A stretch of DNA of 64,000 bases, taken from contig JANPZY010000004.1 in the NCBI GenBank assembly GCA_024707325.1, positions 558,001 to 622,000 on the forward strand, read 5' to 3'. Both the position numbers and the translations under genes were made by a program. Under the pieces are notes generated by a model. It worked only from the letters and a program-made list of their open reading frames with translations. It was not told the DNA's origin and did no database searches. The stretch is from Opitutus sp. Lineage in GTDB: Bacteria > Verrucomicrobiota > Verrucomicrobiia > Opitutales > Opitutaceae. This document shows positions 1 to 64,000 of the stretch, piece by piece; within the stretch, counting starts at the first letter, position 1; each line of letters starts with the position of its first letter.

Positions 1-350
1 CCCTCCTCGTGGGCGGCATCGGTATCATGAACATCATGCTCGTGTCCGTGACCGAACGCACGCGCGAGATCGGCATCCGCCTCGCCGTCGGCGCGCATGG
101 ACGCGACGTGCTGCTGCAGTTCGTGGTCGAGGCCGTGCTCCTCAGCTCCGTCGGCGGAATTCTTGGCATTTTGATCGGTGTCGGCGCCTCGGAAGTCGTG
201 CGCCGCTTCGTCGGCTGGCCCGTGCTCGTCTCGCCGTTCTGGGTGATTTTGTCGTTCGGCGTCAGCGCCGTCGTCGGCCTCTTTTTCGGCTACTATCCCG
301 CCCGCAAAGCCGCCCGCCTCGATCCGATCGACGCGCTCCGCTACGAGTAA
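1..350 (+). CDS. MacB/FtsX-type ABC transporter permease, C-terminal fragment (truncated by window start)
   Basis: [31 protein letters not shown] motif typical of MacB-like permeases; TM-rich C-terminus ending [17 protein letters not shown]. Confidence 0.9.
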
Positions 351-422
351 CGTTCAACGAGCTGCGCTTGCCGCAAGTGAGCGGTTGCGCTCTCGCGCAC
401 GTTCTTCAATGGTCCCGCGCGC

Positions 423-1193
423 ATGTCCCCGCGAATCGTCGTCGAGCTCGCTGACGTCTCCAAACGCTTCCCCTCCGGTCCGCTCGTGCTCGACCGGCTT
501 TCCGTCGAAGCCTCGGCAGGCGACTTTATCAGCCTCATCGGCCCAAGCGGCTGCGGTAAGTCCACGCTGCTGCGCCTGATCGCGGGCCTCACCGCGCCGA
601 CTACCGGCCAGGTCGCCGTCGAGTGCGAAGCCGGTGCCGATCCGCTCTCGTCGCTCGCATTCGTTTTTCAGGAGCCGACGTTGCTGCCGTGGCTCACGGT
701 CGCCGCCAACGTTGAGGCGCCGCTCCGCATTCGCGGCGTGCCAGCCGCGCAGCGCGCGGAACTTAGCCAACACGCGCTCGAGCTCGTGAAACTCTCCGAC
801 AAGGCCGCCGCATATCCACGCCAGCTTTCCGGCGGACAGAAGATGCGCGTTTCGCTCGCCCGTGCGCTCGCGTTGTCGCCGCGGATTCTATTGCTCGACG
901 AACCGTTCGGTGCGCTCGACGAACTCACACGCGAGCATCTCAACGAGGAACTGCTCGCGATCCGCCAGCAGCAGGCGTTCACCGCGTTCTTCGTCACGCA
1001 CTCGGTTTCCGAAGCGGTGTTTTTGTCCAACCGTATCCTCGTGCTCTCCGCCAATCCCGGACGCATCCACACCGAGGTGATCGTCGACCTGCCGTATCCG
1101 CGCACGGCCGAGGTGCGCCAGTCGCGTGACTATCTCGATACCGTCGCGCAGACGTCGCAGCTCCTGCGTTCGATCGAACAACCCGCCGCCTGA
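423..1193 (+). CDS. ABC transporter ATP-binding protein (nitrate/sulfonate/pyrimidine-precursor type)
   Basis: Walker A GPSGCGKST, signature LSGGQKMRVSLARAL, Walker B ILLLDEPFGALD; next to permease and NMT1-like SBP. Confidence 0.92.
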   Translation: MSPRIVVELADVSKRFPSGPLVLDRLSVEASAGDFISLIGPSGCGKSTLLRLIAGLTAPTTGQVAVECEAGADPLSSLAFVFQEPTLLPWLTVAANVEAPLRIRGVPAAQRAELSQHALELVKLSDKAAAYPRQLSGGQKMRVSLARALALSPRILLLDEPFGALDELTREHLNEELLAIRQQQAFTAFFVTHSVSEAVFLSNRILVLSANPGRIHTEVIVDLPYPRTAEVRQSRDYLDTVAQTSQLLRSIEQPAA

Positions 1194-1199
1194 TTTCGC

Positions 1200-1991
1200 A
1201 TGCAATTGCGTTGGTCCACGATCCTGTTGCCCGCCTGCGCCGGCGTTTTCCTCTTACTCCTCTGGCAGGGCATCCATCTCGCGCTCTCCGAGGATTATCG
1301 TTTTCTCCTGCCCACGCCCGGCGCGGTCGTGAGCGCGCTTTTCGAACACGCGGGTCCGCTCGGCCGCGCTGCACTCAACACGACTTACGGCGCGCTGCTT
1401 GGCTTCGGTCTCGCGATTGCCGTGAGCATCGCGTGTGCGGTGCTGCTGTCGCTGTCGCCGCTCATCCGCGCGAGCCTGTATCCATTTTTGATGATCCTTC
1501 AGATGACGCCGGTGATCGTCGTCGCGCCGATTCTCGTGCTGTGGGTCGGCGCCGGTCTGAAGAGCGTGATCGTGATCACGTTTCTCATCTGTTTCTTCCC
1601 GCTCGTCGTGAACACGACGCAGGGCCTGATCTCGACCGACCGCAATCTGGTCGAACTTTTCCAGATGTGGCGCGCGTCGAAACTGCAACAACTCGTCCTG
1701 CTCCGCGCGCCCTCCGCGCTGCCCTACTTCTTCACCGGACTGCGTATCGCCGCGACACTTGCGCCGATCGGTGCGCTCGTTGGCGACTACACGGCCGGGT
1801 CGTCCGCCGGCGACGGCGGCGGACTCGGCTTTCAGGCGATCATTTATTCGAGCCAGGCAAAATATCCCGCGCTCTTCGCCACCGCCGCAATCACGTGCGT
1901 GCTCGGGTTTTTGTTTGTCGCCGTCGTCATTTTCCTGAGTTGGCTCACACTCCGACGCTGGCACGACTCGATCGAGCGCACCGACGTCTGA
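1200..1991 (+). CDS. ABC transporter permease (BPD_transp_1 type)
   Basis: multi-TM protein with permease EAA-like region; operon with ATPase and SBP. Confidence 0.88.
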   Translation: MQLRWSTILLPACAGVFLLLLWQGIHLALSEDYRFLLPTPGAVVSALFEHAGPLGRAALNTTYGALLGFGLAIAVSIACAVLLSLSPLIRASLYPFLMILQMTPVIVVAPILVLWVGAGLKSVIVITFLICFFPLVVNTTQGLISTDRNLVELFQMWRASKLQQLVLLRAPSALPYFFTGLRIAATLAPIGALVGDYTAGSSAGDGGGLGFQAIIYSSQAKYPALFATAAITCVLGFLFVAVVIFLSWLTLRRWHDSIERTDV

Positions 1992-2006
1992 CTTTTCTTC
2001 CCCACC

Positions 2007-2975
2007 ATGAAACCTGTCCGCCTCCTCCTCGTTGCGGCCGCTCTCTGCTCGGCCGTTTTCGCTGCCGACTCCAAAACGCTCTTCAAGATCACGGTGCAGC
2101 TCGACTGGGTGCCGGAGCCCGAACATGGCGGTTTCTACCAGGCACTCGCGCGCGACTATTTCCGCGAAGAAGGACTCGATGTCGAACTCCTCCCCGGCGG
2201 CCCGAACGCCCTCGTCATGCCCAAGGTTGCCACCGGGCAGGCCGATGTCGGCCAGGCCGACAGCACCAACACGCTCCTCCAGCAGGCCGAGGGCCTGCCC
2301 GTCGTGCAGTTCGCCGCTGTCTTTCAGGACGATCCTTCCGGCCTCCTCGTCAACGCGAGCAGCAGCGTGCAACGCTTCGAGGATCTGCAGGGCAAGACCA
2401 TCATCGCGCGTCCCGAGTGGGCGTTTCTTCAGTATCTGAAAAAGCGATACAACCTGCAGTTCAACGTCGTCCCGCAGAACTTTTCCGTCGCCGCTTTCCT
2501 CGGCAACAAGGAGGCGATCCAGCAGGGTTACTACATCGCCGAGCCGTATCACATCGTGCAGGCCGGAGCGCCGATGCCGCGCTTCCTTTCGACGTGGGAC
2601 GCCGATTTCCGCGCCTACGCGGTGCTCGTGACCAATCGGAAATTCGCCCGCCAGAATCCCGAGCAGCTCCGCGCCTTTGTGCGCGCCTACATCCGCGGTT
2701 GGCGCGATTACCTCGAGGGCGATCCCACACCGGCGCACGAAGCGCTCAAGCGCGCCAATCCGAACAACACCGACGAGTTCATGATGTTCTCCCGTCAGAT
2801 GATCATCGACGGCAAACTCGTGACCGGCCGCGACGCCAACGGCGGTCCGGAAAACGTCGGTCGTCTCGATCCCGCGCGCTTCACAAAACAAATCGAGCAG
2901 CTCGAATCGCTCGGCATCCTGAAACGCGGCAAAGTCGCCGCTGAGAACGCGATCACGACCGATTTCCTGCCCTAA
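2007..2975 (+). CDS. ABC transporter substrate-binding protein, NMT1/THI5-like
   Basis: signal peptide; VQLDWVPEPEHGGFYQALARDYFREEGLDVELLPGG is the NMT1/THI5 signature region. Confidence 0.9.
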   Translation: MKPVRLLLVAAALCSAVFAADSKTLFKITVQLDWVPEPEHGGFYQALARDYFREEGLDVELLPGGPNALVMPKVATGQADVGQADSTNTLLQQAEGLPVVQFAAVFQDDPSGLLVNASSSVQRFEDLQGKTIIARPEWAFLQYLKKRYNLQFNVVPQNFSVAAFLGNKEAIQQGYYIAEPYHIVQAGAPMPRFLSTWDADFRAYAVLVTNRKFARQNPEQLRAFVRAYIRGWRDYLEGDPTPAHEALKRANPNNTDEFMMFSRQMIIDGKLVTGRDANGGPENVGRLDPARFTKQIEQLESLGILKRGKVAAENAITTDFLP

Positions 2976-2976
2976 C

Positions 2977-3140
2977 GCGTCCCGAGTCGCGCCGAAGTCC
3001 GTCCATCGTCGGGACACAGTGCGGCTCGAGTCGGGGCAAGGTGCGTCCACGGTCGAGCCAAGATCCGGACCGGGTCGCGCCACGTGCCGCTTTACGTCGG
3101 GACGGAGTGCGGCACACTCCGAGCCCATGTCCGCTCCGAC
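2977..3140 (+). repeat. 22-bp tandem repeat array A
   Basis: units 2997-3018, 3019-3040, 3041-3062, 3063-3083, 3084-3106, 3107-3128, e.g. GTGCGGCTCGAGTCGGGGCAAG and GTGCGTCCACGGTCGAGCCAAG; preceded by a partial unit. Confidence 0.85.
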
Positions 3141-4317
3141 CGATGCCCGTGCACGCTTCTTCTCGCTCCTCCGCGCTGCGGTGGACAGCGGCGCGTGGTC
3201 GAAACTCACGCTCGGCAAATACCGCGGCGCCGACGCCACGCTGCGCAATGTCTTCGTGCGTCCGGTCACGCTGAAGAGCGGGCCCCATCTCACGTTCGTA
3301 TGGCGGTATGAGACGCGCGACGTGACGAAAAACCTCCCGCCTGCGGAAGCGATCGCTCAGATCGATGCGCTCATCGGTCGCGATTTTCTGGACGCGCATC
3401 TGTTCACCGCGACGGAAAATGCGCAGTTCGAGACGCAGCCCGACGGTTCTGCACGTCTCCGCGTGAAGAAAGTTTCCACGTCGAGTGCGGCTGCGCCCGC
3501 AGCGTCACACAACCGCGCGAAAAACCATCTCATCGATCCGTTGTCCTCGTGGCTGCGTGCGCTCGGCGTGACCAACGACCGCGGCCACGCCAGCGAAGGC
3601 ATGGCGGACAAACTTCGGCAGATCCAAAAATTCGCCGAGTTGCTCACGCACCTCCTCGCCGATCTGCCCGCGCAAACCGAACCGCTCGCGATTGCCGACA
3701 TGGGCAGCGGCAAAGGCTATCTCACCTTCGCTGTCGCCGCGTTATTGCGCGAACGCGCCCGCGTCGTCGGCATCGAAGCGCGACACGAACTGGTGGAGTT
3801 GTGCAACCGGATCGCCAGCGAACACGGATTGGCCGAGGTGCTTCGCTTCGAAACCGGCACCATTGCGGAAGCGACGCTCACGAAGATCGACGTGTTGATC
3901 GCGCTGCACGCGTGCGACACGGCGACGGACGACGCGATCGCGCGCGGTATCGCGGCCGATGCCAAACTCATCGTCGTCTCGCCCTGCTGCCAAAAGGAAC
4001 TGCGCGCACAGCTCACAGCGCCGCCGGTGCTCGCTGACGCGTTGCGTCACGGGATTTTCCAGGAACGACAGGCCGAGTTCGTCACCGATGCGATGCGCGC
4101 GCAACTGCTCGAGTGGGCCGGCTATCGCACGAAGGTCTTCGAGTTCATCTCGACCGAGCACACCGCGAAAAACCTCATGATCGCCGCTGTGAAAGCGCAC
4201 GCCCCCGGCGAGGCCGCACGCGCGGCGCGGTTGCGCGAGTTCGCGGCGTTTTACGGGATCCGCGAACAGCGCCTCGCGTCGCATCTCCATTTCCCGCTCG
4301 CGGCCCAAAGTTCGTAA
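3127..4317 (+). CDS. class I SAM-dependent methyltransferase
   Basis: MGSGKGYLTFAVAALL motif I; start chosen as ATG 3127 because the upstream ORF extension translates the repeat array. Confidence 0.8.
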   Translation: MSAPTDARARFFSLLRAAVDSGAWSKLTLGKYRGADATLRNVFVRPVTLKSGPHLTFVWRYETRDVTKNLPPAEAIAQIDALIGRDFLDAHLFTATENAQFETQPDGSARLRVKKVSTSSAAAPAASHNRAKNHLIDPLSSWLRALGVTNDRGHASEGMADKLRQIQKFAELLTHLLADLPAQTEPLAIADMGSGKGYLTFAVAALLRERARVVGIEARHELVELCNRIASEHGLAEVLRFETGTIAEATLTKIDVLIALHACDTATDDAIARGIAADAKLIVVSPCCQKELRAQLTAPPVLADALRHGIFQERQAEFVTDAMRAQLLEWAGYRTKVFEFISTEHTAKNLMIAAVKAHAPGEAARAARLREFAAFYGIREQRLASHLHFPLAAQSS

Positions 4318-4337
4318 GACGTAACAAACTTTTCGGC

Positions 4338-5348
4338 ATGACTTGGGATCAACTCGACTGGGCGGCGCTCGACCGTTTGCGCGATGGGTTTCTCCGCGGC
4401 ACGGCGGCGAATGGCCCGTATTGGAAGAGCGAGAGCGATCTCGCGAGCTACGACTTCACCTATGCCGAGCGCATCGGCTGGAAGTGGGACCACGTGCTTC
4501 GCGAGCTGAAGCTCCGCGGCTGGCGCCCGACTTCGCGCAACATTTTCGATTGGGGTTGCGGCAGCGGTGTCGCCGCGCGGCGCGTCCTCTCGGCCTTCGG
4601 CGCGGAGTCGTTCGATTCGCTCACCGTGTGGGATCACTCGGCGCTCGCGATGGATTTCGCCGTCGGCCAGGCGCAGGCCGCGTATCCAAATCTTGGAGTC
4701 AGCTCCGCCACCCCCGGACTACTGGCTGGCGATTCGCCGATCGGGTTGCTCGTGGTGAGCCATGTATTGAACGAGTTGCCCGCCGAAACGCTCGCGTCGC
4801 TGAAGAGTTTGATCGCGCGCGCCCAGGGCGTGCTCTGGGTCGAACCCGGCACACACGACGTCAGCCGCGCGCTCGGACGGATTCGCGACGAGTTGCTCGC
4901 GACGTTTACCGTGGTGGCACCGTGCACGCATCTGCGCACCTGTCCGATGTTCGACGCGGGCAACGAGCGGCACTGGTGTCACTTCTTTGCGCCACCACCC
5001 TCGGAGATTTTTGCAGACTCGAACTGGGTGAAGTTCGGCCAGCGCGCGGGCATCGACCTGCGTTCGCTGCCGTATGCGTTTCTCGCATTGGAGCGCGGCG
5101 CGCCCGCGCCCGACGAGTCGCTCGGCCACGTGATCGGACGCGCCGAGCACTTCAAGCCCTACGCCCGCGTGCTCAATTGCGACCGCGACGGTCTGACCGA
5201 ACTCACGATCCCCAAACGTGCAGCGGCGGCGCTCTACAAGGAGTTGGACCGCACGAAGGCGCCGCTCGTTTACCGGTGGCAGCGGGACGGCGGAGAGGTT
5301 TCCGGGGGCCGATCCTTGGCCACGGAAGCGGCTGATGCAGGAGCTTGA
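4338..5348 (+). CDS. Rsm22-like small-subunit-associated methyltransferase
   Basis: FDWGCGSGVAARRVL motif I plus Cys-rich APCTHLRTCPMF...WCHFF typical of the Rsm22 family. Confidence 0.7.
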   Translation: MTWDQLDWAALDRLRDGFLRGTAANGPYWKSESDLASYDFTYAERIGWKWDHVLRELKLRGWRPTSRNIFDWGCGSGVAARRVLSAFGAESFDSLTVWDHSALAMDFAVGQAQAAYPNLGVSSATPGLLAGDSPIGLLVVSHVLNELPAETLASLKSLIARAQGVLWVEPGTHDVSRALGRIRDELLATFTVVAPCTHLRTCPMFDAGNERHWCHFFAPPPSEIFADSNWVKFGQRAGIDLRSLPYAFLALERGAPAPDESLGHVIGRAEHFKPYARVLNCDRDGLTELTIPKRAAAALYKELDRTKAPLVYRWQRDGGEVSGGRSLATEAADAGA

Positions 5349-5394
5349 CTCGACCGGGGCGGTCGGAATGCTCTGACCCTTTCATTTCACCAAC

Positions 5395-5493
5395 ATGGGC
5401 CAACAACTGAACAAATACATCAAACGGAAACGCCGCGCCGCTTACTTGAAGCGCAAGAAAGAGCGCACCAAGGTCGCCGCCAAGAAGAAGTAA
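5395..5493 (+). CDS. small very basic peptide, 32 aa (MGQQLNKYIKRKRRAAYLKRKKERTKVAAKKK)
   Basis: ATG to TAA small ORF below the ORF-track cutoff; about half Lys/Arg; followed by an intrinsic terminator. Confidence 0.6.
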   Translation: MGQQLNKYIKRKRRAAYLKRKKERTKVAAKKK

Positions 5494-5520
5494 GGCGATC
5501 CGTTTAGCCGTCCCTTTCTG

Positions 5521-5548
5521 AACCGCGGCCCCGTGCCGCGGTTTTTTC
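5521..5548 (+). terminator. intrinsic terminator
   Basis: AACCGCGGC-cccgt-GCCGCGGTT followed by T-tract. Confidence 0.85.
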
Positions 5549-5591
5549 GTTAAAAGCCCGCCACGCCCGTCCGTCCCGTCCGCCCTCGTCC

Positions 5592-7005
5592 ATGATCAAG
5601 GTCAGTCTCGTTTCCCTCGGTTGCGCCAAGAATCTCGTCGATAGCGAGATCATGGTCGGCCACCTGCACCAGGCGGGCATGTCGGTCGTCCCGGATGCCG
5701 ACAAAGCCGACGTCGTCATCGTCAACACCTGCTCGTTCATCGATTCGTCGAAGGAAGAATCGATCGGCCACATCCTCGAGGTGCATCAGCAGCGCGGCAT
5801 GCGGAAGCGCCGCCACAATCAGAAGCTGATCGTCGCCGGCTGCATGTCGCAGCGCTTTTCGAAGGATCTCCCGAGCGCGCTGCCCGAAGTCGATGCGTTC
5901 ATCGGCCTCGATCAGGTGACGAAGGTCGCGCCGATCATCGAAAAACTCGTCGGCCAGGATCGCGGCGATCATGGCGTGCCCGTGTCATTCATCGAGGGCC
6001 GCTCGACGTGGATTCCCGACTACAACACGCCGCGCTTCCGGCTCACGCCGCGGCACTTCGCGTATTTGAAAATCGCCGAGGGCTGCAATCACCCGTGCAC
6101 GTTCTGCATCATCCCGCAGATTCGTGGCCGGCACCGCAGCCGCACGGTGGAGAGCGTAGTCGCCGAGGCGCGCCAGCTCGTGAAAGAGGGCGTCAAGGAG
6201 ATCAACCTGATCTCGCAGGACACGACTTTCTTCGGAATGGACACGTGGGGAACAGCGCCCGAATCCGCGCACGCCCGTCGATTCCTCGCGCGGCACCGCG
6301 CTCACCACCCTCCTCCGCGAACTCAACGCGATCGAGGGCGATTTCTGGATTCGTTTGCTCTACACCCACCCGGCGCACTGGTCCGACGAACTGATCAAGA
6401 CCATCGCCGAGTGCCCGAAGGTCGCGCGCTACATCGACATTCCGCTTCAGCACATCAGCGATCACATGCTCGGCCGCATGCAGCGCGAGACGAGCGGCGA
6501 CTACATTCGCGATCTCATCAAGCGCATCCGCGCCGGCATCCCCGGTATCGCGGTGCGCACCACGTTCATCGTCGGTTTCCCCGGTGAAACCGAAGCCGAT
6601 GTGAACGAACTCGCGCAGTTCATCGAGGAAACGCGTTTCGAGCGTCTCGGCGTTTTCCGCTACTCGCAGGAAGAAGGCACGCGCGCGGCCAAGATGGAGG
6701 AGCAGATTTCCAAGAAGGAAAAGGAGCAGCGCTGGCACCGTCTGATGAAGCTCCAGAAGTCCATCGCCGCCGACGTGAGCCGCAGCTACGTGGGCCGCAC
6801 CATTCGCGTGCTCGTCGAGGAGCCCGGCGTCGCTCGTGGCGAAGCCGACGCGCCCGATATCGACGGTCGCGTCTACGTGCCGATCACGCTTCCGGTTGGT
6901 GAATTCGTCGACGTGGAGATTACCGGTTTCGAGGATTACGACCTCATGGCATTGCCGGTTGGGCAGAAGCCCGCCACCCGCAAGGTTGCGAAACAAGCGC
7001 AGTGA
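5592..7005 (+). CDS. rimO: ribosomal protein uS12 methylthiotransferase RimO (single-base frameshift near 6247-6250)
   Basis: N-terminal ORF MIKVSLVSLGCAKNLVDSEIMVGHL with radical SAM CNHPCTFC; C-terminal ORF continues LLYTHPAHWSDELIKTIAECPKVARYIDIPLQHISDHMLGRMQR in another frame. Confidence 0.93.
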
Positions 7006-7019
7006 GCCAGAGTGGCGTC

Positions 7020-7553
7020 ATGATGAAGACGCCCCGCCTCCTCTGCTTTCTCGCCCTCGGTTTTCTCCTCGCTCTCGTCTCCTGCTCCAAACCACCCGCG
7101 CGCGATGACAAGATCGAGGCGCGCAACGACGCGGAGTTCGAGCAATGGCTCTCGAATCACCGCGACGTCATTCCCGCAAACGAGCGCAAGGAAATCGACG
7201 AAGCGCGCCAGCAACTCCGCTACAAGGTGATGACCGCCCGGCCCGGGCTCATGTCGGACGCTTTCGCCGAAGCACTCTACGCCGAGATCAACGGCCGCAC
7301 CGTCGACGAAGTTCTCGCCACCAGCTACGACCTCCAGATCGAACGCGTGGAAGTGGAACTGAAAAACTACGCACCGATGCTCGCCCGCCTGGAAACCGAC
7401 TCCGCCAAAGGCTATCTCACCGAAGACCAGAAAGAGGCCATCGCCACAAATCTCCGCCAGCTCAGGGAGAAGATCGCCCAGCGCGAAGAGGACCTGAAAC
7501 GTCTCAACGCCCGCCGCGCCGAGCTGCCCAGCAGCCCTGCCCCAACGAGCTGA
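7020..7553 (+). CDS. putative lipoprotein, coiled-coil rich
   Basis: signal peptide with lipobox LVSC; helical C-terminus. Confidence 0.65.
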   Translation: MMKTPRLLCFLALGFLLALVSCSKPPARDDKIEARNDAEFEQWLSNHRDVIPANERKEIDEARQQLRYKVMTARPGLMSDAFAEALYAEINGRTVDEVLATSYDLQIERVEVELKNYAPMLARLETDSAKGYLTEDQKEAIATNLRQLREKIAQREEDLKRLNARRAELPSSPAPTS

Positions 7554-7567
7554 GCGCGGCCGCGCGA

Positions 7568-9019
7568 TTATTTCGCCGCTTTCGCAACGGCGACGAAGCG
7601 CGGGATGATTCCGTCGAACGAGCCGTTGGTGAAAAACACGACGAGTCGCGCTTTTTCACCGCGGCCGACGCGCTCCGTCAGTTCCTGCAAAAGCGCTTCG
7701 CTGCTCTCCGCCGCGCGCGCGGCGACACCGCGCGATTGGAGATGCGCCGCGACCGCGGTCGCGTCAAAACGCTCCTCCGGTTTTAGTTTTTCCGCACGGT
7801 TCACGGCGCCGAGGTAAACTTCGTCGGCCAGCGTGAGCGCATCGAGAAACCCTGCCTGCAGTGTCTTCGTGCGCGCCGTGTTGCTCCGCGGCTCAAACGC
7901 CGCTGTCAGCACATGCTGCGGGAAACGCGCGCGGAACGAGCGCAACGTCTCCGCGAGCGCGGTCGGGTGATGACCGAAATCCTCCACGACCGTCAGCGCA
8001 TCCGTCGCCAGCAGCGTTTCCTGCCGCCGCTTCACCCCGCGAAAGCGCGCAAGCGGAGCGAGATTCAGAAGATCCTTCGCCGCACGGCGCGCCGCGTCGT
8101 CGGCTTGAGGTGGAAGTAGCGAAAGCGCCGCTGCGGTCGCGGCCATCGCCGCGTTGCGCGCATTGAAAAGCCCCGGCTGCGTCCACTCCACGCGCGTCCA
8201 CGTTTCCCCAAACCATTCGAGCGAGAAACTCGCGCCCGTGGACGTTTCCGCGAAGTCCACGATCCGCACGTCGTTCCGCTCTCCCGTGCCCACGCGCACC
8301 ACGCGCGTCCACGGCAGTCCGCCGAGCGCCGCGAGATTCGGATCGTCGCCATTGAGCACCACGTAGCCGTGACGCGGCACGATGCGCGTGAGATGCGCGA
8401 ACGTCCGCTGCACGTCCGCGAGATCGCGAAAGATGTCCGCGTGATCGAACTCGAGGTTGTTCAACACGGCGATCTGCGGTGCGTAGTGGATGAACTTGCT
8501 GCGCTTGTCGAAGAACGCGCTGTCGTATTCGTCGCCTTCGATGACAAACGGATCCGACGCCGTTCCGAGATGATTACCCACCGGCGGATCGAGCGGCACG
8601 CCGCCAATGAGAAAGCCGGGATCGCGCCCGTTCTCGCGCAGCAGAAAAGCCGTCAGCGAAGTCGTCGTCGTTTTCCCGTGCGTGCCGCAGACGACGATGT
8701 TGCGGCGATGCTTCAGCACCGATTCGTGCAGCATCGCCGGCAGCGACGTAAACGGCAGCGCGCGCGAATCGAGCAACCACTCGACCTCGGGATTGCCCCG
8801 CGACATCGCGTTGCCGATCACGACGAGATCCGGCGCGAGCTGCTGCAAGCGCGCGGGATCGTAGCCCTCGTGCAGGGCGATGCCCGCCTGCGCGAGCACC
8901 GTGCTCATCGGCGGGTAAACACCCGTGTCGGCACCGAGCACCTCATGGCCGGCCGCCCGCGCGAGAAGCGCCGCATTGCCCATCGCCGTTCCACAGATGC
9001 CCATGAAATAAATCCGCAT
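7568..9019 (-). CDS. mpl: UDP-N-acetylmuramate:L-alanyl-gamma-D-glutamyl-meso-diaminopimelate ligase
   Basis: MRIYFMGICGTAMGNAALLARAAGHEV start; Mur ligase GTHGKTTT; VIEGDEYDSAFFDKRSKFIHY Mpl motif. Confidence 0.93.
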   Translation of the reverse strand: MRIYFMGICGTAMGNAALLARAAGHEVLGADTGVYPPMSTVLAQAGIALHEGYDPARLQQLAPDLVVIGNAMSRGNPEVEWLLDSRALPFTSLPAMLHESVLKHRRNIVVCGTHGKTTTTSLTAFLLRENGRDPGFLIGGVPLDPPVGNHLGTASDPFVIEGDEYDSAFFDKRSKFIHYAPQIAVLNNLEFDHADIFRDLADVQRTFAHLTRIVPRHGYVVLNGDDPNLAALGGLPWTRVVRVGTGERNDVRIVDFAETSTGASFSLEWFGETWTRVEWTQPGLFNARNAAMAATAAALSLLPPQADDAARRAAKDLLNLAPLARFRGVKRRQETLLATDALTVVEDFGHHPTALAETLRSFRARFPQHVLTAAFEPRSNTARTKTLQAGFLDALTLADEVYLGAVNRAEKLKPEERFDATAVAAHLQSRGVAARAAESSEALLQELTERVGRGEKARLVVFFTNGSFDGIIPRFVAVAKAAK

Positions 9020-9092
9020 AGGTCGGTTAACGACCAACGCGCGCACTGGGTCAATCTCGCGACTCGTTCCCGTCAACAACCTCCAACGGTGG

Positions 9093-9114
9093 AGCCCGAT
9101 GTCCTCATCGGGCT
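9093..9114. repeat. palindromic element AGCCCGATG-TCCT-CATCGGGCT
   Basis: 9-bp perfect arms, 4-nt loop. Confidence 0.75.
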
Positions 9115-9134
9115 GCTTGGCCTGCGCAGCACGA

Positions 9135-9163
9135 ACAACCCGCCGGGGACGGCGGGTTCCACC
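9135..9163. repeat. 29-bp dispersed palindromic element (copy 1)
   Basis: ACAACCCGCCGGGGACGGCGGGTTCCACC, identical to 25398-25426. Confidence 0.9.
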
Positions 9164-9217
9164 TTCTCCGCGTCGCCATGTTTCCGCGATTTCTTCGTCT
9201 GGCGCTTCCGTGTTTCC

Positions 9218-9367
9218 GTGATGAGTCGCGACGCGAGCCGCACCTTCTCGCGACAAGGTCCGCACCTGGGCTCGACATGGGACGCACTTTGTCCCGACTC
9301 GGTGCGGACTGTGGCACGACTCGGTCCGAACCCTGGTTCGACTCGAGCCGCACGCGGGCGCGGGTCA
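9218..9367 (-). repeat. 22-bp tandem repeat array B
   Basis: six consecutive 22-bp units 9236-9257, 9258-9279, 9280-9301, 9302-9323, 9324-9345, 9346-9367; abuts stop codon of the histidine kinase. Confidence 0.9.
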
Positions 9368-11563
9368 GCCCTTGATGTTGCCGAGTCTGGCGACGACGGC
9401 GCGCAGACGTTGGATGTCGACGGGCTTCGTGATGTGTTCGTCGAAACCGGCGTCGTAGCACGCGCGGAGATCATCCTCCATGCCGTAACCGCTGAGACAG
9501 ATGCCCGGAATGTCGGGCCGGATCGCGCGAATCTGTCGCATGAGCTGCAGGCCGCTTTGATCGGGCAAGCCGAGATCGGAGATGACGAGTTCGAACTCCT
9601 TCTGGCGAAACGTGGCGAGTGCGGTTTGCGCGTTTTCGGCGTGCTCGACGGCGTGACCGCTGTTGCGCAGGAGACGTCCGATGATGCGGCCCGTGTCGAT
9701 GTGATCCTCGACGAGGAGAATGCGCAGCGCGCGGAACGGCGTGGCGCTGCGGTGCAGCTCGCGCACGAAGGGCGGCACGCTGTCGTGCGTGGGCGGAGGA
9801 GCGGCGTTCAACGGCAGCTCGACGGTGAACTTCGCTCCTTTATCCACGCCTTCCGAATACGCGTGGATCGCACCGTGATGGAGCTCGACCACGGCTTTCG
9901 CGATCGCGAGGCCGAGTCCCAGACCGCCACCGGTGGTGCGCCGCACGGGAGCCCCCGCCTGCTCGAATGGACGGAAAATGCGCGTAAGATCCTCGGAGTC
10001 GATGCCGACGCCGGAATCCACGATCTCGATCGCGACCCGCGCAGGCGGCTCCGGAATGACGCGAGCGGTGACACTGATGCGCGCCTTCGGCGGGCTGAAC
10101 TTGCTGGCGTTTTTGAGCAGGTTCCAAAACACCTGCTGCAGACGCGGACCGTCGCCGGAAACGGTGCAGCCTTGCGACTGATCGAGAGCGAGGACGAGCA
10201 CCTGATCTTTCGCGTCGATATCGGCGGCGACGACCTCGGCGGTTTGCATGATGAGCGCCGGAACCGCGAGCGTCTCGTGCACGAGATCGAGTTTCCCCTG
10301 ACTGACGCGCGTGAGATCGAGCAAGTCATCGATCAGCCGGCTCTGGATGCCGACGTTGCGGCGGATCATGCGAATGTCGTCGCGAACATCTTCCGGGAGG
10401 CGCGGATCTTCCTCCAGCGCGCCGGCGGCTGCGAGCACGGGCGTGAGCGGCGTGCGCAGCTCGTGCGAGAGCATCGCGAGGAACTGGTCCTTCGCGCGAT
10501 TCGCCGTCTCGATTTCGCGAGCGCGATCGGTGAGCACCCGCTGCCAGCGGAGGCCTTCGCCGATGAGACCACATTGCGCGGCCACCCACTCGATCATGCG
10601 AAACTGATCCTGCGTCCAATGCGCCGGCTGCACGCTGAAGCCGACAAGCACGCCCGTCGCCGCTCCGGCCACGCGGACGGGCGTGGCGATGATCGAGCGG
10701 ATACCATGCTCGGGTTTGAGCGGGCCCGCGACATCCGGGCGTTGCGCGAGGTCGTGCACGTAGGCGGTTTTGTCCTCCTCGAGCACGATGCGAATCAGCG
10801 AGTCGGCGATCGACCACACTAGCGGGAACTCCATGCTCTGATTCGCGCTGGCGTGCGCCCGGAGATTCAGGCTGTCGCCATCGCGTTCGAGATACGCGAG
10901 CGCTTCGGCCGGCGCGCCGAGGATGCGGACGGCGCGGCCGCAAACTTCCTGGAGCGCGCGCTGCCCGTGCTCCGGATAACGCGTGGCTTGGAGAAGGCCC
11001 TGGAGAATTTCCTCGCGGGTTCCGAGACGGACGTTGGCGTCCTGCAGTTCTTCGTTCTGACGCTCCATCTCCTCCGCCTGCGCCTCGATCTCTTCGCTTT
11101 GTTGCGCGAGTTCCTCGGCCTTGGTTTTGATTTCCTCGTTCTGCTGCTGGAGCTCCTCGGACTGTGCTTCCAGCTGGCTGTTGATCGCAGCGATGCGCGC
11201 GGACTGTTCGGCCGTGAGCGTTTGCTGCCGCAGCACGAATTGCACGATCGCAGCGCCCACGATCACGTTGACCATAATGCCGACAAAGTAGAGCTCGGCC
11301 TCATGTGCCGGCACACCATGGGACGGCAGTAGCACAAACGATTTCACCGCCGCGAAGACGGCAAACGCTCCGGCCATCGACCAGAGCTGCCAGCTGCGCC
11401 GCGTCCACAGACACACGAGCAACGGCAACACGAACGTCAGCGGAAAAACCGCATCCGGAAACAGGATCAGACGCGCATACCCCCACCCGCCGGTAAGCGC
11501 TGCGACGACGAGCGTGCTCACCCAGGCGGAAGGCCGCGAGCGACGGACGTTCGCCTCAGTCAT
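9365..11563 (-). CDS. hybrid sensor histidine kinase (N-terminal TM region, coiled coil, GAF, HisKA, HATPase, REC)
   Basis: FLAMLSHELRTPLTPVL H-box; GGLGLGLAIAKAVVELH; receiver ILLVEDHIDTGRIIGRLL...VISDLGLPDQSG; start chosen at MTEANVRRSRPS. Confidence 0.93.
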   Translation of the reverse strand: MTEANVRRSRPSAWVSTLVVAALTGGWGYARLILFPDAVFPLTFVLPLLVCLWTRRSWQLWSMAGAFAVFAAVKSFVLLPSHGVPAHEAELYFVGIMVNVIVGAAIVQFVLRQQTLTAEQSARIAAINSQLEAQSEELQQQNEEIKTKAEELAQQSEEIEAQAEEMERQNEELQDANVRLGTREEILQGLLQATRYPEHGQRALQEVCGRAVRILGAPAEALAYLERDGDSLNLRAHASANQSMEFPLVWSIADSLIRIVLEEDKTAYVHDLAQRPDVAGPLKPEHGIRSIIATPVRVAGAATGVLVGFSVQPAHWTQDQFRMIEWVAAQCGLIGEGLRWQRVLTDRAREIETANRAKDQFLAMLSHELRTPLTPVLAAAGALEEDPRLPEDVRDDIRMIRRNVGIQSRLIDDLLDLTRVSQGKLDLVHETLAVPALIMQTAEVVAADIDAKDQVLVLALDQSQGCTVSGDGPRLQQVFWNLLKNASKFSPPKARISVTARVIPEPPARVAIEIVDSGVGIDSEDLTRIFRPFEQAGAPVRRTTGGGLGLGLAIAKAVVELHHGAIHAYSEGVDKGAKFTVELPLNAAPPPTHDSVPPFVRELHRSATPFRALRILLVEDHIDTGRIIGRLLRNSGHAVEHAENAQTALATFRQKEFELVISDLGLPDQSGLQLMRQIRAIRPDIPGICLSGYGMEDDLRACYDAGFDEHITKPVDIQRLRAVVARLGNIKG

Positions 11564-12431
11564 GGCTTTCCTCCTTTTGGTAAACGCAGGAGACGAGCCG
11601 CCGCAGAGGCAGCTCCTCCGGCGGATGATCCGCGCGGCCGGTGATGAGAATGCCGCCGGGGGCGAGTTCCGCGATGACGCGTCGCCACACCTGATCGGCG
11701 GTCGCCGCATCCAGATAAATCGACATGTTGCGATACAGCACCATATCCCACGGCCCCGGCAGCGTTTCGCACAGCAGGTCGGAAATTTCCCAACGCGCGC
11801 GATTACGCAGGACACGGGCGATCTCCGCGAAACTTCCGTCGACTTCGAAATACTCGGCGCACCAGCGGCGAGGAACCGTCTCCAGTTCGATCACGGGATA
11901 AACTCCGGTGCGCGCCGCCTCGACCGCCGCCGCCCGGCAATCGCTGCCGACGAGCTCGGTTTCACGCAGCAGCCCGCGCGCATGCACGCACATCGCGAGC
12001 GAATACAACTCCTGACCGCTCGAACACGCCGCACTCCAGATCCGGCGAGGCCGCGGCTTCTCCGCCCACTCGACGAGCACGGTCCGTCCAAGAAATTCGA
12101 ATACCTCCGGATCGCGGAAAAACTCCGTTACGCCCAACAGCACGACATCGAGCAGCCGGCCCGCGAGCTCCGGACGCTCGGCCAACCGCAAGCACGCTTC
12201 CTGGGGCGACTGCACGCCCAGCATCCGCAGGCAAGCCGGCACGCGTCGGCGCAGCGCAGACAAGCGATAGCTTTCGAGCGCCACGGGCACGAGTTCGCAC
12301 AAAGTCGAAAAGAAGTCGTCGGCACCGGAGGTCGCCGGGATCAACGACGAAACTGGCTTCGACAACTCGCGCCTCGCGCGAAGTCGTCGCGGGCGGACTA
12401 GGCCTTCGAAATAAATTCCGTTTCGGTCCAT
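11556..12431 (-). CDS. cheR: CheR-type protein-glutamate methyltransferase
   Basis: GVTEFFRDPEVFEFL, RIWSAACSSGQELYSLAM, DMVLYRNMSIYLD; overlaps the histidine kinase start by 8 nt. Confidence 0.88.
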   Translation of the reverse strand: MDRNGIYFEGLVRPRRLRARRELSKPVSSLIPATSGADDFFSTLCELVPVALESYRLSALRRRVPACLRMLGVQSPQEACLRLAERPELAGRLLDVVLLGVTEFFRDPEVFEFLGRTVLVEWAEKPRPRRIWSAACSSGQELYSLAMCVHARGLLRETELVGSDCRAAAVEAARTGVYPVIELETVPRRWCAEYFEVDGSFAEIARVLRNRARWEISDLLCETLPGPWDMVLYRNMSIYLDAATADQVWRRVIAELAPGGILITGRADHPPEELPLRRLVSCVYQKEESHD

Positions 12432-12518
12432 CCGTGTGTGCAGCCAAACCTTCGGGGAAGAGCGCAAGCCGTGTCCAGCGTCTTTCCCGTCCTTTTCAAG
12501 GAGGTTTCCCGATACAGT

Positions 12519-14755
12519 CTAGAGGAGGCTCATCGGATCCACGTCGATCACCTGCGTAATATCGTCCGGCCAGGCGAACCCTGCGCGCAGTCGCGCGAGC
12601 TGGGCACGACCTTCGTCACCGATGACGTGAAATACCAAAGCTGCCAGCGATACTCGTCCTTGATCTTCTCGATCGGCGACGGCGACGGTCCTCGCAGTTC
12701 CACCTTTTCGCCGAGCTCTTTCTCGACGAGTCGCGCCCATTGCTCCGCGAAGAACTTCAGCTTCTCCGGATTCGGCCCGCGAAACAGGTGATGGATCAGG
12801 TGCCGATACGGCGGATAACGAAAATCCTTCCGCAACTTCAGCTCCGCTTCGGCGAACCCCTCGAAATCTGCGTGTCGTGAAAACTGGATCGCTTCGGCCT
12901 GCGGCGTGAACGTCTGCACGATCACTTCGCCCGCGCGATCGCCCCGCCCTGCGCGCCCCGCCACCTGCACAAGCAACTGAAACGTCCGCTCGTTGGCGCG
13001 GAAATCCGGCAGGTGCATCGAGATGTCGGCGTCAATCAGACCGACGAGCGTCACATTGGGAAAATCGAGCCCCTTCCCGATCATTTGCGTGCCGACGAGC
13101 ACGTCGATCTTGCCGGCGCGAAACAGACTCAGCACTTCGCGGAAGCGATTCTTCTTCGACATCGCATCCGTATCCATCCGCTCAATACGCGCGCGCGGCA
13201 GCACGCGGCGCACGGCTTCCTCCACGCGCTGCGTGCCGAGACCGCGCCAGCGAATGTCGGGGGCCTGACACGAGGGACACCGCGCGGGCGCTGCCTTCTG
13301 CAGCCCGCACAAGTGACACCGGAGCGTCTCATCCGCGCGGTGATACGTGAGCGCGATGCTGCAGTGCGGACACTCCTCCACATGCCCGCATTTGGTGCAG
13401 AGCATGGAGCTGGAGTAGCCGCGCCGATTGATGAACAAAATCGTCTGCTCGCGGCGTTCGAGTCGCGCGTGCATCGCGTCGACGAGTTGGCGCGAAAGCG
13501 TCGGCAGCGAGCGCTGCTTCATCGCCTCGATGCGCAGATCCACGATGTCGATGTCCGGCAGCTTGCGCGCGTCGACGCGCTGCCGCAATTCGAGCAGCCG
13601 GTATTTTCCGGCCCTCGCGTTGGCAAAACTCTCGAGCGAGGGCGTGGCCGAGCCGAGCAGGCAAAGCGCGCCGCAGAGTTTCGCGCGCATCACGGCGACG
13701 TCACGTCCGTGGTAACGCGGTGTTTCGTCCTGCTTGTAGGCGGGTTCGTGTTCCTCATCTACGACGGTCAGTCGTAGATTTTGCACCGGCGCAAAGATCG
13801 CCGAACGTGCGCCCACCACGATGCGCGCCTCGCCTGTAGCGAGTGCGAGCCAGCCGTCGAAGCGTTCGCCCTCGCTCAAGTGGCTGTGCCACACCACGCA
13901 CTTGTGTCCGGGCGCGATCGCCTCCAGTCGCGAGCGCAACCGCGCCACCGTCTGCGGCGTGAGAGCGACCTCGGGCACGAGAAAAACCACGCCGCCGCCG
14001 GTGCGCAGAGCGGTGTCGATCGCGCGCAGATAGACTTCGGTTTTACCCGAGCCGGTGACGCCGTGGAGCAGCGAAACGCTGAAACGATCACGCGCGATTT
14101 CCTCGTCGATCGCTGCGACCGCCGCCGCTTGTTCACCGTTGAGCGCGTGCGGTTGCGCGGCGACGAGTTCGCCGTGCGCAAAATCGTCGCCATACGCGAC
14201 GCGTTCGACGCGCTGCAACACCTCGCGGAGCACGCCGCGTTTCACGAGCGCACTCGCCACCGCAGCGGACAGATCGAGCCGCGACAGCACCAGTGATTTT
14301 TTCGACGGACGAAACTGCTGCGCGACGAAGCGATAGAGCTTCGCCTGCTGCGGTGCGCGCTTTTCGAGCTGCGCGAGTTCGTCAGGCGTGAGCGTCCGCG
14401 CGATCTCGAGCAGTTTTTCGTGTTTCACCACCGCGCCGTGGCGCACCGCGGCGGGCAGCATCGTCTCGATCACCGAATCGAGTCCGCACGCGTAGTAGCC
14501 GGCCATCCAGCGCGCGAGTTTGAGCAGATCCTCCGGCAGCGCGGGAAACGGATGCAGCACCTGCGCAACCGATTTCAGCCGCTCGAGGGGGAAATCCGTC
14601 GGCGCTCCCACTTCGCCCACCACGCCGAGCTTGAGCGTCCGCCCCACCGGCACACGCACGAGCGAGCCGATCGCGATTTCCTCCCGCAAGTTTTCGGGGA
14701 CGCGATAGTGGAGCAGTTTATCGAAACCGGCCAGAGGATGGACGCCAACGGTCAT
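12519..14755 (-). CDS. priA: primosomal protein N' PriA (frameshift near C-terminus, about 12600)
   Basis: helicase [14 protein letters not shown], Zn-binding [20 protein letters not shown]...[25 protein letters not shown]-terminal [26 protein letters not shown] lies in another frame. Confidence 0.93.
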
Positions 14756-14877
14756 CGCGCCGAATCACGCCGCCGCGCGCCAGCCGGTGCAAACGAAAAT
14801 CCGTCGTGTTCGCCGCTCGCCGGGCCACCGCGGACGAACGCATTGACACACCCCCGGACCCGCCGAACATTGGCGCT

Positions 14878-15342
14878 GTGACAACTGCCGCGGCACGCGA
14901 AAAATTCCGGAGTTTCATGACCCAAAAAGGCCTGCGGGTGACGAACCAGCGGCTGGCCATCTTTGACGCGGCGTTTGCCCAGCGGGAGCACTTCACCGCG
15001 GAGCAATTGCTCGATTACGCGCGCGCGATCGACGACTCCGTGTCGCGCGCGACCGTCTATCGCACGCTGCCGATCATGACCGAGAGCAACCTCCTTCGCG
15101 AGGTCGACATCGGCACCGGAGAAAAATTCTACCTGCCCAACCAGGAAGGCAGCAGCAACCAGGTCGCGCAGGTGATCTGCCTCGATTGCGACAAGATTTT
15201 CGAAATCAGCGCTCCGTTCATGGGCTGGTATGGCAACTCGGTTTCGCAGAAACTGAACCTCACGCCCGTCACCCAGCGGTTGCAGGTCAGCGCGCGTTGC
15301 GATCAGTGGCGGCAGACGGGCACCTGCCCTCGCCGGTCCTGA
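14878..15342 (+). CDS. Fur-family transcriptional regulator
   Basis: [21 protein letters not shown]...[21 protein letters not shown] start proposed. Confidence 0.88.
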
Positions 15343-15346
15343 AGCC

Positions 15347-15715
15347 ATGAGCAAACCGCGCGACCACGAGTTCGAAATTCAGTTTTTCGAATCGGTCCTG
15401 AAGCGCGAACCGCGCTTCCCCACCGTGATCGAAATTCTCGGCGGCCTCTACACCAAGCACGGCCGGATCGCCGACGGATTGCGCATGGACCGGCGCCTCG
15501 TGAAACTTCTGCCGGACAACGCCACCGCGCACTACAATCTCGCGTGCAGCCTCGCGCTCTCAAAGCGCAAAGCCGACGCGCTCCGCTCGCTGCGCCAGGC
15601 CATCGAACTCGGCTACGACGATGCGGATTGGATGGAGCAGGATCCCGATCTCGAGGACTTGAAGGACGATCCCGCTTTCATCGCGCTCCTCGAAAAGTTG
15701 AAGCCGCAGAGCTGA
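15347..15715 (+). CDS. tetratricopeptide-repeat protein
   Basis: NATAHYNLACSLALSKRKADALRSLRQAIELGYDDADWMEQDPDLEDLKDDPAFIALL is a TPR with typical C-terminal motif. Confidence 0.75.
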   Translation: MSKPRDHEFEIQFFESVLKREPRFPTVIEILGGLYTKHGRIADGLRMDRRLVKLLPDNATAHYNLACSLALSKRKADALRSLRQAIELGYDDADWMEQDPDLEDLKDDPAFIALLEKLKPQS

Positions 15716-15900
15716 AGCTCGGGCACGAAGTCAGCCCGACAAGATCCGCTGCGGTGCGTGCAGCACTCTGTCGTTCTGCGCGCAGCGAAAGAAACGTGGC
15801 TCGTGTTTCCGCCCGTTTCCGCACTTCGGCTTTTTTCGCGTTCCCGCGATTCGTTCTCCGTCGTCCGTGCTTCCGTGTTTCCGCGATCAATTCCAACTCA

Positions 15901-16019
15901 CGCCGCACTTCGGCACGACGATGTCCGCACATCGTCGCGACTCGGTCCGAACCTTGGCTCGACCGTGGACGGACCTTGGCGCGACTCGGGACGCACTCGG
16001 TCCCGACTCGGTGCGCTCA
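15901..16019 (-). repeat. 22-bp tandem repeat array C
   Basis: units 15901-15922, 15923-15944, 15945-15966, 15967-15988, 15989-16010 plus partial running into the M23 stop codon. Confidence 0.88.
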
Positions 16020-17036
16020 GGGAATCGCGAAGAGCTGTTGCAGGACGGTTTTCAGATCCGAGCCGATCACCCAGTCGCCCTGCTTTTTCGTCGCGAGCGT
16101 TTTGCTGCGTTCGCGGCGGATGAGCGGCTCGTTGGCGCGCACGATCACCGGCTGGTCGGGTTTCAGTTTCATGTCGAGCACCTGCATCGGCGTGAGCGGC
16201 GTCCACGCAAACGGCAGTCCCGTCCAGTCGAACTGAATTTCCCACCCGCCGACTGCGTCTGGCAGCGGCTTCGTCAGCAACGCGGGATAACGTGTCACAA
16301 AATCCGGCACGCGACGCGTCGAAATCCGCAACGCGACCGCGGGCGGGAGCCGGCGGAAATACTCTTCGAAATTCGCCACGTGGCCGGCACGCCACTGCAT
16401 GTAGAAATCGAGCGCATCGACGCCCATCAGGTTCATGCCGTTCCAGATGTTGTGCTCGTTGCGGCTGCCAAACTTGCGCGAGTCATACCAGCGCTGAAAA
16501 TCACGAGTCATCATCAGCCCGATCTCGAAGTGCAGGTGCGCGCGTTCCTTGGGGATCACATAACCACCCGCCGAACGCCCGATGGTGCCGACAGGTTCTC
16601 CGGCCTGGATTCGGTTTCCCACGCGCAGTCCCGGAGTGATCTGCGCGAGATGCGCGTAGAGCGTGTAAACCGCCGGAGACACCTCCGTGTGCTCGAGCAC
16701 GACGTAGCGGCCGTAGCTACTCTTGCCCGCGACGGCACTGATGTGACGCACCACACCATCCATCGCGGCGACGGCTCGATCGGTCGGATTGCCCGCGCGG
16801 TCGCGATTGCGCGGTTTGATGTCGATGCCCTCGTGAAACTGCTTGCCGCCGCTGCGCACGCCGCCGAAACCGCCGGACTTCGGATCGCCCGAGCCCGCGT
16901 GTTGCAGGATTTCAGTGGCGGGAACGCCCTCGCGGAGCGGCGTTTCGGGCGCCGGCCAGACGAAGCTCACGCGCTGAGCCGCGAGCGACGAAACCGCGAG
17001 GAATGAGAAAAGGAAAAGAGAGATGAAGCGCATCAT
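16017..17036 (-). CDS. M23-family (LytM-like) peptidase, secreted
   Basis: signal peptide; HEGIDIKPRNRD and HLHFEIG metallopeptidase motifs. Confidence 0.85.
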   Translation of the reverse strand: MMRFISLFLFSFLAVSSLAAQRVSFVWPAPETPLREGVPATEILQHAGSGDPKSGGFGGVRSGGKQFHEGIDIKPRNRDRAGNPTDRAVAAMDGVVRHISAVAGKSSYGRYVVLEHTEVSPAVYTLYAHLAQITPGLRVGNRIQAGEPVGTIGRSAGGYVIPKERAHLHFEIGLMMTRDFQRWYDSRKFGSRNEHNIWNGMNLMGVDALDFYMQWRAGHVANFEEYFRRLPPAVALRISTRRVPDFVTRYPALLTKPLPDAVGGWEIQFDWTGLPFAWTPLTPMQVLDMKLKPDQPVIVRANEPLIRRERSKTLATKKQGDWVIGSDLKTVLQQLFAIP

Positions 17037-17509
17037 GAGCGGCCGGCCGCGCGTTGCAGTTCCGCAGAGGTGGCGCGGAGATTTCGTGCGAGTTCCGCCA
17101 GTTCACCATCCGGCGCTTCCACAAAAATAAGGATCACGCCTTCTTCAAACGGCGCGTCGATGCGGCGAGCGCCGAGCGCCACACCGTTGAGCAGGAGCAC
17201 GAGCCGGCGCCCCTGATTGGAAGCCGTCAGGCGATAGAGATCACGCGCTGCGGCAGGCGTCAGACGAAACATCAGACAGCGACCGAGCTCCACCTGCACT
17301 TCCTGAACGTCGACAATGTCGAACCCGGTAAAAACCGGTTTGGGCGAGATCGTGAGTTGCACGCCACTCTGCGGCAGCGCGACGCCACTCGCCTGCCCCA
17401 CCGACGACTCGAGAAAGAAACGAGCGACCACGGGCGTGTAGTCGCGCTTTGTCGTGCGGCAGCCCGTGACGACCAGCGCGCCCGCGAGCAATGCTGCGAT
17501 CAGCCACTT
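17033..17509 (-). CDS. lipoprotein with SecD head-domain-like sequence
   Basis: lipobox VVTGC; MFRLTPAAARDLYRLTASNQGRRLVLLLNGVALGARRIDAPFEEGVILIF resembles the SecD periplasmic head. Confidence 0.55.
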   Translation of the reverse strand, partial: KWLIAALLAGALVVTGCRTTKRDYTPVVARFFLESSVGQASGVALPQSGVQLTISPKPVFTGFDIVDVQEVQVELGRCLMFRLTPAAARDLYRLTASNQGRRLVLLLNGVALGARRIDAPFEEGVILIFVEAPDGELAELARNLRATSAELQRAAGRS

Positions 17510-17511
17510 CA

Positions 17512-18399
17512 TCAGCGCACCGGCTCCACGCGAATGCTCCACTCGGCACCGTAGGAGATCTGGTGCGTCCTGGCGAAATCACCCATGTTCAGCGCGAGCG
17601 CGACGTTCATGAGACTGTTGAGATAAAGGAGCGGTTCGCCCTCAGGAACTTCGCCAAAGGTGCGCGCGTAAGGCACCACGCCTTCGTAAACCGTCTCGTC
17701 CGCGTGGCGGATGACCACGCGCAACTTTTCGCCGGGCTGCACACCGAGCTGCTCAAAGAGCGCATCGTCGAGATTGGTCCAGACATTGCCGTATTGAAAA
17801 TCCAGATACGGGATCGTGCCCACGATGCCCGCTCCGTCGCGGCGCGGTTTTTCATAGGGCAGCGCCACCACCTGCGGCGGCAGCAACGGTCCGACGTCAT
17901 CGAACGTCGTCACGCCTGCGGCGAGCTTCGCGCCCATGTAGGCGTAAACGTCGCGACCGTGAAACGTATAGGAGCGGTTGGAGCCGCTGCGGCGGTGCTT
18001 CGTCTCGTCGATCTCGCGCACGGCCTCGATGCCGAGTTCCTCGGCCACGAGCGTCAGCGTGCCATTGTCGGGCGTGACGAAGAAGTGTCCGCTGCGCGTT
18101 TTGAGCACGACCGATTTGCGCTCCGTGCCCACGCCGGGATCGATGACCGAGACAAACACCGTGCCCTCCGGCCAGTAAGGCGCGGTCTGCTTCAGGCGGT
18201 AAGCCGCCTCCCAGATGTTGAAGGGCGTGTTGTGGTGACTGAGATCGTGCAGCACGATCGTCGGACTCACGCCGACGGCGATGCCTTTCATCTCGGCGAC
18301 GGCGCCGTCTTTCACGCCGAAGTCGCTCTGCAACACCAGGGGCGCGGCCCAAACCGACGAGGTGGCGATACAGGCGAGCAGCAAAAACAGCTTCTTCAT
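17512..18399 (-). CDS. SAM hydrolase / SAM-dependent halogenase-like (DUF62) protein with predicted signal peptide
   Basis: LQSDFGVKDGAVAEMKG, SVIDPGVGTERKSVVLKT, PDNGTLTLVAEE motifs; MKKLFLLLACIATSSVWA leader. Confidence 0.85.
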   Translation of the reverse strand: MKKLFLLLACIATSSVWAAPLVLQSDFGVKDGAVAEMKGIAVGVSPTIVLHDLSHHNTPFNIWEAAYRLKQTAPYWPEGTVFVSVIDPGVGTERKSVVLKTRSGHFFVTPDNGTLTLVAEELGIEAVREIDETKHRRSGSNRSYTFHGRDVYAYMGAKLAAGVTTFDDVGPLLPPQVVALPYEKPRRDGAGIVGTIPYLDFQYGNVWTNLDDALFEQLGVQPGEKLRVVIRHADETVYEGVVPYARTFGEVPEGEPLLYLNSLMNVALALNMGDFARTHQISYGAEWSIRVEPVR

Positions 18400-19583
18400 A
18401 CGGGCGTTGATTCGTGGGAAAAGGCCTCCATGACCTCCGCGCCCACGGCGTCCGCGAGCAATCGCCCGCGATTCGTAAGCTGGAGGCGGCCACCGTCACA
18501 GATGGCCAATCCCTCGTCAACCAACCGCTGAACCAGCGCGTCCACGCGATCCCACGGCGCCTCGGGGCTGCGCGCACGCCACGCCGGCAGATCCACGCCC
18601 GCGTTCATGCGCACGCCGAAGATGACGGCGTCCTCGGCGAGTTGCGCGGGAGTGAGCCGCACCCGGTCCTCGGTCATCCGTTCGCCGCGGTCGACGCCGC
18701 TCATCCATTTCTCGAGATCCGCGATATTGCCGCCGCGCCAGCCGCCGTGCTGCGAAGCGGCGGAGGGCCCCAGCCCCACCCACTCGTGCATGCGCCATGT
18801 ATTCAAATTATGGCGACACACGTGGCCGGGCCGCGCGAAGTTGGAAACTTCGTATTGTTCGTAGCCGAGTTCGGCGAGTTGCGCCCAGGTCGCTTCGTAG
18901 AGCCGGGCTTCGTGCACCGGATCGAGCTTCACGCGACCTTGGGAGAGTTTCACCCACAGCGCGGTGTCCTCCTCGAAGGTGAGGCAATACGTCGAAAGAT
19001 GGTCCGGCTGCAGCGACGCCGCCTCGCGCACATCCGCCGCCCACTCCTCCTCGGTCTGACCGGGCAGCGCAAAGATCAGATCGAGATTGACGCTGTGAAA
19101 ATCCGCCGCGCGCACGCGATCGTAGGCGCGAAGGATTTGTTCGCGCGAATGCTGACGGCCGAGTGCATCGAGCAACGGCGGCTGAAAACTTTGCACGCCC
19201 ATCGAGACGCGCGTGACGCCGGCGTCCTTGAGCGCGGCGAGCCGCTCTTTGGTGACGGAGCCGGGCGCCAGCTCGACCGTCCACTCCTCGAAGTCGTCGT
19301 CCACGCGGGCGCGGACGATTTCCGCGAGCTTGGCCAAGTCGTGGGCCGCGAGCAGGCCCGGTGTGCCGCCGCCCCAGAAGATCGTGGTCGCGCGGCGCGG
19401 CCATTTGACGAGGTCGGCCTCAGCGGTGATGTGGTCGAGGAAACTTTTGATGCCCCCGACGGTCGGCTGGGTCTGGTAGAACGCACAAAAGTCGCAAGTC
19501 GACGCGCAGAACGGCACGTGCACGTAAAGTCCCAGCGGGTTTGCCGGCACAGCTTTGTCTTGCTCTGATGCGAGGTCGCTCAT
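18396..19583 (-). CDS. hemW: radical SAM HemW-like protein (coproporphyrinogen III oxidase-like family)
   Basis: LYVHVPFCASTCDFCAFYQ radical SAM motif; SMGVQSFQPPLLDALGRQHS; HNLNTWR. Confidence 0.88.
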   Translation of the reverse strand: MSDLASEQDKAVPANPLGLYVHVPFCASTCDFCAFYQTQPTVGGIKSFLDHITAEADLVKWPRRATTIFWGGGTPGLLAAHDLAKLAEIVRARVDDDFEEWTVELAPGSVTKERLAALKDAGVTRVSMGVQSFQPPLLDALGRQHSREQILRAYDRVRAADFHSVNLDLIFALPGQTEEEWAADVREAASLQPDHLSTYCLTFEEDTALWVKLSQGRVKLDPVHEARLYEATWAQLAELGYEQYEVSNFARPGHVCRHNLNTWRMHEWVGLGPSAASQHGGWRGGNIADLEKWMSGVDRGERMTEDRVRLTPAQLAEDAVIFGVRMNAGVDLPAWRARSPEAPWDRVDALVQRLVDEGLAICDGGRLQLTNRGRLLADAVGAEVMEAFSHESTPV

Positions 19584-19628
19584 TACTAACCGCTCTTAAT
19601 TCGCCCGGTTTTTCACGCTTAAAGGCCA

Positions 19629-20552
19629 ATGCACAACAACCGTATTTCTCCCGCGAGAAAATTCCTTTTCTGGTTCGGCGCCGCGCTCGCTGCCGTCCTT
19701 TTCTCCGGCTGCCAAGGCTTGGTCCTGACGAATCTTACGCCGGTTTCCCTCCCGGAAAATCCGTCGCAAATTTACACGATCACGCTGCGCGTCACGCCGC
19801 GCACCAACACGATCGAGCGCGACAGCATCAGCCCGGTGATCGTCATCGACGGTCAGAGCCACCCGATGCGCAAGAGCGACCTCGGCGAAAACATTTACGA
19901 ATACGACTACCAAGGCTCGGTCGGGCGCGAGGAGTTGGCGTATTACTTCCTCGTTCGTTACCGCGTGAAGTCCAGCACCTCGCCGGCGATGAACGAGACC
20001 TACACCGAAGTGGCCCAAGCGCGCATCGTGCGTCGCTACGTGCTCTCGCTCGAGGTCAATCGCGGTCCCGTCGGCGCGCGTGTGAGCGTGCTCGGTCGCG
20101 GCTTCACCCCGCAGGATGTGATCTATTTCGACAACACGCCGGCGCGCACGGTGTTCGAATCGCCCAACTCGCTGAGCTTCTTCGTGCCGGCGGTTAATCC
20201 CGGCCAGAACTACCGCGTGACGCTCGGCAGCACCAACGGCAACTCGCCGGTCGGCACGTTCCGCGTCGATGGCACCACCCTTACGGTCACGCCGTCGTCC
20301 CTGAATCTTCACACGCGCGAGCGTCAAAGCGTGACGTTCTCCGTGCCCCACCCGGCGCCCGTCGGCGGTCTTCTGCTCGATGTGACGACCGACGTTCCCG
20401 AGAGCGTCATCATGCCCGAAGTGATCGTTCCGCAGGGTCAGACCTCCGTCACCGTGACCGTCGAAGGCGGGAATCCGGGCAACGGCAGCCTCTTCCTCAA
20501 GGGCTACGGCGAAGGCGAGCTCACGATTCCGGTGAGCGTCACCGGTCGTTAA
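19629..20552 (+). CDS. cell-surface lipoprotein with IPT/TIG-like repeat
   Basis: lipobox FSGC; GPVGARVSVLGRGFTPQDVIYFDNTPARTVFESPNSLSFFVPA is an IPT/TIG motif. Confidence 0.72.
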   Translation: MHNNRISPARKFLFWFGAALAAVLFSGCQGLVLTNLTPVSLPENPSQIYTITLRVTPRTNTIERDSISPVIVIDGQSHPMRKSDLGENIYEYDYQGSVGREELAYYFLVRYRVKSSTSPAMNETYTEVAQARIVRRYVLSLEVNRGPVGARVSVLGRGFTPQDVIYFDNTPARTVFESPNSLSFFVPAVNPGQNYRVTLGSTNGNSPVGTFRVDGTTLTVTPSSLNLHTRERQSVTFSVPHPAPVGGLLLDVTTDVPESVIMPEVIVPQGQTSVTVTVEGGNPGNGSLFLKGYGEGELTIPVSVTGR

Positions 20553-20574
20553 ATCACCAACAGTTTCACTCACG

Positions 20575-20602
20575 AGAGCGGGCCAAACGCCCGCTCTTTT
20601 TG
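20575..20602. terminator. intrinsic terminator between convergent genes
   Basis: AGAGCGGGC-caaac-GCCCGCTCT followed by T-tract. Confidence 0.85.
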
Positions 20603-20603
20603 T

Positions 20604-21503
20604 TTATTCGCGCCACTCGATCGTCGCCACGACAGGACGGTGATCGCTCGCCGCGGCCACCCTCTCGCCGTCGAAGACCCGAGCGCGTCCCTCACGCACC
20701 GACGGAAACAACGCGGGCGAAACCAGCACGTGATCGACGCGCGAATACGTCTCCTTCTTGCGATAAGCGTGCGTCCACGTGTGGCCGCGCGAATCCGCCG
20801 CCGGCAGACTGATCGCGAGCTCAAGTTTTCCTTTCTTCAAGAAGCGCTGCATCGCGCGACCGTGCCGGCCGTCGTTGAAATCGCCGAGCACGAGAAACAA
20901 CTCGCTCTCCGGATCGGGCCGCAACTGCAGGATGCGATCGCGGATCACCGTCGCCTCGCTGTTGCGCCGGATCTCCGAGCCGGGGTCGTCAGACCGGTCG
21001 CTGTAGCGACTTTTCAGGTGCACGGCGAAGATCGCCACTTCGCCCAGCGGCGTGGTGAAACGCATTTCGAGCAGCCCGCGCTTCACGGGAGTGGTTGCGC
21101 CAAAGTAACGGAACGTAAGATCGCCATGCGCTTTCGCGTAGCTCCAAGGCACGCGCGACAGCACCGCGAGCCGGCGATCGGGATCATGCGCGTCGGCGCA
21201 CCACGCGTGAGGATATTCAACGGCCTCCGTGCGCAGGTCGCGCTGCAGCTCCTCCAGATACGCCGCCGAGCCGATTTCCTGAAACACGATCACGTCCGCG
21301 TTCAGCTCGCGGAGCGTGGCGCGCAGAGCCTCCTTCTCGCTTTCCGGTTTCGGGTAGTCCCGCCGATAACCGAATTCCGTGAGCCGATTGGCCGACGTGT
21401 AGTTTTCCAGATTGTAGGTCGCAATCGTCAACGAACCGGCCAGCGCGCGAGAGAGCACGCAAACCGACAGGATCGCGCAACTTCTCCAACGCAGCACTCT
21501 CAT
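20604..21503 (-). CDS. endonuclease/exonuclease/phosphatase family protein
   Basis: IATYNLENYTS, VIVFQEIGSAAYLEEL, LVLGDFNDGRHGRAM, ASDHRPVVATIEW. Confidence 0.85.
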   Translation of the reverse strand: MRVLRWRSCAILSVCVLSRALAGSLTIATYNLENYTSANRLTEFGYRRDYPKPESEKEALRATLRELNADVIVFQEIGSAAYLEELQRDLRTEAVEYPHAWCADAHDPDRRLAVLSRVPWSYAKAHGDLTFRYFGATTPVKRGLLEMRFTTPLGEVAIFAVHLKSRYSDRSDDPGSEIRRNSEATVIRDRILQLRPDPESELFLVLGDFNDGRHGRAMQRFLKKGKLELAISLPAADSRGHTWTHAYRKKETYSRVDHVLVSPALFPSVREGRARVFDGERVAAASDHRPVVATIEWRE

Positions 21504-21597
21504 CGGCAAATCGCGGGCACGCCAAACGTTGGCGCTACGCTCCGCCCGCGACAAGACCGCCGTGAGTCATCGCGCGCCTCGCGACGCGCTCCAGCAA

Positions 21598-22845
21598 CTA
21601 GCCCTTCGCCGTCAACGCCGCCTCGCGCTCCACGAGCGTCGGGTGCGAGTAGTAAAACGCGCTATACCCCGGGTGCGGCGTGAGATTGCTGAGGTTCTTC
21701 TGCGCAAGCTTGCGCAGCGCATTCACGAGGGGCGCCGGTCCGCCCACCGCATCGCGTGCGAACGCGTCGGCTTCGTATTCGTGTTTGCGCGAGAGCAGAT
21801 TCGTGAGCGGCGACAGCCAGAACAGCACCGCTCCGCTCAGCAGACCGAAGAGCAAAAACGCCGGCGCCAGTTCACCCGGCGGAAAACCGAACGAGAGATT
21901 GAACCACGGACTGCGCGCGAGCCACGCGATCGCCGCAAACGCACCGAACATCACCGCCGCTGAAAGCGTCAGCAGCTTCGGGATGTGACCGCGCCGATAG
22001 TGTCCGATCTCATGCGCGAGCACCGCCTCGAGTTCCTCCGGCGCGAGCTGGTTGAGCAGTGTATCGAAAAGCACAATACGCCGGAAGCGGCCGAAGCCCG
22101 TGAAATACGCGTTTGCGTGGGCCGAGCGTTTGCTGCCGTCGATGACCTCGATCGCCTGCGCACGGAAACCGGTGCGGTCGCCGAGCGCCATCAGGCGATC
22201 GCGCAACTCGCCCGCGGGCAACGGTGTGAGTTTATTGAACAGCGGCAGGATCAGCTTCGGGTAGAGCACCATCATCAGGAGCTGAAACCCGAAGATCAGC
22301 GCGAAGCCCCATATCCACCACGCATCGCCCACCCAGCCGACGAGCGACAGCAGCGCCCAGAGCAGCGGCCAGCCGATCGCGACGCTCAGCAGAAAACCTT
22401 TGAGTTTGTCCGAAAGCCACAGCTTCGGCGTCGTGCGGTTGAAACCGTATTTCGCCTCCAGACGAAACTGCTGCCACCAGTCGAACGGCAATGAAGGCAG
22501 CGACACCAGCGCCATGGCCACGATGATAAAAAGCGCGTCGTCCCAAACAACATCCGGGCCCCACATCATGCCGACGTGCAGATACAGCCACGGCAGCACG
22601 CCGCCGAACACCACAAGGAAGAGCACGAGCGTATCGAAGATCTCCGTAAACACTCCGAACCGCGACCGCTCGAGCGTATAGGCCGTCGATTTCCGATACG
22701 TGGTTTCGTCCATGATGGCCGCGACCGCGGCAGGCGCCTGCGCGGCATGTCGGCGCACCTCGCGGCGATTCAGGGCCGAGAGCCACAACTCCACCGCCAG
22801 CCGAACGAACAGCAAACCCGCTACAATCAAGAGCACAGGGACCAT
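21598..22845 (-). CDS. M48-family membrane metallopeptidase (CAAX protease Ste24-like)
   Basis: VLAHEIGHYRRGHIPK zinc motif; KRSAHANAYFTGFG; multi-TM. Confidence 0.9.
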   Translation of the reverse strand: MVPVLLIVAGLLFVRLAVELWLSALNRREVRRHAAQAPAAVAAIMDETTYRKSTAYTLERSRFGVFTEIFDTLVLFLVVFGGVLPWLYLHVGMMWGPDVVWDDALFIIVAMALVSLPSLPFDWWQQFRLEAKYGFNRTTPKLWLSDKLKGFLLSVAIGWPLLWALLSLVGWVGDAWWIWGFALIFGFQLLMMVLYPKLILPLFNKLTPLPAGELRDRLMALGDRTGFRAQAIEVIDGSKRSAHANAYFTGFGRFRRIVLFDTLLNQLAPEELEAVLAHEIGHYRRGHIPKLLTLSAAVMFGAFAAIAWLARSPWFNLSFGFPPGELAPAFLLFGLLSGAVLFWLSPLTNLLSRKHEYEADAFARDAVGGPAPLVNALRKLAQKNLSNLTPHPGYSAFYYSHPTLVEREAALTAKG

Positions 22846-22949
22846 TGGTCGAATCCATGCAAGTTTCCCCGCCCGTCCAACGAAAAACCCACAGCACCCA
22901 TCGTTCCCGCCCACACATTTCGCATTTCCTCCTTTCCCGCACTTCCGAG

Positions 22950-22976
22950 CCCAAAGTCCGTAATACGGACTTTGGG
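22950..22976. promoter_or_regulatory. 27-bp palindrome in the divergent M48/xseB intergenic region
   Basis: CCCAAAGTCCGTA-A-TACGGACTTTGGG, 13-bp perfect arms with 1-nt centre. Confidence 0.6.
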
Positions 22977-23115
22977 TCATTCCTCGAGGGCAACCGCACA
23001 AGGGCCAATGGAAACCAAGAGGAGGCCGGTGAATGGGTTTGCCCACCTAGCACCCGCCGAGCGGAGGTCCGGAGCCCAGCCCCAGCTTTTGATTGAAAAG
23101 GCGGTTCCCCGGCGC

Positions 23116-23373
23116 ATGTTCGCTCGTTCCGTGGAAGCTCCCAACGCCAAACCCTCTTTCGAGACCGCCCTCGCCCAACTCGAGAACATCGTCGAGTCCA
23201 TGGAGTCGGGCGAGATCCCGCTGGCCGAGCTCCTGGCCAAGTTCGAAGAGGGCAACAAGCTCCTGAAAGTCTGCGAGTCGCGCCTCAAGGAGGCCGAGCT
23301 CAAGATCGAGCAGCTCAAGAAGCAGAAGGACGGCGCCACGTTTACGACTTTCGACACCACCAGCGACGCCTGA
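23116..23373 (+). CDS. xseB: exodeoxyribonuclease VII small subunit
   Basis: SFETALAQLENIVESMESGEIPLAELLAKFEEGNKLLKVCESRLKEAELKIEQL. Confidence 0.92.
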   Translation: MFARSVEAPNAKPSFETALAQLENIVESMESGEIPLAELLAKFEEGNKLLKVCESRLKEAELKIEQLKKQKDGATFTTFDTTSDA

Positions 23374-23394
23374 GCGCCGCTGTTCCTTTGCCTG

Positions 23395-25333
23395 ATGAAC
23401 GAACCCGCCTCCGCCTCGCCTCAACGTCTGTTGCCGTCGATCCACGGTCCCGCCGACGTAAAGGCTCTCTCCCCTGCCCAGCTTCCGCAGCTCGCGCAGG
23501 AAATCCGTGACGAACTCATCGCGGTCACCTCTAAAAACGGCGGACACATCGGCCCCAACCTCGGCGTCGTCGAGCTCACGCTCGCGCTGCACCGCGTGTT
23601 CACCACACCCGAGGATCAGTTCGTGTTCGACGTCGCCCACCAGGGCTACGTGCACAAACTCCTCACCGGTCGCGGCGGCGAATTCTTCAAAAAACTCCGC
23701 CAGTCCGAAGGCGCGAGCGGTTTCCTCTATCGCTCCGAAAGTCCGCACGACGCATTCGGCGCCGGTCACGCCGGCACCGCCCTTTCCGCCGCGCTCGGCA
23801 TGGCGACCGCACGCGATCTGCGTGGCAGTTCGGAACACGTCGTCGCGATCTGCGGCGACGCGGCGTTTACCTGCGGCGTCACGCTCGAAGCGCTGAACAA
23901 CGTCGTCTCCGCCACGAAGCGCCTGATCGTCATCCTCAACGACAACGAGTGGTCGATCGCCAAAAACGTCGGTGCGATCTCGCAGTATCTCAACCGGATC
24001 AGCACCAGCCCGACCTACAACAAGCTCCACCACGACGTGGAGAAGTTCTTCACGAGTTTCCCGACCGGCGCGGAGATGAACCGGCTCTACCAGAAGTGGA
24101 AACGCGAGACGAAGGACTTCTTCGTCGAGTCTTCGCTCTTCGAAAAATTCGGCCTCCGCTATCTCGGTCCGGTCGACGGTCACGATTTCTCCGCGCTCAC
24201 GAAAAACCTCGAGTTCGCGAAGCAGTGCGATGTGCCCGTGCTGATCCACGTGCTCACGAAAAAGGGCAAAGGTCTCCCGCCCGCGATCGCGCATCCCGAG
24301 CGTTTCCACGGCGCGAGCCCCTTCGATCCCGCGACGGGTGAAAACAAAAAACCCGCACCCGGCACGCCGCCGAATTACCAGGACGTTTTCGGCCAGGCGC
24401 TCACCCGCTTCGCGAAACTCGATCCGAATATCGTCGGCATCACGGGCGCGATGCCAAGCGGCACCGGTCTCTCACACCTCGCTCAGGAATTGCCGCGGCA
24501 GTTCTTTGACGTCGGCATCGCCGAAGAGCACGCGGTCTTGTTCGCCGCCGGCCTCGCCACCAAAGGCATCAAGCCGGTCTGCGCGATTTACTCCACGTTC
24601 CTCCAGCGCGCCTACGATCAGGTCATTCACGACGTCGCGCTGCAGAACCTGCCCGTCACGTTCTGCATGGATCGCGCGGGCCTCTCGCCCAACGACGGTC
24701 CCACGCACCACGGTCTCTTCGATTTGGCCTACCTCCGCTGCGTGCCGAACGTCGTCGTGATGCAGCCCAAGGACGAAGACGAACTCGTCGACATGCTGCA
24801 CACCGGCCTGACCTGCGGCTCGCCGTCCTTCATCCGTTATCCGCGCGGCGCCGCCGTCGGCGTGCCGATCAAACCCGAGCCCGCGGCTCTGCCCATCGGA
24901 CAAGCGGAAGTGCTCCGCCAAGGTTCCAACATCATGCTCTGGGCGCTCGGCTCGATGGTGCAGGACGCGCTCCAACTCGCCGACCGCCTCGAAGCCGAAG
25001 AAGGACTTTCGGTCGGCGTCGTAAACGCGCGCTTCGCGAAACCGCTCGACCGCACGCTGCTCCTCAGCCACGCCGCGTGTATCCCACTTTTGGTTACACT
25101 CGAAGACCACGTCGTCGCCGGCGGTTTCGGCAGCGCCGTGTGCGAAGTGCTGCAGGAAGCCAACTGTCCGACCGCCGTCGAGCGCATCGGCTGGCCCGAC
25201 AAATTCATCGAACACGGCAGCAGCGTGGAAATCCTCCGCGCCGCTCACGGCCCTCGCGCCCGACGCGATCTTCCAGCGCGTGGTCGACCGCTGGCGCCAC
25301 CTCCACGCCGAACACGTCGAAGCCGACGTGTAA
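23395..25333 (+). CDS. dxs: 1-deoxy-D-xylulose-5-phosphate synthase (frameshift near C-terminus, 25251-25253)
   Basis: GGHIGPNLGVVELTLALH, GDAAFTCGVTLEALNN, DVGIAEEHAVLFAAGLA, MDRAGLSPNDGPTHHGLFD; true C-terminus LAPDAIFQRVVDRWRHLHAEHVEADV lies in another frame. Confidence 0.93.
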
Positions 25334-25350
25334 GGAAGACGGACTTCTCA

Positions 25351-25379
25351 AAAAGCCCGGGAAAATGCCGGGCTTTTTT
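25351..25379 (+). terminator. intrinsic terminator downstream of dxs
   Basis: AAAAGCCCGG-gaaaatg-CCGGGCTTTTTT. Confidence 0.88.
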
Positions 25380-25397
25380 GCGCTCACGCTGCGTGAA

Positions 25398-25426
25398 ACA
25401 ACCCGCCGGGGACGGCGGGTTCCACC
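25398..25426. repeat. 29-bp dispersed palindromic element (copy 2)
   Basis: identical to 9135-9163; internal palindrome AACCCGCC-ggggac-GGCGGGTT. Confidence 0.9.
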
Positions 25427-25509
25427 CGGTCTGTCATTCTGAACGCAGGGACACGTTTTGCCTCAGCCCTTTTCTCCTTTGCGCGCTTCGGTGACCGGGT
25501 TGCAACCAT

Positions 25510-25641
25510 GTCTGCACCTCGTCGCGACCGTGTCCGCACTTTGTCCCGACTCGGTGCGCGATGTGTCCCGACTCGGGACGGACCTTGGCGCGACGTGGCC
25601 CGCACACGGGCAAGACCCGGTCCGCAATGCGGCGCGACTTG
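25510..25641 (-). repeat. 22-bp tandem repeat array D
   Basis: exactly six 22-bp units (25510, 25532, 25554, 25576, 25598, 25620), ending 12 nt from the tRNA 3' end. Confidence 0.92.
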
Positions 25642-25653
25642 AGCGATTTGCAG

Positions 25654-25728
25654 TGGTGCGGGCGGCGGGAATCGAACCCGCCTCTCAGGCTTGGGAAGCC
25701 CACATAATAGCCGATATACTACGCCCGC
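25654..25728 (-). tRNA. tRNA-Gly (anticodon CCC), CCA encoded
   Basis: reverse complement GCGGGCGTAGTATATCGGCTATTATGTGGGCTTCCCAAGCCTGAGAGGCGGGTTCGATTCCCGCCGCCCGCACCA; 7-bp acceptor stem, loop TTCCCAA, T-loop GGTTCGATTCC. Confidence 0.92.
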
Positions 25729-25776
25729 GACTTCACTGACGCGGTGAGAAATACCGCGGCGGAACGCGTCCGCAAG

Positions 25777-26376
25777 TCACGAATAAGAACGGCGCCCGTC
25801 GAGCGCGCTCTTGAGCGTCACGGGATCGGCGTAGAGCACGCCACCGCCGCTTGGCAGACCGAAACCGATGCGCGAAACGGAAACGTCCTTGCCGCGCGCG
25901 TGCACTTGCTCGGTGAGATAGTGGCACGTCGCTTCGCCTTCGACGTCGTTCGAAAGTGCGAGGATGAGTTCGCTCACCTCGCCCTGCTCCACGCGGGCGA
26001 GCAGCGAGGAGAAATTGAGATCCGCGGGCGTGACGTTTTGCAGGGGCGAGAGTTTGCCGTGCAGCACATGAAACACGCCGCGATACGCGCCACTGCGCTC
26101 GATCGCGACGAGATCCGGCACGTGCTCGACAACGCACACGACATTGGCGTCGCGTTTCGGATCAGCGCAGATCGGGCACAACGTTTCTTCCGCGAGATTG
26201 CCGCAGCGCTCGCAGCGCCGAACTGTGCGCGCCGCTTCTTCGAGCGCTTCAACGAGCGCGGGCAAGCGCGCCGGTTTTTCGACGAGAAGATGCAGCGCAA
26301 TGCGCTCCGCCGACCGGTAACCAAGTCCGGGCAGTTGCTTCAGATGCTTCTGCAACTTCTCGAAGGCGGGAGTCAT
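25777..26376 (-). CDS. recR: recombination protein RecR
   Basis: LKQLPGLGYRSAERIALHLL; CERCGNLAEETLCPIC; VCVVEHVPDLVAIERSGAYRGVFHVLHGKLSPL. Confidence 0.95.
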   Translation of the reverse strand: MTPAFEKLQKHLKQLPGLGYRSAERIALHLLVEKPARLPALVEALEEAARTVRRCERCGNLAEETLCPICADPKRDANVVCVVEHVPDLVAIERSGAYRGVFHVLHGKLSPLQNVTPADLNFSSLLARVEQGEVSELILALSNDVEGEATCHYLTEQVHARGKDVSVSRIGFGLPSGGGVLYADPVTLKSALDGRRSYS

Positions 26377-26378
26377 TG

Positions 26379-26494
26379 AATTTTCGATTTTGGATTGGTG
26401 ATTTTCGATTGTGGCGCGGCATTCGAGATGAAGTTGCCGCGCCGTTTTCCGTCTCCGGGAAAATCGAAAATCGAGAATCGAAAATCCAAAATCA
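26379..26494. repeat. imperfect inverted repeat flanking a GC-rich hairpin
   Basis: outer GATTTTCGATT-type repeats on both sides; inner hairpin GGCGCGGCA (26413-26421)/TGCCGCGCC (26435-26443). Confidence 0.65.
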
Positions 26495-26800
26495 CATGAA
26501 TCCCGGCATCTGGAAGGCGGAGGTGACCTTCTGCATCTCGGCGTCGTTGTAGTCCTTGGCCTGCTTGGCAGCGTCCTGGACCGCGACGAGCAACGTGTCG
26601 GAGACGAGCTTGGCGTCTTCCTTGAGGAACTCAGGATCGAGCGAGATCGCGAGGAACTTGCCCGCTCCGTTGATCTTGATCTTCACGGCGCCACCGCCGC
26701 TGGTGACATCGATCTCCTTGGCCTCGAGCTGGGCCTGGAGCGCTTCGATGCCGCGCTGCATTTTCTGAGCTTGTTTGAGGAGTTTGCCTACGCCGGCCAT
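26492..26800 (-). CDS. ybaB: YbaB/EbfC family nucleoid-associated protein
   Basis: MAGVGKLLKQAQKMQRGIEALQAQLEAKEIDVTSGGGAVKIKINGAGKFLAISLDPEFL. Confidence 0.92.
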   Translation of the reverse strand: MAGVGKLLKQAQKMQRGIEALQAQLEAKEIDVTSGGGAVKIKINGAGKFLAISLDPEFLKEDAKLVSDTLLVAVQDAAKQAKDYNDAEMQKVTSAFQMPGFM

Positions 26801-26843
26801 GGTAAAAACGAATGGGTTTCGGGTTGAGGTTTGGGGTTAACTG

Positions 26844-27731
26844 CTAATCGGCGGTCGCTGCCAACACATTTTCGTAGCCGGCGCGGAAATCCGCAAATTG
26901 CGGGCGCCAGCCGAGCTGCTGTTTCGCGCGTGTGTTGGCGATGATGCGATCCGGCGTGACCGTGCGACGACCGCTCGCGGGCTGTCCGGTGAAGCGCGGC
27001 GGCGGCACGCCGAGGCGCTGCGAGAGCCACTGCACGATGTCGGATTTTCGCGCGGCGCCGTCGTCGGCGAGATTCAGCACTTCGCGGCGAAGCGGACGCG
27101 TTTCGTCGAGCGCCGCAAAGATCGCCGCGGAGATGTCGTCGCGATGGATGAGATTGAGATGATGCGAACCGCTGCCGGAAACTTCGCCGGCAAGCACTTG
27201 ATCCACGAGATGCCGGCGGCCGGGTCCGTAGATGCCAGCGAGGCGAAACACGAGGCGGCTGTCGCCCAAACCTTCGTCTTCGAGAAACGCGCGCTCGGCC
27301 GCGAGCAACACGTCGGCGCGTTCGCTGCCGCCGGTCGGAGAAGTTTCATCAACGACCACGCCGCCGTCCTGCGGATACACCGCGGTGCTGCTGGTGTAGA
27401 GCGCGCGACGCGGCGCCGGATGCTGGCTCGCCCAGCGCAGGAGCGAACGCATGCCGTTGAGATAGCTGTGACGATACCCGTCGATGCCGTTGCCGGCGGA
27501 ACTGACGGTGTTGACGACAAAATCCGCCGCGGGCACCGACGCATGCCACGCATCCGAGGCGAGATCGCCCTCGACGGTGGCGATGCCGTCGGCGCGCAGA
27601 CGTTGCGCGGTGTCGGCGTTGCGCGTGAATGCGGTCACTTCGATCCCGAACGCAGCCGCGCGACGCGCCACGGCGCCGCCCACGTAACCGCAGCCGAAAA
27701 CGACGAGACGCGCACCGGTCGGGAAAGACAT
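26844..27731 (-). CDS. NAD-dependent epimerase/dehydratase-like (YeeZ-type) protein
   Basis: LVVFGCGYVGGAVARRAAAFGIEVTAFTRN Rossmann motif; RLAGIYGPGRRHL. Confidence 0.82.
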   Translation of the reverse strand: MSFPTGARLVVFGCGYVGGAVARRAAAFGIEVTAFTRNADTAQRLRADGIATVEGDLASDAWHASVPAADFVVNTVSSAGNGIDGYRHSYLNGMRSLLRWASQHPAPRRALYTSSTAVYPQDGGVVVDETSPTGGSERADVLLAAERAFLEDEGLGDSRLVFRLAGIYGPGRRHLVDQVLAGEVSGSGSHHLNLIHRDDISAAIFAALDETRPLRREVLNLADDGAARKSDIVQWLSQRLGVPPPRFTGQPASGRRTVTPDRIIANTRAKQQLGWRPQFADFRAGYENVLAATAD

Positions 27732-27820
27732 GCGGAAACGATAGTGCGATCGCGCACGCGAACCCGACAGAAAAATGAAAATCGAGGTGCGTTACCGGAG
27801 AATATCCATTTTCTGGATGC

Positions 27821-28369
27821 ATGCCCACGGTGCTCACTCTCCTCGCGGAAGGCTTCGAGGAAATCGAGGCGACCGCTCCCATCGATCTGCTCCGGCGCGC
27901 GGGTGTCGAAGTGACCGTCGCTGCACTCGGCGAATCTCTCGATGTCCCCGGCCGCAACGGCATCACCCAAAAAGCCGACGTAACGCTCGCGTCGGTGTTG
28001 GCGGAGCCGACCAGAACCTTCGACTGCCTGTTTTTGCCCGGTGGGCCTGGAGTGAAATCGCTCCGCGCCGATCCGCGCGTGAAGCCGCTCGTGCTCGCGC
28101 AAAACGCCGCAAACCGGTGGATCGCCGCCATCTGCGCGGCGCCGACCGTGTTGCACGACGCGGGGCTGCTGAACGGTCGCCGCTACACGGCGCATTTTTC
28201 CGTCGAGAACGAACTCACGGCCATCCTCGCCAGCGAGCGCGTGGTTGTGGACGGCAACGTGATCACCTCGCGCGGTGCCGGCACGGCGTTGGAGTTTGGG
28301 CTGATGCTGGTGGAGAAACTCGTCTCCGCTGAGAAGTCGCGCGAAGTCGCGGCCTCAATTTGTCTGTGA
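27821..28369 (+). CDS. DJ-1/PfpI family protein
   Basis: VLTLLAEGFEEIEATAPIDLLRRAGVEVTVAAL, CLFLPGGPGVKSL, AAICAAPTVLHDAGLLNGRRYTAHFS. Confidence 0.9.
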   Translation: MPTVLTLLAEGFEEIEATAPIDLLRRAGVEVTVAALGESLDVPGRNGITQKADVTLASVLAEPTRTFDCLFLPGGPGVKSLRADPRVKPLVLAQNAANRWIAAICAAPTVLHDAGLLNGRRYTAHFSVENELTAILASERVVVDGNVITSRGAGTALEFGLMLVEKLVSAEKSREVAASICL

Positions 28370-28428
28370 TTTATTTGCAGGTCATGAAAATGGGGGTGCC
28401 TCAAGGCGCGCCCTTGCGTTCGCGAATC

Positions 28429-28444
28429 TGGGGTATATACCCCA
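28429..28444. promoter_or_regulatory. 16-bp perfect palindrome upstream of the polysaccharide locus
   Basis: TGGGGTATATACCCCA in the intergenic region before asnB. Confidence 0.5.
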
Positions 28445-28537
28445 ATCCCAGTTTCGCCTGTGTCCAGCCCGTCTGAATCCCGTAACGGGTCACCTCCACA
28501 TCGGAAGTGACGGGGCGAAGCTCGCATAAGTCACTAA

Positions 28538-30433
28538 ATGTGCGGCATTAGTGGAGTTATAGACCCGCAAAGTAGCTACGGGTTGCGCGCAGAAACCGTG
28601 AATCGCATGTGCGCAGCGATGCAGCACCGCGGTCCGGACGATGTTGGCGTGGAGTCGTGGGGGCCGGCCACGCTGGGGATGCGGCGCCTGGCCATTTTCG
28701 ATCCCGGCAACGGTCACCAGCCAATGAGCACGGCAGACGGCTGCTTTCACCTCGTGTTCAACGGCGCGATTTACAACCACCGCGAGCTGCGCGAGGAACT
28801 CAGCAACGCGGGCGTCGCTTTTCGCACCCGCTGTGACACCGAGGTTTTGTTGGAAGCGTTTGCGCGGTGGGGCGAAGCCTGCGTGACGCGACTGCGCGGA
28901 ATGTTCGCTTTCGCAATATGGGACGAACGCGAACAGGCGCTTACGCTCGCGCGCGATCCGTTCGGAATCAAACCGCTCTACTTTCACCGCGCGGGACAAC
29001 GCCTGGTATTCGCTTCGGAAGTGAACGCGCTCCTCGCTGGCGGCGTCGCGCCACAGATCGACGCCGAAGCGGTCGCGGAGTTTCTCGCCTGGTTTGCCGT
29101 GCCTGCTCCGCGCACGATCTATCGCGGCGTGACGAGTCTGCTGCCCGGAGAACTCGCTCGCTTTGAAAACGGCGAGTTCACGACGAAACGCATGTGGCGT
29201 TTTCCAGCGGCCACGGCAGAGCGCGCCGCGCGTTCACAGGCAGAGTTCACCGCCGAGCTGCGCGCACGACTCGAGGACTCGATCAGCGCGCATACACTCG
29301 CCGACGTGCCCGTGGGCGCGTTTCTCTCGGGCGGACTCGACTCGTCGGCGGTTGTCGGACTGATGTCGCGCCGCTCGGGGCAGAAGCTGAAAACGTTTTC
29401 GATCGGCTTCGAGGAAGCGGCGTTTTCGGAGCAGAAAGAAGCCGAGGAAAGCGCGCGTCATTTCGGCACCGAGCACACGACGCGCATCATCACGGGACGC
29501 GAAGTCGCGGCCGACCTGCCGAAAATCCTCGGCTCGCTCGATCAACCCACCGGCGACGGCATCAACACCTATTACGTGAGCGAAACGGCGCGGCGCGGCG
29601 GTGTAACCGTCGCACTCTCCGGGCTCGGCGGCGACGAGCTGTTTGGCGGGTATCCATCTTTTCAGGACATACCGCGACTCGAGCGCTGGCTGCCGTTGTG
29701 GAACGCACTGCCCGGGTTCGCTCGCGCTCCCCTGCTCTCGCGTCTGCGTGCGGGCGGGGCGCGTCATCGAAAACTCGCTGATCTGCTCGCGCACGCGCGA
29801 AACCGCGATGAACTTGCGGCGCTTTATCGCACCGTGATGCCGCACTCGACGCTCCTTTCGCTCCTCAGCGGCGACGCTCAACAAGCCGTCGCGGCCGCGT
29901 CGCCTTTTCATCGCGCGCTTCCTGAGTTGCGCGGGGCACTCGCGGGGCGCACGACGCGCGAAACGATCAGCGCGTGGGAGCTTCGCACCTACATGGCGGA
30001 TCTGTTGCTGCGTGACAGCGACGTGATGAGCATGCGGCACTCGTTGGAGCTCCGCGTGCCCTTCGTCGATCGACCGTTGATCGAATGGCTGTCGGCGCAA
30101 CCTGCGCGTTTCCGCTACACGCCGAAGCAACCGAAGCGCGCGCTCGCCGGTGCGATCGCGGACCTTTTGCCTCCTGCGATGCATACGCGGAGAAAACGCG
30201 GTTTCACTTTTCCCTTTGGTGAATGGCTGCGGACCGAACTGCGTCCGTTTCTCGAGGAAACGTTCAGCGCGGCGAGCGTGGGTCGCAGCGGTTTGTTTTC
30301 GCCCGCGGTGGTCGGCACGTTGTGGAGCGACTACGTGAATGGTCGCGATGCACGGCAGTGGTCGCGCGTGTGGGGCGTGGCGGTGTTGATCGATTTCGTG
30401 AACCGCTGCGGAACCAAGGAGAACGCCCGGTGA
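28538..30433 (+). CDS. asnB: asparagine synthase (glutamine-hydrolysing)
   Basis: MCGISGVIDPQ N-terminal Cys amidotransferase; MQHRGPDDVG; LSGGLDSSAVVGLM PP-loop. Confidence 0.93.
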   Translation: MCGISGVIDPQSSYGLRAETVNRMCAAMQHRGPDDVGVESWGPATLGMRRLAIFDPGNGHQPMSTADGCFHLVFNGAIYNHRELREELSNAGVAFRTRCDTEVLLEAFARWGEACVTRLRGMFAFAIWDEREQALTLARDPFGIKPLYFHRAGQRLVFASEVNALLAGGVAPQIDAEAVAEFLAWFAVPAPRTIYRGVTSLLPGELARFENGEFTTKRMWRFPAATAERAARSQAEFTAELRARLEDSISAHTLADVPVGAFLSGGLDSSAVVGLMSRRSGQKLKTFSIGFEEAAFSEQKEAEESARHFGTEHTTRIITGREVAADLPKILGSLDQPTGDGINTYYVSETARRGGVTVALSGLGGDELFGGYPSFQDIPRLERWLPLWNALPGFARAPLLSRLRAGGARHRKLADLLAHARNRDELAALYRTVMPHSTLLSLLSGDAQQAVAAASPFHRALPELRGALAGRTTRETISAWELRTYMADLLLRDSDVMSMRHSLELRVPFVDRPLIEWLSAQPARFRYTPKQPKRALAGAIADLLPPAMHTRRKRGFTFPFGEWLRTELRPFLEETFSAASVGRSGLFSPAVVGTLWSDYVNGRDARQWSRVWGVAVLIDFVNRCGTKENAR

Positions 30434-31506
30434 GAAACAGCACGCTGCTCCTTGCCCCGGAACTTTTCGCCTCCGAAGGCGGCATCCCGCGCATCCTGCA
30501 AAGCTACCTGCGGGCCCTCTCGGAACTCTCGGGCCCCGATCGCCGCATCAGCTTGCTCGCGCTCAACGACACCATGCTGGACTCGCGCGACCTGCGCCGC
30601 TGCGACCCTGCGTCGCGGGTTCACGATTGGCGCATGTGCTCCCGCAGCAAATATCACTTCGTTCGCGCGGCGCTCTCGATGAGTCGGCACTGCGATCGCA
30701 TCGTGTGCGGACATGTGGCGCAACTTCCCGTGGCGTTGCTCGCGAAGGTTTTCAACCCCGACCTGAGCTACTACCTCGTCGCGCATGGGATCGAGGTGTG
30801 GCGGCGCTTCACGTTGGCAGAGAAACTCGCGTTGCGCGGCGCGCATCGAATCCTCTGTGTCAGCGATTTTACCCGGCGGGAGATGGCGAAGCACGTCTCG
30901 CTGCAGCCGGAAAAATACGCGGTGCTTTACAACGCGCTCGAGAGCGAGCCGAGCCGTGATCCAGTGCCGCCACCCAGTTCGCCTCCGGTGATCCTGACGA
31001 TCGCGCGGCTGAGTGCCGCTGAACGCTACAAAGGCGTCGATCACTTGATCCAGGCGATGCCTGCGATTCGCGCGGCTCGCCCCGATGTCGTCCTCAAAGT
31101 GGTCGGCCGCGGAGACGATCTCGGGCGCATGCAGACGCTCGTGCGGAAACTCGAACTCGGACGCTCCGTCGAACTAATGGGCTACGTGGACGACAAGCGC
31201 CTTCGCCAGGAGCTGAGTGCCTGCACGCTCTTCGCGCTGCCGAGCGAGAAGGAAGGTTTCGGCCTCGTTTACCTCGAGGCCATGAACGCCGGTCGTCCCT
31301 GCCTCGCGGCGCGCGCGGGCGGTGCGCCGGAGGTGATCTCCGCGGACTCGGGGTTGCTCGTCGACTACGGCGACGTAAACGGAATCGCCGAGCGGTGCCT
31401 CGCCGCGCTCAATCTCACGTGGGATCCCGAGGCGATTCGGGCGCACGCCGCACGTTTTTCGTATTCGCAATTTCGCGAGCGACTCGGCTCGCTGCTCAAC
31501 GGTTGA
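30430..31506 (+). CDS. glycosyltransferase family 4
   Basis: ILTIARLSAAERYKGVDHLIQAMP; FALPSEKEGFGLVYLEAMNAGRPCLAARAGGAPEVI; GTG start overlaps asnB stop. Confidence 0.88.
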   Translation: MRNSTLLLAPELFASEGGIPRILQSYLRALSELSGPDRRISLLALNDTMLDSRDLRRCDPASRVHDWRMCSRSKYHFVRAALSMSRHCDRIVCGHVAQLPVALLAKVFNPDLSYYLVAHGIEVWRRFTLAEKLALRGAHRILCVSDFTRREMAKHVSLQPEKYAVLYNALESEPSRDPVPPPSSPPVILTIARLSAAERYKGVDHLIQAMPAIRAARPDVVLKVVGRGDDLGRMQTLVRKLELGRSVELMGYVDDKRLRQELSACTLFALPSEKEGFGLVYLEAMNAGRPCLAARAGGAPEVISADSGLLVDYGDVNGIAERCLAALNLTWDPEAIRAHAARFSYSQFRERLGSLLNG

Positions 31507-32346
31507 ACTCTCCAGCTGTTTCTAACCAATCCGTCCCGGAGCTCGTGATCGAACCCGGCCGCAATGCGGCGCGCTACTGGTCCGATCTCTGGCGCTACCG
31601 TGAGTTGCTCGGTTTCCTCGCGTGGCGCGACATCAAGGTCCGCTACAAACAGGCCGTCTTCGGCGCGGGTTGGGCGTTGTTCCAGCCGTTGCTGACGACG
31701 ATCATCTTCACCTTCGTGTTCGGCCGCATCGCCAACATGCCAGACGGCGGCGTGCCTTATCCGGTGCTCGTGCTGGCGGGACTCATGCCGTGGCAGCTTT
31801 TCTCCAACGCGCTCAACAGCGCGAGCGCGAGCGTGGTGGGCAACTCGCACCTGGTGTCGAAAGTGTATTTTCCGCGCCTCGTGATTCCGCTCTCCTCGCT
31901 CGGTGTCTCGCTGGTCGATTTCGCCGTGGTGTTCGCGCTGTTCGTGGCGATGGCCGGGTGGTTCGGAGTTTATCCGAGCTGGCACTGGATCGCCCTGCCG
32001 CTCCTCGTGGCGCTGGCGCTGTTGCTGGCGCTCGGAGCGGGCTTGTGGCTCACGAGCCTCACGGTGCGGTTTCGCGATTTTCGTTTCATCGTGCCGTTTT
32101 TGCTGCAGATCGGCGTGTTCGTTTCGCCTGTGGGTTTCCGGACGGATTTTTACCCGAACTGGCGGGCACTGCTGGGCCTCAATCCGCTCACGGGCGTGAT
32201 CGACGGCTTCCGGTGGTGCCTGCTCAACGGCACAAAAAGTCGATCTTCTCAGTCTCGCCTACTCTGTCGTCGCGGCCGTGGTGCTGCTGGCGAGCGGCCT
32301 TTGGTATTTCCGCCGCACCGAGCGGCAGTTCGCGGACATCATCTGA
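31503..32346 (+). CDS. ABC-2 type polysaccharide exporter permease (Wzm-like; frameshift at 32234-32238)
   Basis: RYRELLGFLAWRDIKVRYKQAVFGAGWALFQPLLTTIIFTFVFGRIA; true C-terminus VDLLSLAYSVVAAVVLLASGLWYFRRTERQFADII in another frame. Confidence 0.9.
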
Positions 32347-32348
32347 GC

Positions 32349-33584
32349 ATGAGTGCGCCGGCCATCGAACTTTCCGGATTGGGTAAACGCTACGTGATCG
32401 AACACGAGTCGCGTCACGACAACCTGCGCGATCAGTTGCACCACACCGCGCGCAAACTCTGGCGGCGCGTGCGCTGGGGCACGAGCTTCGCACGCGAGGA
32501 GTTCTGGGCGCTGCGCGACATCTCCTTCTCCGTGCAACCTGGCGAAGTGGTCGGTCTCATCGGCCGCAATGGCGCGGGCAAGAGCACGCTGCTGAAAATA
32601 CTTTCGCGTATCACCGAACCCACTACAGGTCGCATCAAACTCCGCGGCCGCGTGGCGTCGCTGCTCGAAGTGGGCACGGGGTTTCATCCCGACCTCACCG
32701 GTCGCGAGAACATTTTTCTCAACGGCGCGATCCTCGGGATGAGCCGCGCCGAGATCCGGAGCAAGTTCGACGAGATCGTGGCGTTCGCCGAAGTGGAGCG
32801 TTTTCTCGACACGCCGGTGAAACGCTACTCGAGCGGCATGTATGTGCGCCTCGCGTTCGCCGTCGCCGCGCACCTCGAACCGGAGATCCTCATCGTCGAC
32901 GAGGTCCTCGCGGTGGGCGACATCGCCTTCCAGAAAAAATGTCTCGGCAAGATGCAGGACATATCGCGCGCCGAAGGCCGCACAGTGCTTTTCGTCAGCC
33001 ACAACCTCGCTTCGATTCGCCAGCTTTGCACCTCGGCCGTTCTGCTTGAGGCCGGCGCCGTGCGGATGACCGGAGCCTGCAATCAAGTTCTCGAGCTCTA
33101 TCAAAGCGGACTGACCGGCGCGGATAACACCTCCATCCCCGCTCCCACGGTCGATCTCCTGGATCGAGGCTACGTGACTGGCGTGGACGTCGAAACAATC
33201 GACGGACGCCCGCAACCGGTCGTGCCCGTAGGCCAACCCTGGCGTGTGCGTGTGCGATTCCGGATCGTTCGTTCACAGGAAAACTTCGTGGCGGCCGTCG
33301 GTTTCAAAGCCGTCGATGGAGTATCGGCTCAGACGGCTTGGTGTCCTCCCCAGCATCTTTCCCCCGGCGACTACCAAGCGATTTTCGTCCAGGACCGTGT
33401 CGCGCTCGCCGCGGGCGCCTACTTGGTGCGCATCGGACTTTCGAGCAACGACCGGACCTTTCAGCAGTTCGACGCCACGCGCGTGGATATCGTCAGCGAT
33501 GGCGTGCAAGGTTTCTATCCGCGCACGTCCGGCGTCGGAGTGGTGCTCAACTCGATGAGCACCTCAATTGCACGGCTGCCGTAA
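32349..33584 (+). CDS. polysaccharide ABC exporter ATP-binding protein (Wzt-like with C-terminal domain)
   Basis: LIGRNGAGKSTLLKILSRITEPTTGRIKLRGRVASLLEVGTGFHPDLTGRENIFLNG; YSSGMYVRLAFAVAAHLEPEILIVDEVLAVGD. Confidence 0.93.
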   Translation: MSAPAIELSGLGKRYVIEHESRHDNLRDQLHHTARKLWRRVRWGTSFAREEFWALRDISFSVQPGEVVGLIGRNGAGKSTLLKILSRITEPTTGRIKLRGRVASLLEVGTGFHPDLTGRENIFLNGAILGMSRAEIRSKFDEIVAFAEVERFLDTPVKRYSSGMYVRLAFAVAAHLEPEILIVDEVLAVGDIAFQKKCLGKMQDISRAEGRTVLFVSHNLASIRQLCTSAVLLEAGAVRMTGACNQVLELYQSGLTGADNTSIPAPTVDLLDRGYVTGVDVETIDGRPQPVVPVGQPWRVRVRFRIVRSQENFVAAVGFKAVDGVSAQTAWCPPQHLSPGDYQAIFVQDRVALAAGAYLVRIGLSSNDRTFQQFDATRVDIVSDGVQGFYPRTSGVGVVLNSMSTSIARLP

Positions 33585-33638
33585 GCCGCCCTGCCGGCCG
33601 GCGTAGCCCAGTCCGCCCAAATCTCCTTTCCAGCTTTC

Positions 33639-34564
33639 ATGATCATCACCCGACTCCAAGGCGGTCTCGGCAACCAGATGTTCCAATACGCCGCTGGCCT
33701 CGCGCTCGCGGAGCACCGCCGCACCGTGCTCAAACTCGATGTGTCGTGGTTTCGTGAATACACGGAATACGAAGCCCACAACCGCTACGCGCTTTCCTGT
33801 TTCAACCTCACCGAGCAGTTCGCCACGCAGGAGGAAATCGATCGCGTCGCCGGCGTGAAACTCACCCGCGTCGAACGCTGGTCGATGGCGCTCGCGGAGC
33901 ATCTCCACTTCTACCGCTACGCGCGCCGCTACGCCGCGCCGTCGCACACGCTCTACGAAACCCACATTGCACCGGAGCGTTTTTTTTCGACGCGTCCGAT
34001 AACACCTATCTCTACGGCATGTGGCAGAGTGAGCGCTTTTTCGCTCCCGTCGCCGACCTTCTGAGGCTCCACTTCAGCTTCCGTTACCCGCCGCAACCCT
34101 CCGTCGAGGAGATGGCACATCGCATCCGCACGGGTGGTCCGTCCGTCGCCGTCCACTTCCGCCGCGGTGACTACGTGCGCAATCCTTCCTTCAATCGCAA
34201 ACTCGGAGTCCTGCCGTTCGACTACTACGAACGCGCGATCGCATTCGTCCGCGAACGCGTTCCCGACGCCGTGCTCTACATCTTTTCTGACGACATCGAC
34301 ACGATAGAGCGCGAGTTCCGCCCGTCCGGTCCGCACGTATTTGTCCGCGCCACGCAGCCCTGGCACGCCTACGACAAGATCCGCCTGATCAGCCTTTGCG
34401 ATCACGCCATCATCTCGAACAGCACCTTCGCGTGGTGGGGCGCGTGGTTGAATCCCTCGTCGTCAAAAATCGTCATCGCTCCCTCGCCCTGGTTCTCCAC
34501 CCCGTCCGCCCACCCGAACCAGTTCGTCCCTCCGTCCTGGATCCAGTTTCCCCGGCAAAGCTGA
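33639..34564 (+). CDS. glycosyltransferase family 11 (alpha-1,2-fucosyltransferase-like; frameshift at T8 33980-33987)
   Basis: MIITRLQGGLGNQMFQYAAGLALA; VAVHFRRGDYV; FSDDIDTIEREF; LISLCDHAIISNSTFAWWGAWLN. Confidence 0.9.
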
Positions 34565-34568
34565 TCTC

Positions 34569-34769
34569 ATGCTCCGCTCGTCGCTGTTGTCGCTCCGCTC
34601 CGTTCTCGACCGCCTGCTCGCCATGAATTCGCTCGCTGAATACGACTCGGTCGCCGAAATCGATTTCGCCGCGCGGCTCGACTCATTCATCATCAAGCCG
34701 AATCACAGCTCAGGATTGGACCGAACCTGGGGTGACCTCTGGCTCCTCGACACCAGCGCCACCGTCTGA
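34569..34769 (+). CDS. small hypothetical protein (66 aa)
   Basis: co-oriented ORF filling the gap between two glycosyltransferase genes; no family recognised. Confidence 0.4.
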   Translation: MLRSSLLSLRSVLDRLLAMNSLAEYDSVAEIDFAARLDSFIIKPNHSSGLDRTWGDLWLLDTSATV

Positions 34770-34787
34770 TCGGGCGCTCGCATCGCC

Positions 34788-35981
34788 ATGACTGCACTTC
34801 CCTATCAACCCCGTAGCGCTGTCTTCTACTCGACCGGGCGCAACTGGGGTTGGGGTGCACCTGATTACGTGTGGCCGAGAGCGGCCGCAAAACTCGCCGC
34901 GCAAAACATCCCCGTCGTGGCCGTCGTGCGGCCGGCGATTCTCGATCGGCCTGAGATTCGCGCGCTCGCGCAGGCCGGTGTTCAGATTCATCGGCAGCCT
35001 CCACTCGTATATCGCCGGGGGAAAATCTCGGTGATCAAAGATTATCTGCTTCGCGCCTCGCTGGCGGACGGAGCGTTGCGGCGGGCGCTCCGGCGGCTCC
35101 CAGCTCCGCATTACTTCATCGAGCAAGCTGGGGCTTACGAGTTTCTCGACGAACGCTTGCTGCTCGAATCGATCGCTTCCTCCCAGGCGAGCTACGACGT
35201 GGTTTTCCGCTCGAACCAGCCTTCTCCGCCGATGCCAATCGAGCAGCGGAAACGCGCGACCGACTTTCTAGCAGGCGCGCATCGCACCCTCTTCAACTCC
35301 AGCTGGACGCGCGAAATCACCGAGTTGCAGCTCCTCCATCGTTTCTCCAACGCCGCCTACATCCAGCACCTCGTTCGTTTTCCGCACGAACATCCGCTGC
35401 CCTGGCCAGCGGACGACACGCTGCGGCTCGCCTCGGTCAGCCGTCTCGATTGCCACCACAAGGGGCTCGATGCGCTTTTGCAGGCGCTCGCGTTGCTCCC
35501 TTACGATGCGCCGCGCTGGTCGCTCGACCTCTACGGCCACGGTCCCGACGAAAAATATCTGCGCGGTCTGGTAGCTTGGTTGGGACTCGGAGAACGCGTG
35601 CATTTCCATACGGCGACCAGCGACATTCAGGGCATTTGGCGCCGCTCGCACCTGTTGATCCTCGTGTCGCGTTACGAAGGCCTCGCCGTTTCGATGCTCG
35701 AAGCCATGGCGTGCGGACGCCCCGTGCTCCGCACGCCCTACGGCGGCTTCGCCGAGTGGATTTCCGCCGGCGAAACGGGATTCGTCTGTCGAGCCGCCGA
35801 GCCCGCCCTGATCGCCGAGAGTCTTTTGCACGCATTCAGTCAACGCGATCGGTGGCCGCAAATCGGCCAGGCCGCACACGCGCGCATCCGCGCCTCCCTC
35901 TCGCCGACACCTGAATCCGTTTTCCTGGAACCGTTCGGCTTCGCTTCGGCGCATTACCCGACGCCCGAGTCCCACACCTGA
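34788..35981 (+). CDS. glycosyltransferase family 4
   Basis: LASVSRLDCHHKGLDALLQALALL; LVSRYEGLAVSMLEAMACGRPVLRTPYGG. Confidence 0.85.
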   Translation: MTALPYQPRSAVFYSTGRNWGWGAPDYVWPRAAAKLAAQNIPVVAVVRPAILDRPEIRALAQAGVQIHRQPPLVYRRGKISVIKDYLLRASLADGALRRALRRLPAPHYFIEQAGAYEFLDERLLLESIASSQASYDVVFRSNQPSPPMPIEQRKRATDFLAGAHRTLFNSSWTREITELQLLHRFSNAAYIQHLVRFPHEHPLPWPADDTLRLASVSRLDCHHKGLDALLQALALLPYDAPRWSLDLYGHGPDEKYLRGLVAWLGLGERVHFHTATSDIQGIWRRSHLLILVSRYEGLAVSMLEAMACGRPVLRTPYGGFAEWISAGETGFVCRAAEPALIAESLLHAFSQRDRWPQIGQAAHARIRASLSPTPESVFLEPFGFASAHYPTPESHT

Positions 35982-35985
35982 CCCA

Positions 35986-37767
35986 ATGCCAGCTCGCTCC
36001 ATCATTCTAGGCATCGGTGGCTTGCTCGGCCACGACGCCAATGCCGCCCTCATCGTGGACGGGAAACTCATCGCCGCATCGCAAGAGGAGCGGCACACGC
36101 GTCTGAAACACGACGGTGGTTTTCCGCACCTCGCCATCGCCGATTGCCTGAAGTTCGGCGGACTCGAACTCGCGGACGTGACCGACGTGGTCTTCGCCGA
36201 GAAGCCGCTGCAGAGTCATCTCTTCAATCTTTCAGGACGTCCCGGCAACGCGTTCACGCGCTTGCTCGGCCGTTTGGTGCCGGAACGTTGGCCGGGCCTC
36301 TACACCCAACCCGCGCGAAAACTTTTTCCGCAGGCAAAATTTCACTACGCGTGGCATCACCTCACGCACGTCGCCGGCGCGTTTCACACGTCCCCCTTCG
36401 AGCGCGCGGCATTTCTGTGCGTCGACGGCAAAGGCGAGGATTACAGCGCGAGCATCGGACGTGTAGACCACGGTCGAATCGAGATCCTGCACGAGCAACC
36501 CTACGAGAACGGTCTGGGCATGCTCTACACGCTGGTCACGCACTACCTCGGATTTCTGTCCTTTGGTTCTGAATACAAGGTCATGGGGCTCGCCCCTTAC
36601 GGGAAGCCGACTTTCGTGCCGCACCTGCGCAAACTGATTTCCACCGACGAACAGGGCGGCCTGCGTCTGCACATTCCCGCGCGTTTCGAATGGAACTCGA
36701 TGATGACCGCGCTGCCGCGTGTCGCCGAGGCGACGGGAGTGCCCGTGCGGCAGCCCAACGATCCGCTCCGCGATGAACACATCGATATCGCACACTCGCT
36801 CCAGCAGATCTTCGAGGAGGAGGTTTTCAAGATGGCGCGGTTCGCGCAGACCGTCACCGGCGAGGACCATCTCCTCTTCTGCGGCGGTTGCGCACAGAAC
36901 TGCGTGACGGCGGGAAAACTCCGTGCCGCGGGCATCTTCAAATCGGTCTTCAACTCCCCCGTCGGCGGCGACATGGGGAGCGGCTTGGGCGCAGCCCTGC
37001 TGGTCGCGCGCGAGCGTGTCGCGCCGCAGCCGCTGCAGATCGATGCGCGCGGCTTCTATCTTGGGAGCGAACCGGGCGAGATCCCCGCGGAGGCGCAAGC
37101 GTGGCGCGTGGACATCGGTGACGACCTCTTCAGCTTCATCGCCAACGCACTCGCGCAAGGTCGCATCGTCGCCTGGGTGCGCGGCCGCATGGAACTCGGC
37201 GCACGCGCGCTCGGTGCGCGTTCGATTCTCGCCGATCCGCGGCGGCCCGGCATGCAGTCGCGCCTCAATCTCGCGGTGAAGTTCCGTGAGTCTTTCCGTC
37301 CCTTCGCCCCGCTGGTGCTCGCCGAGGATTGCGCCGAGTGGTTCGACACTTCGGAGCCGAGCAACTACATGCAATACACCGCGAATCTCGTCTCGCACCG
37401 GCGTCAGCCCCAGCCGGCGGAGTTCGCATCGTTGCGCGACCGACTGGATTTCCCGCGCTGCTCGATTCCGAGCGTGGTGCACGTGGATTACTCGGCGCGT
37501 CTGCAGACGATCCAGCGCGACGTGCACCCCGACATGCACCGGTTGCTCTCCGCCTTCAAGGCACTCACCGGCATCCCGATCATCATCAACACAAGCTTCA
37601 ACGTTTCCGGTCAGCCGATCGTGCGGACGGCCGCTGAAGGTTGGGAGTGCTTTCTCAACACCGACGTCGATCTGCTCGTGCTCAACGATCAGGTCTTCCG
37701 CAATCCCTTCCTGAAAACCCGCGAGGAAAAACTCTCATGGCTAAAGCAATTCGCCAAATCGGCCTAA
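35986..37767 (+). CDS. carbamoyltransferase (NodU/CmcH family)
   Basis: ILGIGGLLGHDANAALIVDGKLIAASQEERHTRLKHDGGFPHLAI; GRMELGARALGARSILADPR; NTSFNVSGQPIV. Confidence 0.92.
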   Translation: MPARSIILGIGGLLGHDANAALIVDGKLIAASQEERHTRLKHDGGFPHLAIADCLKFGGLELADVTDVVFAEKPLQSHLFNLSGRPGNAFTRLLGRLVPERWPGLYTQPARKLFPQAKFHYAWHHLTHVAGAFHTSPFERAAFLCVDGKGEDYSASIGRVDHGRIEILHEQPYENGLGMLYTLVTHYLGFLSFGSEYKVMGLAPYGKPTFVPHLRKLISTDEQGGLRLHIPARFEWNSMMTALPRVAEATGVPVRQPNDPLRDEHIDIAHSLQQIFEEEVFKMARFAQTVTGEDHLLFCGGCAQNCVTAGKLRAAGIFKSVFNSPVGGDMGSGLGAALLVARERVAPQPLQIDARGFYLGSEPGEIPAEAQAWRVDIGDDLFSFIANALAQGRIVAWVRGRMELGARALGARSILADPRRPGMQSRLNLAVKFRESFRPFAPLVLAEDCAEWFDTSEPSNYMQYTANLVSHRRQPQPAEFASLRDRLDFPRCSIPSVVHVDYSARLQTIQRDVHPDMHRLLSAFKALTGIPIIINTSFNVSGQPIVRTAAEGWECFLNTDVDLLVLNDQVFRNPFLKTREEKLSWLKQFAKSA

Positions 37768-37859
37768 AGGCCATCGTCGCGCTCTTGCGACTCTTCGTCC
37801 GACCGGCTGATCGCGGCTGGCAGCCCGGGCGTCGCGTCGCGGAGTTGCGCATTCGCTGA
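37737..37859 (+). CDS. small amphipathic/basic protein, 40 aa (MAKAIRQIGLKAIVALLRLFVRPADRGWQPGRRVAELRIR)
   Basis: short ORF overlapping the carbamoyltransferase 3' end in another frame. Confidence 0.45.
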   Translation: MAKAIRQIGLKAIVALLRLFVRPADRGWQPGRRVAELRIR

Positions 37860-37940
37860 AAAGTCGTTGTGCGCAGATGACGCGCTCCACTGAGAATCGT
37901 ATCGCCATCCATCCGCCGTCGAGACATCACCTTTCTTCCT

Positions 37941-38066
37941 ATGGGCCGCGGCGTCGCAAAACTGGTCATGCTTTTAATCAAGCTCTTCGTAAAGGGCTTC
38001 AAGAAGCAGGCCCGCACCAATCAGCGAAAACAGAAGAAGGCGGCCAAAAAGCCCGCTAGTCCGTAG
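37941..38066 (+). CDS. small hydrophobic-then-basic protein, 41 aa (MGRGVAKLVMLLIKLFVKGFKKQARTNQRKQKKAAKKPASP)
   Basis: short ORF below track cutoff; hydrophobic N-terminus, Lys-rich tail. Confidence 0.45.
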   Translation: MGRGVAKLVMLLIKLFVKGFKKQARTNQRKQKKAAKKPASP

Positions 38067-38159
38067 CGGAGCGGTGCTCTCCGCCACTTTCCACGCGCCA
38101 GCCGGCGGGCGCTTCTCTTCCAGCTCCGGTTGTTCTCCTCACAAGATTCCATCTCACTT

Positions 38160-39089
38160 GTGACCGAGCTCAGCGTCATCATTCCCACCCACAATCCGGA
38201 TCGCGTCCGGCTGCAGCGCTGTCTGGAGGGGCTCGCGCGCCAAACGCTGGCCCCTGAGCGTTGGGAGCTCGTGGTTGTCGACAACGACAGCTTGCCCGCG
38301 GTCACGCTGCCGACCCACGCCATCGCGGCGCCGGTGCGGATCGTGCGCGAATCGGAACGCGGACTCACGCCGGCCCGTTTGCGGGGCTTTTCGGAAAGTC
38401 GCGGCTCGTTCGTGGTCTTGGTCGACGACGACAACGTCCTGTGCCCCGACTATCTCGAAAAGGCGCTCGCCCGTTTCGCTCAGCATCCGAATTTGGGAGC
38501 GCTCGGCGGTCCCGTGGAGCCTGAATGGGACGTTGTCCCCGAACCGTGGGTGATCGAGTTTTCCGGCCTGCTCGCGCTTCACGAGCACGGCCCCGATTTT
38601 CTTCTGCAACGTGGCGGTGCGGACGCGCTGTGGCCGCGGTTTGCTCCGGTCGGAGCGGGCTTGTGTATCCGCCGCGCCGCGCTCCGGTCGTATCTCGTGG
38701 CGCTGGAAACCTCGCCCGAGCGATTGCAGTTCGATCGTCGCGGCGCCTCCCTCGCCTCCGGTGGCGACAACGATCTTGTTTTCACCGTGCTCCACGCCGG
38801 TTGGGATATCGGTTACGATCCCGCGCTGGTAGTGAAACACTTGATACCAGAGCGCCGCACCCGGCTCGAGTATCTCGCAGAACTCAACGAGAGCATTCAG
38901 CACTCTTGGGTTCGCGTGCTTCATCTGCACAAACAGTGCCCCTGGCGTCCCATCCCGCGCTGGACCGTGCCGCTTCGCTCCGCACGCGCCTGGATCCGAT
39001 ATCGCGCCTGGCGCAGCCCCGCCCGTTACGTGCGCTGGCGCGGTGCGCGGGGACATTTCCGAGGTCAGGCCGACATCCGCAACGCATGA
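38160..39089 (+). CDS. glycosyltransferase family 2
   Basis: ELSVIIPTHNPDRVRLQRCLEGLARQTL; FVVLVDDDNVLCPDYLE; GTG start proposed. Confidence 0.87.
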   Translation: MTELSVIIPTHNPDRVRLQRCLEGLARQTLAPERWELVVVDNDSLPAVTLPTHAIAAPVRIVRESERGLTPARLRGFSESRGSFVVLVDDDNVLCPDYLEKALARFAQHPNLGALGGPVEPEWDVVPEPWVIEFSGLLALHEHGPDFLLQRGGADALWPRFAPVGAGLCIRRAALRSYLVALETSPERLQFDRRGASLASGGDNDLVFTVLHAGWDIGYDPALVVKHLIPERRTRLEYLAELNESIQHSWVRVLHLHKQCPWRPIPRWTVPLRSARAWIRYRAWRSPARYVRWRGARGHFRGQADIRNA

Positions 39090-40021
39090 CGCCCGGACAA
39101 TTCGCGCTCCGTTTTTTCTACACGCCGGTTGGGCGGCTGAAACAATGCATCCGCGAAGGCGGCCCGTGGGCTCAACGCAAGACCGAGCGCGGACGTCAGG
39201 AAATGGAAGCCGCCGCAGAGCGATTTGGTGCGCTGCCGACCTTCGACAACGCGCCGGTCGTCACGCTTCACCTGATGACCGGACGACGCTTCTGGTATCA
39301 AACGGTGTTCTGTCTGCACTCGTTTGCGGAGGCCGCACGCGTGAACATCGCCCCCGAGATCTACGACGACGGCTCGATCGACGCCGGCTGTCGCGAGCGG
39401 TTGTTGCGTTTGGGTCCGCGGGTGAAAATCCACAGCGCATCGGAGCTACGAGTTCGGCTCGACGCTCACCTGCCCGCGGACCGCTTCCCCGTCCTCCGCG
39501 AACGTTGGGAAAATTATCCGAACATCCGGAAGTTGATCGACGTGCATCTCGCATCGTCCGGTTGGAAGCTCGTGATCGACTCCGACCTGTTGTTTTTCCG
39601 CGAACCCACGGTCCTCGTCGATTGGCTGCTCCACCCCATGCAGCCGCTGCACGCCGTCGACTGCACCGAATCCTATGGCTACTCGCGCGGTTTGATGCAG
39701 GAACTCGCCGGAGGTCCGATCGGCCCGCTGATCAACGTCGGTTTGTGCGGTCTGCGCAGCGACGAACTCGATTGGGAAAAACTGGAGCACTGGTGCGCCC
39801 AGCTCATCGGACGCGAACGCACGAACTACTATCTCGAGCAAGCCCTCGTAGCGATGCTCGTCAGCGGCCGCACGTGCACCATCGCGCCCGCGAAGGATTA
39901 CGTCACCATGCCCTCGCGCGATGAAGCGACGCGCCCCACCGCCGTCATGCACCACTACGTGGATACGTCGAAGCGCTGGTATTTCCAGACGGCCTGGCGC
40001 CGCGTTCTTCCCGGCTCGTGA
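39086..40021 (+). CDS. putative nucleotide-sugar glycosyltransferase
   Basis: LVIDSDLLFFREPTVLVDWL DxD-type motif; locus context. Confidence 0.6.
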   Translation: MTPGQFALRFFYTPVGRLKQCIREGGPWAQRKTERGRQEMEAAAERFGALPTFDNAPVVTLHLMTGRRFWYQTVFCLHSFAEAARVNIAPEIYDDGSIDAGCRERLLRLGPRVKIHSASELRVRLDAHLPADRFPVLRERWENYPNIRKLIDVHLASSGWKLVIDSDLLFFREPTVLVDWLLHPMQPLHAVDCTESYGYSRGLMQELAGGPIGPLINVGLCGLRSDELDWEKLEHWCAQLIGRERTNYYLEQALVAMLVSGRTCTIAPAKDYVTMPSRDEATRPTAVMHHYVDTSKRWYFQTAWRRVLPGS

Positions 40022-40037
40022 GCGTTTAGCTTTCACC

Positions 40038-41216
40038 ATGAGCACACCCCTGTCTCGATCTCTCGCCCGCGAGCGGATCTCCGCGGCATTCACCTCGCTC
40101 GCCGCGCGCTTCGAGGCGATCAACCGACGCCTCGGCAGACTGTCACCGTTCGCGTTCGCCGTGTGCTGCTCGCTCGTCGCGTTTGCGGTGAGCCTCGCGT
40201 TTTATTCGCCGAAATTCTGGGTGCTCGCCCAGCCGATTCCCGGCTCGTTCGAGTGGAGCCGCGCGCTGACTTTTCTGCAGCAATCCTCCGCCCCCTTTGA
40301 CATGTCGGCCGTGCCCGAGCCGGCGATGCGCTGGCGCATCCTACCGGCGCTGGTCGCCCACGTCTTCCAGCTCGGGACGTCTGCGATTTGGGTCGTTCCC
40401 CAGGTCGGTTTGTTCGTGCTGTTCGGTTACTTCGGGACGACCCTCGCTCAGCAAACCGGCGACAGGCTTACAGGGCTGCTGGCGACCGTGCTCCTCGCCA
40501 CGACAGGCGCGGTCATCACCATCACGAATCTTCTTGGCATGAACGATGCGTGGTTCGTGATCGGCATCGTCGCCGTCGTTTGCAGTCGCTCTCCCGCCCT
40601 GCTGCTTTCGGTCGGACTGCTATGCCCATGGGTGGACGAACGCTTCCTGCTCGCTCTTCCGCTCGCCGTTTTGTGCCGGATCACACTCACGGAAAACCGC
40701 ACCCGCAGTCTGTGGTTCCTCCTGCCCGGCGTCGCCGTGTATCTCGGCGTCCGGCTTTTCGTCACCCTTTCGGGACAGGATACGGGATCGAGCAGCTACG
40801 TCGCCTCGATGCTCGCCCACCTGTCGCCTAGTCTTCCTTACGTGCCACTCGGGTGGTGGATGGGTTTTCGAATCGGCTGGGTGCTGCTCGTGCTTCCCGT
40901 CGTCACGCTGTGGCTTTGTTCTCAACGCAAGTCCGCAGCCGCACTCGTCGTTTTTGGCTTCGGCACGTTGGTGGGTATTACGCTCCTTGCCTCTGACACG
41001 ACCCGCTCCACCTCGCTGCTGCTCCCGCTTCTCATCGGCAGCATTCTGGTTGGCGCGAAAGACTTCGGGCCGACCACGAATCGGCTGATCCTGTCAGGCA
41101 CGCTACTTGGCAATCTCATCCAGCCCTTCGCATGGATCACCTACAACAAACTGTGGCTGATCCTGCCGCTTCCCGTGGAGTTGTTTCGCAGCTGGAAAAA
41201 CTGGGGCGTCTTCTGA
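40038..41216 (+). CDS. polytopic membrane protein of the polysaccharide locus
   Basis: many predicted TM segments; co-oriented between glycosyltransferases. Confidence 0.65.
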   Translation: MSTPLSRSLARERISAAFTSLAARFEAINRRLGRLSPFAFAVCCSLVAFAVSLAFYSPKFWVLAQPIPGSFEWSRALTFLQQSSAPFDMSAVPEPAMRWRILPALVAHVFQLGTSAIWVVPQVGLFVLFGYFGTTLAQQTGDRLTGLLATVLLATTGAVITITNLLGMNDAWFVIGIVAVVCSRSPALLLSVGLLCPWVDERFLLALPLAVLCRITLTENRTRSLWFLLPGVAVYLGVRLFVTLSGQDTGSSSYVASMLAHLSPSLPYVPLGWWMGFRIGWVLLVLPVVTLWLCSQRKSAAALVVFGFGTLVGITLLASDTTRSTSLLLPLLIGSILVGAKDFGPTTNRLILSGTLLGNLIQPFAWITYNKLWLILPLPVELFRSWKNWGVF

Positions 41217-41271
41217 GACAGATGATCCCCACACATGATTGGGCGCGAATGCCGTCCACTCCGCGCTACTG

Positions 41272-42474
41272 ATGCCCACGATCCTCGTCGTCGCCCCCGG
41301 GCCATTGTGCCGGAATCCGCGCCCGCTCAAGGAAGCCATCGCCTTGGCGGCAGCGGGCTACGATGTGACCGCGCTCACGGGCTTTATTTCCGACGAACAC
41401 ACCGGGATCGATCGCGCGCTTCTCCGCGAGAGCACCGTGAAGCTCGTCGTGGCGAAACCGCCTCGCAGAGTTCGCCATTTTTGGCAGCGCGCCCGCGTCT
41501 GGGTCGCCCGCAATGCAGTTACCCGCTTCGGTATCTCCTCGGCGTGGGCGCTCGGCGCGCACTCCTCGCTTTTCAAAGCCGTCCGTGCCCGACCTGCTGA
41601 CCTCACCATCGTGCACAGCGAGATTCCTTTGTGGATCGGCCACCGTCTGCTCACGACTGGACGCCGGATCGCGGCCGACATCGAGGACTGGCACTCCGAA
41701 GACCTCTTGCCCGAAGCCCGCCGTTCGCGCCCGCTCGCTCTGCTGCGAAAAATCGAGTCCTCGCTGCTGCAACGGGCGGCGTATTGCACCACGACCTCCG
41801 CGAGTCTCGCGGCCGCACTCGCCGCTCGCTACGGCGGCCGCACACCTGCGGTCTTGCCCAATGTTTTCCCGCTCCAACCGGTGCCGCTTGCGCGTCCATC
41901 GCGTGCGCCGGAGTTGGTTTGGTTTTCTCAGACGATCGGCCCGGGGCGCGGCCTCGAGGAATTTCTGCGGCATTGGGCGAAGTTGCCCGCCAGCGGTGGA
42001 CGATTGACCCTGCTCGGCCAAATCGCGCCCTCCTACGCCGCCCAGCTCCGAGCTATCCTCCCGCCCGACTGCCAGTCGCGCCTTTCGTTTCACGAGCCGG
42101 TTCTCCCTTCCGCGCTTCCGACCAAGCTCGCCGAATTCGACGTGGGGCTCGCACTCGAACACAACGAACCTGCCAGCCGAAATCTCACGATCACCAACAA
42201 GATCTTCCAGTATCTCAACGCCGGTCTCGCCGTCATCGCCACGCCCACTGCCGGTCAAATCGAGGTCATGAAAACCGCATCCGACGCCGGCCTTCTGCTC
42301 GATTTCAACGATCCCGACGCGCACACGACGCTGCATCCGTTCCTCCAGAACTCGACTGCGATCGGCTCCGCCCAGATCGCCGCCCGCCGAGCGGCTGAGC
42401 AACACTACTGTTGGGAACGGCACGCGCCCACTCTCCTGAATCTCGTGGAGCAAGCACTCCGGTCGCCCGCATGA
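41272..42474 (+). CDS. glycosyltransferase family 4-like protein
   Basis: ILVVAPGPLCRNPRPLKEAIALAAAGYDVTALTGF; NLTITNKIFQYLNAGLAVIATPTAGQIEVM. Confidence 0.8.
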   Translation: MPTILVVAPGPLCRNPRPLKEAIALAAAGYDVTALTGFISDEHTGIDRALLRESTVKLVVAKPPRRVRHFWQRARVWVARNAVTRFGISSAWALGAHSSLFKAVRARPADLTIVHSEIPLWIGHRLLTTGRRIAADIEDWHSEDLLPEARRSRPLALLRKIESSLLQRAAYCTTTSASLAAALAARYGGRTPAVLPNVFPLQPVPLARPSRAPELVWFSQTIGPGRGLEEFLRHWAKLPASGGRLTLLGQIAPSYAAQLRAILPPDCQSRLSFHEPVLPSALPTKLAEFDVGLALEHNEPASRNLTITNKIFQYLNAGLAVIATPTAGQIEVMKTASDAGLLLDFNDPDAHTTLHPFLQNSTAIGSAQIAARRAAEQHYCWERHAPTLLNLVEQALRSPA

Positions 42475-43415
42475 CGCCTCTGGTTTCGATTCTCATTCCG
42501 GCCTACAACTCGGCCGCGTGGATCGAGGAGACCCTGCGCTCCGCGCTGGCGCAGACGTGGCCGCACCGTGAGATCATCGTCGTGGACGACGGTTCGTCAG
42601 ACGACACCGTCGAGCGCGCGCGCCGCTTCGCTTCGTCCGGCGTGCGCGTGCTCTCGCAGCCCAACGCGGGTGCCAGTGCCGCGCGAAATCGCGCGTGGCG
42701 CGAGAGCCGCGGCGACTGGCTGCAATTTCTCGATGCCGACGACCTGCTCGAGCCGCGCAAGATTGAGCATCAACTCCGTCTCGCCCACACGCTCGGCCCC
42801 GATTTCGCCTACTGCGCACGTTGGACCCGCTTCACGCGCACGACGGCGGACGCTGATTTCACTCCGCAACCGCTCTGCCGCGATGCAAACCCCGAGGAGT
42901 GGATCACGCTCAAGCTTCGCGACAACGTGATGATGCATCCCGCGGCGTGGCTCGTGTCGCGCCCGTTGGCGGAACGAGCCGGACCATGGGACGAATCGCT
43001 CAGCCTCGACGACGACGGCGAGTTTTTCAGTCGCGTGGTGTTCGCCAGCCACGGTGTGAGGCACTGTGAAGAAGCGCTGAGTTATTATCGCTCGAACATC
43101 TCCGGCAGCCTGAGCAAACGACGCTCGACCGCCGCGTGGCAGTCGGGCTTTCGCTCGCTCGAGCTCACGGCCGATCGCCTGCTCGCACGCCGACGTGACA
43201 CAGAAACGAAATCCGCCGCGGCCAATGCGTATCAGCAGCTCGCCTACAGCGCCTACCCCGACGAAGCCTCGATCGCCGCGCGATGTGAGAGGCGCGCGCG
43301 AGAGCTGGGCGGAAGCAACGTGCAACCCGGGGGCGGCGCGGCCTTTCGCGGCCTCAGCCGTTTTCTCGGCTGGCGTTTCGCGCGCCGCCTGCAGCTCTGG
43401 CGTCAGATGCTTTGA
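42471..43415 (+). CDS. glycosyltransferase family 2
   Basis: PLVSILIPAYNSAAWIEETLRSALAQTWPHREIIVVDDGSSDDTVERARRF. Confidence 0.92.
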   Translation: MTPLVSILIPAYNSAAWIEETLRSALAQTWPHREIIVVDDGSSDDTVERARRFASSGVRVLSQPNAGASAARNRAWRESRGDWLQFLDADDLLEPRKIEHQLRLAHTLGPDFAYCARWTRFTRTTADADFTPQPLCRDANPEEWITLKLRDNVMMHPAAWLVSRPLAERAGPWDESLSLDDDGEFFSRVVFASHGVRHCEEALSYYRSNISGSLSKRRSTAAWQSGFRSLELTADRLLARRRDTETKSAAANAYQQLAYSAYPDEASIAARCERRARELGGSNVQPGGGAAFRGLSRFLGWRFARRLQLWRQML

Positions 43416-43436
43416 AGTGAGCGGCATCATCCTGTC

Positions 43437-44757
43437 ATGAGGAAAGTCCTGATCGTCTCGCCGCATTTCGCGCCGGTAAACGCGCCCGACATGCACCGTG
43501 TCCGCCTCGCGCTGCCATATCTCCGCGAGCTCGGCTGGGAACCGGTGGTGCTGTGTCTGGATCCTGCGACGGTTGAAGGCGCGGTGTTCGACCCACTGCT
43601 GGAAACGACCTACCCGCACGATCTCCGCATCGTGCGAGTGAAAGGGATTTCGCCGCGCGCGACGCGCTGGGCTGGATTCGGAAATCTTTGGTTACGCGTT
43701 GGACGTGCCTTTGCGCGGGCCGGCGAACGCCTGCTCGCGGCGGAAAAATTCGATCTCGTTTTTATCAGCACCACGCAGTTTTCCGCATTTGGACTGGGTC
43801 CGCGGTGGAAACGCCGGTTCGGCGTTCCCTACGTGCTCGATTACCAGGATCCGTGGATCAATCCTTACTACCGGGACACGAAAACCCGGCCGCCCGGCGG
43901 TCGTCTGAAGTTTGCCCTGAGTCAGTGGACCGCGCGGCGCATCGAGCCGCAGGCGTTGCGCGAAGCTGGCCGCGTTGTTCTCCGTCTCACCCGCCTACAG
44001 CTCCATGCTGGCGGAAAGTTATCCTTGGTTCGATCCTGCGCACGTGACGGTGCTGCCGTTTGGCGCAGCGGAGGCCGATTTTGCTGCCGCACGCTCCCAT
44101 CGCCCGGCGGCGCCGCTCATTGATTTCGACGACGGCTGCCAGCACTTTGTTTATGCGGGGCGCGGCGGCGCCGTCATGGCGTTTGCATTGCGCGCGCTGT
44201 TTCGCGCGTTCCAGCTTTATCTGGAAAACAATCCCGCCGACGCGCGGCGCATGCGGTTTCATTTTATCGGCACCGATTACGCGCCACCGCCGCTCGGTCG
44301 CGAGTGCGCGCTGCCGCTCGCGCGCGAACTCGGGATCGAAAAGTTCGTCACCGAACAGTGCGAGCGCGTGCCGTATTTCGACGCGCTCCACTACCTGCAA
44401 CGCGCCGACGCGGTGCTGGCCATCGGCTCCGACGATCCGGGTTACTCGGCCTCGAAGATTTATCCGTGTATTCTCGCTCGGCGGCCATTGCTGCTCGTCT
44501 ATCACGAGAAGAGTCCCGTGCTGGACTTTGCACGACGCGTTTCGGCCGGAACGGCATTTTCCTTTGCCGATGCTCGAGACCATGAAGAGCTTGCCCGCCG
44601 CATCCTTGCGGGATGGTTTGGCAACCCGATGCGGAGACTTCAAGAGGGCCACGACGAAACCGCTTTTCGACCGTTCACGGCCGCTGCCCTCACCACCCGG
44701 CTCGCCGAGGTTTTCGAGCAAGCCGCCGCAGTCGCGAGAACATCTTCGCATCGATGA
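43437..44757 (+). CDS. glycosyltransferase family 4-like (frameshift about 43974-43984)
   Basis: MRKVLIVSPHFAPVNAPDMHRVRLALPYL...YVLDYQDPWINPYY then SVSPAYSSMLAESYPWF in another frame. Confidence 0.85.
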
Positions 44758-46208
44758 GTGCCGCCCTCAGAAACGCGTGGTTGGACGCGGGTGATCCCAT
44801 CCGCGCCGAACGCAACGCTCGCCTGCTGTTTCGCTTCGCCGTAGCCGCAGTCATCGCCGCGTGCACCTATTACGGCGTCACGGCCAAGACCGCCGATCCG
44901 CTGCATCTCTACGAAGGCCTGCTCATGCTCGTGCTCGCGGCTATACCTGCGATCCGGTGGGCGCGAAATGGCGGACAACAGTTGCCGATTTTCGAGGTGT
45001 TCATGCTCACAACGGCCAACACCTACGCATTGCCGCTGCTCAACGGTCATGAATCGCTGCGCATGTATCCGCCCGAGCTCATCTCCTCGGCGGGCTTCAC
45101 CGTCCTGTTGTTTCAGGTGGTATGTATTCTGACCTTTTATGGCGTGCGAGGACGCCCCGGACGCACGCCTTTCTACACCGACGAAGTTTTGGGAGGCGAC
45201 CTTACGCGTTTCGTCGGACTCGGCCTAACCATCACGACGATCTACACCTTCGTCTCGATTTACACCGACCTTATCCCGCAGGAACTCGCCAGCATCTTTC
45301 GCGCGGTGTTCTACGGCATCGGCCTCGTCTCGATTTTCGTGCTGTCCAGACAAACCGGCATCGGACTCCTCAAACCACAGGAACGCGCCTGGTTCATTTT
45401 CAACATGGTGTCGCAGGTCACGATGATGTTCTCGACGCTCTTCCTGGTGGGCGGCGTCTCGTGGCTGGTGCTGGCGCTGCTGGGCTACGTTTCCGGCAGC
45501 CGCCGCATTCCGTTTGTGACCTTGGGCATTTGCGTGGCCGTCCTTGCGATACTGCACAACGGCAAATCCAGCATGCGCGCGGAGTATTGGCGGGCGGACG
45601 GCTTTCGCAAGCAAGCCGAGTTCGTGGAGCTCCCCTCTTTCTTCACCAAGTGGGTCGAATACGGCGTCACAACAGTTCCGGGCAATGATCCAGACGAGGA
45701 ACAACAACTCGCCGCCAAGCTCCTCGATCGGACTTCCCTGTTCCACCTTCTCTGCCTGGTCCAAGCGCAGACTCCCGATTGGAAGCCGTTTCTCAACGGT
45801 GAGACGTATTGGGGCATCCCCGCGCAGTTCGTGCCTCGCATCCTCTGGCCTGACAAACCACTCGCGCACGCCGCCACCTCCACCATGTCCGTTTACTACG
45901 GGCTGCAGCGAATCGAGGACACCGCCACGACCACCATCGGGTTCGGCATGCTGATCGAATCATACGTGAACTTCGGCATGTTCGGCGTCGCCGGCTTTGC
46001 CGCCTTTTTCGGGTTTTTCTACAAACAGGTCCACGCTCGGTGCGCGGACAGTCCGATGCTTTCCTTCGCCGGACTCTTCACCGTCGTGCTGATGGCGTGG
46101 TCCTTCCAAACCGAGGCACCGCTGGGTATGTGGCTCAGTTCCATGTTCCAGGCGTGTGTTGCGGTCATGGCAGTTCCTTTCCTCCTCCGTAATCTGTTCG
46201 GCCGCTGA
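44754..46208 (+). CDS. Wzy-like oligosaccharide repeat-unit polymerase
   Basis: polytopic; FVPRILWPDKP...GFGMLIESYVNFGMFGVAGFAAFFGFF typical of this family. Confidence 0.65.
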   Translation: MSAALRNAWLDAGDPIRAERNARLLFRFAVAAVIAACTYYGVTAKTADPLHLYEGLLMLVLAAIPAIRWARNGGQQLPIFEVFMLTTANTYALPLLNGHESLRMYPPELISSAGFTVLLFQVVCILTFYGVRGRPGRTPFYTDEVLGGDLTRFVGLGLTITTIYTFVSIYTDLIPQELASIFRAVFYGIGLVSIFVLSRQTGIGLLKPQERAWFIFNMVSQVTMMFSTLFLVGGVSWLVLALLGYVSGSRRIPFVTLGICVAVLAILHNGKSSMRAEYWRADGFRKQAEFVELPSFFTKWVEYGVTTVPGNDPDEEQQLAAKLLDRTSLFHLLCLVQAQTPDWKPFLNGETYWGIPAQFVPRILWPDKPLAHAATSTMSVYYGLQRIEDTATTTIGFGMLIESYVNFGMFGVAGFAAFFGFFYKQVHARCADSPMLSFAGLFTVVLMAWSFQTEAPLGMWLSSMFQACVAVMAVPFLLRNLFGR

Positions 46209-46211
46209 CCC

Positions 46212-47054
46212 ATGGTGACCTCGTTCAACTCCCCGCTCCCCCTGCCCGCTTCGTTGCTCGCGCTCCGACGGATCCGTTTTCCCCGCAAGCTCGGCTTCTG
46301 CGACCGTTTGTTCGGCGCCTCCCTCGCTCGGCACGGTATCGCCTGGGTGCGCACGGCCGCCGGTCCGGTTTGGAAGCTCGACCTCGCCAACACCACGCAC
46401 CGCTGGCTCGTTTACGGCGATTATGAAGGCCCCGCGCTGTGGCGGTGGCTCGAAAAGAACCCGCCCTTGCGCGACCCGATCGTCGATTCCGGTGCCAACA
46501 TTGGCCAGACGGTCCTCACGTTTGCCTCACAATTTCCCTCCACGCGCATCTTTGCCTATGAACCGGGCGCCGCTGCGCGCGAGTGGCTCGCTCAAGGCGT
46601 GCGGGAAAACAAACTCGACGCCGTCACGATCCGCCCGGTCGGTCTCGGTGCGAGTCCATCGCAGGCGCGACTCGCCTCGGCGGGCAGCTCTTCGAGTCAC
46701 GGTTCCTGGAACCGCATTTCTCAAAGCGAAGGCGAAACGATCGAGCTCAACACCATGGATCGCGAACTGAGCGAACTCGGCATCGAAACCATCGGCTTCT
46801 GGAAACTCGACATGGAAGGATACGAGCTCGAAGCGATCCGCGGCGCGCGCTCGGCGCTCTCGCGGCACGCCGTTCGCGCCATCTACGCGGAGATCGGTTG
46901 TCCGGAAGAATCCGAGGTTTTCCGCACCCTCGCCGACCACGGCTACAGCGCCCATCGCATCATGCCCGACGGCAGCCTCCGCCCCTGCCGCTCCGTCGCC
47001 GCTTACGAAAGCGCTCTCTTTCTCGCTCCGGGACATCCCGCAGCATCTCGCTAA
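46212..47054 (+). CDS. FkbM family methyltransferase
   Basis: IVDSGANIGQTVLTFASQFPSTRIFAYEPG; GFWKLDMEGYELEAIRGA. Confidence 0.88.
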   Translation: MVTSFNSPLPLPASLLALRRIRFPRKLGFCDRLFGASLARHGIAWVRTAAGPVWKLDLANTTHRWLVYGDYEGPALWRWLEKNPPLRDPIVDSGANIGQTVLTFASQFPSTRIFAYEPGAAAREWLAQGVRENKLDAVTIRPVGLGASPSQARLASAGSSSSHGSWNRISQSEGETIELNTMDRELSELGIETIGFWKLDMEGYELEAIRGARSALSRHAVRAIYAEIGCPEESEVFRTLADHGYSAHRIMPDGSLRPCRSVAAYESALFLAPGHPAASR

Positions 47055-48242
47055 ATGGCAGTCGACGCACACGCGCCGCGACTCGCGATCGTTCTCTCGC
47101 ATCCCACGCAGTATTACTCGCCGTGGTTTCGCTGGCTCGCGCAACACACCGCGCTTCGCCTGCATGTATTCTATCTGTGGGAGGCAGGATCCACCGCGAC
47201 GCGCGATCCGCACTTCGACACCACGTTTGCATGGGACGTCGATTTGCTCTCGGGCTACAGCTACGAGTTCGTGCCCAACACCTCGTCCCGAGCGGGCACC
47301 TATCACTTTGACGGCCTGCGCAATCCCACGCTCACGAGACGTCTGGCCGCGTGGAAGCCCGACGCGATCCTGCTCTTCGGCTATGCCTACGAGAGCAATC
47401 TGCGCGTCCTCTTCTGGGCGCGACGCCACGGCGTGCCGGTCATTTTCCGCGGCGATTCCCATCTGCTCGGCCGTGCGCGTCCTCCGCTGCGCACGCGGCT
47501 TCTGCTGCGTTTTCTTTTCCGTCAGTTTGCCGCGTTCGCGTATGTCGGCGCGGTCAATCGCGATTACTTCACGACCTTCGGCGTGCCGTCGCGAAAACTC
47601 TTTTTCGCCCCCCACGCGGTGGATGACTCGCGTTTCAACCTGACTGACGAACGCACGATCAACGAGGCGACGCGGTTGCGCCATGAACTCGGCCTCGGTC
47701 GCGAGACACGCGTTATTCTCTTCGCCGGCAAATGGGTGCCCGCGAAACAGCCGCGCGAGCTGCTGGAGGCCTTCCTCGCACTCGATTATCCGAAGTCTGC
47801 GCTCGTTTTCGTCGGCGACGGCGAAGAGCGCGACGCGCTCAAGACGCTCGCCGCTCGTGCGCCCGCAGGCCGCGTTCACTTTTTGCCCTTCGCCAACCAG
47901 AGCGAAATGCCATCGCGCTATCTCATGGCGGATGTCTTCGCCCTCCCCTCTCGCGGGCTCTACGAAACGTGGGGCCTCGCGATCAACGAAGCGATGCACC
48001 TCGGTCGTCCGTGCCTTGTGAGCGATCGCGTCGGCTGCCAGCGCGATTTGGTGACCGAAGGAAAGACGGGATGGGTTTTCTCCGTCGATGATCCCGACGG
48101 ATTGAAGGAGGCGCTAGCTCGAGCCTGCTCAGCCGATCTTGAGGCCATGAAGCCCGCTGTGGCGTCACGTATCTCTGGATACACCTACTCCGAGAGCACC
48201 GCCGGCTTACTCGATGCTTTCGGTTCCGTCCATCGACGGTAA
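47055..48242 (+). CDS. glycosyltransferase family 4
   Basis: VILFAGKWVPAKQPRELLEAFLAL; DVFALPSRGLYETWGLAINEAMHLGRPCLVSDRVG. Confidence 0.87.
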   Translation: MAVDAHAPRLAIVLSHPTQYYSPWFRWLAQHTALRLHVFYLWEAGSTATRDPHFDTTFAWDVDLLSGYSYEFVPNTSSRAGTYHFDGLRNPTLTRRLAAWKPDAILLFGYAYESNLRVLFWARRHGVPVIFRGDSHLLGRARPPLRTRLLLRFLFRQFAAFAYVGAVNRDYFTTFGVPSRKLFFAPHAVDDSRFNLTDERTINEATRLRHELGLGRETRVILFAGKWVPAKQPRELLEAFLALDYPKSALVFVGDGEERDALKTLAARAPAGRVHFLPFANQSEMPSRYLMADVFALPSRGLYETWGLAINEAMHLGRPCLVSDRVGCQRDLVTEGKTGWVFSVDDPDGLKEALARACSADLEAMKPAVASRISGYTYSESTAGLLDAFGSVHRR

Positions 48243-48246
48243 CGCC

Positions 48247-49384
48247 ATGAAGATCACGATCGTGATGGGTTTTTTTTCTCCCCATGCCGCCCGCAGCCGG
48301 CGGCGCGACGGAGAAGTCATGGCACGGCCTCGCGCGTGAATTCGTGCAGCGCGGCCATGACGTGACGGTGATTTCACGCTCGTGGCCCGGTTGGCCTGAA
48401 GAGGAGACGATCGCCGGTGTGCGTTATGTGCGACTGCCCGGTTTTGATCATACGCCCCGTCTCCGCACGAACCTGTGGAGAGATCTCCGCTGGAGCTGGC
48501 GCGTGTGGTGGCGACTGCCGGCCGCCGACGTCACGATCGTGAACTGCATCGCGCTCCCCGTATTGCTGGGGTGGATACGCAAGCGCGCCGGCCGAATCGC
48601 GGTCATGACCGGACGAACCCCCAAGGGCCAATATCACCTCTATCGCCGCATCGATCATGTGCTCGCCGTCAGCTCACCGGTTGCCGATGCGATCCGTCGC
48701 GAGAACCCGACACTCGCACAACGCAGCGTCATCGTGGGCTACCCCATCGCCTGCGCTCAACTCGATGGGACGCGCCCCGTCGACGATACCGCTCCGGTCA
48801 CGCTCGGCTACGTGGGCCGTCTGCACAAAGAGAAAGGTCTGGAGCTTCTCGCTGCCGCGGCCGCTCTGCTCGCGCAGCGTTCCGATTTGCCGCCGTGGCG
48901 ACTCGTCCTCAGCGGCCCGTCGGATGTCGCCCGCGGCGGTTCCGGTCCGGAGTTTCTCGCGAAACTGCAGAGTCAGCTCTCTCGCGCACTGCCGGCCGAT
49001 CGTTTTGCGATTCTGCCCGCCGCTTTCGATCCGGCCGCCCTCGCCCAACGCTATCGAGAGATCGATCTGTTTTGTTACCCCAGCCTCGCCGAGCACGGAG
49101 AAACCTTCGGCGTAGCCGTGGCCGAAGCGATGGCCGCGGGCGCGGTGCCGGTCGTGTCGGCGCTTTCGTGTTTCGAGGATTTCGTGCAGCACCGTCGCAA
49201 CGGCATCGTCTTCGATCACCGCGCGCCCGATGCGCCGCAACGATTCGCTGACGCACTCGCCCCTTTGATCACGGATTCAACGCGTCGCCGCTCGCTTGCC
49301 GGGAAAGCGAAAACAGAAGTGCAACGTTATGATTTTCCCCGACTGGCCGACCGGCTGCTCGACGTGTTTTCGCCATTGAAGTGA
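48247..49384 (+). CDS. glycosyltransferase family 4 (frameshift at T8 48270-48277)
   Basis: start MKITIVMGFF then in another frame PMPPAAGGATEKSWHGLAREFVQRGHDVTVISRSWPGW; TLGYVGRLHKEKGLELLAAA; FCYPSLAEHGETFGVAVAEAMAAG. Confidence 0.87.
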
Positions 49385-49414
49385 AGTCCCTGTCTGCGCC
49401 GTAATCGCCACTAC

Positions 49415-49979
49415 ATGTCGCAAGAACCTCCCTATCTCGGTCAAGGTTGCGTAACGCCGGATCCGCGCCGCGAGGTGCTGCTTCGCTTCGTCTGGGCTTT
49501 CGTGCAGGCGACATTGTTTCGCTGGAGCCCGCGTCCGTTTCACACGTTTCGCGCGAGCCCTGCTGAAATGGTTCGGAGCAAACATCCCCGTTCCCTCCCA
49601 GGTGGTCATCTTTCCCACCGCGCGCGTCATCTATCCGTGGCGACTCACGCTTGCTCCGCGTTCGATGGTCGGCCGCAACGTGATGATCTATAATCTGGGA
49701 CACATCACGCTCGAGCGCGGCGCCAACGTGAGCCAGAACGTGCACCTCTGCGCCGGCACGCATGATTTCAATCGCTGGGACATGCCGCTCGTCACCGCGC
49801 CGATCGTAATCGGCGAAAACGCTTGGATCGGTGCCGATGTGTTTGTCGGCCCCGGAGTGCGCATCGGCGAACTCACCGTGGTCGGTGCACGCTCGGTCGT
49901 CGTGCGCGATCTGCCGCCTCGCAAGATCTGCGTCGGTCAGCCGTGCCGCGCGATCAAGGATCGCATCGATCCGCAATGA
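49415..49979 (+). CDS. WcaF-like hexapeptide acetyltransferase (frameshift about 49549-49562)
   Basis: RFVWAFVQATLFRWSPRPFHTFRA then VVIFPTARVIYPWRLTLAPRSMVGRNVMIYNLGHITLERGANVSQNVHLCAGTHD. Confidence 0.88.
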
Positions 49980-51277
49980 TGATGCCCTGTTCTCCCCAAG
50001 CACGCGTGCACTGGCGCGCCTTCCTGCCTTGGGTCTTTGGATTCGCGCTGCTGGGCGCTCCATTAATCTGCGCGACGAACAGTTCCAATCTCTCATCGGA
50101 CGAAACGTCCTACTACCTCCCCGCCGTCGAGCAGCTTCGCGCCAAATGGCCCGTGCTCGATTTGGTCGCCGACAGTCGCTCCGCGACAGCACCGGGTTAT
50201 CCCTACTTTCTCGCAAGTCTCGCCCAGCTGATCGGCAGCGAAGTGTGGAAACTCCGCATCGTCACCTGGCTCGTAAGCCTCGGCGTGCTCGCCGTTCTTT
50301 GGCGCATTCTGCGCGCGACCACAGCCTCGCACGCGTTGTGGGCTTTGGCTCCGCTCGCGCTGAGCAATTTCTTCGTGAAATCGTCTGGTTTTGTGGTGAC
50401 CGACAACGTGGCTCTGCTGTTGGTCTCGCTCGCGCTGGCAACGTTGCTTTTCCAGTCGACAGCCCGCGCTCATTGGATCGGAGCAATCGCCACCGCGCTC
50501 GCCGTCATGGTGCGGCAAACCACGATCTGGCTCACCGCACCAGCCCTCTGGAAACTCTGGCGAAATCGTCATGTGGATCGACCCGGCGCACGGTGGGCCG
50601 TGTGGCTGTTGCCCCTCGTGCCGCTCGCCATCCTCTTCGTTGCATGGCGTGGACTCGTTCCGCCGATCTGGCGTGCGGAGCAATACGCCGAAAACGGAAT
50701 CACGGTGACGCCGCTGCTCTACCTTGCAGTCGTCCTGCTCACGATGGGAGTTCCATTCTACGCCGCGCTCGTTTCGAGAGACGAGTTGCACGAGGACCTG
50801 CGCTCCAAGCCGGTTCTCGGCCTGACACTCGCCGGTCTCGCGCTCGTGCTGCTCGGAAACAGCGAACCCAATTACGACGCCGGACATTGGGGTGGTTATT
50901 GGTGGAGCATCGCAGCGCGGTTGCCCGTGTTTGGTTCCGTATCCCCGCTCTTTGCCGTATGCGTTCCGCTGGGGCTGGGTCTTTTCGGTGCTCTACTGCG
51001 TCGCCTCGTCGAGCATGTCGGCCGGCCCGCAGCTGAAGTGTGGGGCATCGCGTTCGCGGCGTGGGCGGCGACCACCTGCGCAAATCGTCTGGTCTTCCAC
51101 CGGTATTTTGAGCCAACAACTCTGGTCTTCCTGATCATCTGGGTCGCTTTGATCCTTCGGACTCGTCCAACCACGCCGCTTCGTCGGTTTCCTTTGTTCG
51201 CACTTTCCGTCGTGCAAGCGTTTCTCACGCTTCTCACGACACACGCACAGGCTTACGGCTTGGTTCGTTTCGGATGA
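49976..51277 (+). CDS. polytopic membrane protein, GT-C glycosyltransferase-like
   Basis: SSDETSYYLPAVEQL N-terminal acidic loop plus many TM segments. Confidence 0.6.
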   Translation: MMMPCSPQARVHWRAFLPWVFGFALLGAPLICATNSSNLSSDETSYYLPAVEQLRAKWPVLDLVADSRSATAPGYPYFLASLAQLIGSEVWKLRIVTWLVSLGVLAVLWRILRATTASHALWALAPLALSNFFVKSSGFVVTDNVALLLVSLALATLLFQSTARAHWIGAIATALAVMVRQTTIWLTAPALWKLWRNRHVDRPGARWAVWLLPLVPLAILFVAWRGLVPPIWRAEQYAENGITVTPLLYLAVVLLTMGVPFYAALVSRDELHEDLRSKPVLGLTLAGLALVLLGNSEPNYDAGHWGGYWWSIAARLPVFGSVSPLFAVCVPLGLGLFGALLRRLVEHVGRPAAEVWGIAFAAWAATTCANRLVFHRYFEPTTLVFLIIWVALILRTRPTTPLRRFPLFALSVVQAFLTLLTTHAQAYGLVRFG

Positions 51278-52405
51278 GAATCGCGCAAATCGTCGCCAGC
51301 TTGGAGGCCCGCCACGGTGGGCCCAGCGTGTCTGTGCCACGGTTGGCCGACGCGCAGGCGGCGGATCAGGAGGTCACAGTGTTTACCACGGGCAACGTCC
51401 CGACTTCGCTGCGGGAAAGTATGCATTGCTCGGTGCACACCGGACCGCGCGGCTGGCCGGAATCGTTCTGTCTCGCTCCCGGTCTCCGACAGGCACTCGC
51501 AACGTTTTCGCCCGACATATTGCACAGTCACGGACTCTGGCTCCGCGCGCTTCATCATGCCGACATGGTCGCGGCCCGGCTTCGTCGCCCACACGTGATT
51601 TCGCCGCGCGGAATGATGAGCCGCTGGGCTTGGCGTCACAGGCGTATCCAGAAAGTCATTGCGGAGCGCCTGCTGCATCCGCACGCGCTGAAACGCGTCT
51701 CAGGCTGGCACGCCACGAGCCCCGAGGAACGCGACGAGATCCGCTCTCTCGGTTTCCCACAGCCGATCTGCGTCGCGCCCAACGGCGTCACCCTGCCCTC
51801 CGCCCGTGAAATCGCCGCGAATCGCGCATACTGGCACCAGCTTTGTCCGGCCACCAGGACTCATCGCACGGCGCTCTTCTATTCACGCTTCCATCGCAAG
51901 AAGCGTGTCGTCGAACTCATCGACGTTTGGCTCGCGACTGCTCCGGCGGATTGGACGCTTCTCCTCGTGGGTGTGCCTCAGGACTACCGCGTCGAGCAAC
52001 TCGAAAGCTACGTGCACCGCTGCTCCGGTTCGGGCCGCGTGCACGTTTTTCAGCGGCGAAAATCGCCCCTCTCCCTACGCCGTCGCCTCACTGTTTCTTC
52101 TTCCGTCGCACAACGAGAACTTCGGGCTCGTCGTTGCCGAGGCGATGGCTCACGGCGTGGCTCCTCTCGTCACGGACAGCACACCCTGGCGCTTCCTCGA
52201 ACGCGAAGCTGCAGGCTGGTGCGTGCCATGGGACAACTATGGCGAGGCAATCCGCGGAGCCACGGCGCAGGCACCGCATCAACTTTCTGAATACGGCGCC
52301 ACCGCCGCCCGGCTCGTCGCGCGCGATTTTTCCTGGGACGTCACCGCTCGCACGCTCAACGCGTTCTACGCCGAACTCAGCCTTTCCCCCGCGATTTCCC
52401 CGTGA
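51274..52405 (+). CDS. glycosyltransferase family 4 (frameshift at T5 52046-52050)
   Basis: MRIAQIVASLEARHGGPSVSVPRLADA...HVISPRGMMSRWAW then FSGENRPSPYAVASLFLLPSHNENFGLVVAEAMAHG in another frame. Confidence 0.88.
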
Positions 52406-53865
52406 TGCTCGACTCCGATCATCTCCGCCCCGCCGATTCCGCTGACTCCCGTCCGCCTTTAGGCATTTTGGAAACAGCCACGCTGTGGCACGTGGGCGCG
52501 CTGGTGATCTTCAGCGCGTGGGCCTTGGGCGGAAACGCCGGCTGGTCCCGCACCGTGGTCGATGTGCTCGCTTGCCTCGGGGTGCTCATCACCGCCGCCG
52601 GGCTGCGTCGCCGTCCGAGCGAAAACGGAAAGAATCGTTTCCCGCGGCCGTTTCGCTGGCTGTGGCCACTGTTCCTCTTCGACGTTTTGGTAATTGCCAG
52701 CTTGTTTAATCCCAATTTTCGGGAGGTGACATTCGATGCGTCCACCTACTTCACGCGCGGCGAACCGCCGTATGCGTTCCTGCCGAGCGCCGCGCGTCCC
52801 GATCGCGCGTTGGAGGCTCTGCTGTTCTTCAACGGTGTTTATCTCTCCTGCTTCAATCTCGTCCTTTTTGTGCGGCATCGCTTCGCGCTGCGCCGACTGC
52901 TGATGATCCTCGCGATCAACGCGCTGCTGCTCGCGATCTTTGGCACCTTGCAAAAGCTCCATGGCGCCTCCGGGCTTTTCTTCAATGCGGCCGCTTCGCC
53001 GCAGATATACTTTTTCTCGTCCTTCATCTATCACAACCACTGGAGTTCGTTCACGCTCCTCATGGTGGGTATTTCGTTGGGACTGATCTTTCACTACGCC
53101 CGCCGCCCAACAGGCCGCGATGTCTGGCACTCTCCCGTGGGCCTTGGGATTGTCGCCGTGCTGTTGCTCGCCGCCTCGATCCCACTCAGCGCGTCCCGGT
53201 CGTGCACGATTCTTGCGCTGGTTTTCCTGACCGGTGCCTTTCTGCACTGGCTTTGGCAACTCCTGCGCCGCCGCCGCGAGCATCGTCAGGGCTCTCTTTT
53301 CCTGCCTGCGCTCGGCGGCTCCATCGCGTTCGTGATCGCGCTCGCCGGCATCTACGAACTCGCCCGCCCGGTCATCGAGGCGCGAATGTCACTCACTGCC
53401 GAGCAAGTCAGTGTCCTGAAGGAGGCCGGCAATTTCGGCGCTCGCGAAATCCTTTATCGCGACACGTGGCGGATGGCCTCTGATCGTCCTTGGTTCGGCT
53501 GGGGCTTTGCGTCGTATTCCACCGTCTTCAACTATTACAACTCCCAGCTCTGGGCTTCGCCAGACGGACTTCCCACTTACTACGACGATGCGCACTCCGA
53601 CTGGCTTCAGTCCTTCGCCGAGGTGGGCTTTGTGGGCACTGCACTGCTCGGGCTCTGCGGCCTCGTGCCGCTTTTCCGCCGCTGGCACGTCGCGACGCGC
53701 AGCCCGCTCTCATTGTATCTACTTTCTGGATGCGCCATCATCCTCGCCTACGCGTGGCTCGAATTTCCTTTCGGCAACACCGCCGTCGTAATCGCCTTCT
53801 GGACGTGCTTCTTCTCGGCCATTCAATATGGCCGCGCCGATTCGCCCTCCTCGCGTCACGGCTGA
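52402..53865 (+). CDS. O-antigen ligase family membrane protein
   Basis: polytopic; FGWGFASYSTVFNYY...DDAHSDWLQSFAEVGFVGTALL Wzy_C-type region. Confidence 0.85.
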   Translation: MMLDSDHLRPADSADSRPPLGILETATLWHVGALVIFSAWALGGNAGWSRTVVDVLACLGVLITAAGLRRRPSENGKNRFPRPFRWLWPLFLFDVLVIASLFNPNFREVTFDASTYFTRGEPPYAFLPSAARPDRALEALLFFNGVYLSCFNLVLFVRHRFALRRLLMILAINALLLAIFGTLQKLHGASGLFFNAAASPQIYFFSSFIYHNHWSSFTLLMVGISLGLIFHYARRPTGRDVWHSPVGLGIVAVLLLAASIPLSASRSCTILALVFLTGAFLHWLWQLLRRRREHRQGSLFLPALGGSIAFVIALAGIYELARPVIEARMSLTAEQVSVLKEAGNFGAREILYRDTWRMASDRPWFGWGFASYSTVFNYYNSQLWASPDGLPTYYDDAHSDWLQSFAEVGFVGTALLGLCGLVPLFRRWHVATRSPLSLYLLSGCAIILAYAWLEFPFGNTAVVIAFWTCFFSAIQYGRADSPSSRHG

Positions 53866-53868
53866 ACG

Positions 53869-54678
53869 ATGTTTTCCGTCCTGATCCTGACCCTCAATGA
53901 GGAGCGCGACCTGCCGCGCTGCCTCGCCTCAGTCCAAGCTTGTGACGACGTCGTCGTGCTCGATTCGGGTTCCGTCGACCGCACGATCGAAATCGCGCAG
54001 GCCGGAGGCGCCCGCGTGTTTACAAGGTCGTTCGACAACTTCGCCGGACAGCGAAATTTCGCCCAGCGCGAGATTCCGTTTCGCCATCCGTGGGTGCTTC
54101 ACCTCGACGCCGACGAACAACTCACACCGGAGTTGCTGGCCGAAGCGCGCGAGGCGATCCAGCGCACGGATCTCGACGGTTTTCTCATCGCCCCGAAGAT
54201 GATGTGGAACGGACGCTGGATCCCCCACTGCACCGACTATCCCGCGTATCAGGCGCGGCTGGTGCGCGCTCCGCAATTTCGCTTCATCGAAGTCGGTCAC
54301 GGGCAACGCGAGGCGCCCGACATGCGGCTCGGCAAACTGAGCAGTTCCTACACGCACGATCTCTCGTCTGGCGGCGAGGAAGAGTGGCTCGCGAAACATC
54401 GGCGTTACGCGCACGCCGAAGCACGTGAACATCTGCAACGCGCCGGCCAGGGCTCGTGGACCGAGCTTGTTTCAAGCGACGCGCTCGTGCGTCGCCGTGC
54501 GCTTAAACGTGCGAGCTACTCGCTGCCCTTTCGCCCCGCGCTTCGCTTCGTTTACCAATACGTTTTCCGGGGCGGTTTCCTCGACGGTTCCGCGGGCCTT
54601 CACTACTGTCGTCTGCTCGCAAAATACGAAGGTTTCACTGCCGCCGCGCTGAAGGAACTCCGCGCCGCGTCGCACTGA
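53869..54678 (+). CDS. glycosyltransferase family 2 (WaaE/KdtX-like)
   Basis: SVLILTLNEERDLPRCLASVQACDDVVVLDSGSVDRT; HPWVLHLDADEQLTPEL. Confidence 0.9.
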   Translation: MFSVLILTLNEERDLPRCLASVQACDDVVVLDSGSVDRTIEIAQAGGARVFTRSFDNFAGQRNFAQREIPFRHPWVLHLDADEQLTPELLAEAREAIQRTDLDGFLIAPKMMWNGRWIPHCTDYPAYQARLVRAPQFRFIEVGHGQREAPDMRLGKLSSSYTHDLSSGGEEEWLAKHRRYAHAEAREHLQRAGQGSWTELVSSDALVRRRALKRASYSLPFRPALRFVYQYVFRGGFLDGSAGLHYCRLLAKYEGFTAAALKELRAASH

Positions 54679-54679
54679 G

Positions 54680-55861
54680 ATGCGCGTCCACTTCATCAAT
54701 CGCTTCTACTGGCCGGACGAGCAAGCGACGGCCCAATTGCTCACCGATCTTGCTGAAGGTCTCGCTGCGCGCGGCCACACCGTGTCGGTCATCGCTAGCG
54801 CGCCCGCGCGCAAAGACGCACGGCCTCGCGAGCGCAATGGCGTGCAACTCCGCCACGTGCGCACTACGCGCTGGACTTCGCTCGGTCTCGCAGGTCGTGT
54901 CGTCGACTTTCTCACGTTTTACGCCGGCGCAATCTGGAGGCTGTTTCGCGAAACGCGCGGCGGCGATGTCGTGGTCGCGCTCACCGATCCGCCGTTGATC
55001 GGAGTGGTCGCAAGCTGGATCGCTGACCTGCGTGGCGCGCGGCTCATCCATTGGGTGCAGGACATTTACCCCGAAATCGCGGTCGCGCTGACCGGCCAAC
55101 GCTGGCTGCACATGACGCGACCGCTGCGCGATGCCGCGTGGCGACGCGCTGACACGTGCGTCGTGCTGGGCCCCGCCATGGCCCGGGTCGTGACTGAGTG
55201 CGGCACGAGTCGGGACAAAGTGCGCATCGTTCCGAACTGGGCACCGGCTCAAGTCGAACCGATGTCCGTCACGGAGGTGGACGCACTGCGGCGCGAGTGG
55301 GATCTGGAAGGGAAATTCGTCATCGGCTATTCCGGCAACCTCGGCCGCGTGCACGATCTCTCCCCGATTCTTCATCTCGCCGACGCGCTGAGAAACGAGA
55401 CCGACATTCGTTTTGTCTTCGTCGGAAACGGCGCCCAGCGCGCCGAACTCGAAGCCGAGGCGCAGCGGCTCGCGTTGTCCAACGTCGCTTTTCATCCGCC
55501 GCAACCGCGCGGCCGCTTGGGCGCCGTGCTCGCACTGCCCGACGTGCATCTCGTCACGCTGAAACCAGGCTGCGAGGACTATGTTTTTCCCAGCAAGACT
55601 TATGGCGCCGCGCAGGCTGGCCGCCCGGTGCTCTTCATCGGACCGCCTGCATCCGATCCGGCGCAAGCGATCATCGATCATGGTTTCGGTCTCGCGTTCT
55701 CGCGCGAGCAGATCGCCGAAGCCGCATCAGCGATAAAGAATCTGCGCAACGATCCCGCGCTGCGCGCTTCGCTGGCTGAAAATGCCACGCGCTTCTCGCG
55801 TCACGACGCTCAGTCGGCGATCGCGGCCTGGGATTCCCTGCTCGCCGGATCGCTCCGGTGA
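54680..55861 (+). CDS. glycosyltransferase family 4 (WbuB-like)
   Basis: MRVHFINRFYWPDEQATAQLLTDLAEGLAARGHTVSVIAS; FVIGYSGNLGRVHDL; VFPSKTYGAAQAGRPVLFIG. Confidence 0.9.
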   Translation: MRVHFINRFYWPDEQATAQLLTDLAEGLAARGHTVSVIASAPARKDARPRERNGVQLRHVRTTRWTSLGLAGRVVDFLTFYAGAIWRLFRETRGGDVVVALTDPPLIGVVASWIADLRGARLIHWVQDIYPEIAVALTGQRWLHMTRPLRDAAWRRADTCVVLGPAMARVVTECGTSRDKVRIVPNWAPAQVEPMSVTEVDALRREWDLEGKFVIGYSGNLGRVHDLSPILHLADALRNETDIRFVFVGNGAQRAELEAEAQRLALSNVAFHPPQPRGRLGAVLALPDVHLVTLKPGCEDYVFPSKTYGAAQAGRPVLFIGPPASDPAQAIIDHGFGLAFSREQIAEAASAIKNLRNDPALRASLAENATRFSRHDAQSAIAAWDSLLAGSLR

Positions 55862-55900
55862 AGCTATCGCTCATCGCCACTCGCTAATTCCACGCTTCAC

Positions 55901-57265
55901 ATGAACCGCGCACGCCGGGCATTTCTCGTCCTGCTTACTCTCGACGTTTTGGCGGTGCTGGTCGTGTTCAATCTCGTCGGCCTCACCTACCTGAGCGGCA
56001 CGCCCGTGGGCGTGCGTTTCATTCTCACGCCGCTGCTGGTGCCGCTCCTCATCCATGTCGTCGCAATCTATCTGATCGACGGCTACTCGCGGGGCACGGA
56101 CATGATGAGCCTCGACTACACGAGTCAGCACAGCATCGCCCTGCTGACCGCGATGGCGACCACGCTGCTGCTGACGTTTGCGGTGTTCCCGGGCGGCTAC
56201 GAACTGCAATCGAGCCGCGTGGTGGTCGCACTCAGTTACCTGCTGTTGATTCCGGTCACGCTGGTTTACCGCCGAGCTTTGTATCGTGCGACGCTTCGCC
56301 GACGCGGGCGTCGCAGCCTGGTGTTTTTGGGCGACCACGAAAGCTACAATGCGTTTCGCAACGAGTGCGAGCGCCTTGGCGCTGTGCAACCTCTCGTGTT
56401 TGCCTCCCTGCATCCGGTGGAGGGTGGAAACGAGCCCGTCGCGCAGTTTGCCGATGTGCTCGATCGCATCCAGTCAGGTGACCTCCGCGTGGAAGCCATC
56501 GTCCTTCGCGAATCGAATCACGAGCTCGCACCGGACGTGTCGCGCAAGCTCGTGCAGCTCTATTTCAGCGGCGTGCCGACCTACACGCTCGAGCTCTTCC
56601 ATCAGGTTTATTGGCGCAAGATTCCCCTCTACCGCCTCAACCAAACTTGGCTTTTCCAGGAAGGTTTCCAGATCGCGCGCGAGCCGGTCTTCGAACGCGC
56701 CAAACGCGTGGCCGACGTCGTGCTTTCATTGATCGGACTTTTCGTCGCGGCTCCGTTCATCCTCGTCGGCGCCACCGCGATCTGGCTTGAGGACCGCGGT
56801 CCGGTGTTTTTTCGGCAGAATCGCGTGGGCAAAAACCACGTCACGTTCCGCCTGCACAAACTGCGGACGATGCGCGTGTCTGATCAACCTGGTGATCTCT
56901 ACACGCAGCCCGGCGACGCGCGCATCACACGCGTGGGAAAAATCCTGCGCCAGACACGCGTCGACGAGTTTCCTCAACTTTGGAACGTCCTGCGCGGCGA
57001 CATGAGCCTCATCGGCCCGCGCGCCGAATGGGACCGTCTCGTCGAAAACTACGAGCAGACCATCCCCTGCTATCATTTCCGCCACCTCGTGAAACCCGGC
57101 ATCACCGGCTGGGCGCAGGTCAACTATCCGTATGGCGCGAGCACCGAGGACACGATTCGGAAGCTCGAATACGATCTCTTCTACATCCGGCACTTCTCGT
57201 TCATGTTGGATGCCTCGATCGTCCTGAAGACCGTCCACATCATGCTGTTTGGCAAAGGGCGGTGA
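55901..57265 (+). CDS. polyprenyl-phosphate sugar-1-phosphate transferase (initiating glycosyltransferase)
   Basis: FERAKRVADVVLSLIGLFVAAPFILVGATAIWLEDRGPVFFRQNRVGKN; RQTRVDEFPQLWNVLRGDMSLIGPRAEW; KPGITGWAQVNYPYG. Confidence 0.93.
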   Translation: MNRARRAFLVLLTLDVLAVLVVFNLVGLTYLSGTPVGVRFILTPLLVPLLIHVVAIYLIDGYSRGTDMMSLDYTSQHSIALLTAMATTLLLTFAVFPGGYELQSSRVVVALSYLLLIPVTLVYRRALYRATLRRRGRRSLVFLGDHESYNAFRNECERLGAVQPLVFASLHPVEGGNEPVAQFADVLDRIQSGDLRVEAIVLRESNHELAPDVSRKLVQLYFSGVPTYTLELFHQVYWRKIPLYRLNQTWLFQEGFQIAREPVFERAKRVADVVLSLIGLFVAAPFILVGATAIWLEDRGPVFFRQNRVGKNHVTFRLHKLRTMRVSDQPGDLYTQPGDARITRVGKILRQTRVDEFPQLWNVLRGDMSLIGPRAEWDRLVENYEQTIPCYHFRHLVKPGITGWAQVNYPYGASTEDTIRKLEYDLFYIRHFSFMLDASIVLKTVHIMLFGKGR

Positions 57266-57286
57266 GCGTGCTTCCTTCCGCCACCC

Positions 57287-58696
57287 GTGAGTAAGAAGAA
57301 CCAGGCAAAGAAGCGTTACGATTTCCTCGTCATCGGCGGCGGCAGCGCCGGCTTTAACGCCGCGCGCGTTGCCGTTTCGCTCGGTCGCAAGACGGCCGTC
57401 GTCGACGGGGCCAAAGAACTCGGCGGCCTCTGCATCCTGCGCGGCTGCATGCCGTCGAAGACGCTGCTTTACTCGACCGATGTCCTCCATCTAGCGCAGA
57501 AGGCCAAAATCTTCGGCCTGAAGATTCCCAGCGCCGACGTGGATATGAAGGCGCTGCACCGCCGGAAGAAAAAGATCATCGGCGAGTTCGCCGACTACCG
57601 CCTGCAGGCGCTGACGAGCGGCAAGTTCGACCTGATCCGCGCGCACGCGCGTTTCGTCGATCCGCACACGGTCGAGCTGTCCACCGGCGAACTGCTCGAG
57701 GCGAAACACATCCTCATCGGCACCGGCTCAAAAGTCTCCGTGCCGCTCGTGCCGGGACTCGGCGCAGTGCCGTGCTGGACGAGCGACGACGTGCTCGACC
57801 TCGATTTCGTGCCCAAGAGCGTGATCGTGCTCGGCGGCGGCATCGTCGCATGCGAACTCGCGCAATTCCTGCGTCGCATCGGTTCCAAGGTGACCCTGAT
57901 CCAGCGCAGCGCGAATATCCTGCGTGACCACTCGCCGTCCGCGTCGGTCGTCGTGCAGCAAGCATTGGTGGACGACGGTATCGAGCTCTTCGCCGGCACG
58001 ACGTTGCAACAGGTGAAGCACGATGCCCGTGGCTTCTCGGTGAAATTCATTCACGACGGCAAAACAACCACGCGCCGCGCCGCGCATCTGTTCAACGCGC
58101 TCGGTCGCGAGCCGAATACGGCTGTGCTCGATCTCGCCAACGCGGGCGTGAAGACACGGCCCAACGGCCAGATCGTCATCAACCGCTGGCAGCAGACGAC
58201 CGCACCGCACATCTATGCCGCGGGCGATTGCTCGGGCCCCGCGGAGATCGTGCACATCGCGATCCAGCAGGGAGAACTCGCCGCGCGTCACGCCGCCGGC
58301 GTGAAGAAACTGAAACCGGTCGACTATTCGCTGATGTTAAACGTGGTCTTCACCGATCCGCAGCTCGCCACGATCGGTCGCCTCGAAAGCGAGCTCACGA
58401 AGGAAGAAGTCTCCTATGTTGTTGCGAGCTATCCGTTCAACGACCACGGGAAGTCCATCCTGATGGACGCGAACTACGGTTACGTGAAGGTCATCGCCGA
58501 TCCCAATCGCGGCCGCATTCTCGGCGCGGAAATCGTTGGCAAGGATGCGGGCGAGTTGATTCACGCGTTCAGTGGTCCGCTCGCGATGAAGGCGACGGTT
58601 TTCGATTTGCTCCGCGCGCCGTGGTATCACCCCACGCTCGCGGAAATCATCACGTATCCGCTCGAGGAAATCGCCGAGCGCGTCACGAGCGGCTGA
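57287..58696 (+). CDS. FAD-dependent pyridine nucleotide-disulfide oxidoreductase
   Basis: FLVIGGGSAGFNAARVAVSLGRKTAVVDGAKELGGLCILRGCMPSKTLL; NALGREPNT; YAAGDCSG. Confidence 0.9.
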   Translation: MSKKNQAKKRYDFLVIGGGSAGFNAARVAVSLGRKTAVVDGAKELGGLCILRGCMPSKTLLYSTDVLHLAQKAKIFGLKIPSADVDMKALHRRKKKIIGEFADYRLQALTSGKFDLIRAHARFVDPHTVELSTGELLEAKHILIGTGSKVSVPLVPGLGAVPCWTSDDVLDLDFVPKSVIVLGGGIVACELAQFLRRIGSKVTLIQRSANILRDHSPSASVVVQQALVDDGIELFAGTTLQQVKHDARGFSVKFIHDGKTTTRRAAHLFNALGREPNTAVLDLANAGVKTRPNGQIVINRWQQTTAPHIYAAGDCSGPAEIVHIAIQQGELAARHAAGVKKLKPVDYSLMLNVVFTDPQLATIGRLESELTKEEVSYVVASYPFNDHGKSILMDANYGYVKVIADPNRGRILGAEIVGKDAGELIHAFSGPLAMKATVFDLLRAPWYHPTLAEIITYPLEEIAERVTSG

Positions 58697-58720
58697 GTCC
58701 GCTCGGGCGATCGCGCTAAA

Positions 58721-59464
58721 TCACGCGTCCGACTTCGCCGCGCTCGCGATCGCGAGCAGATCGACGAGATCCACGCGGCCTTCGTAAAGCGCCTTGCCCA
58801 CGATCACGCCGTCGAGGCGGACGTGACGCTGCGATAGCTTCGTCAATTCGACCACGTCCTCGCGCCGGCTCACGCCGCCGCTCGCGATGATGCGGCATTG
58901 CGTGGCGTTGAGCATCGCTTCCTGCGCCGCGTAGTTCGGGCCGGTCAACATGCCGTCGGTGCCGATGTCGGTGTGAATGATCGTGGCCACGCCGAGCGCG
59001 TTCATGCGCTGCGCGAGCGTCACCGCGCTGAGGTCCGCCGTGGCAACCCAGCCTTTGACCGCCACCTTGCCGTCCTTCGCGTCGATGCCGACGGCGATCT
59101 TGTCGCCGAAACTCTGCACGAGTTCGCCGACGAACGCCTCGCTCTCGGCGGCGCGCGTGCCGATGACGACACGCGAAACGCCAAACCCCAGCGCGCGCTC
59201 CACTGACTCGCGCGTGCGCAGTCCGCCGCCGAGCTGCACCTTCATGCCGAGCGCGGCGATCGCCTGCACCGCAGCGAGATTCTGAGGCTCGCCGGCAAAT
59301 GCGCCATCGAGGTCCACCACGTGCACCCACGCGCTGCCGGCGGCTTTGAACTGCGCGGCCACGTCGGCCGGATTCTGCGCGTAAACGGTTTCCTGATCGG
59401 CGCGTCCCTGCGTGAGCCGCACGGCGCGTCCACCTTTGATGTCGATGGCGGGATAGATGGTCAT
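58721..59464 (-). CDS. hisA: phosphoribosylformimino-5-aminoimidazole carboxamide ribotide isomerase HisA
   Basis: MTIYPAIDIKGGRAVRLTQGRADQETVYAQNP; VQLGGGLRTRESVERAL; HTDIGTDGMLTGPN; IIASGGVSRREDVVEL. Confidence 0.95.
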   Translation of the reverse strand: MTIYPAIDIKGGRAVRLTQGRADQETVYAQNPADVAAQFKAAGSAWVHVVDLDGAFAGEPQNLAAVQAIAALGMKVQLGGGLRTRESVERALGFGVSRVVIGTRAAESEAFVGELVQSFGDKIAVGIDAKDGKVAVKGWVATADLSAVTLAQRMNALGVATIIHTDIGTDGMLTGPNYAAQEAMLNATQCRIIASGGVSRREDVVELTKLSQRHVRLDGVIVGKALYEGRVDLVDLLAIASAAKSDA

Positions 59465-59626
59465 TCGCCCCCGACGCTCATGTTTTTTCCCCGCTCCGTA
59501 AAACCTTATTCTCCGTCGGAAACGCCCCGGATTGCACGTCTACTATTGGATGACATTGTGGCGAGCCCGGAGGCGTGGGAAAGTTTTCCGCTTTGCGTCG
59601 ATTTCGGCGACGGAGAGAATAGGCGC

Positions 59627-60694
59627 ATGTCCAATTACTCCGTTCCCCCTTTCCTGAGTGAACTGCTGCATGCGCGCTCGCCCTCCGGCTACGAGGCCGA
59701 GGCCCAGGCTGTTTACGACAAATACGTCAAAGGCTCCGCCGACGAATACTCCGGCGACGCGCTCGGCAACCGTATCGCCACGCTCAACCCGAAGGGCGAT
59801 CCCGTGCTCATGCTCGCGGGCCACATGGACGAGCTCGGCCTCATCATCACCTACGTCAACAAGGACGGTTATCTCTATTTCGACACCATCGGCGGACACG
59901 ATCTCAGCGTGATCTCCGGCCGTCGCGTGATCATCCAGACCGCCAACGGTCCGGTGAAAGGCGTCACCGGCAAGCGCGCGATTCACCTGATGGACGAGGA
60001 GGATCGCAAACGCGTGCCGAAGAAGCACGAGATCTGGATCGATATCGGCGCCTCGTCGAAAAAGGACGCGCTCGCGCGCGTCTCGATCGGCGACGTCGCC
60101 ACCTACGATCACGAACTCGAACTGATCAACGGCAGCATCGGCACCGCTCGCGCCTTCGACAACAAAGTCGGCGCCTACATCGTCGGCGAAACGCTCGTTC
60201 GCCTCGCGAAGGAGAAGAAGAAACTCGCTGCCAAGGTCGTCAGCGTCGCGACTTCGCAGGAAGAGATCGGCACGCGCGGCGCCACGACCGCGGCGTATCT
60301 CGTGAACCCGCACATCGCCGTCGCGATCGACGTCGGCCACGCCACCGATCACCCCGATTGCGACAACCGCCGCTTCGGTGAAACCAAACTCGGCGGCGGC
60401 CCGATCCTCTGCCGCGGCGCGAACATCAATCCCAAGGTTTACCAGAAGCTGCTCGCGGCCGCGAAGAAGGCGAAGATCCCGTATCAACTCGAGGCGGATC
60501 CCCGCCCCACCGGCACCGACGCGCGCGCGATCCAGATGGGCCGCGGCGGCGTGGCGACCGGCCTCGTGAGCATCCCGCTCCGCTACATGCACACGCCGAG
60601 CGAGGTCGTGGATCTCGAAGACGTGGAACGTTGCGTGAAACTCCTCGTTGAGTTCGCGAAGTCGCTCGAAAAAGGCGACTACGCCCACTGGTAA
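59627..60694 (+). CDS. M42 family metallopeptidase (glutamyl aminopeptidase-like)
   Basis: PSGYEAEAQAVYDKYV; LMLAGHMDELGLIITYV; ARAFDNKVGAYIVGETL; ATSQEEIGTRGATTAAY. Confidence 0.92.
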   Translation: MSNYSVPPFLSELLHARSPSGYEAEAQAVYDKYVKGSADEYSGDALGNRIATLNPKGDPVLMLAGHMDELGLIITYVNKDGYLYFDTIGGHDLSVISGRRVIIQTANGPVKGVTGKRAIHLMDEEDRKRVPKKHEIWIDIGASSKKDALARVSIGDVATYDHELELINGSIGTARAFDNKVGAYIVGETLVRLAKEKKKLAAKVVSVATSQEEIGTRGATTAAYLVNPHIAVAIDVGHATDHPDCDNRRFGETKLGGGPILCRGANINPKVYQKLLAAAKKAKIPYQLEADPRPTGTDARAIQMGRGGVATGLVSIPLRYMHTPSEVVDLEDVERCVKLLVEFAKSLEKGDYAHW

Positions 60695-60695
60695 G

Positions 60696-60970
60696 GCTCG
60701 GTCCCGACTCGAGCCCGAGTGCGTCCCAAGTCGCGACCAAGTGCGGACGCGGTCGCGACAAGGTGCGCACATCCTTGAGCAAAGGTGCGGACACGGTCGA
60801 CCAAAGGTCCGCACACGCTCGACCGAAAGTCCGCACGTGGTCGCGACAAGGTGCAGCCCTCGTCGCACGAAAGTGCGGACATGGTGGCGACAAGGTGCGT
60901 GCCGGGTCGCAACGATGTGCGCACTCGAGAACCGGCGGTGCGGCATGGGTCGAGCCGCGGTGCGCTCCCG
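60696..60970 (+). repeat. 22-bp tandem repeat array E (longest)
   Basis: about 12 units in register from 60719 to 60959, e.g. GTGCGGACGCGGTCGCGACAAG, GTCCGCACGTGGTCGCGACAAG, GTGCGGACATGGTGGCGACAAG. Confidence 0.95.
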
Positions 60971-60976
60971 CTCATT

Positions 60977-61093
60977 TGTCATTCTGAGCGAAGCGAAGAA
61001 TCCAGCTGGAGACTCGTAGTCGCGCACCGCAACGAAGTGCGCACTGGATGTCAGACTAGCCTTCCGCTGAACTTCGCTTCGCTCAGAATGACA
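60977..61093. repeat. 117-bp element with perfect 22-bp terminal inverted repeats
   Basis: TGTCATTCTGAGCGAAGCGAAG (60977-60998) and its exact reverse complement CTTCGCTTCGCTCAGAATGACA (61072-61093). Confidence 0.9.
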
Positions 61094-61099
61094 GGAAAC

Positions 61100-61139
61100 G
61101 AAAACGCGGAGCAGCGCATGTGCGCCGCCCCGCGTTTTT
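61100..61139. terminator. bidirectional-looking terminator downstream of the GH9 gene
   Basis: AAAACGCGGagcagcgca-tg-tgcgccgccCCGCGTTTTT imperfect stem with flanking A/T tracts. Confidence 0.65.
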
Positions 61140-61143
61140 CGGG

Positions 61144-63716
61144 TCACTTGTTGAGCAAGTGATCCGCGGCGAGGACGAGGAACACGAAGTCCGACGTCGA
61201 GTGGCCGAGGCAGTATTCCGTCTGCTGCCAGAGGAAGGGCCAATCGAGGAGCTCGGGGTAATCCGGACGAATGAGCGCCGTGCCCGACGCGATGCCGCCG
61301 GGGATGTAGGACCAGTCGCCGCGATTCACGCCGTAGGCAGTCGTGAGGATTTCGCGCCGACGCCGGAAACGAACGACGCGTTGTTCGAACCGGGATGGCA
61401 GCCCAGCATGAAGTTGATCGCGTGCAGCATGTATTCGCGCGGGAAGATGTCCGGCGCACCGGTGTGCAGATAGTATTGCTCCACGCCGAAACGCTGGATG
61501 CCCCAGCCCGCGCCCCAGATGTCGGGCTTATACGGAAGACCGTAGGGCGTTTCTTTTTCGAGTTCGTCCACCTTCGCGCGGAATTCCGTGAGCGCTCCGC
61601 GGATCTTTTTCCCGTAGGCCGGATCCTTCACGAGCGAGAGAGAGCGCGCGCCGAGCCAGCCCACACGATCGACGTTTTCCACGATGAGGTCACCAGCCTC
61701 GACGATCGCGTCCGCATATTGCTTTTCACCGGTGGTCTGAAGCAGCTCGATCGCGGCCTCGAGTCGCAGCAGCGGGAATGGCATGCGGCGCATCCACTCG
61801 GGACCGTCGGTCGGTTTTGTGTTGGTCCAAAGTTCCTGCGCGATTCGCAGCGCGTCGGCCGCAAGTTCGTCATTGTAGCCCTTGAGCACGCGCGCCGCCG
61901 CGGCGAGTCCGGCGGCGGTCTTCAACTCGCGCATCGGATTCTCTTCGGTGAACACCCAGCGGTCGTCCGCGGAACCTTTGGAGCCGAGCGGAGGCAGCCC
62001 GTCGATCTGCGGCTCGTCCTGAGAACCTTCGACCGCGGCCTTCGTGAGCACTTTGAACGCGCGACCGTCGGTGTCCTGAAACACTTCGTTGTCGCTCATT
62101 ACGGCGGCGTCGCCGAGGTGCGTGTATTGACGAAGCGAGGGCGAAATGATGCCGCGATAAAGACGGCCGAGCGCCTTGTATCCACCAATCACGGACAAGA
62201 GACCGTGTTCGATCTGCTGGAGAATGTCCTGCTTTCCGTCGGGCCGGTGGATGTCGACGATGAGGCGCTCCTGATCGACCGTGGTGTTGTCCAGATCCGG
62301 CTGGAACAACTCGTGAGCGAGCGCGAGCCCGTGCACCGTGCCAATCTGTGATTCGACGCGGAGATCGTAGTCGCCGGCGTCGTGCCAGCCGCCGCGGTTG
62401 ATGCCGGGCACGTGGTCGCCGGGTTTGAACTTCGTCAACGTCGACGGGCCCTGAATGTAGCCGTCGAAGTGATTGTGATTCACCGGCGCCATCAGTGCGT
62501 CGTCGAGGTGACAGAATCCGTGCCAGACGCGGTAGCGATCGTTGACGCGCATGTGGCACATCTGCACCGGAAGAAAATACTCGACCGTCGGCTGCCACAC
62601 GTGGCGCTTGAAGACATCGGGGCTGATCTGAAACGCGTTGGAGCGCTGGTCGCCGTAGCCGACGACGTAGAGGCCGGGCTCTTTCACGTCGGAGAAATCG
62701 AAGTGCAGGTAACGGAAACGCATGAAGCGTCCCCAATCCTTCGCCGGGCGCTGTGCGACGCGCTCGAGGCCGGCGCCGGTCGCACGATAGAGAATGACGG
62801 GCTTCAGGTCCGCGTCGGTCTCGTGCTTGTCGAGTTCGATCACGGCGACCTTTGGCTGGTCGGGATGATAACCGACCTGCGACACCTGAATCACAGGCTC
62901 CGACTTCCAGTTCGGAATGATGTGCGGCGTGACGAGCCACTCGATCGCGCTGGCCGTGACCTTGGCCGGGACAAGCGCACGCACGACGAACCAGCCATTG
63001 CTGTGCTGGGCGCGTCCGTCGAGCAACTGGAGTTCGCCGCCCTTCACCGCCTCGATCGTCATCCGCTGACGATCGGACTCGGGTGCGATGACGAGCTTCT
63101 TGCCGGTGCCAAGGGGCGCGATCTCGTAACCACTTTCCTGATACGCACCGGGACCGTTGGCCTGACGCGGGAAGTTGCCAATGCTGCCGCCAATCTCGTA
63201 GCTCTTGTCGAAGATGAAGCCGGGGAAGAGCTCGAGGTTGAAGCCGACCTTCCCCACCCACTCGTCGGGGACAGGCGCGTCGAGATCGACGATGATGCGG
63301 AACGCGCTGCCGGCAGGTTTCACCTTCACCGTGTAGCTGAGCGCCAAGTCAGGATAGCTGATCGGGTTGAAACCCTTGCGGTTCTTCGAGTCGTCGGGGA
63401 ACGACATGTGGACCGAAATCTCCTGCGCGTCGCGGTTGACCTGACGCGGACCGACCACCGGCGTCGGCTGCCACTGGCCAGGCGTCGGCGAGAGCCGCAG
63501 ATCGCCGTTGGTGGCGACACGCAGGCCATTCTGGATGATGCCCACGCCGCCCTGGTGGCTCTCCGGATAATAGTCGTGCGCGAGCATGACGTTGAGCCCG
63601 CGCGTCTCGAGGTATTCGAGTTCGTTGATCGCGAGCGGCGCATTTGCGCCCGACTGGGCCAGCGCCACACCCGCCGTCAGAGCGAACACGGGGAGGGATT
63701 GGGGTAGATATCGCAT
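61144..63716 (-). CDS. glycoside hydrolase family 9 with N-terminal cellulase Ig-like domain (frameshift about 61349-61356)
   Basis: signal peptide; GGWHDAGDYDLRVESQ catalytic-region motif; CHPGSNNASFVSGVG; C-terminus VNRGDWSYIPGGIASGTALIRPDYPELLDWPFLWQQTEYCLGHSTSDFVFLVLAADHLL in another frame. Confidence 0.88.
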
Positions 63717-63789
63717 AGGAAAACAGGGGCTCGCAGGTAATTGAAACCGTGCGCCGGTTGCGGCCGGACCGGCGCACGTAAGCAGGGCT

Positions 63790-64000
63790 TCAGCTCTTCT
63801 TCGCCAGTCGTCCCAGACGGTCGATCAACTCAAAGCAGGCGCGACCGTTGTGATACGGGCATTTCCAGAAGCTCACCTTGTTGAACCGCGGGAGTGGCTG
63901 TCCGTCCTTGGTGACACCGCGGAGCCATTCGCCGTGCTCGCGATCGATCAGGAACTTCTCGATGAAATCCCAGCTCTTGAGCCCCTGCTTCAGGTAGGCG
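63790..64000 (-). CDS. N-acylglucosamine/cellobiose 2-epimerase (AGE) family protein, C-terminal fragment (truncated by window end)
   Basis: reverse strand reads AYLKQGLKSWDFIEKFLIDREHGEWLRGVTKDGQPLPRFNKVSFWKCPYHNGRACFELIDRLGRLAKKS; not in ORF track because no start is present. Confidence 0.8.
   Translation of the reverse strand, partial: AYLKQGLKSWDFIEKFLIDREHGEWLRGVTKDGQPLPRFNKVSFWKCPYHNGRACFELIDRLGRLAKKS

Follow-up and report, generated by a model that had tools for sequence, protein, structure and literature searches.

Evenly spaced arrays of a 22-bp unit in an Opitutus-related genome: a possible DNA uptake or transfer signal that evolved in place

The uptake sequences of Haemophilus (USS, Pasteurellaceae) and Neisseria (DUS, Neisseriaceae) arise through point mutations, avoid stretches that are constrained or newly acquired and are distributed relatively evenly, and molecular drive is sufficient to explain them (PMC7811141, PMC1939737, PMC1626085). 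The arrays of a 22-bp unit that we describe here resemble these sequences in their hundreds or more of copies, their origin by point mutation in place, their relatively even spacing, their depletion in new and constrained DNA, their occurrence in both orientations, their lineage-specific dialect and their helically phased parts (PMC7811141, PMC1626085, PMC1939737). They differ in that the known cores measure 9–12 bp and lie ~1 kb apart, whereas the object found here is a multi-unit array of ~132 bp and the spacing is ~11 kb; in addition, the phylum is another one and single units are not enriched. The strong gyrase sites of Escherichia coli, where the gyrase motif covers ~130 bp with a phased 10-bp variation in G/C and where BIME-2 elements bind gyrase (PMC6379681), are similar in length and in phasing near the helical repeat (PMC6379681), but the arrays have a sequence-specific 22-bp unit, a variable length and no transcription-linked placement beyond promoter avoidance. 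REP/BIME elements also occur in hundreds of copies, are extragenic, often at 3′ ends, and partly palindromic; REPs are, however, copied elements with conserved ends, whereas the array units share no copies, the arrays are evenly spaced and in part intragenic, and phased 22-bp tandem units are foreign to REP anatomy. Iteron centromeres such as ParR/parC of plasmids consist of tandem, phased short sites with an 11-bp period that are likely read by dimers. The arrays are likewise tandem and phased with an 11-bp period, but such centromeres have one site per replicon, as against ~400 sites dispersed along the chromosome here. A literature search gave no described element of matching type and size, and no Rfam family matched the arrays.

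The window, i.e. the whole 64-kb stretch of DNA that was analyzed, contains at positions 60694–60913 (plus strand) an array in which 10 units of 22 bp follow each other without a shift in register. This array lies in a convergent intergenic region and matches the 22-bp profile with a score of 163–166 bits. It is followed by a degenerate tail of 2–3 units (60914–60970, plus strand) with a register slip of ~1 bp, so that the ‘about 12’ units counted in the initial annotation were a fair estimate; the 8-3-8-3 layout proposed there is also borne out by the profile. The array starts at the TAA stop codon of the upstream M42-type aminopeptidase-like gene, whose conserved part (59621–60694, plus strand) abuts the array. 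In two relatives (G001 and G006), hisA is located directly 3′ of the M42 gene in the same direction with no array between them, whereas in the window (58721–60694) hisA is upstream of the M42 gene on the opposite strand. Since the gene order differs from that of both relatives, the array lies at a rearranged junction. Just beyond it, at 60975–61105, there is an inverted pair of GTCATTCTGAGCGAAGCGAAGAATC and its complement, possibly a small palindromic element adjoining the array; GTCATTCTGAGCGAAGCGAAGAATC resembles a dispersed repeat of many bacterial genomes.

The four further arrays that had been reported for the window were all recovered with the 22-bp profile, which added a weak fifth. The array at 2972–3147 (plus strand, 7–8 units) is located between co-directional genes directly after a stop codon, and that at 9225–9356 (minus strand, 6 units) lies 8 bp beyond the 3′ end of the minus-strand gene 9365–11563. 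The array at 15890–16021 (minus strand, 6 units) occupies a convergent intergenic region, and the one at 25499–25630 (minus strand, 6 units) is flanked by the 3′ end of the gene 23395–25494 on one side and by a minus-strand tRNA (25657–25728) on the other. The weak array (55195–55238, plus strand, 2 units, score 36) lies within the reading frame of a family-4 glycosyltransferase. The stretch without arrays from 25.6 to 55.2 kb, or to 60.7 kb when the weak in-gene array is excluded, is a polysaccharide gene cluster and probably foreign DNA. The genes of this island (25700–55000) include an asparagine synthase-like gene, a Wzt-like ABC transporter, a carbamoyltransferase and several glycosyltransferases. 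A 7-bp repeat, GAAAATC, occurs five times in tandem at 26459–26493, close to the 3′ border of a small gene on the minus strand.

The unit has the layout s(3) a(8) t(3) b(8) with the consensus AAG GTGCGGAC CGA GTCGMGMC, the consensus of the 22-bp profile being AA[G/A] GTGCG[G/C]AC CGA GTCG[A/G/C]G[C/A]C. Its two 11-bp halves are alike (expected identity 0.41 vs. 0.27 for background), and it is pseudo-dyadic, with a dyad symmetry of 0.51 at the best reverse-complement phase. The most constrained columns include b2 (T 0.93), b3 (C 0.95), b4 (G 0.95), a4 (C 0.96) and a5 (G 0.98), while b5, t3 and a6 are almost unconstrained. Of 736 unit-to-unit steps, 729 measured exactly 22 bp, as determined with an array finder that penalizes other steps. 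There were strong local column dependencies across the array units (a6–a7, b5–b7 and the spacer words), none of which is accounted for by base pairing in the units genome-wide. In box b, the combinations A..C, G..A and C..A/C are permitted at columns 5 and 7, whereas A..A or G..C is rare. Spacer t retains one pyrimidine-purine step (0.90 vs. 0.74 expected), which possibly reflects DNA-shape readout. The median array has 6 units, i.e. 132 bp (interquartile range 110–176 bp), and the units at the edges are weaker than those in the center. As solitary units outside the arrays were barely enriched (47 vs. 37 per Mb at score 12), it is the array and not the single unit that is the enriched object.

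With a profile trained on the window and 20 blind 20-kb stretches, 135 arrays (864 units) were found in 1.26 Mb of the genome at a score of at least 20, against none in 400 kb from four relatives and none among codon-shuffled genes, an over-representation of the genome-wide kind known from uptake sequences. The scan against shuffled sequence that had been suggested in the initial annotation gave 46 arrays in 464 kb vs. 0 in three order-3 Markov shuffles (score ≥20). Extrapolation to the 4.04-Mb genome gives ~400 arrays (about 402; 99 per Mb), a density for which the 400 kb of blind stretches, with their 40 arrays, are the main source, as a second batch of stretches was partly picked near known matches; the contiguous regions considered below are unaffected. 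No array was detected in 251 further genomes from the family, among them a congeneric one, and no matches were obtained in 392 other genomes of the order or in viral contigs, plasmids and phages. Nor was any seen outside this genome in an exact-pattern scan of other GTDB species or, among the matches listed, in a first scan of named genomes. The large genome searches used stricter filters, yet they gave 23–40 matches in this genome. A motif-agnostic analysis of the samples from the four relatives (400 kb) did not show 22-bp periodicity.

Analysis of two contiguous, mutually independent regions showed that the arrays are more evenly spaced than expected by chance, with a mean interval of 10.9 kb and a combined median of 9.2 kb. 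The null model, random placement in intergenic slots weighted by context, has a CV of about 0.9. In the region C3:1.98–2.53 Mb (550 kb), the intervals between 51 arrays (mean 10.7 kb) had a CV of 0.46 vs. 0.92 for the slot null, none of 5,000 draws was equally even (p<2e-4), and 1 interval was shorter than 4 kb vs. 14 expected. In C1:558–970 kb (412 kb, window included), the corresponding values for 38 arrays were a mean interval of 11.0 kb, a CV of 0.56 (p=2e-4) and 1 interval below 4 kb vs. 10.3 expected, so that the two regions together had 2 such intervals vs. ~24 expected. The blind 20-kb stretches contained 2.0 arrays each, with a variance of ~0.5. Stronger arrays were flanked by wider gaps (rho 0.24, p=0.025), and weak arrays (score <60) tended to sit far from strong ones, with p=0.011 in one region and p=0.23 (not significant) in the other; gaps of 27–31 kb between arrays also occur. 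With CVs of 0.46 and 0.56 vs. ~0.9, the arrays share the more-even-than-random distribution of uptake sequences.

In the two contiguous regions, arrays were present in 35 of the 80 convergent gaps, in 40 of the 285 tandem ones and in 4 of the 102 divergent ones, and 10 further arrays were counted as coding. Many arrays begin within ~30 bp of a stop codon, and in tandem gaps their median distance is 26 bp to the upstream stop and 104 bp to the next start, a pattern that fits promoter avoidance. The genes were called with a simple home-made caller, and some of the arrays counted as coding fall in doubtful calls; several in-gene arrays lie in real genes. At L119 (3447–4964), the frame opens as NAD-synthetase-like and seems to lose frame before the array, which may thus lie beyond a truncated NAD-synthetase-like end. 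Codon use was less typical in genes far from arrays, strongly so in the window (rho −0.52, p=6e-5) and weakly in the 550-kb region (rho −0.10, p=0.04), which corresponds to the depletion of uptake sequences in newly acquired or constrained DNA. The initial annotation had recognized a real array family but overlooked its ~400 members, their even spacing, their partial location in genes and the fact that they were seen in this genome alone.

Two in-gene arrays bear on how the arrays arose. PDB alignments of the glycerate kinase and the RsmB-like methyltransferase pass through the array with only small gaps. The array of the glycerate kinase covers a variable surface segment, the length of which is as in most relatives; the conserved residues P..W..I and IACD are kept, and the divergence from the relatives (0.31) equals that among the relatives (0.31). 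Since the alignments show no insertion, both arrays have been written into existing DNA, and mutation in place rather than insertion is also how uptake sequences arise. Placement follows what the DNA can tolerate: behind stop codons, in convergent gaps and at times within variable gene segments.

We propose, with a probability of roughly 0.4, that the arrays serve as a signal by which self DNA is recognized in uptake or transfer and which has spread by molecular drive. One dimer of a DNA-binding protein would cover each 11-bp half-unit (an 8-bp pseudo-palindrome plus a 3-bp spacer), and several such dimers would have to cooperate on one helix face, so that the array and not the single unit would be the signal. 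Uptake (or packaging) and recombination would favor fragments with a strong array, whereby the point mutations that build arrays would be driven to spread, until there was about one strong array per fragment length (~10 kb); near an existing array the drive would stop. Molecular drive predicts even spacing, an origin in place, placement limited by tolerance, a lack of arrays in new DNA and a dialect specific to the species, and it is the combination of these features, with the dialect being lineage-specific, that appears to favor uptake or transfer. ComEC and DprA genes are present in the genome; they are necessary for this proposal but not specific to it, as both are widespread, also in bacteria without uptake sequences. 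The arrays may work like an uptake sequence but are not classed as one, since the short core of 9–12 bp acting singly is lacking, solitary units being hardly enriched. The AAGTGCGGa of the unit differs by one mismatch from AAGTGCGGT, the core in H. influenzae; since perfect copies of that core show no enrichment in this genome, the similarity was set aside as coincidence. The proposal is weakened by the fact that even spacing and evolution in place are also expected from a selected architectural role.

It is quite conceivable, if tentative, that the arrays represent a new chromosomal element, built in place also within genes, in which a lineage-specific protein reads phased arrays every ~11 kb, giving ruler-like domains (or a transfer signal). 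The main rival to uptake is that the arrays are anchors of chromosome architecture, on which a lineage-specific nucleoid, segregation or condensin-type protein, e.g. a ribbon-helix-helix dimer bound every 11 bp, would sit, forming domains of ~10 kb, with selection keeping about one array per domain. This reading accounts for spacing and phasing as well as uptake does, the orientation data also fit, and the ~11-kb spacing is close to the size reported for the topological domains of E. coli. Tandem 11-bp iterons, as used in plasmid ParR/parC centromeres, and Arc half-sites, which are 11 bp apart, offer precedents. Its weak point is the absence of the arrays from all relatives, i.e. the 251 other genomes of the family, whereas core chromosome biology is usually conserved; moreover, gaps of 27–31 kb are tolerated, and the selection of ~400 arrays one by one would be demanding. 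We regard an architectural role as possible but somewhat doubtful.

The remaining alternatives are less compatible with the data. That the arrays are strong DNA-gyrase sites, at which phased DNA wraps gyrase and arrays 3′ of genes absorb positive supercoils, would agree with the median length of 132 bp and the frequent location at 3′ ends; it is nevertheless unlikely, because the arrays vary in length between 44 and 352 bp and lack a central break, because their motif is sequence-specific and missing from relatives that also have gyrase, and because the 3′-end bias looks like promoter avoidance, the in-gene arrays lying away from transcript ends. Dense, genome-wide arrays depleted in foreign DNA could also be Chi-like sites or markers of self, used in recombination, repair or a restriction-type defence to halt degradation of the cell's own DNA about every 10 kb. 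However, sites of the Chi type are short and follow the direction of replication, whereas the orientation of the arrays was random relative to GC skew (p=0.24), and the full set of 183 arrays showed no replication or gene-orientation bias (a mild excess of the minus strand in one contig region vanished in the full set). Such a role is very unlikely.

An element that moves or duplicates in tandem (of the REP/RAYT, MITE or satellite type), with target immunity possibly giving the spacing, is highly improbable, although there are hundreds of dispersed copies, the genome has one weak Y1-type (RAYT-like) transposase (Y1_Tnp match of 27.9 bits), and a hard-core (immunity) model gave a CV of 0.57 vs. 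the observed 0.46 (p=0.06). Non-adjacent units within an array were 60.4% identical and units of different arrays 60.9%, which supports the initial annotation in discounting recent duplication, and adjacent units reached 63.3%; a satellite or VNTR formed by tandem duplication is thus rejected. Whole-array copying is likewise rejected, as almost no pair of arrays exceeded the random-unit null. The REP/RAYT class, a shared palindrome with tagged ends that spreads by copying, does not apply, since no conserved sequence was found in the array flanks and the in-gene arrays are not insertions. The uneven constraint on the columns and the absence of local similarity and of indels disfavor neutral decay of a duplicated repeat. 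These observations indicate that the arrays evolved in place and argue for selection (or drive) acting on each unit.

Folding of the arrays (n=111) was no better than that of the same units after their order had been shuffled (z 0.05 and −0.01), the folding z-scores against random units were null, and the array columns displayed no base-pair covariation; a within-array column shuffle gave z of about −1, which reflects only the local column dependencies. The array strand was independent of the gene strand (19 same, 21 opposite). As folding, covariation, strand and Rfam are all negative, recognition at the DNA level remains, indicating that the arrays are protein-read DNA. Of the two options in the initial annotation, RNA pairing is therefore not supported, and protein binding is preferred on the basis of the register, the column-specific constraint and the random orientation; the G/C ‘flip’ between boxes is explained by the ordinary variation of box column 3 (G 0.72, C 0.23) and is not a pairing signal. 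A main role as intrinsic terminators or 3′-UTR RNA elements, which the proximity to stop codons and the hairpin-capable self-complementary boxes might suggest, is refuted, as strand specificity and conserved RNA pairing are absent and arrays also occur within reading frames.

Evenly spaced signals that evolved in place have been described, in the literature examined, only for the uptake sequences of two proteobacterial families. If the arrays are an uptake signal, this would extend such signals to a new phylum and a new scale, that of cooperative arrays of ~132 bp, and provide a direct test of the molecular-drive theory. If they are architectural, they would constitute a regular physical ruler of ~11 kb on a bacterial chromosome, and the setting of domain boundaries would become directly testable.
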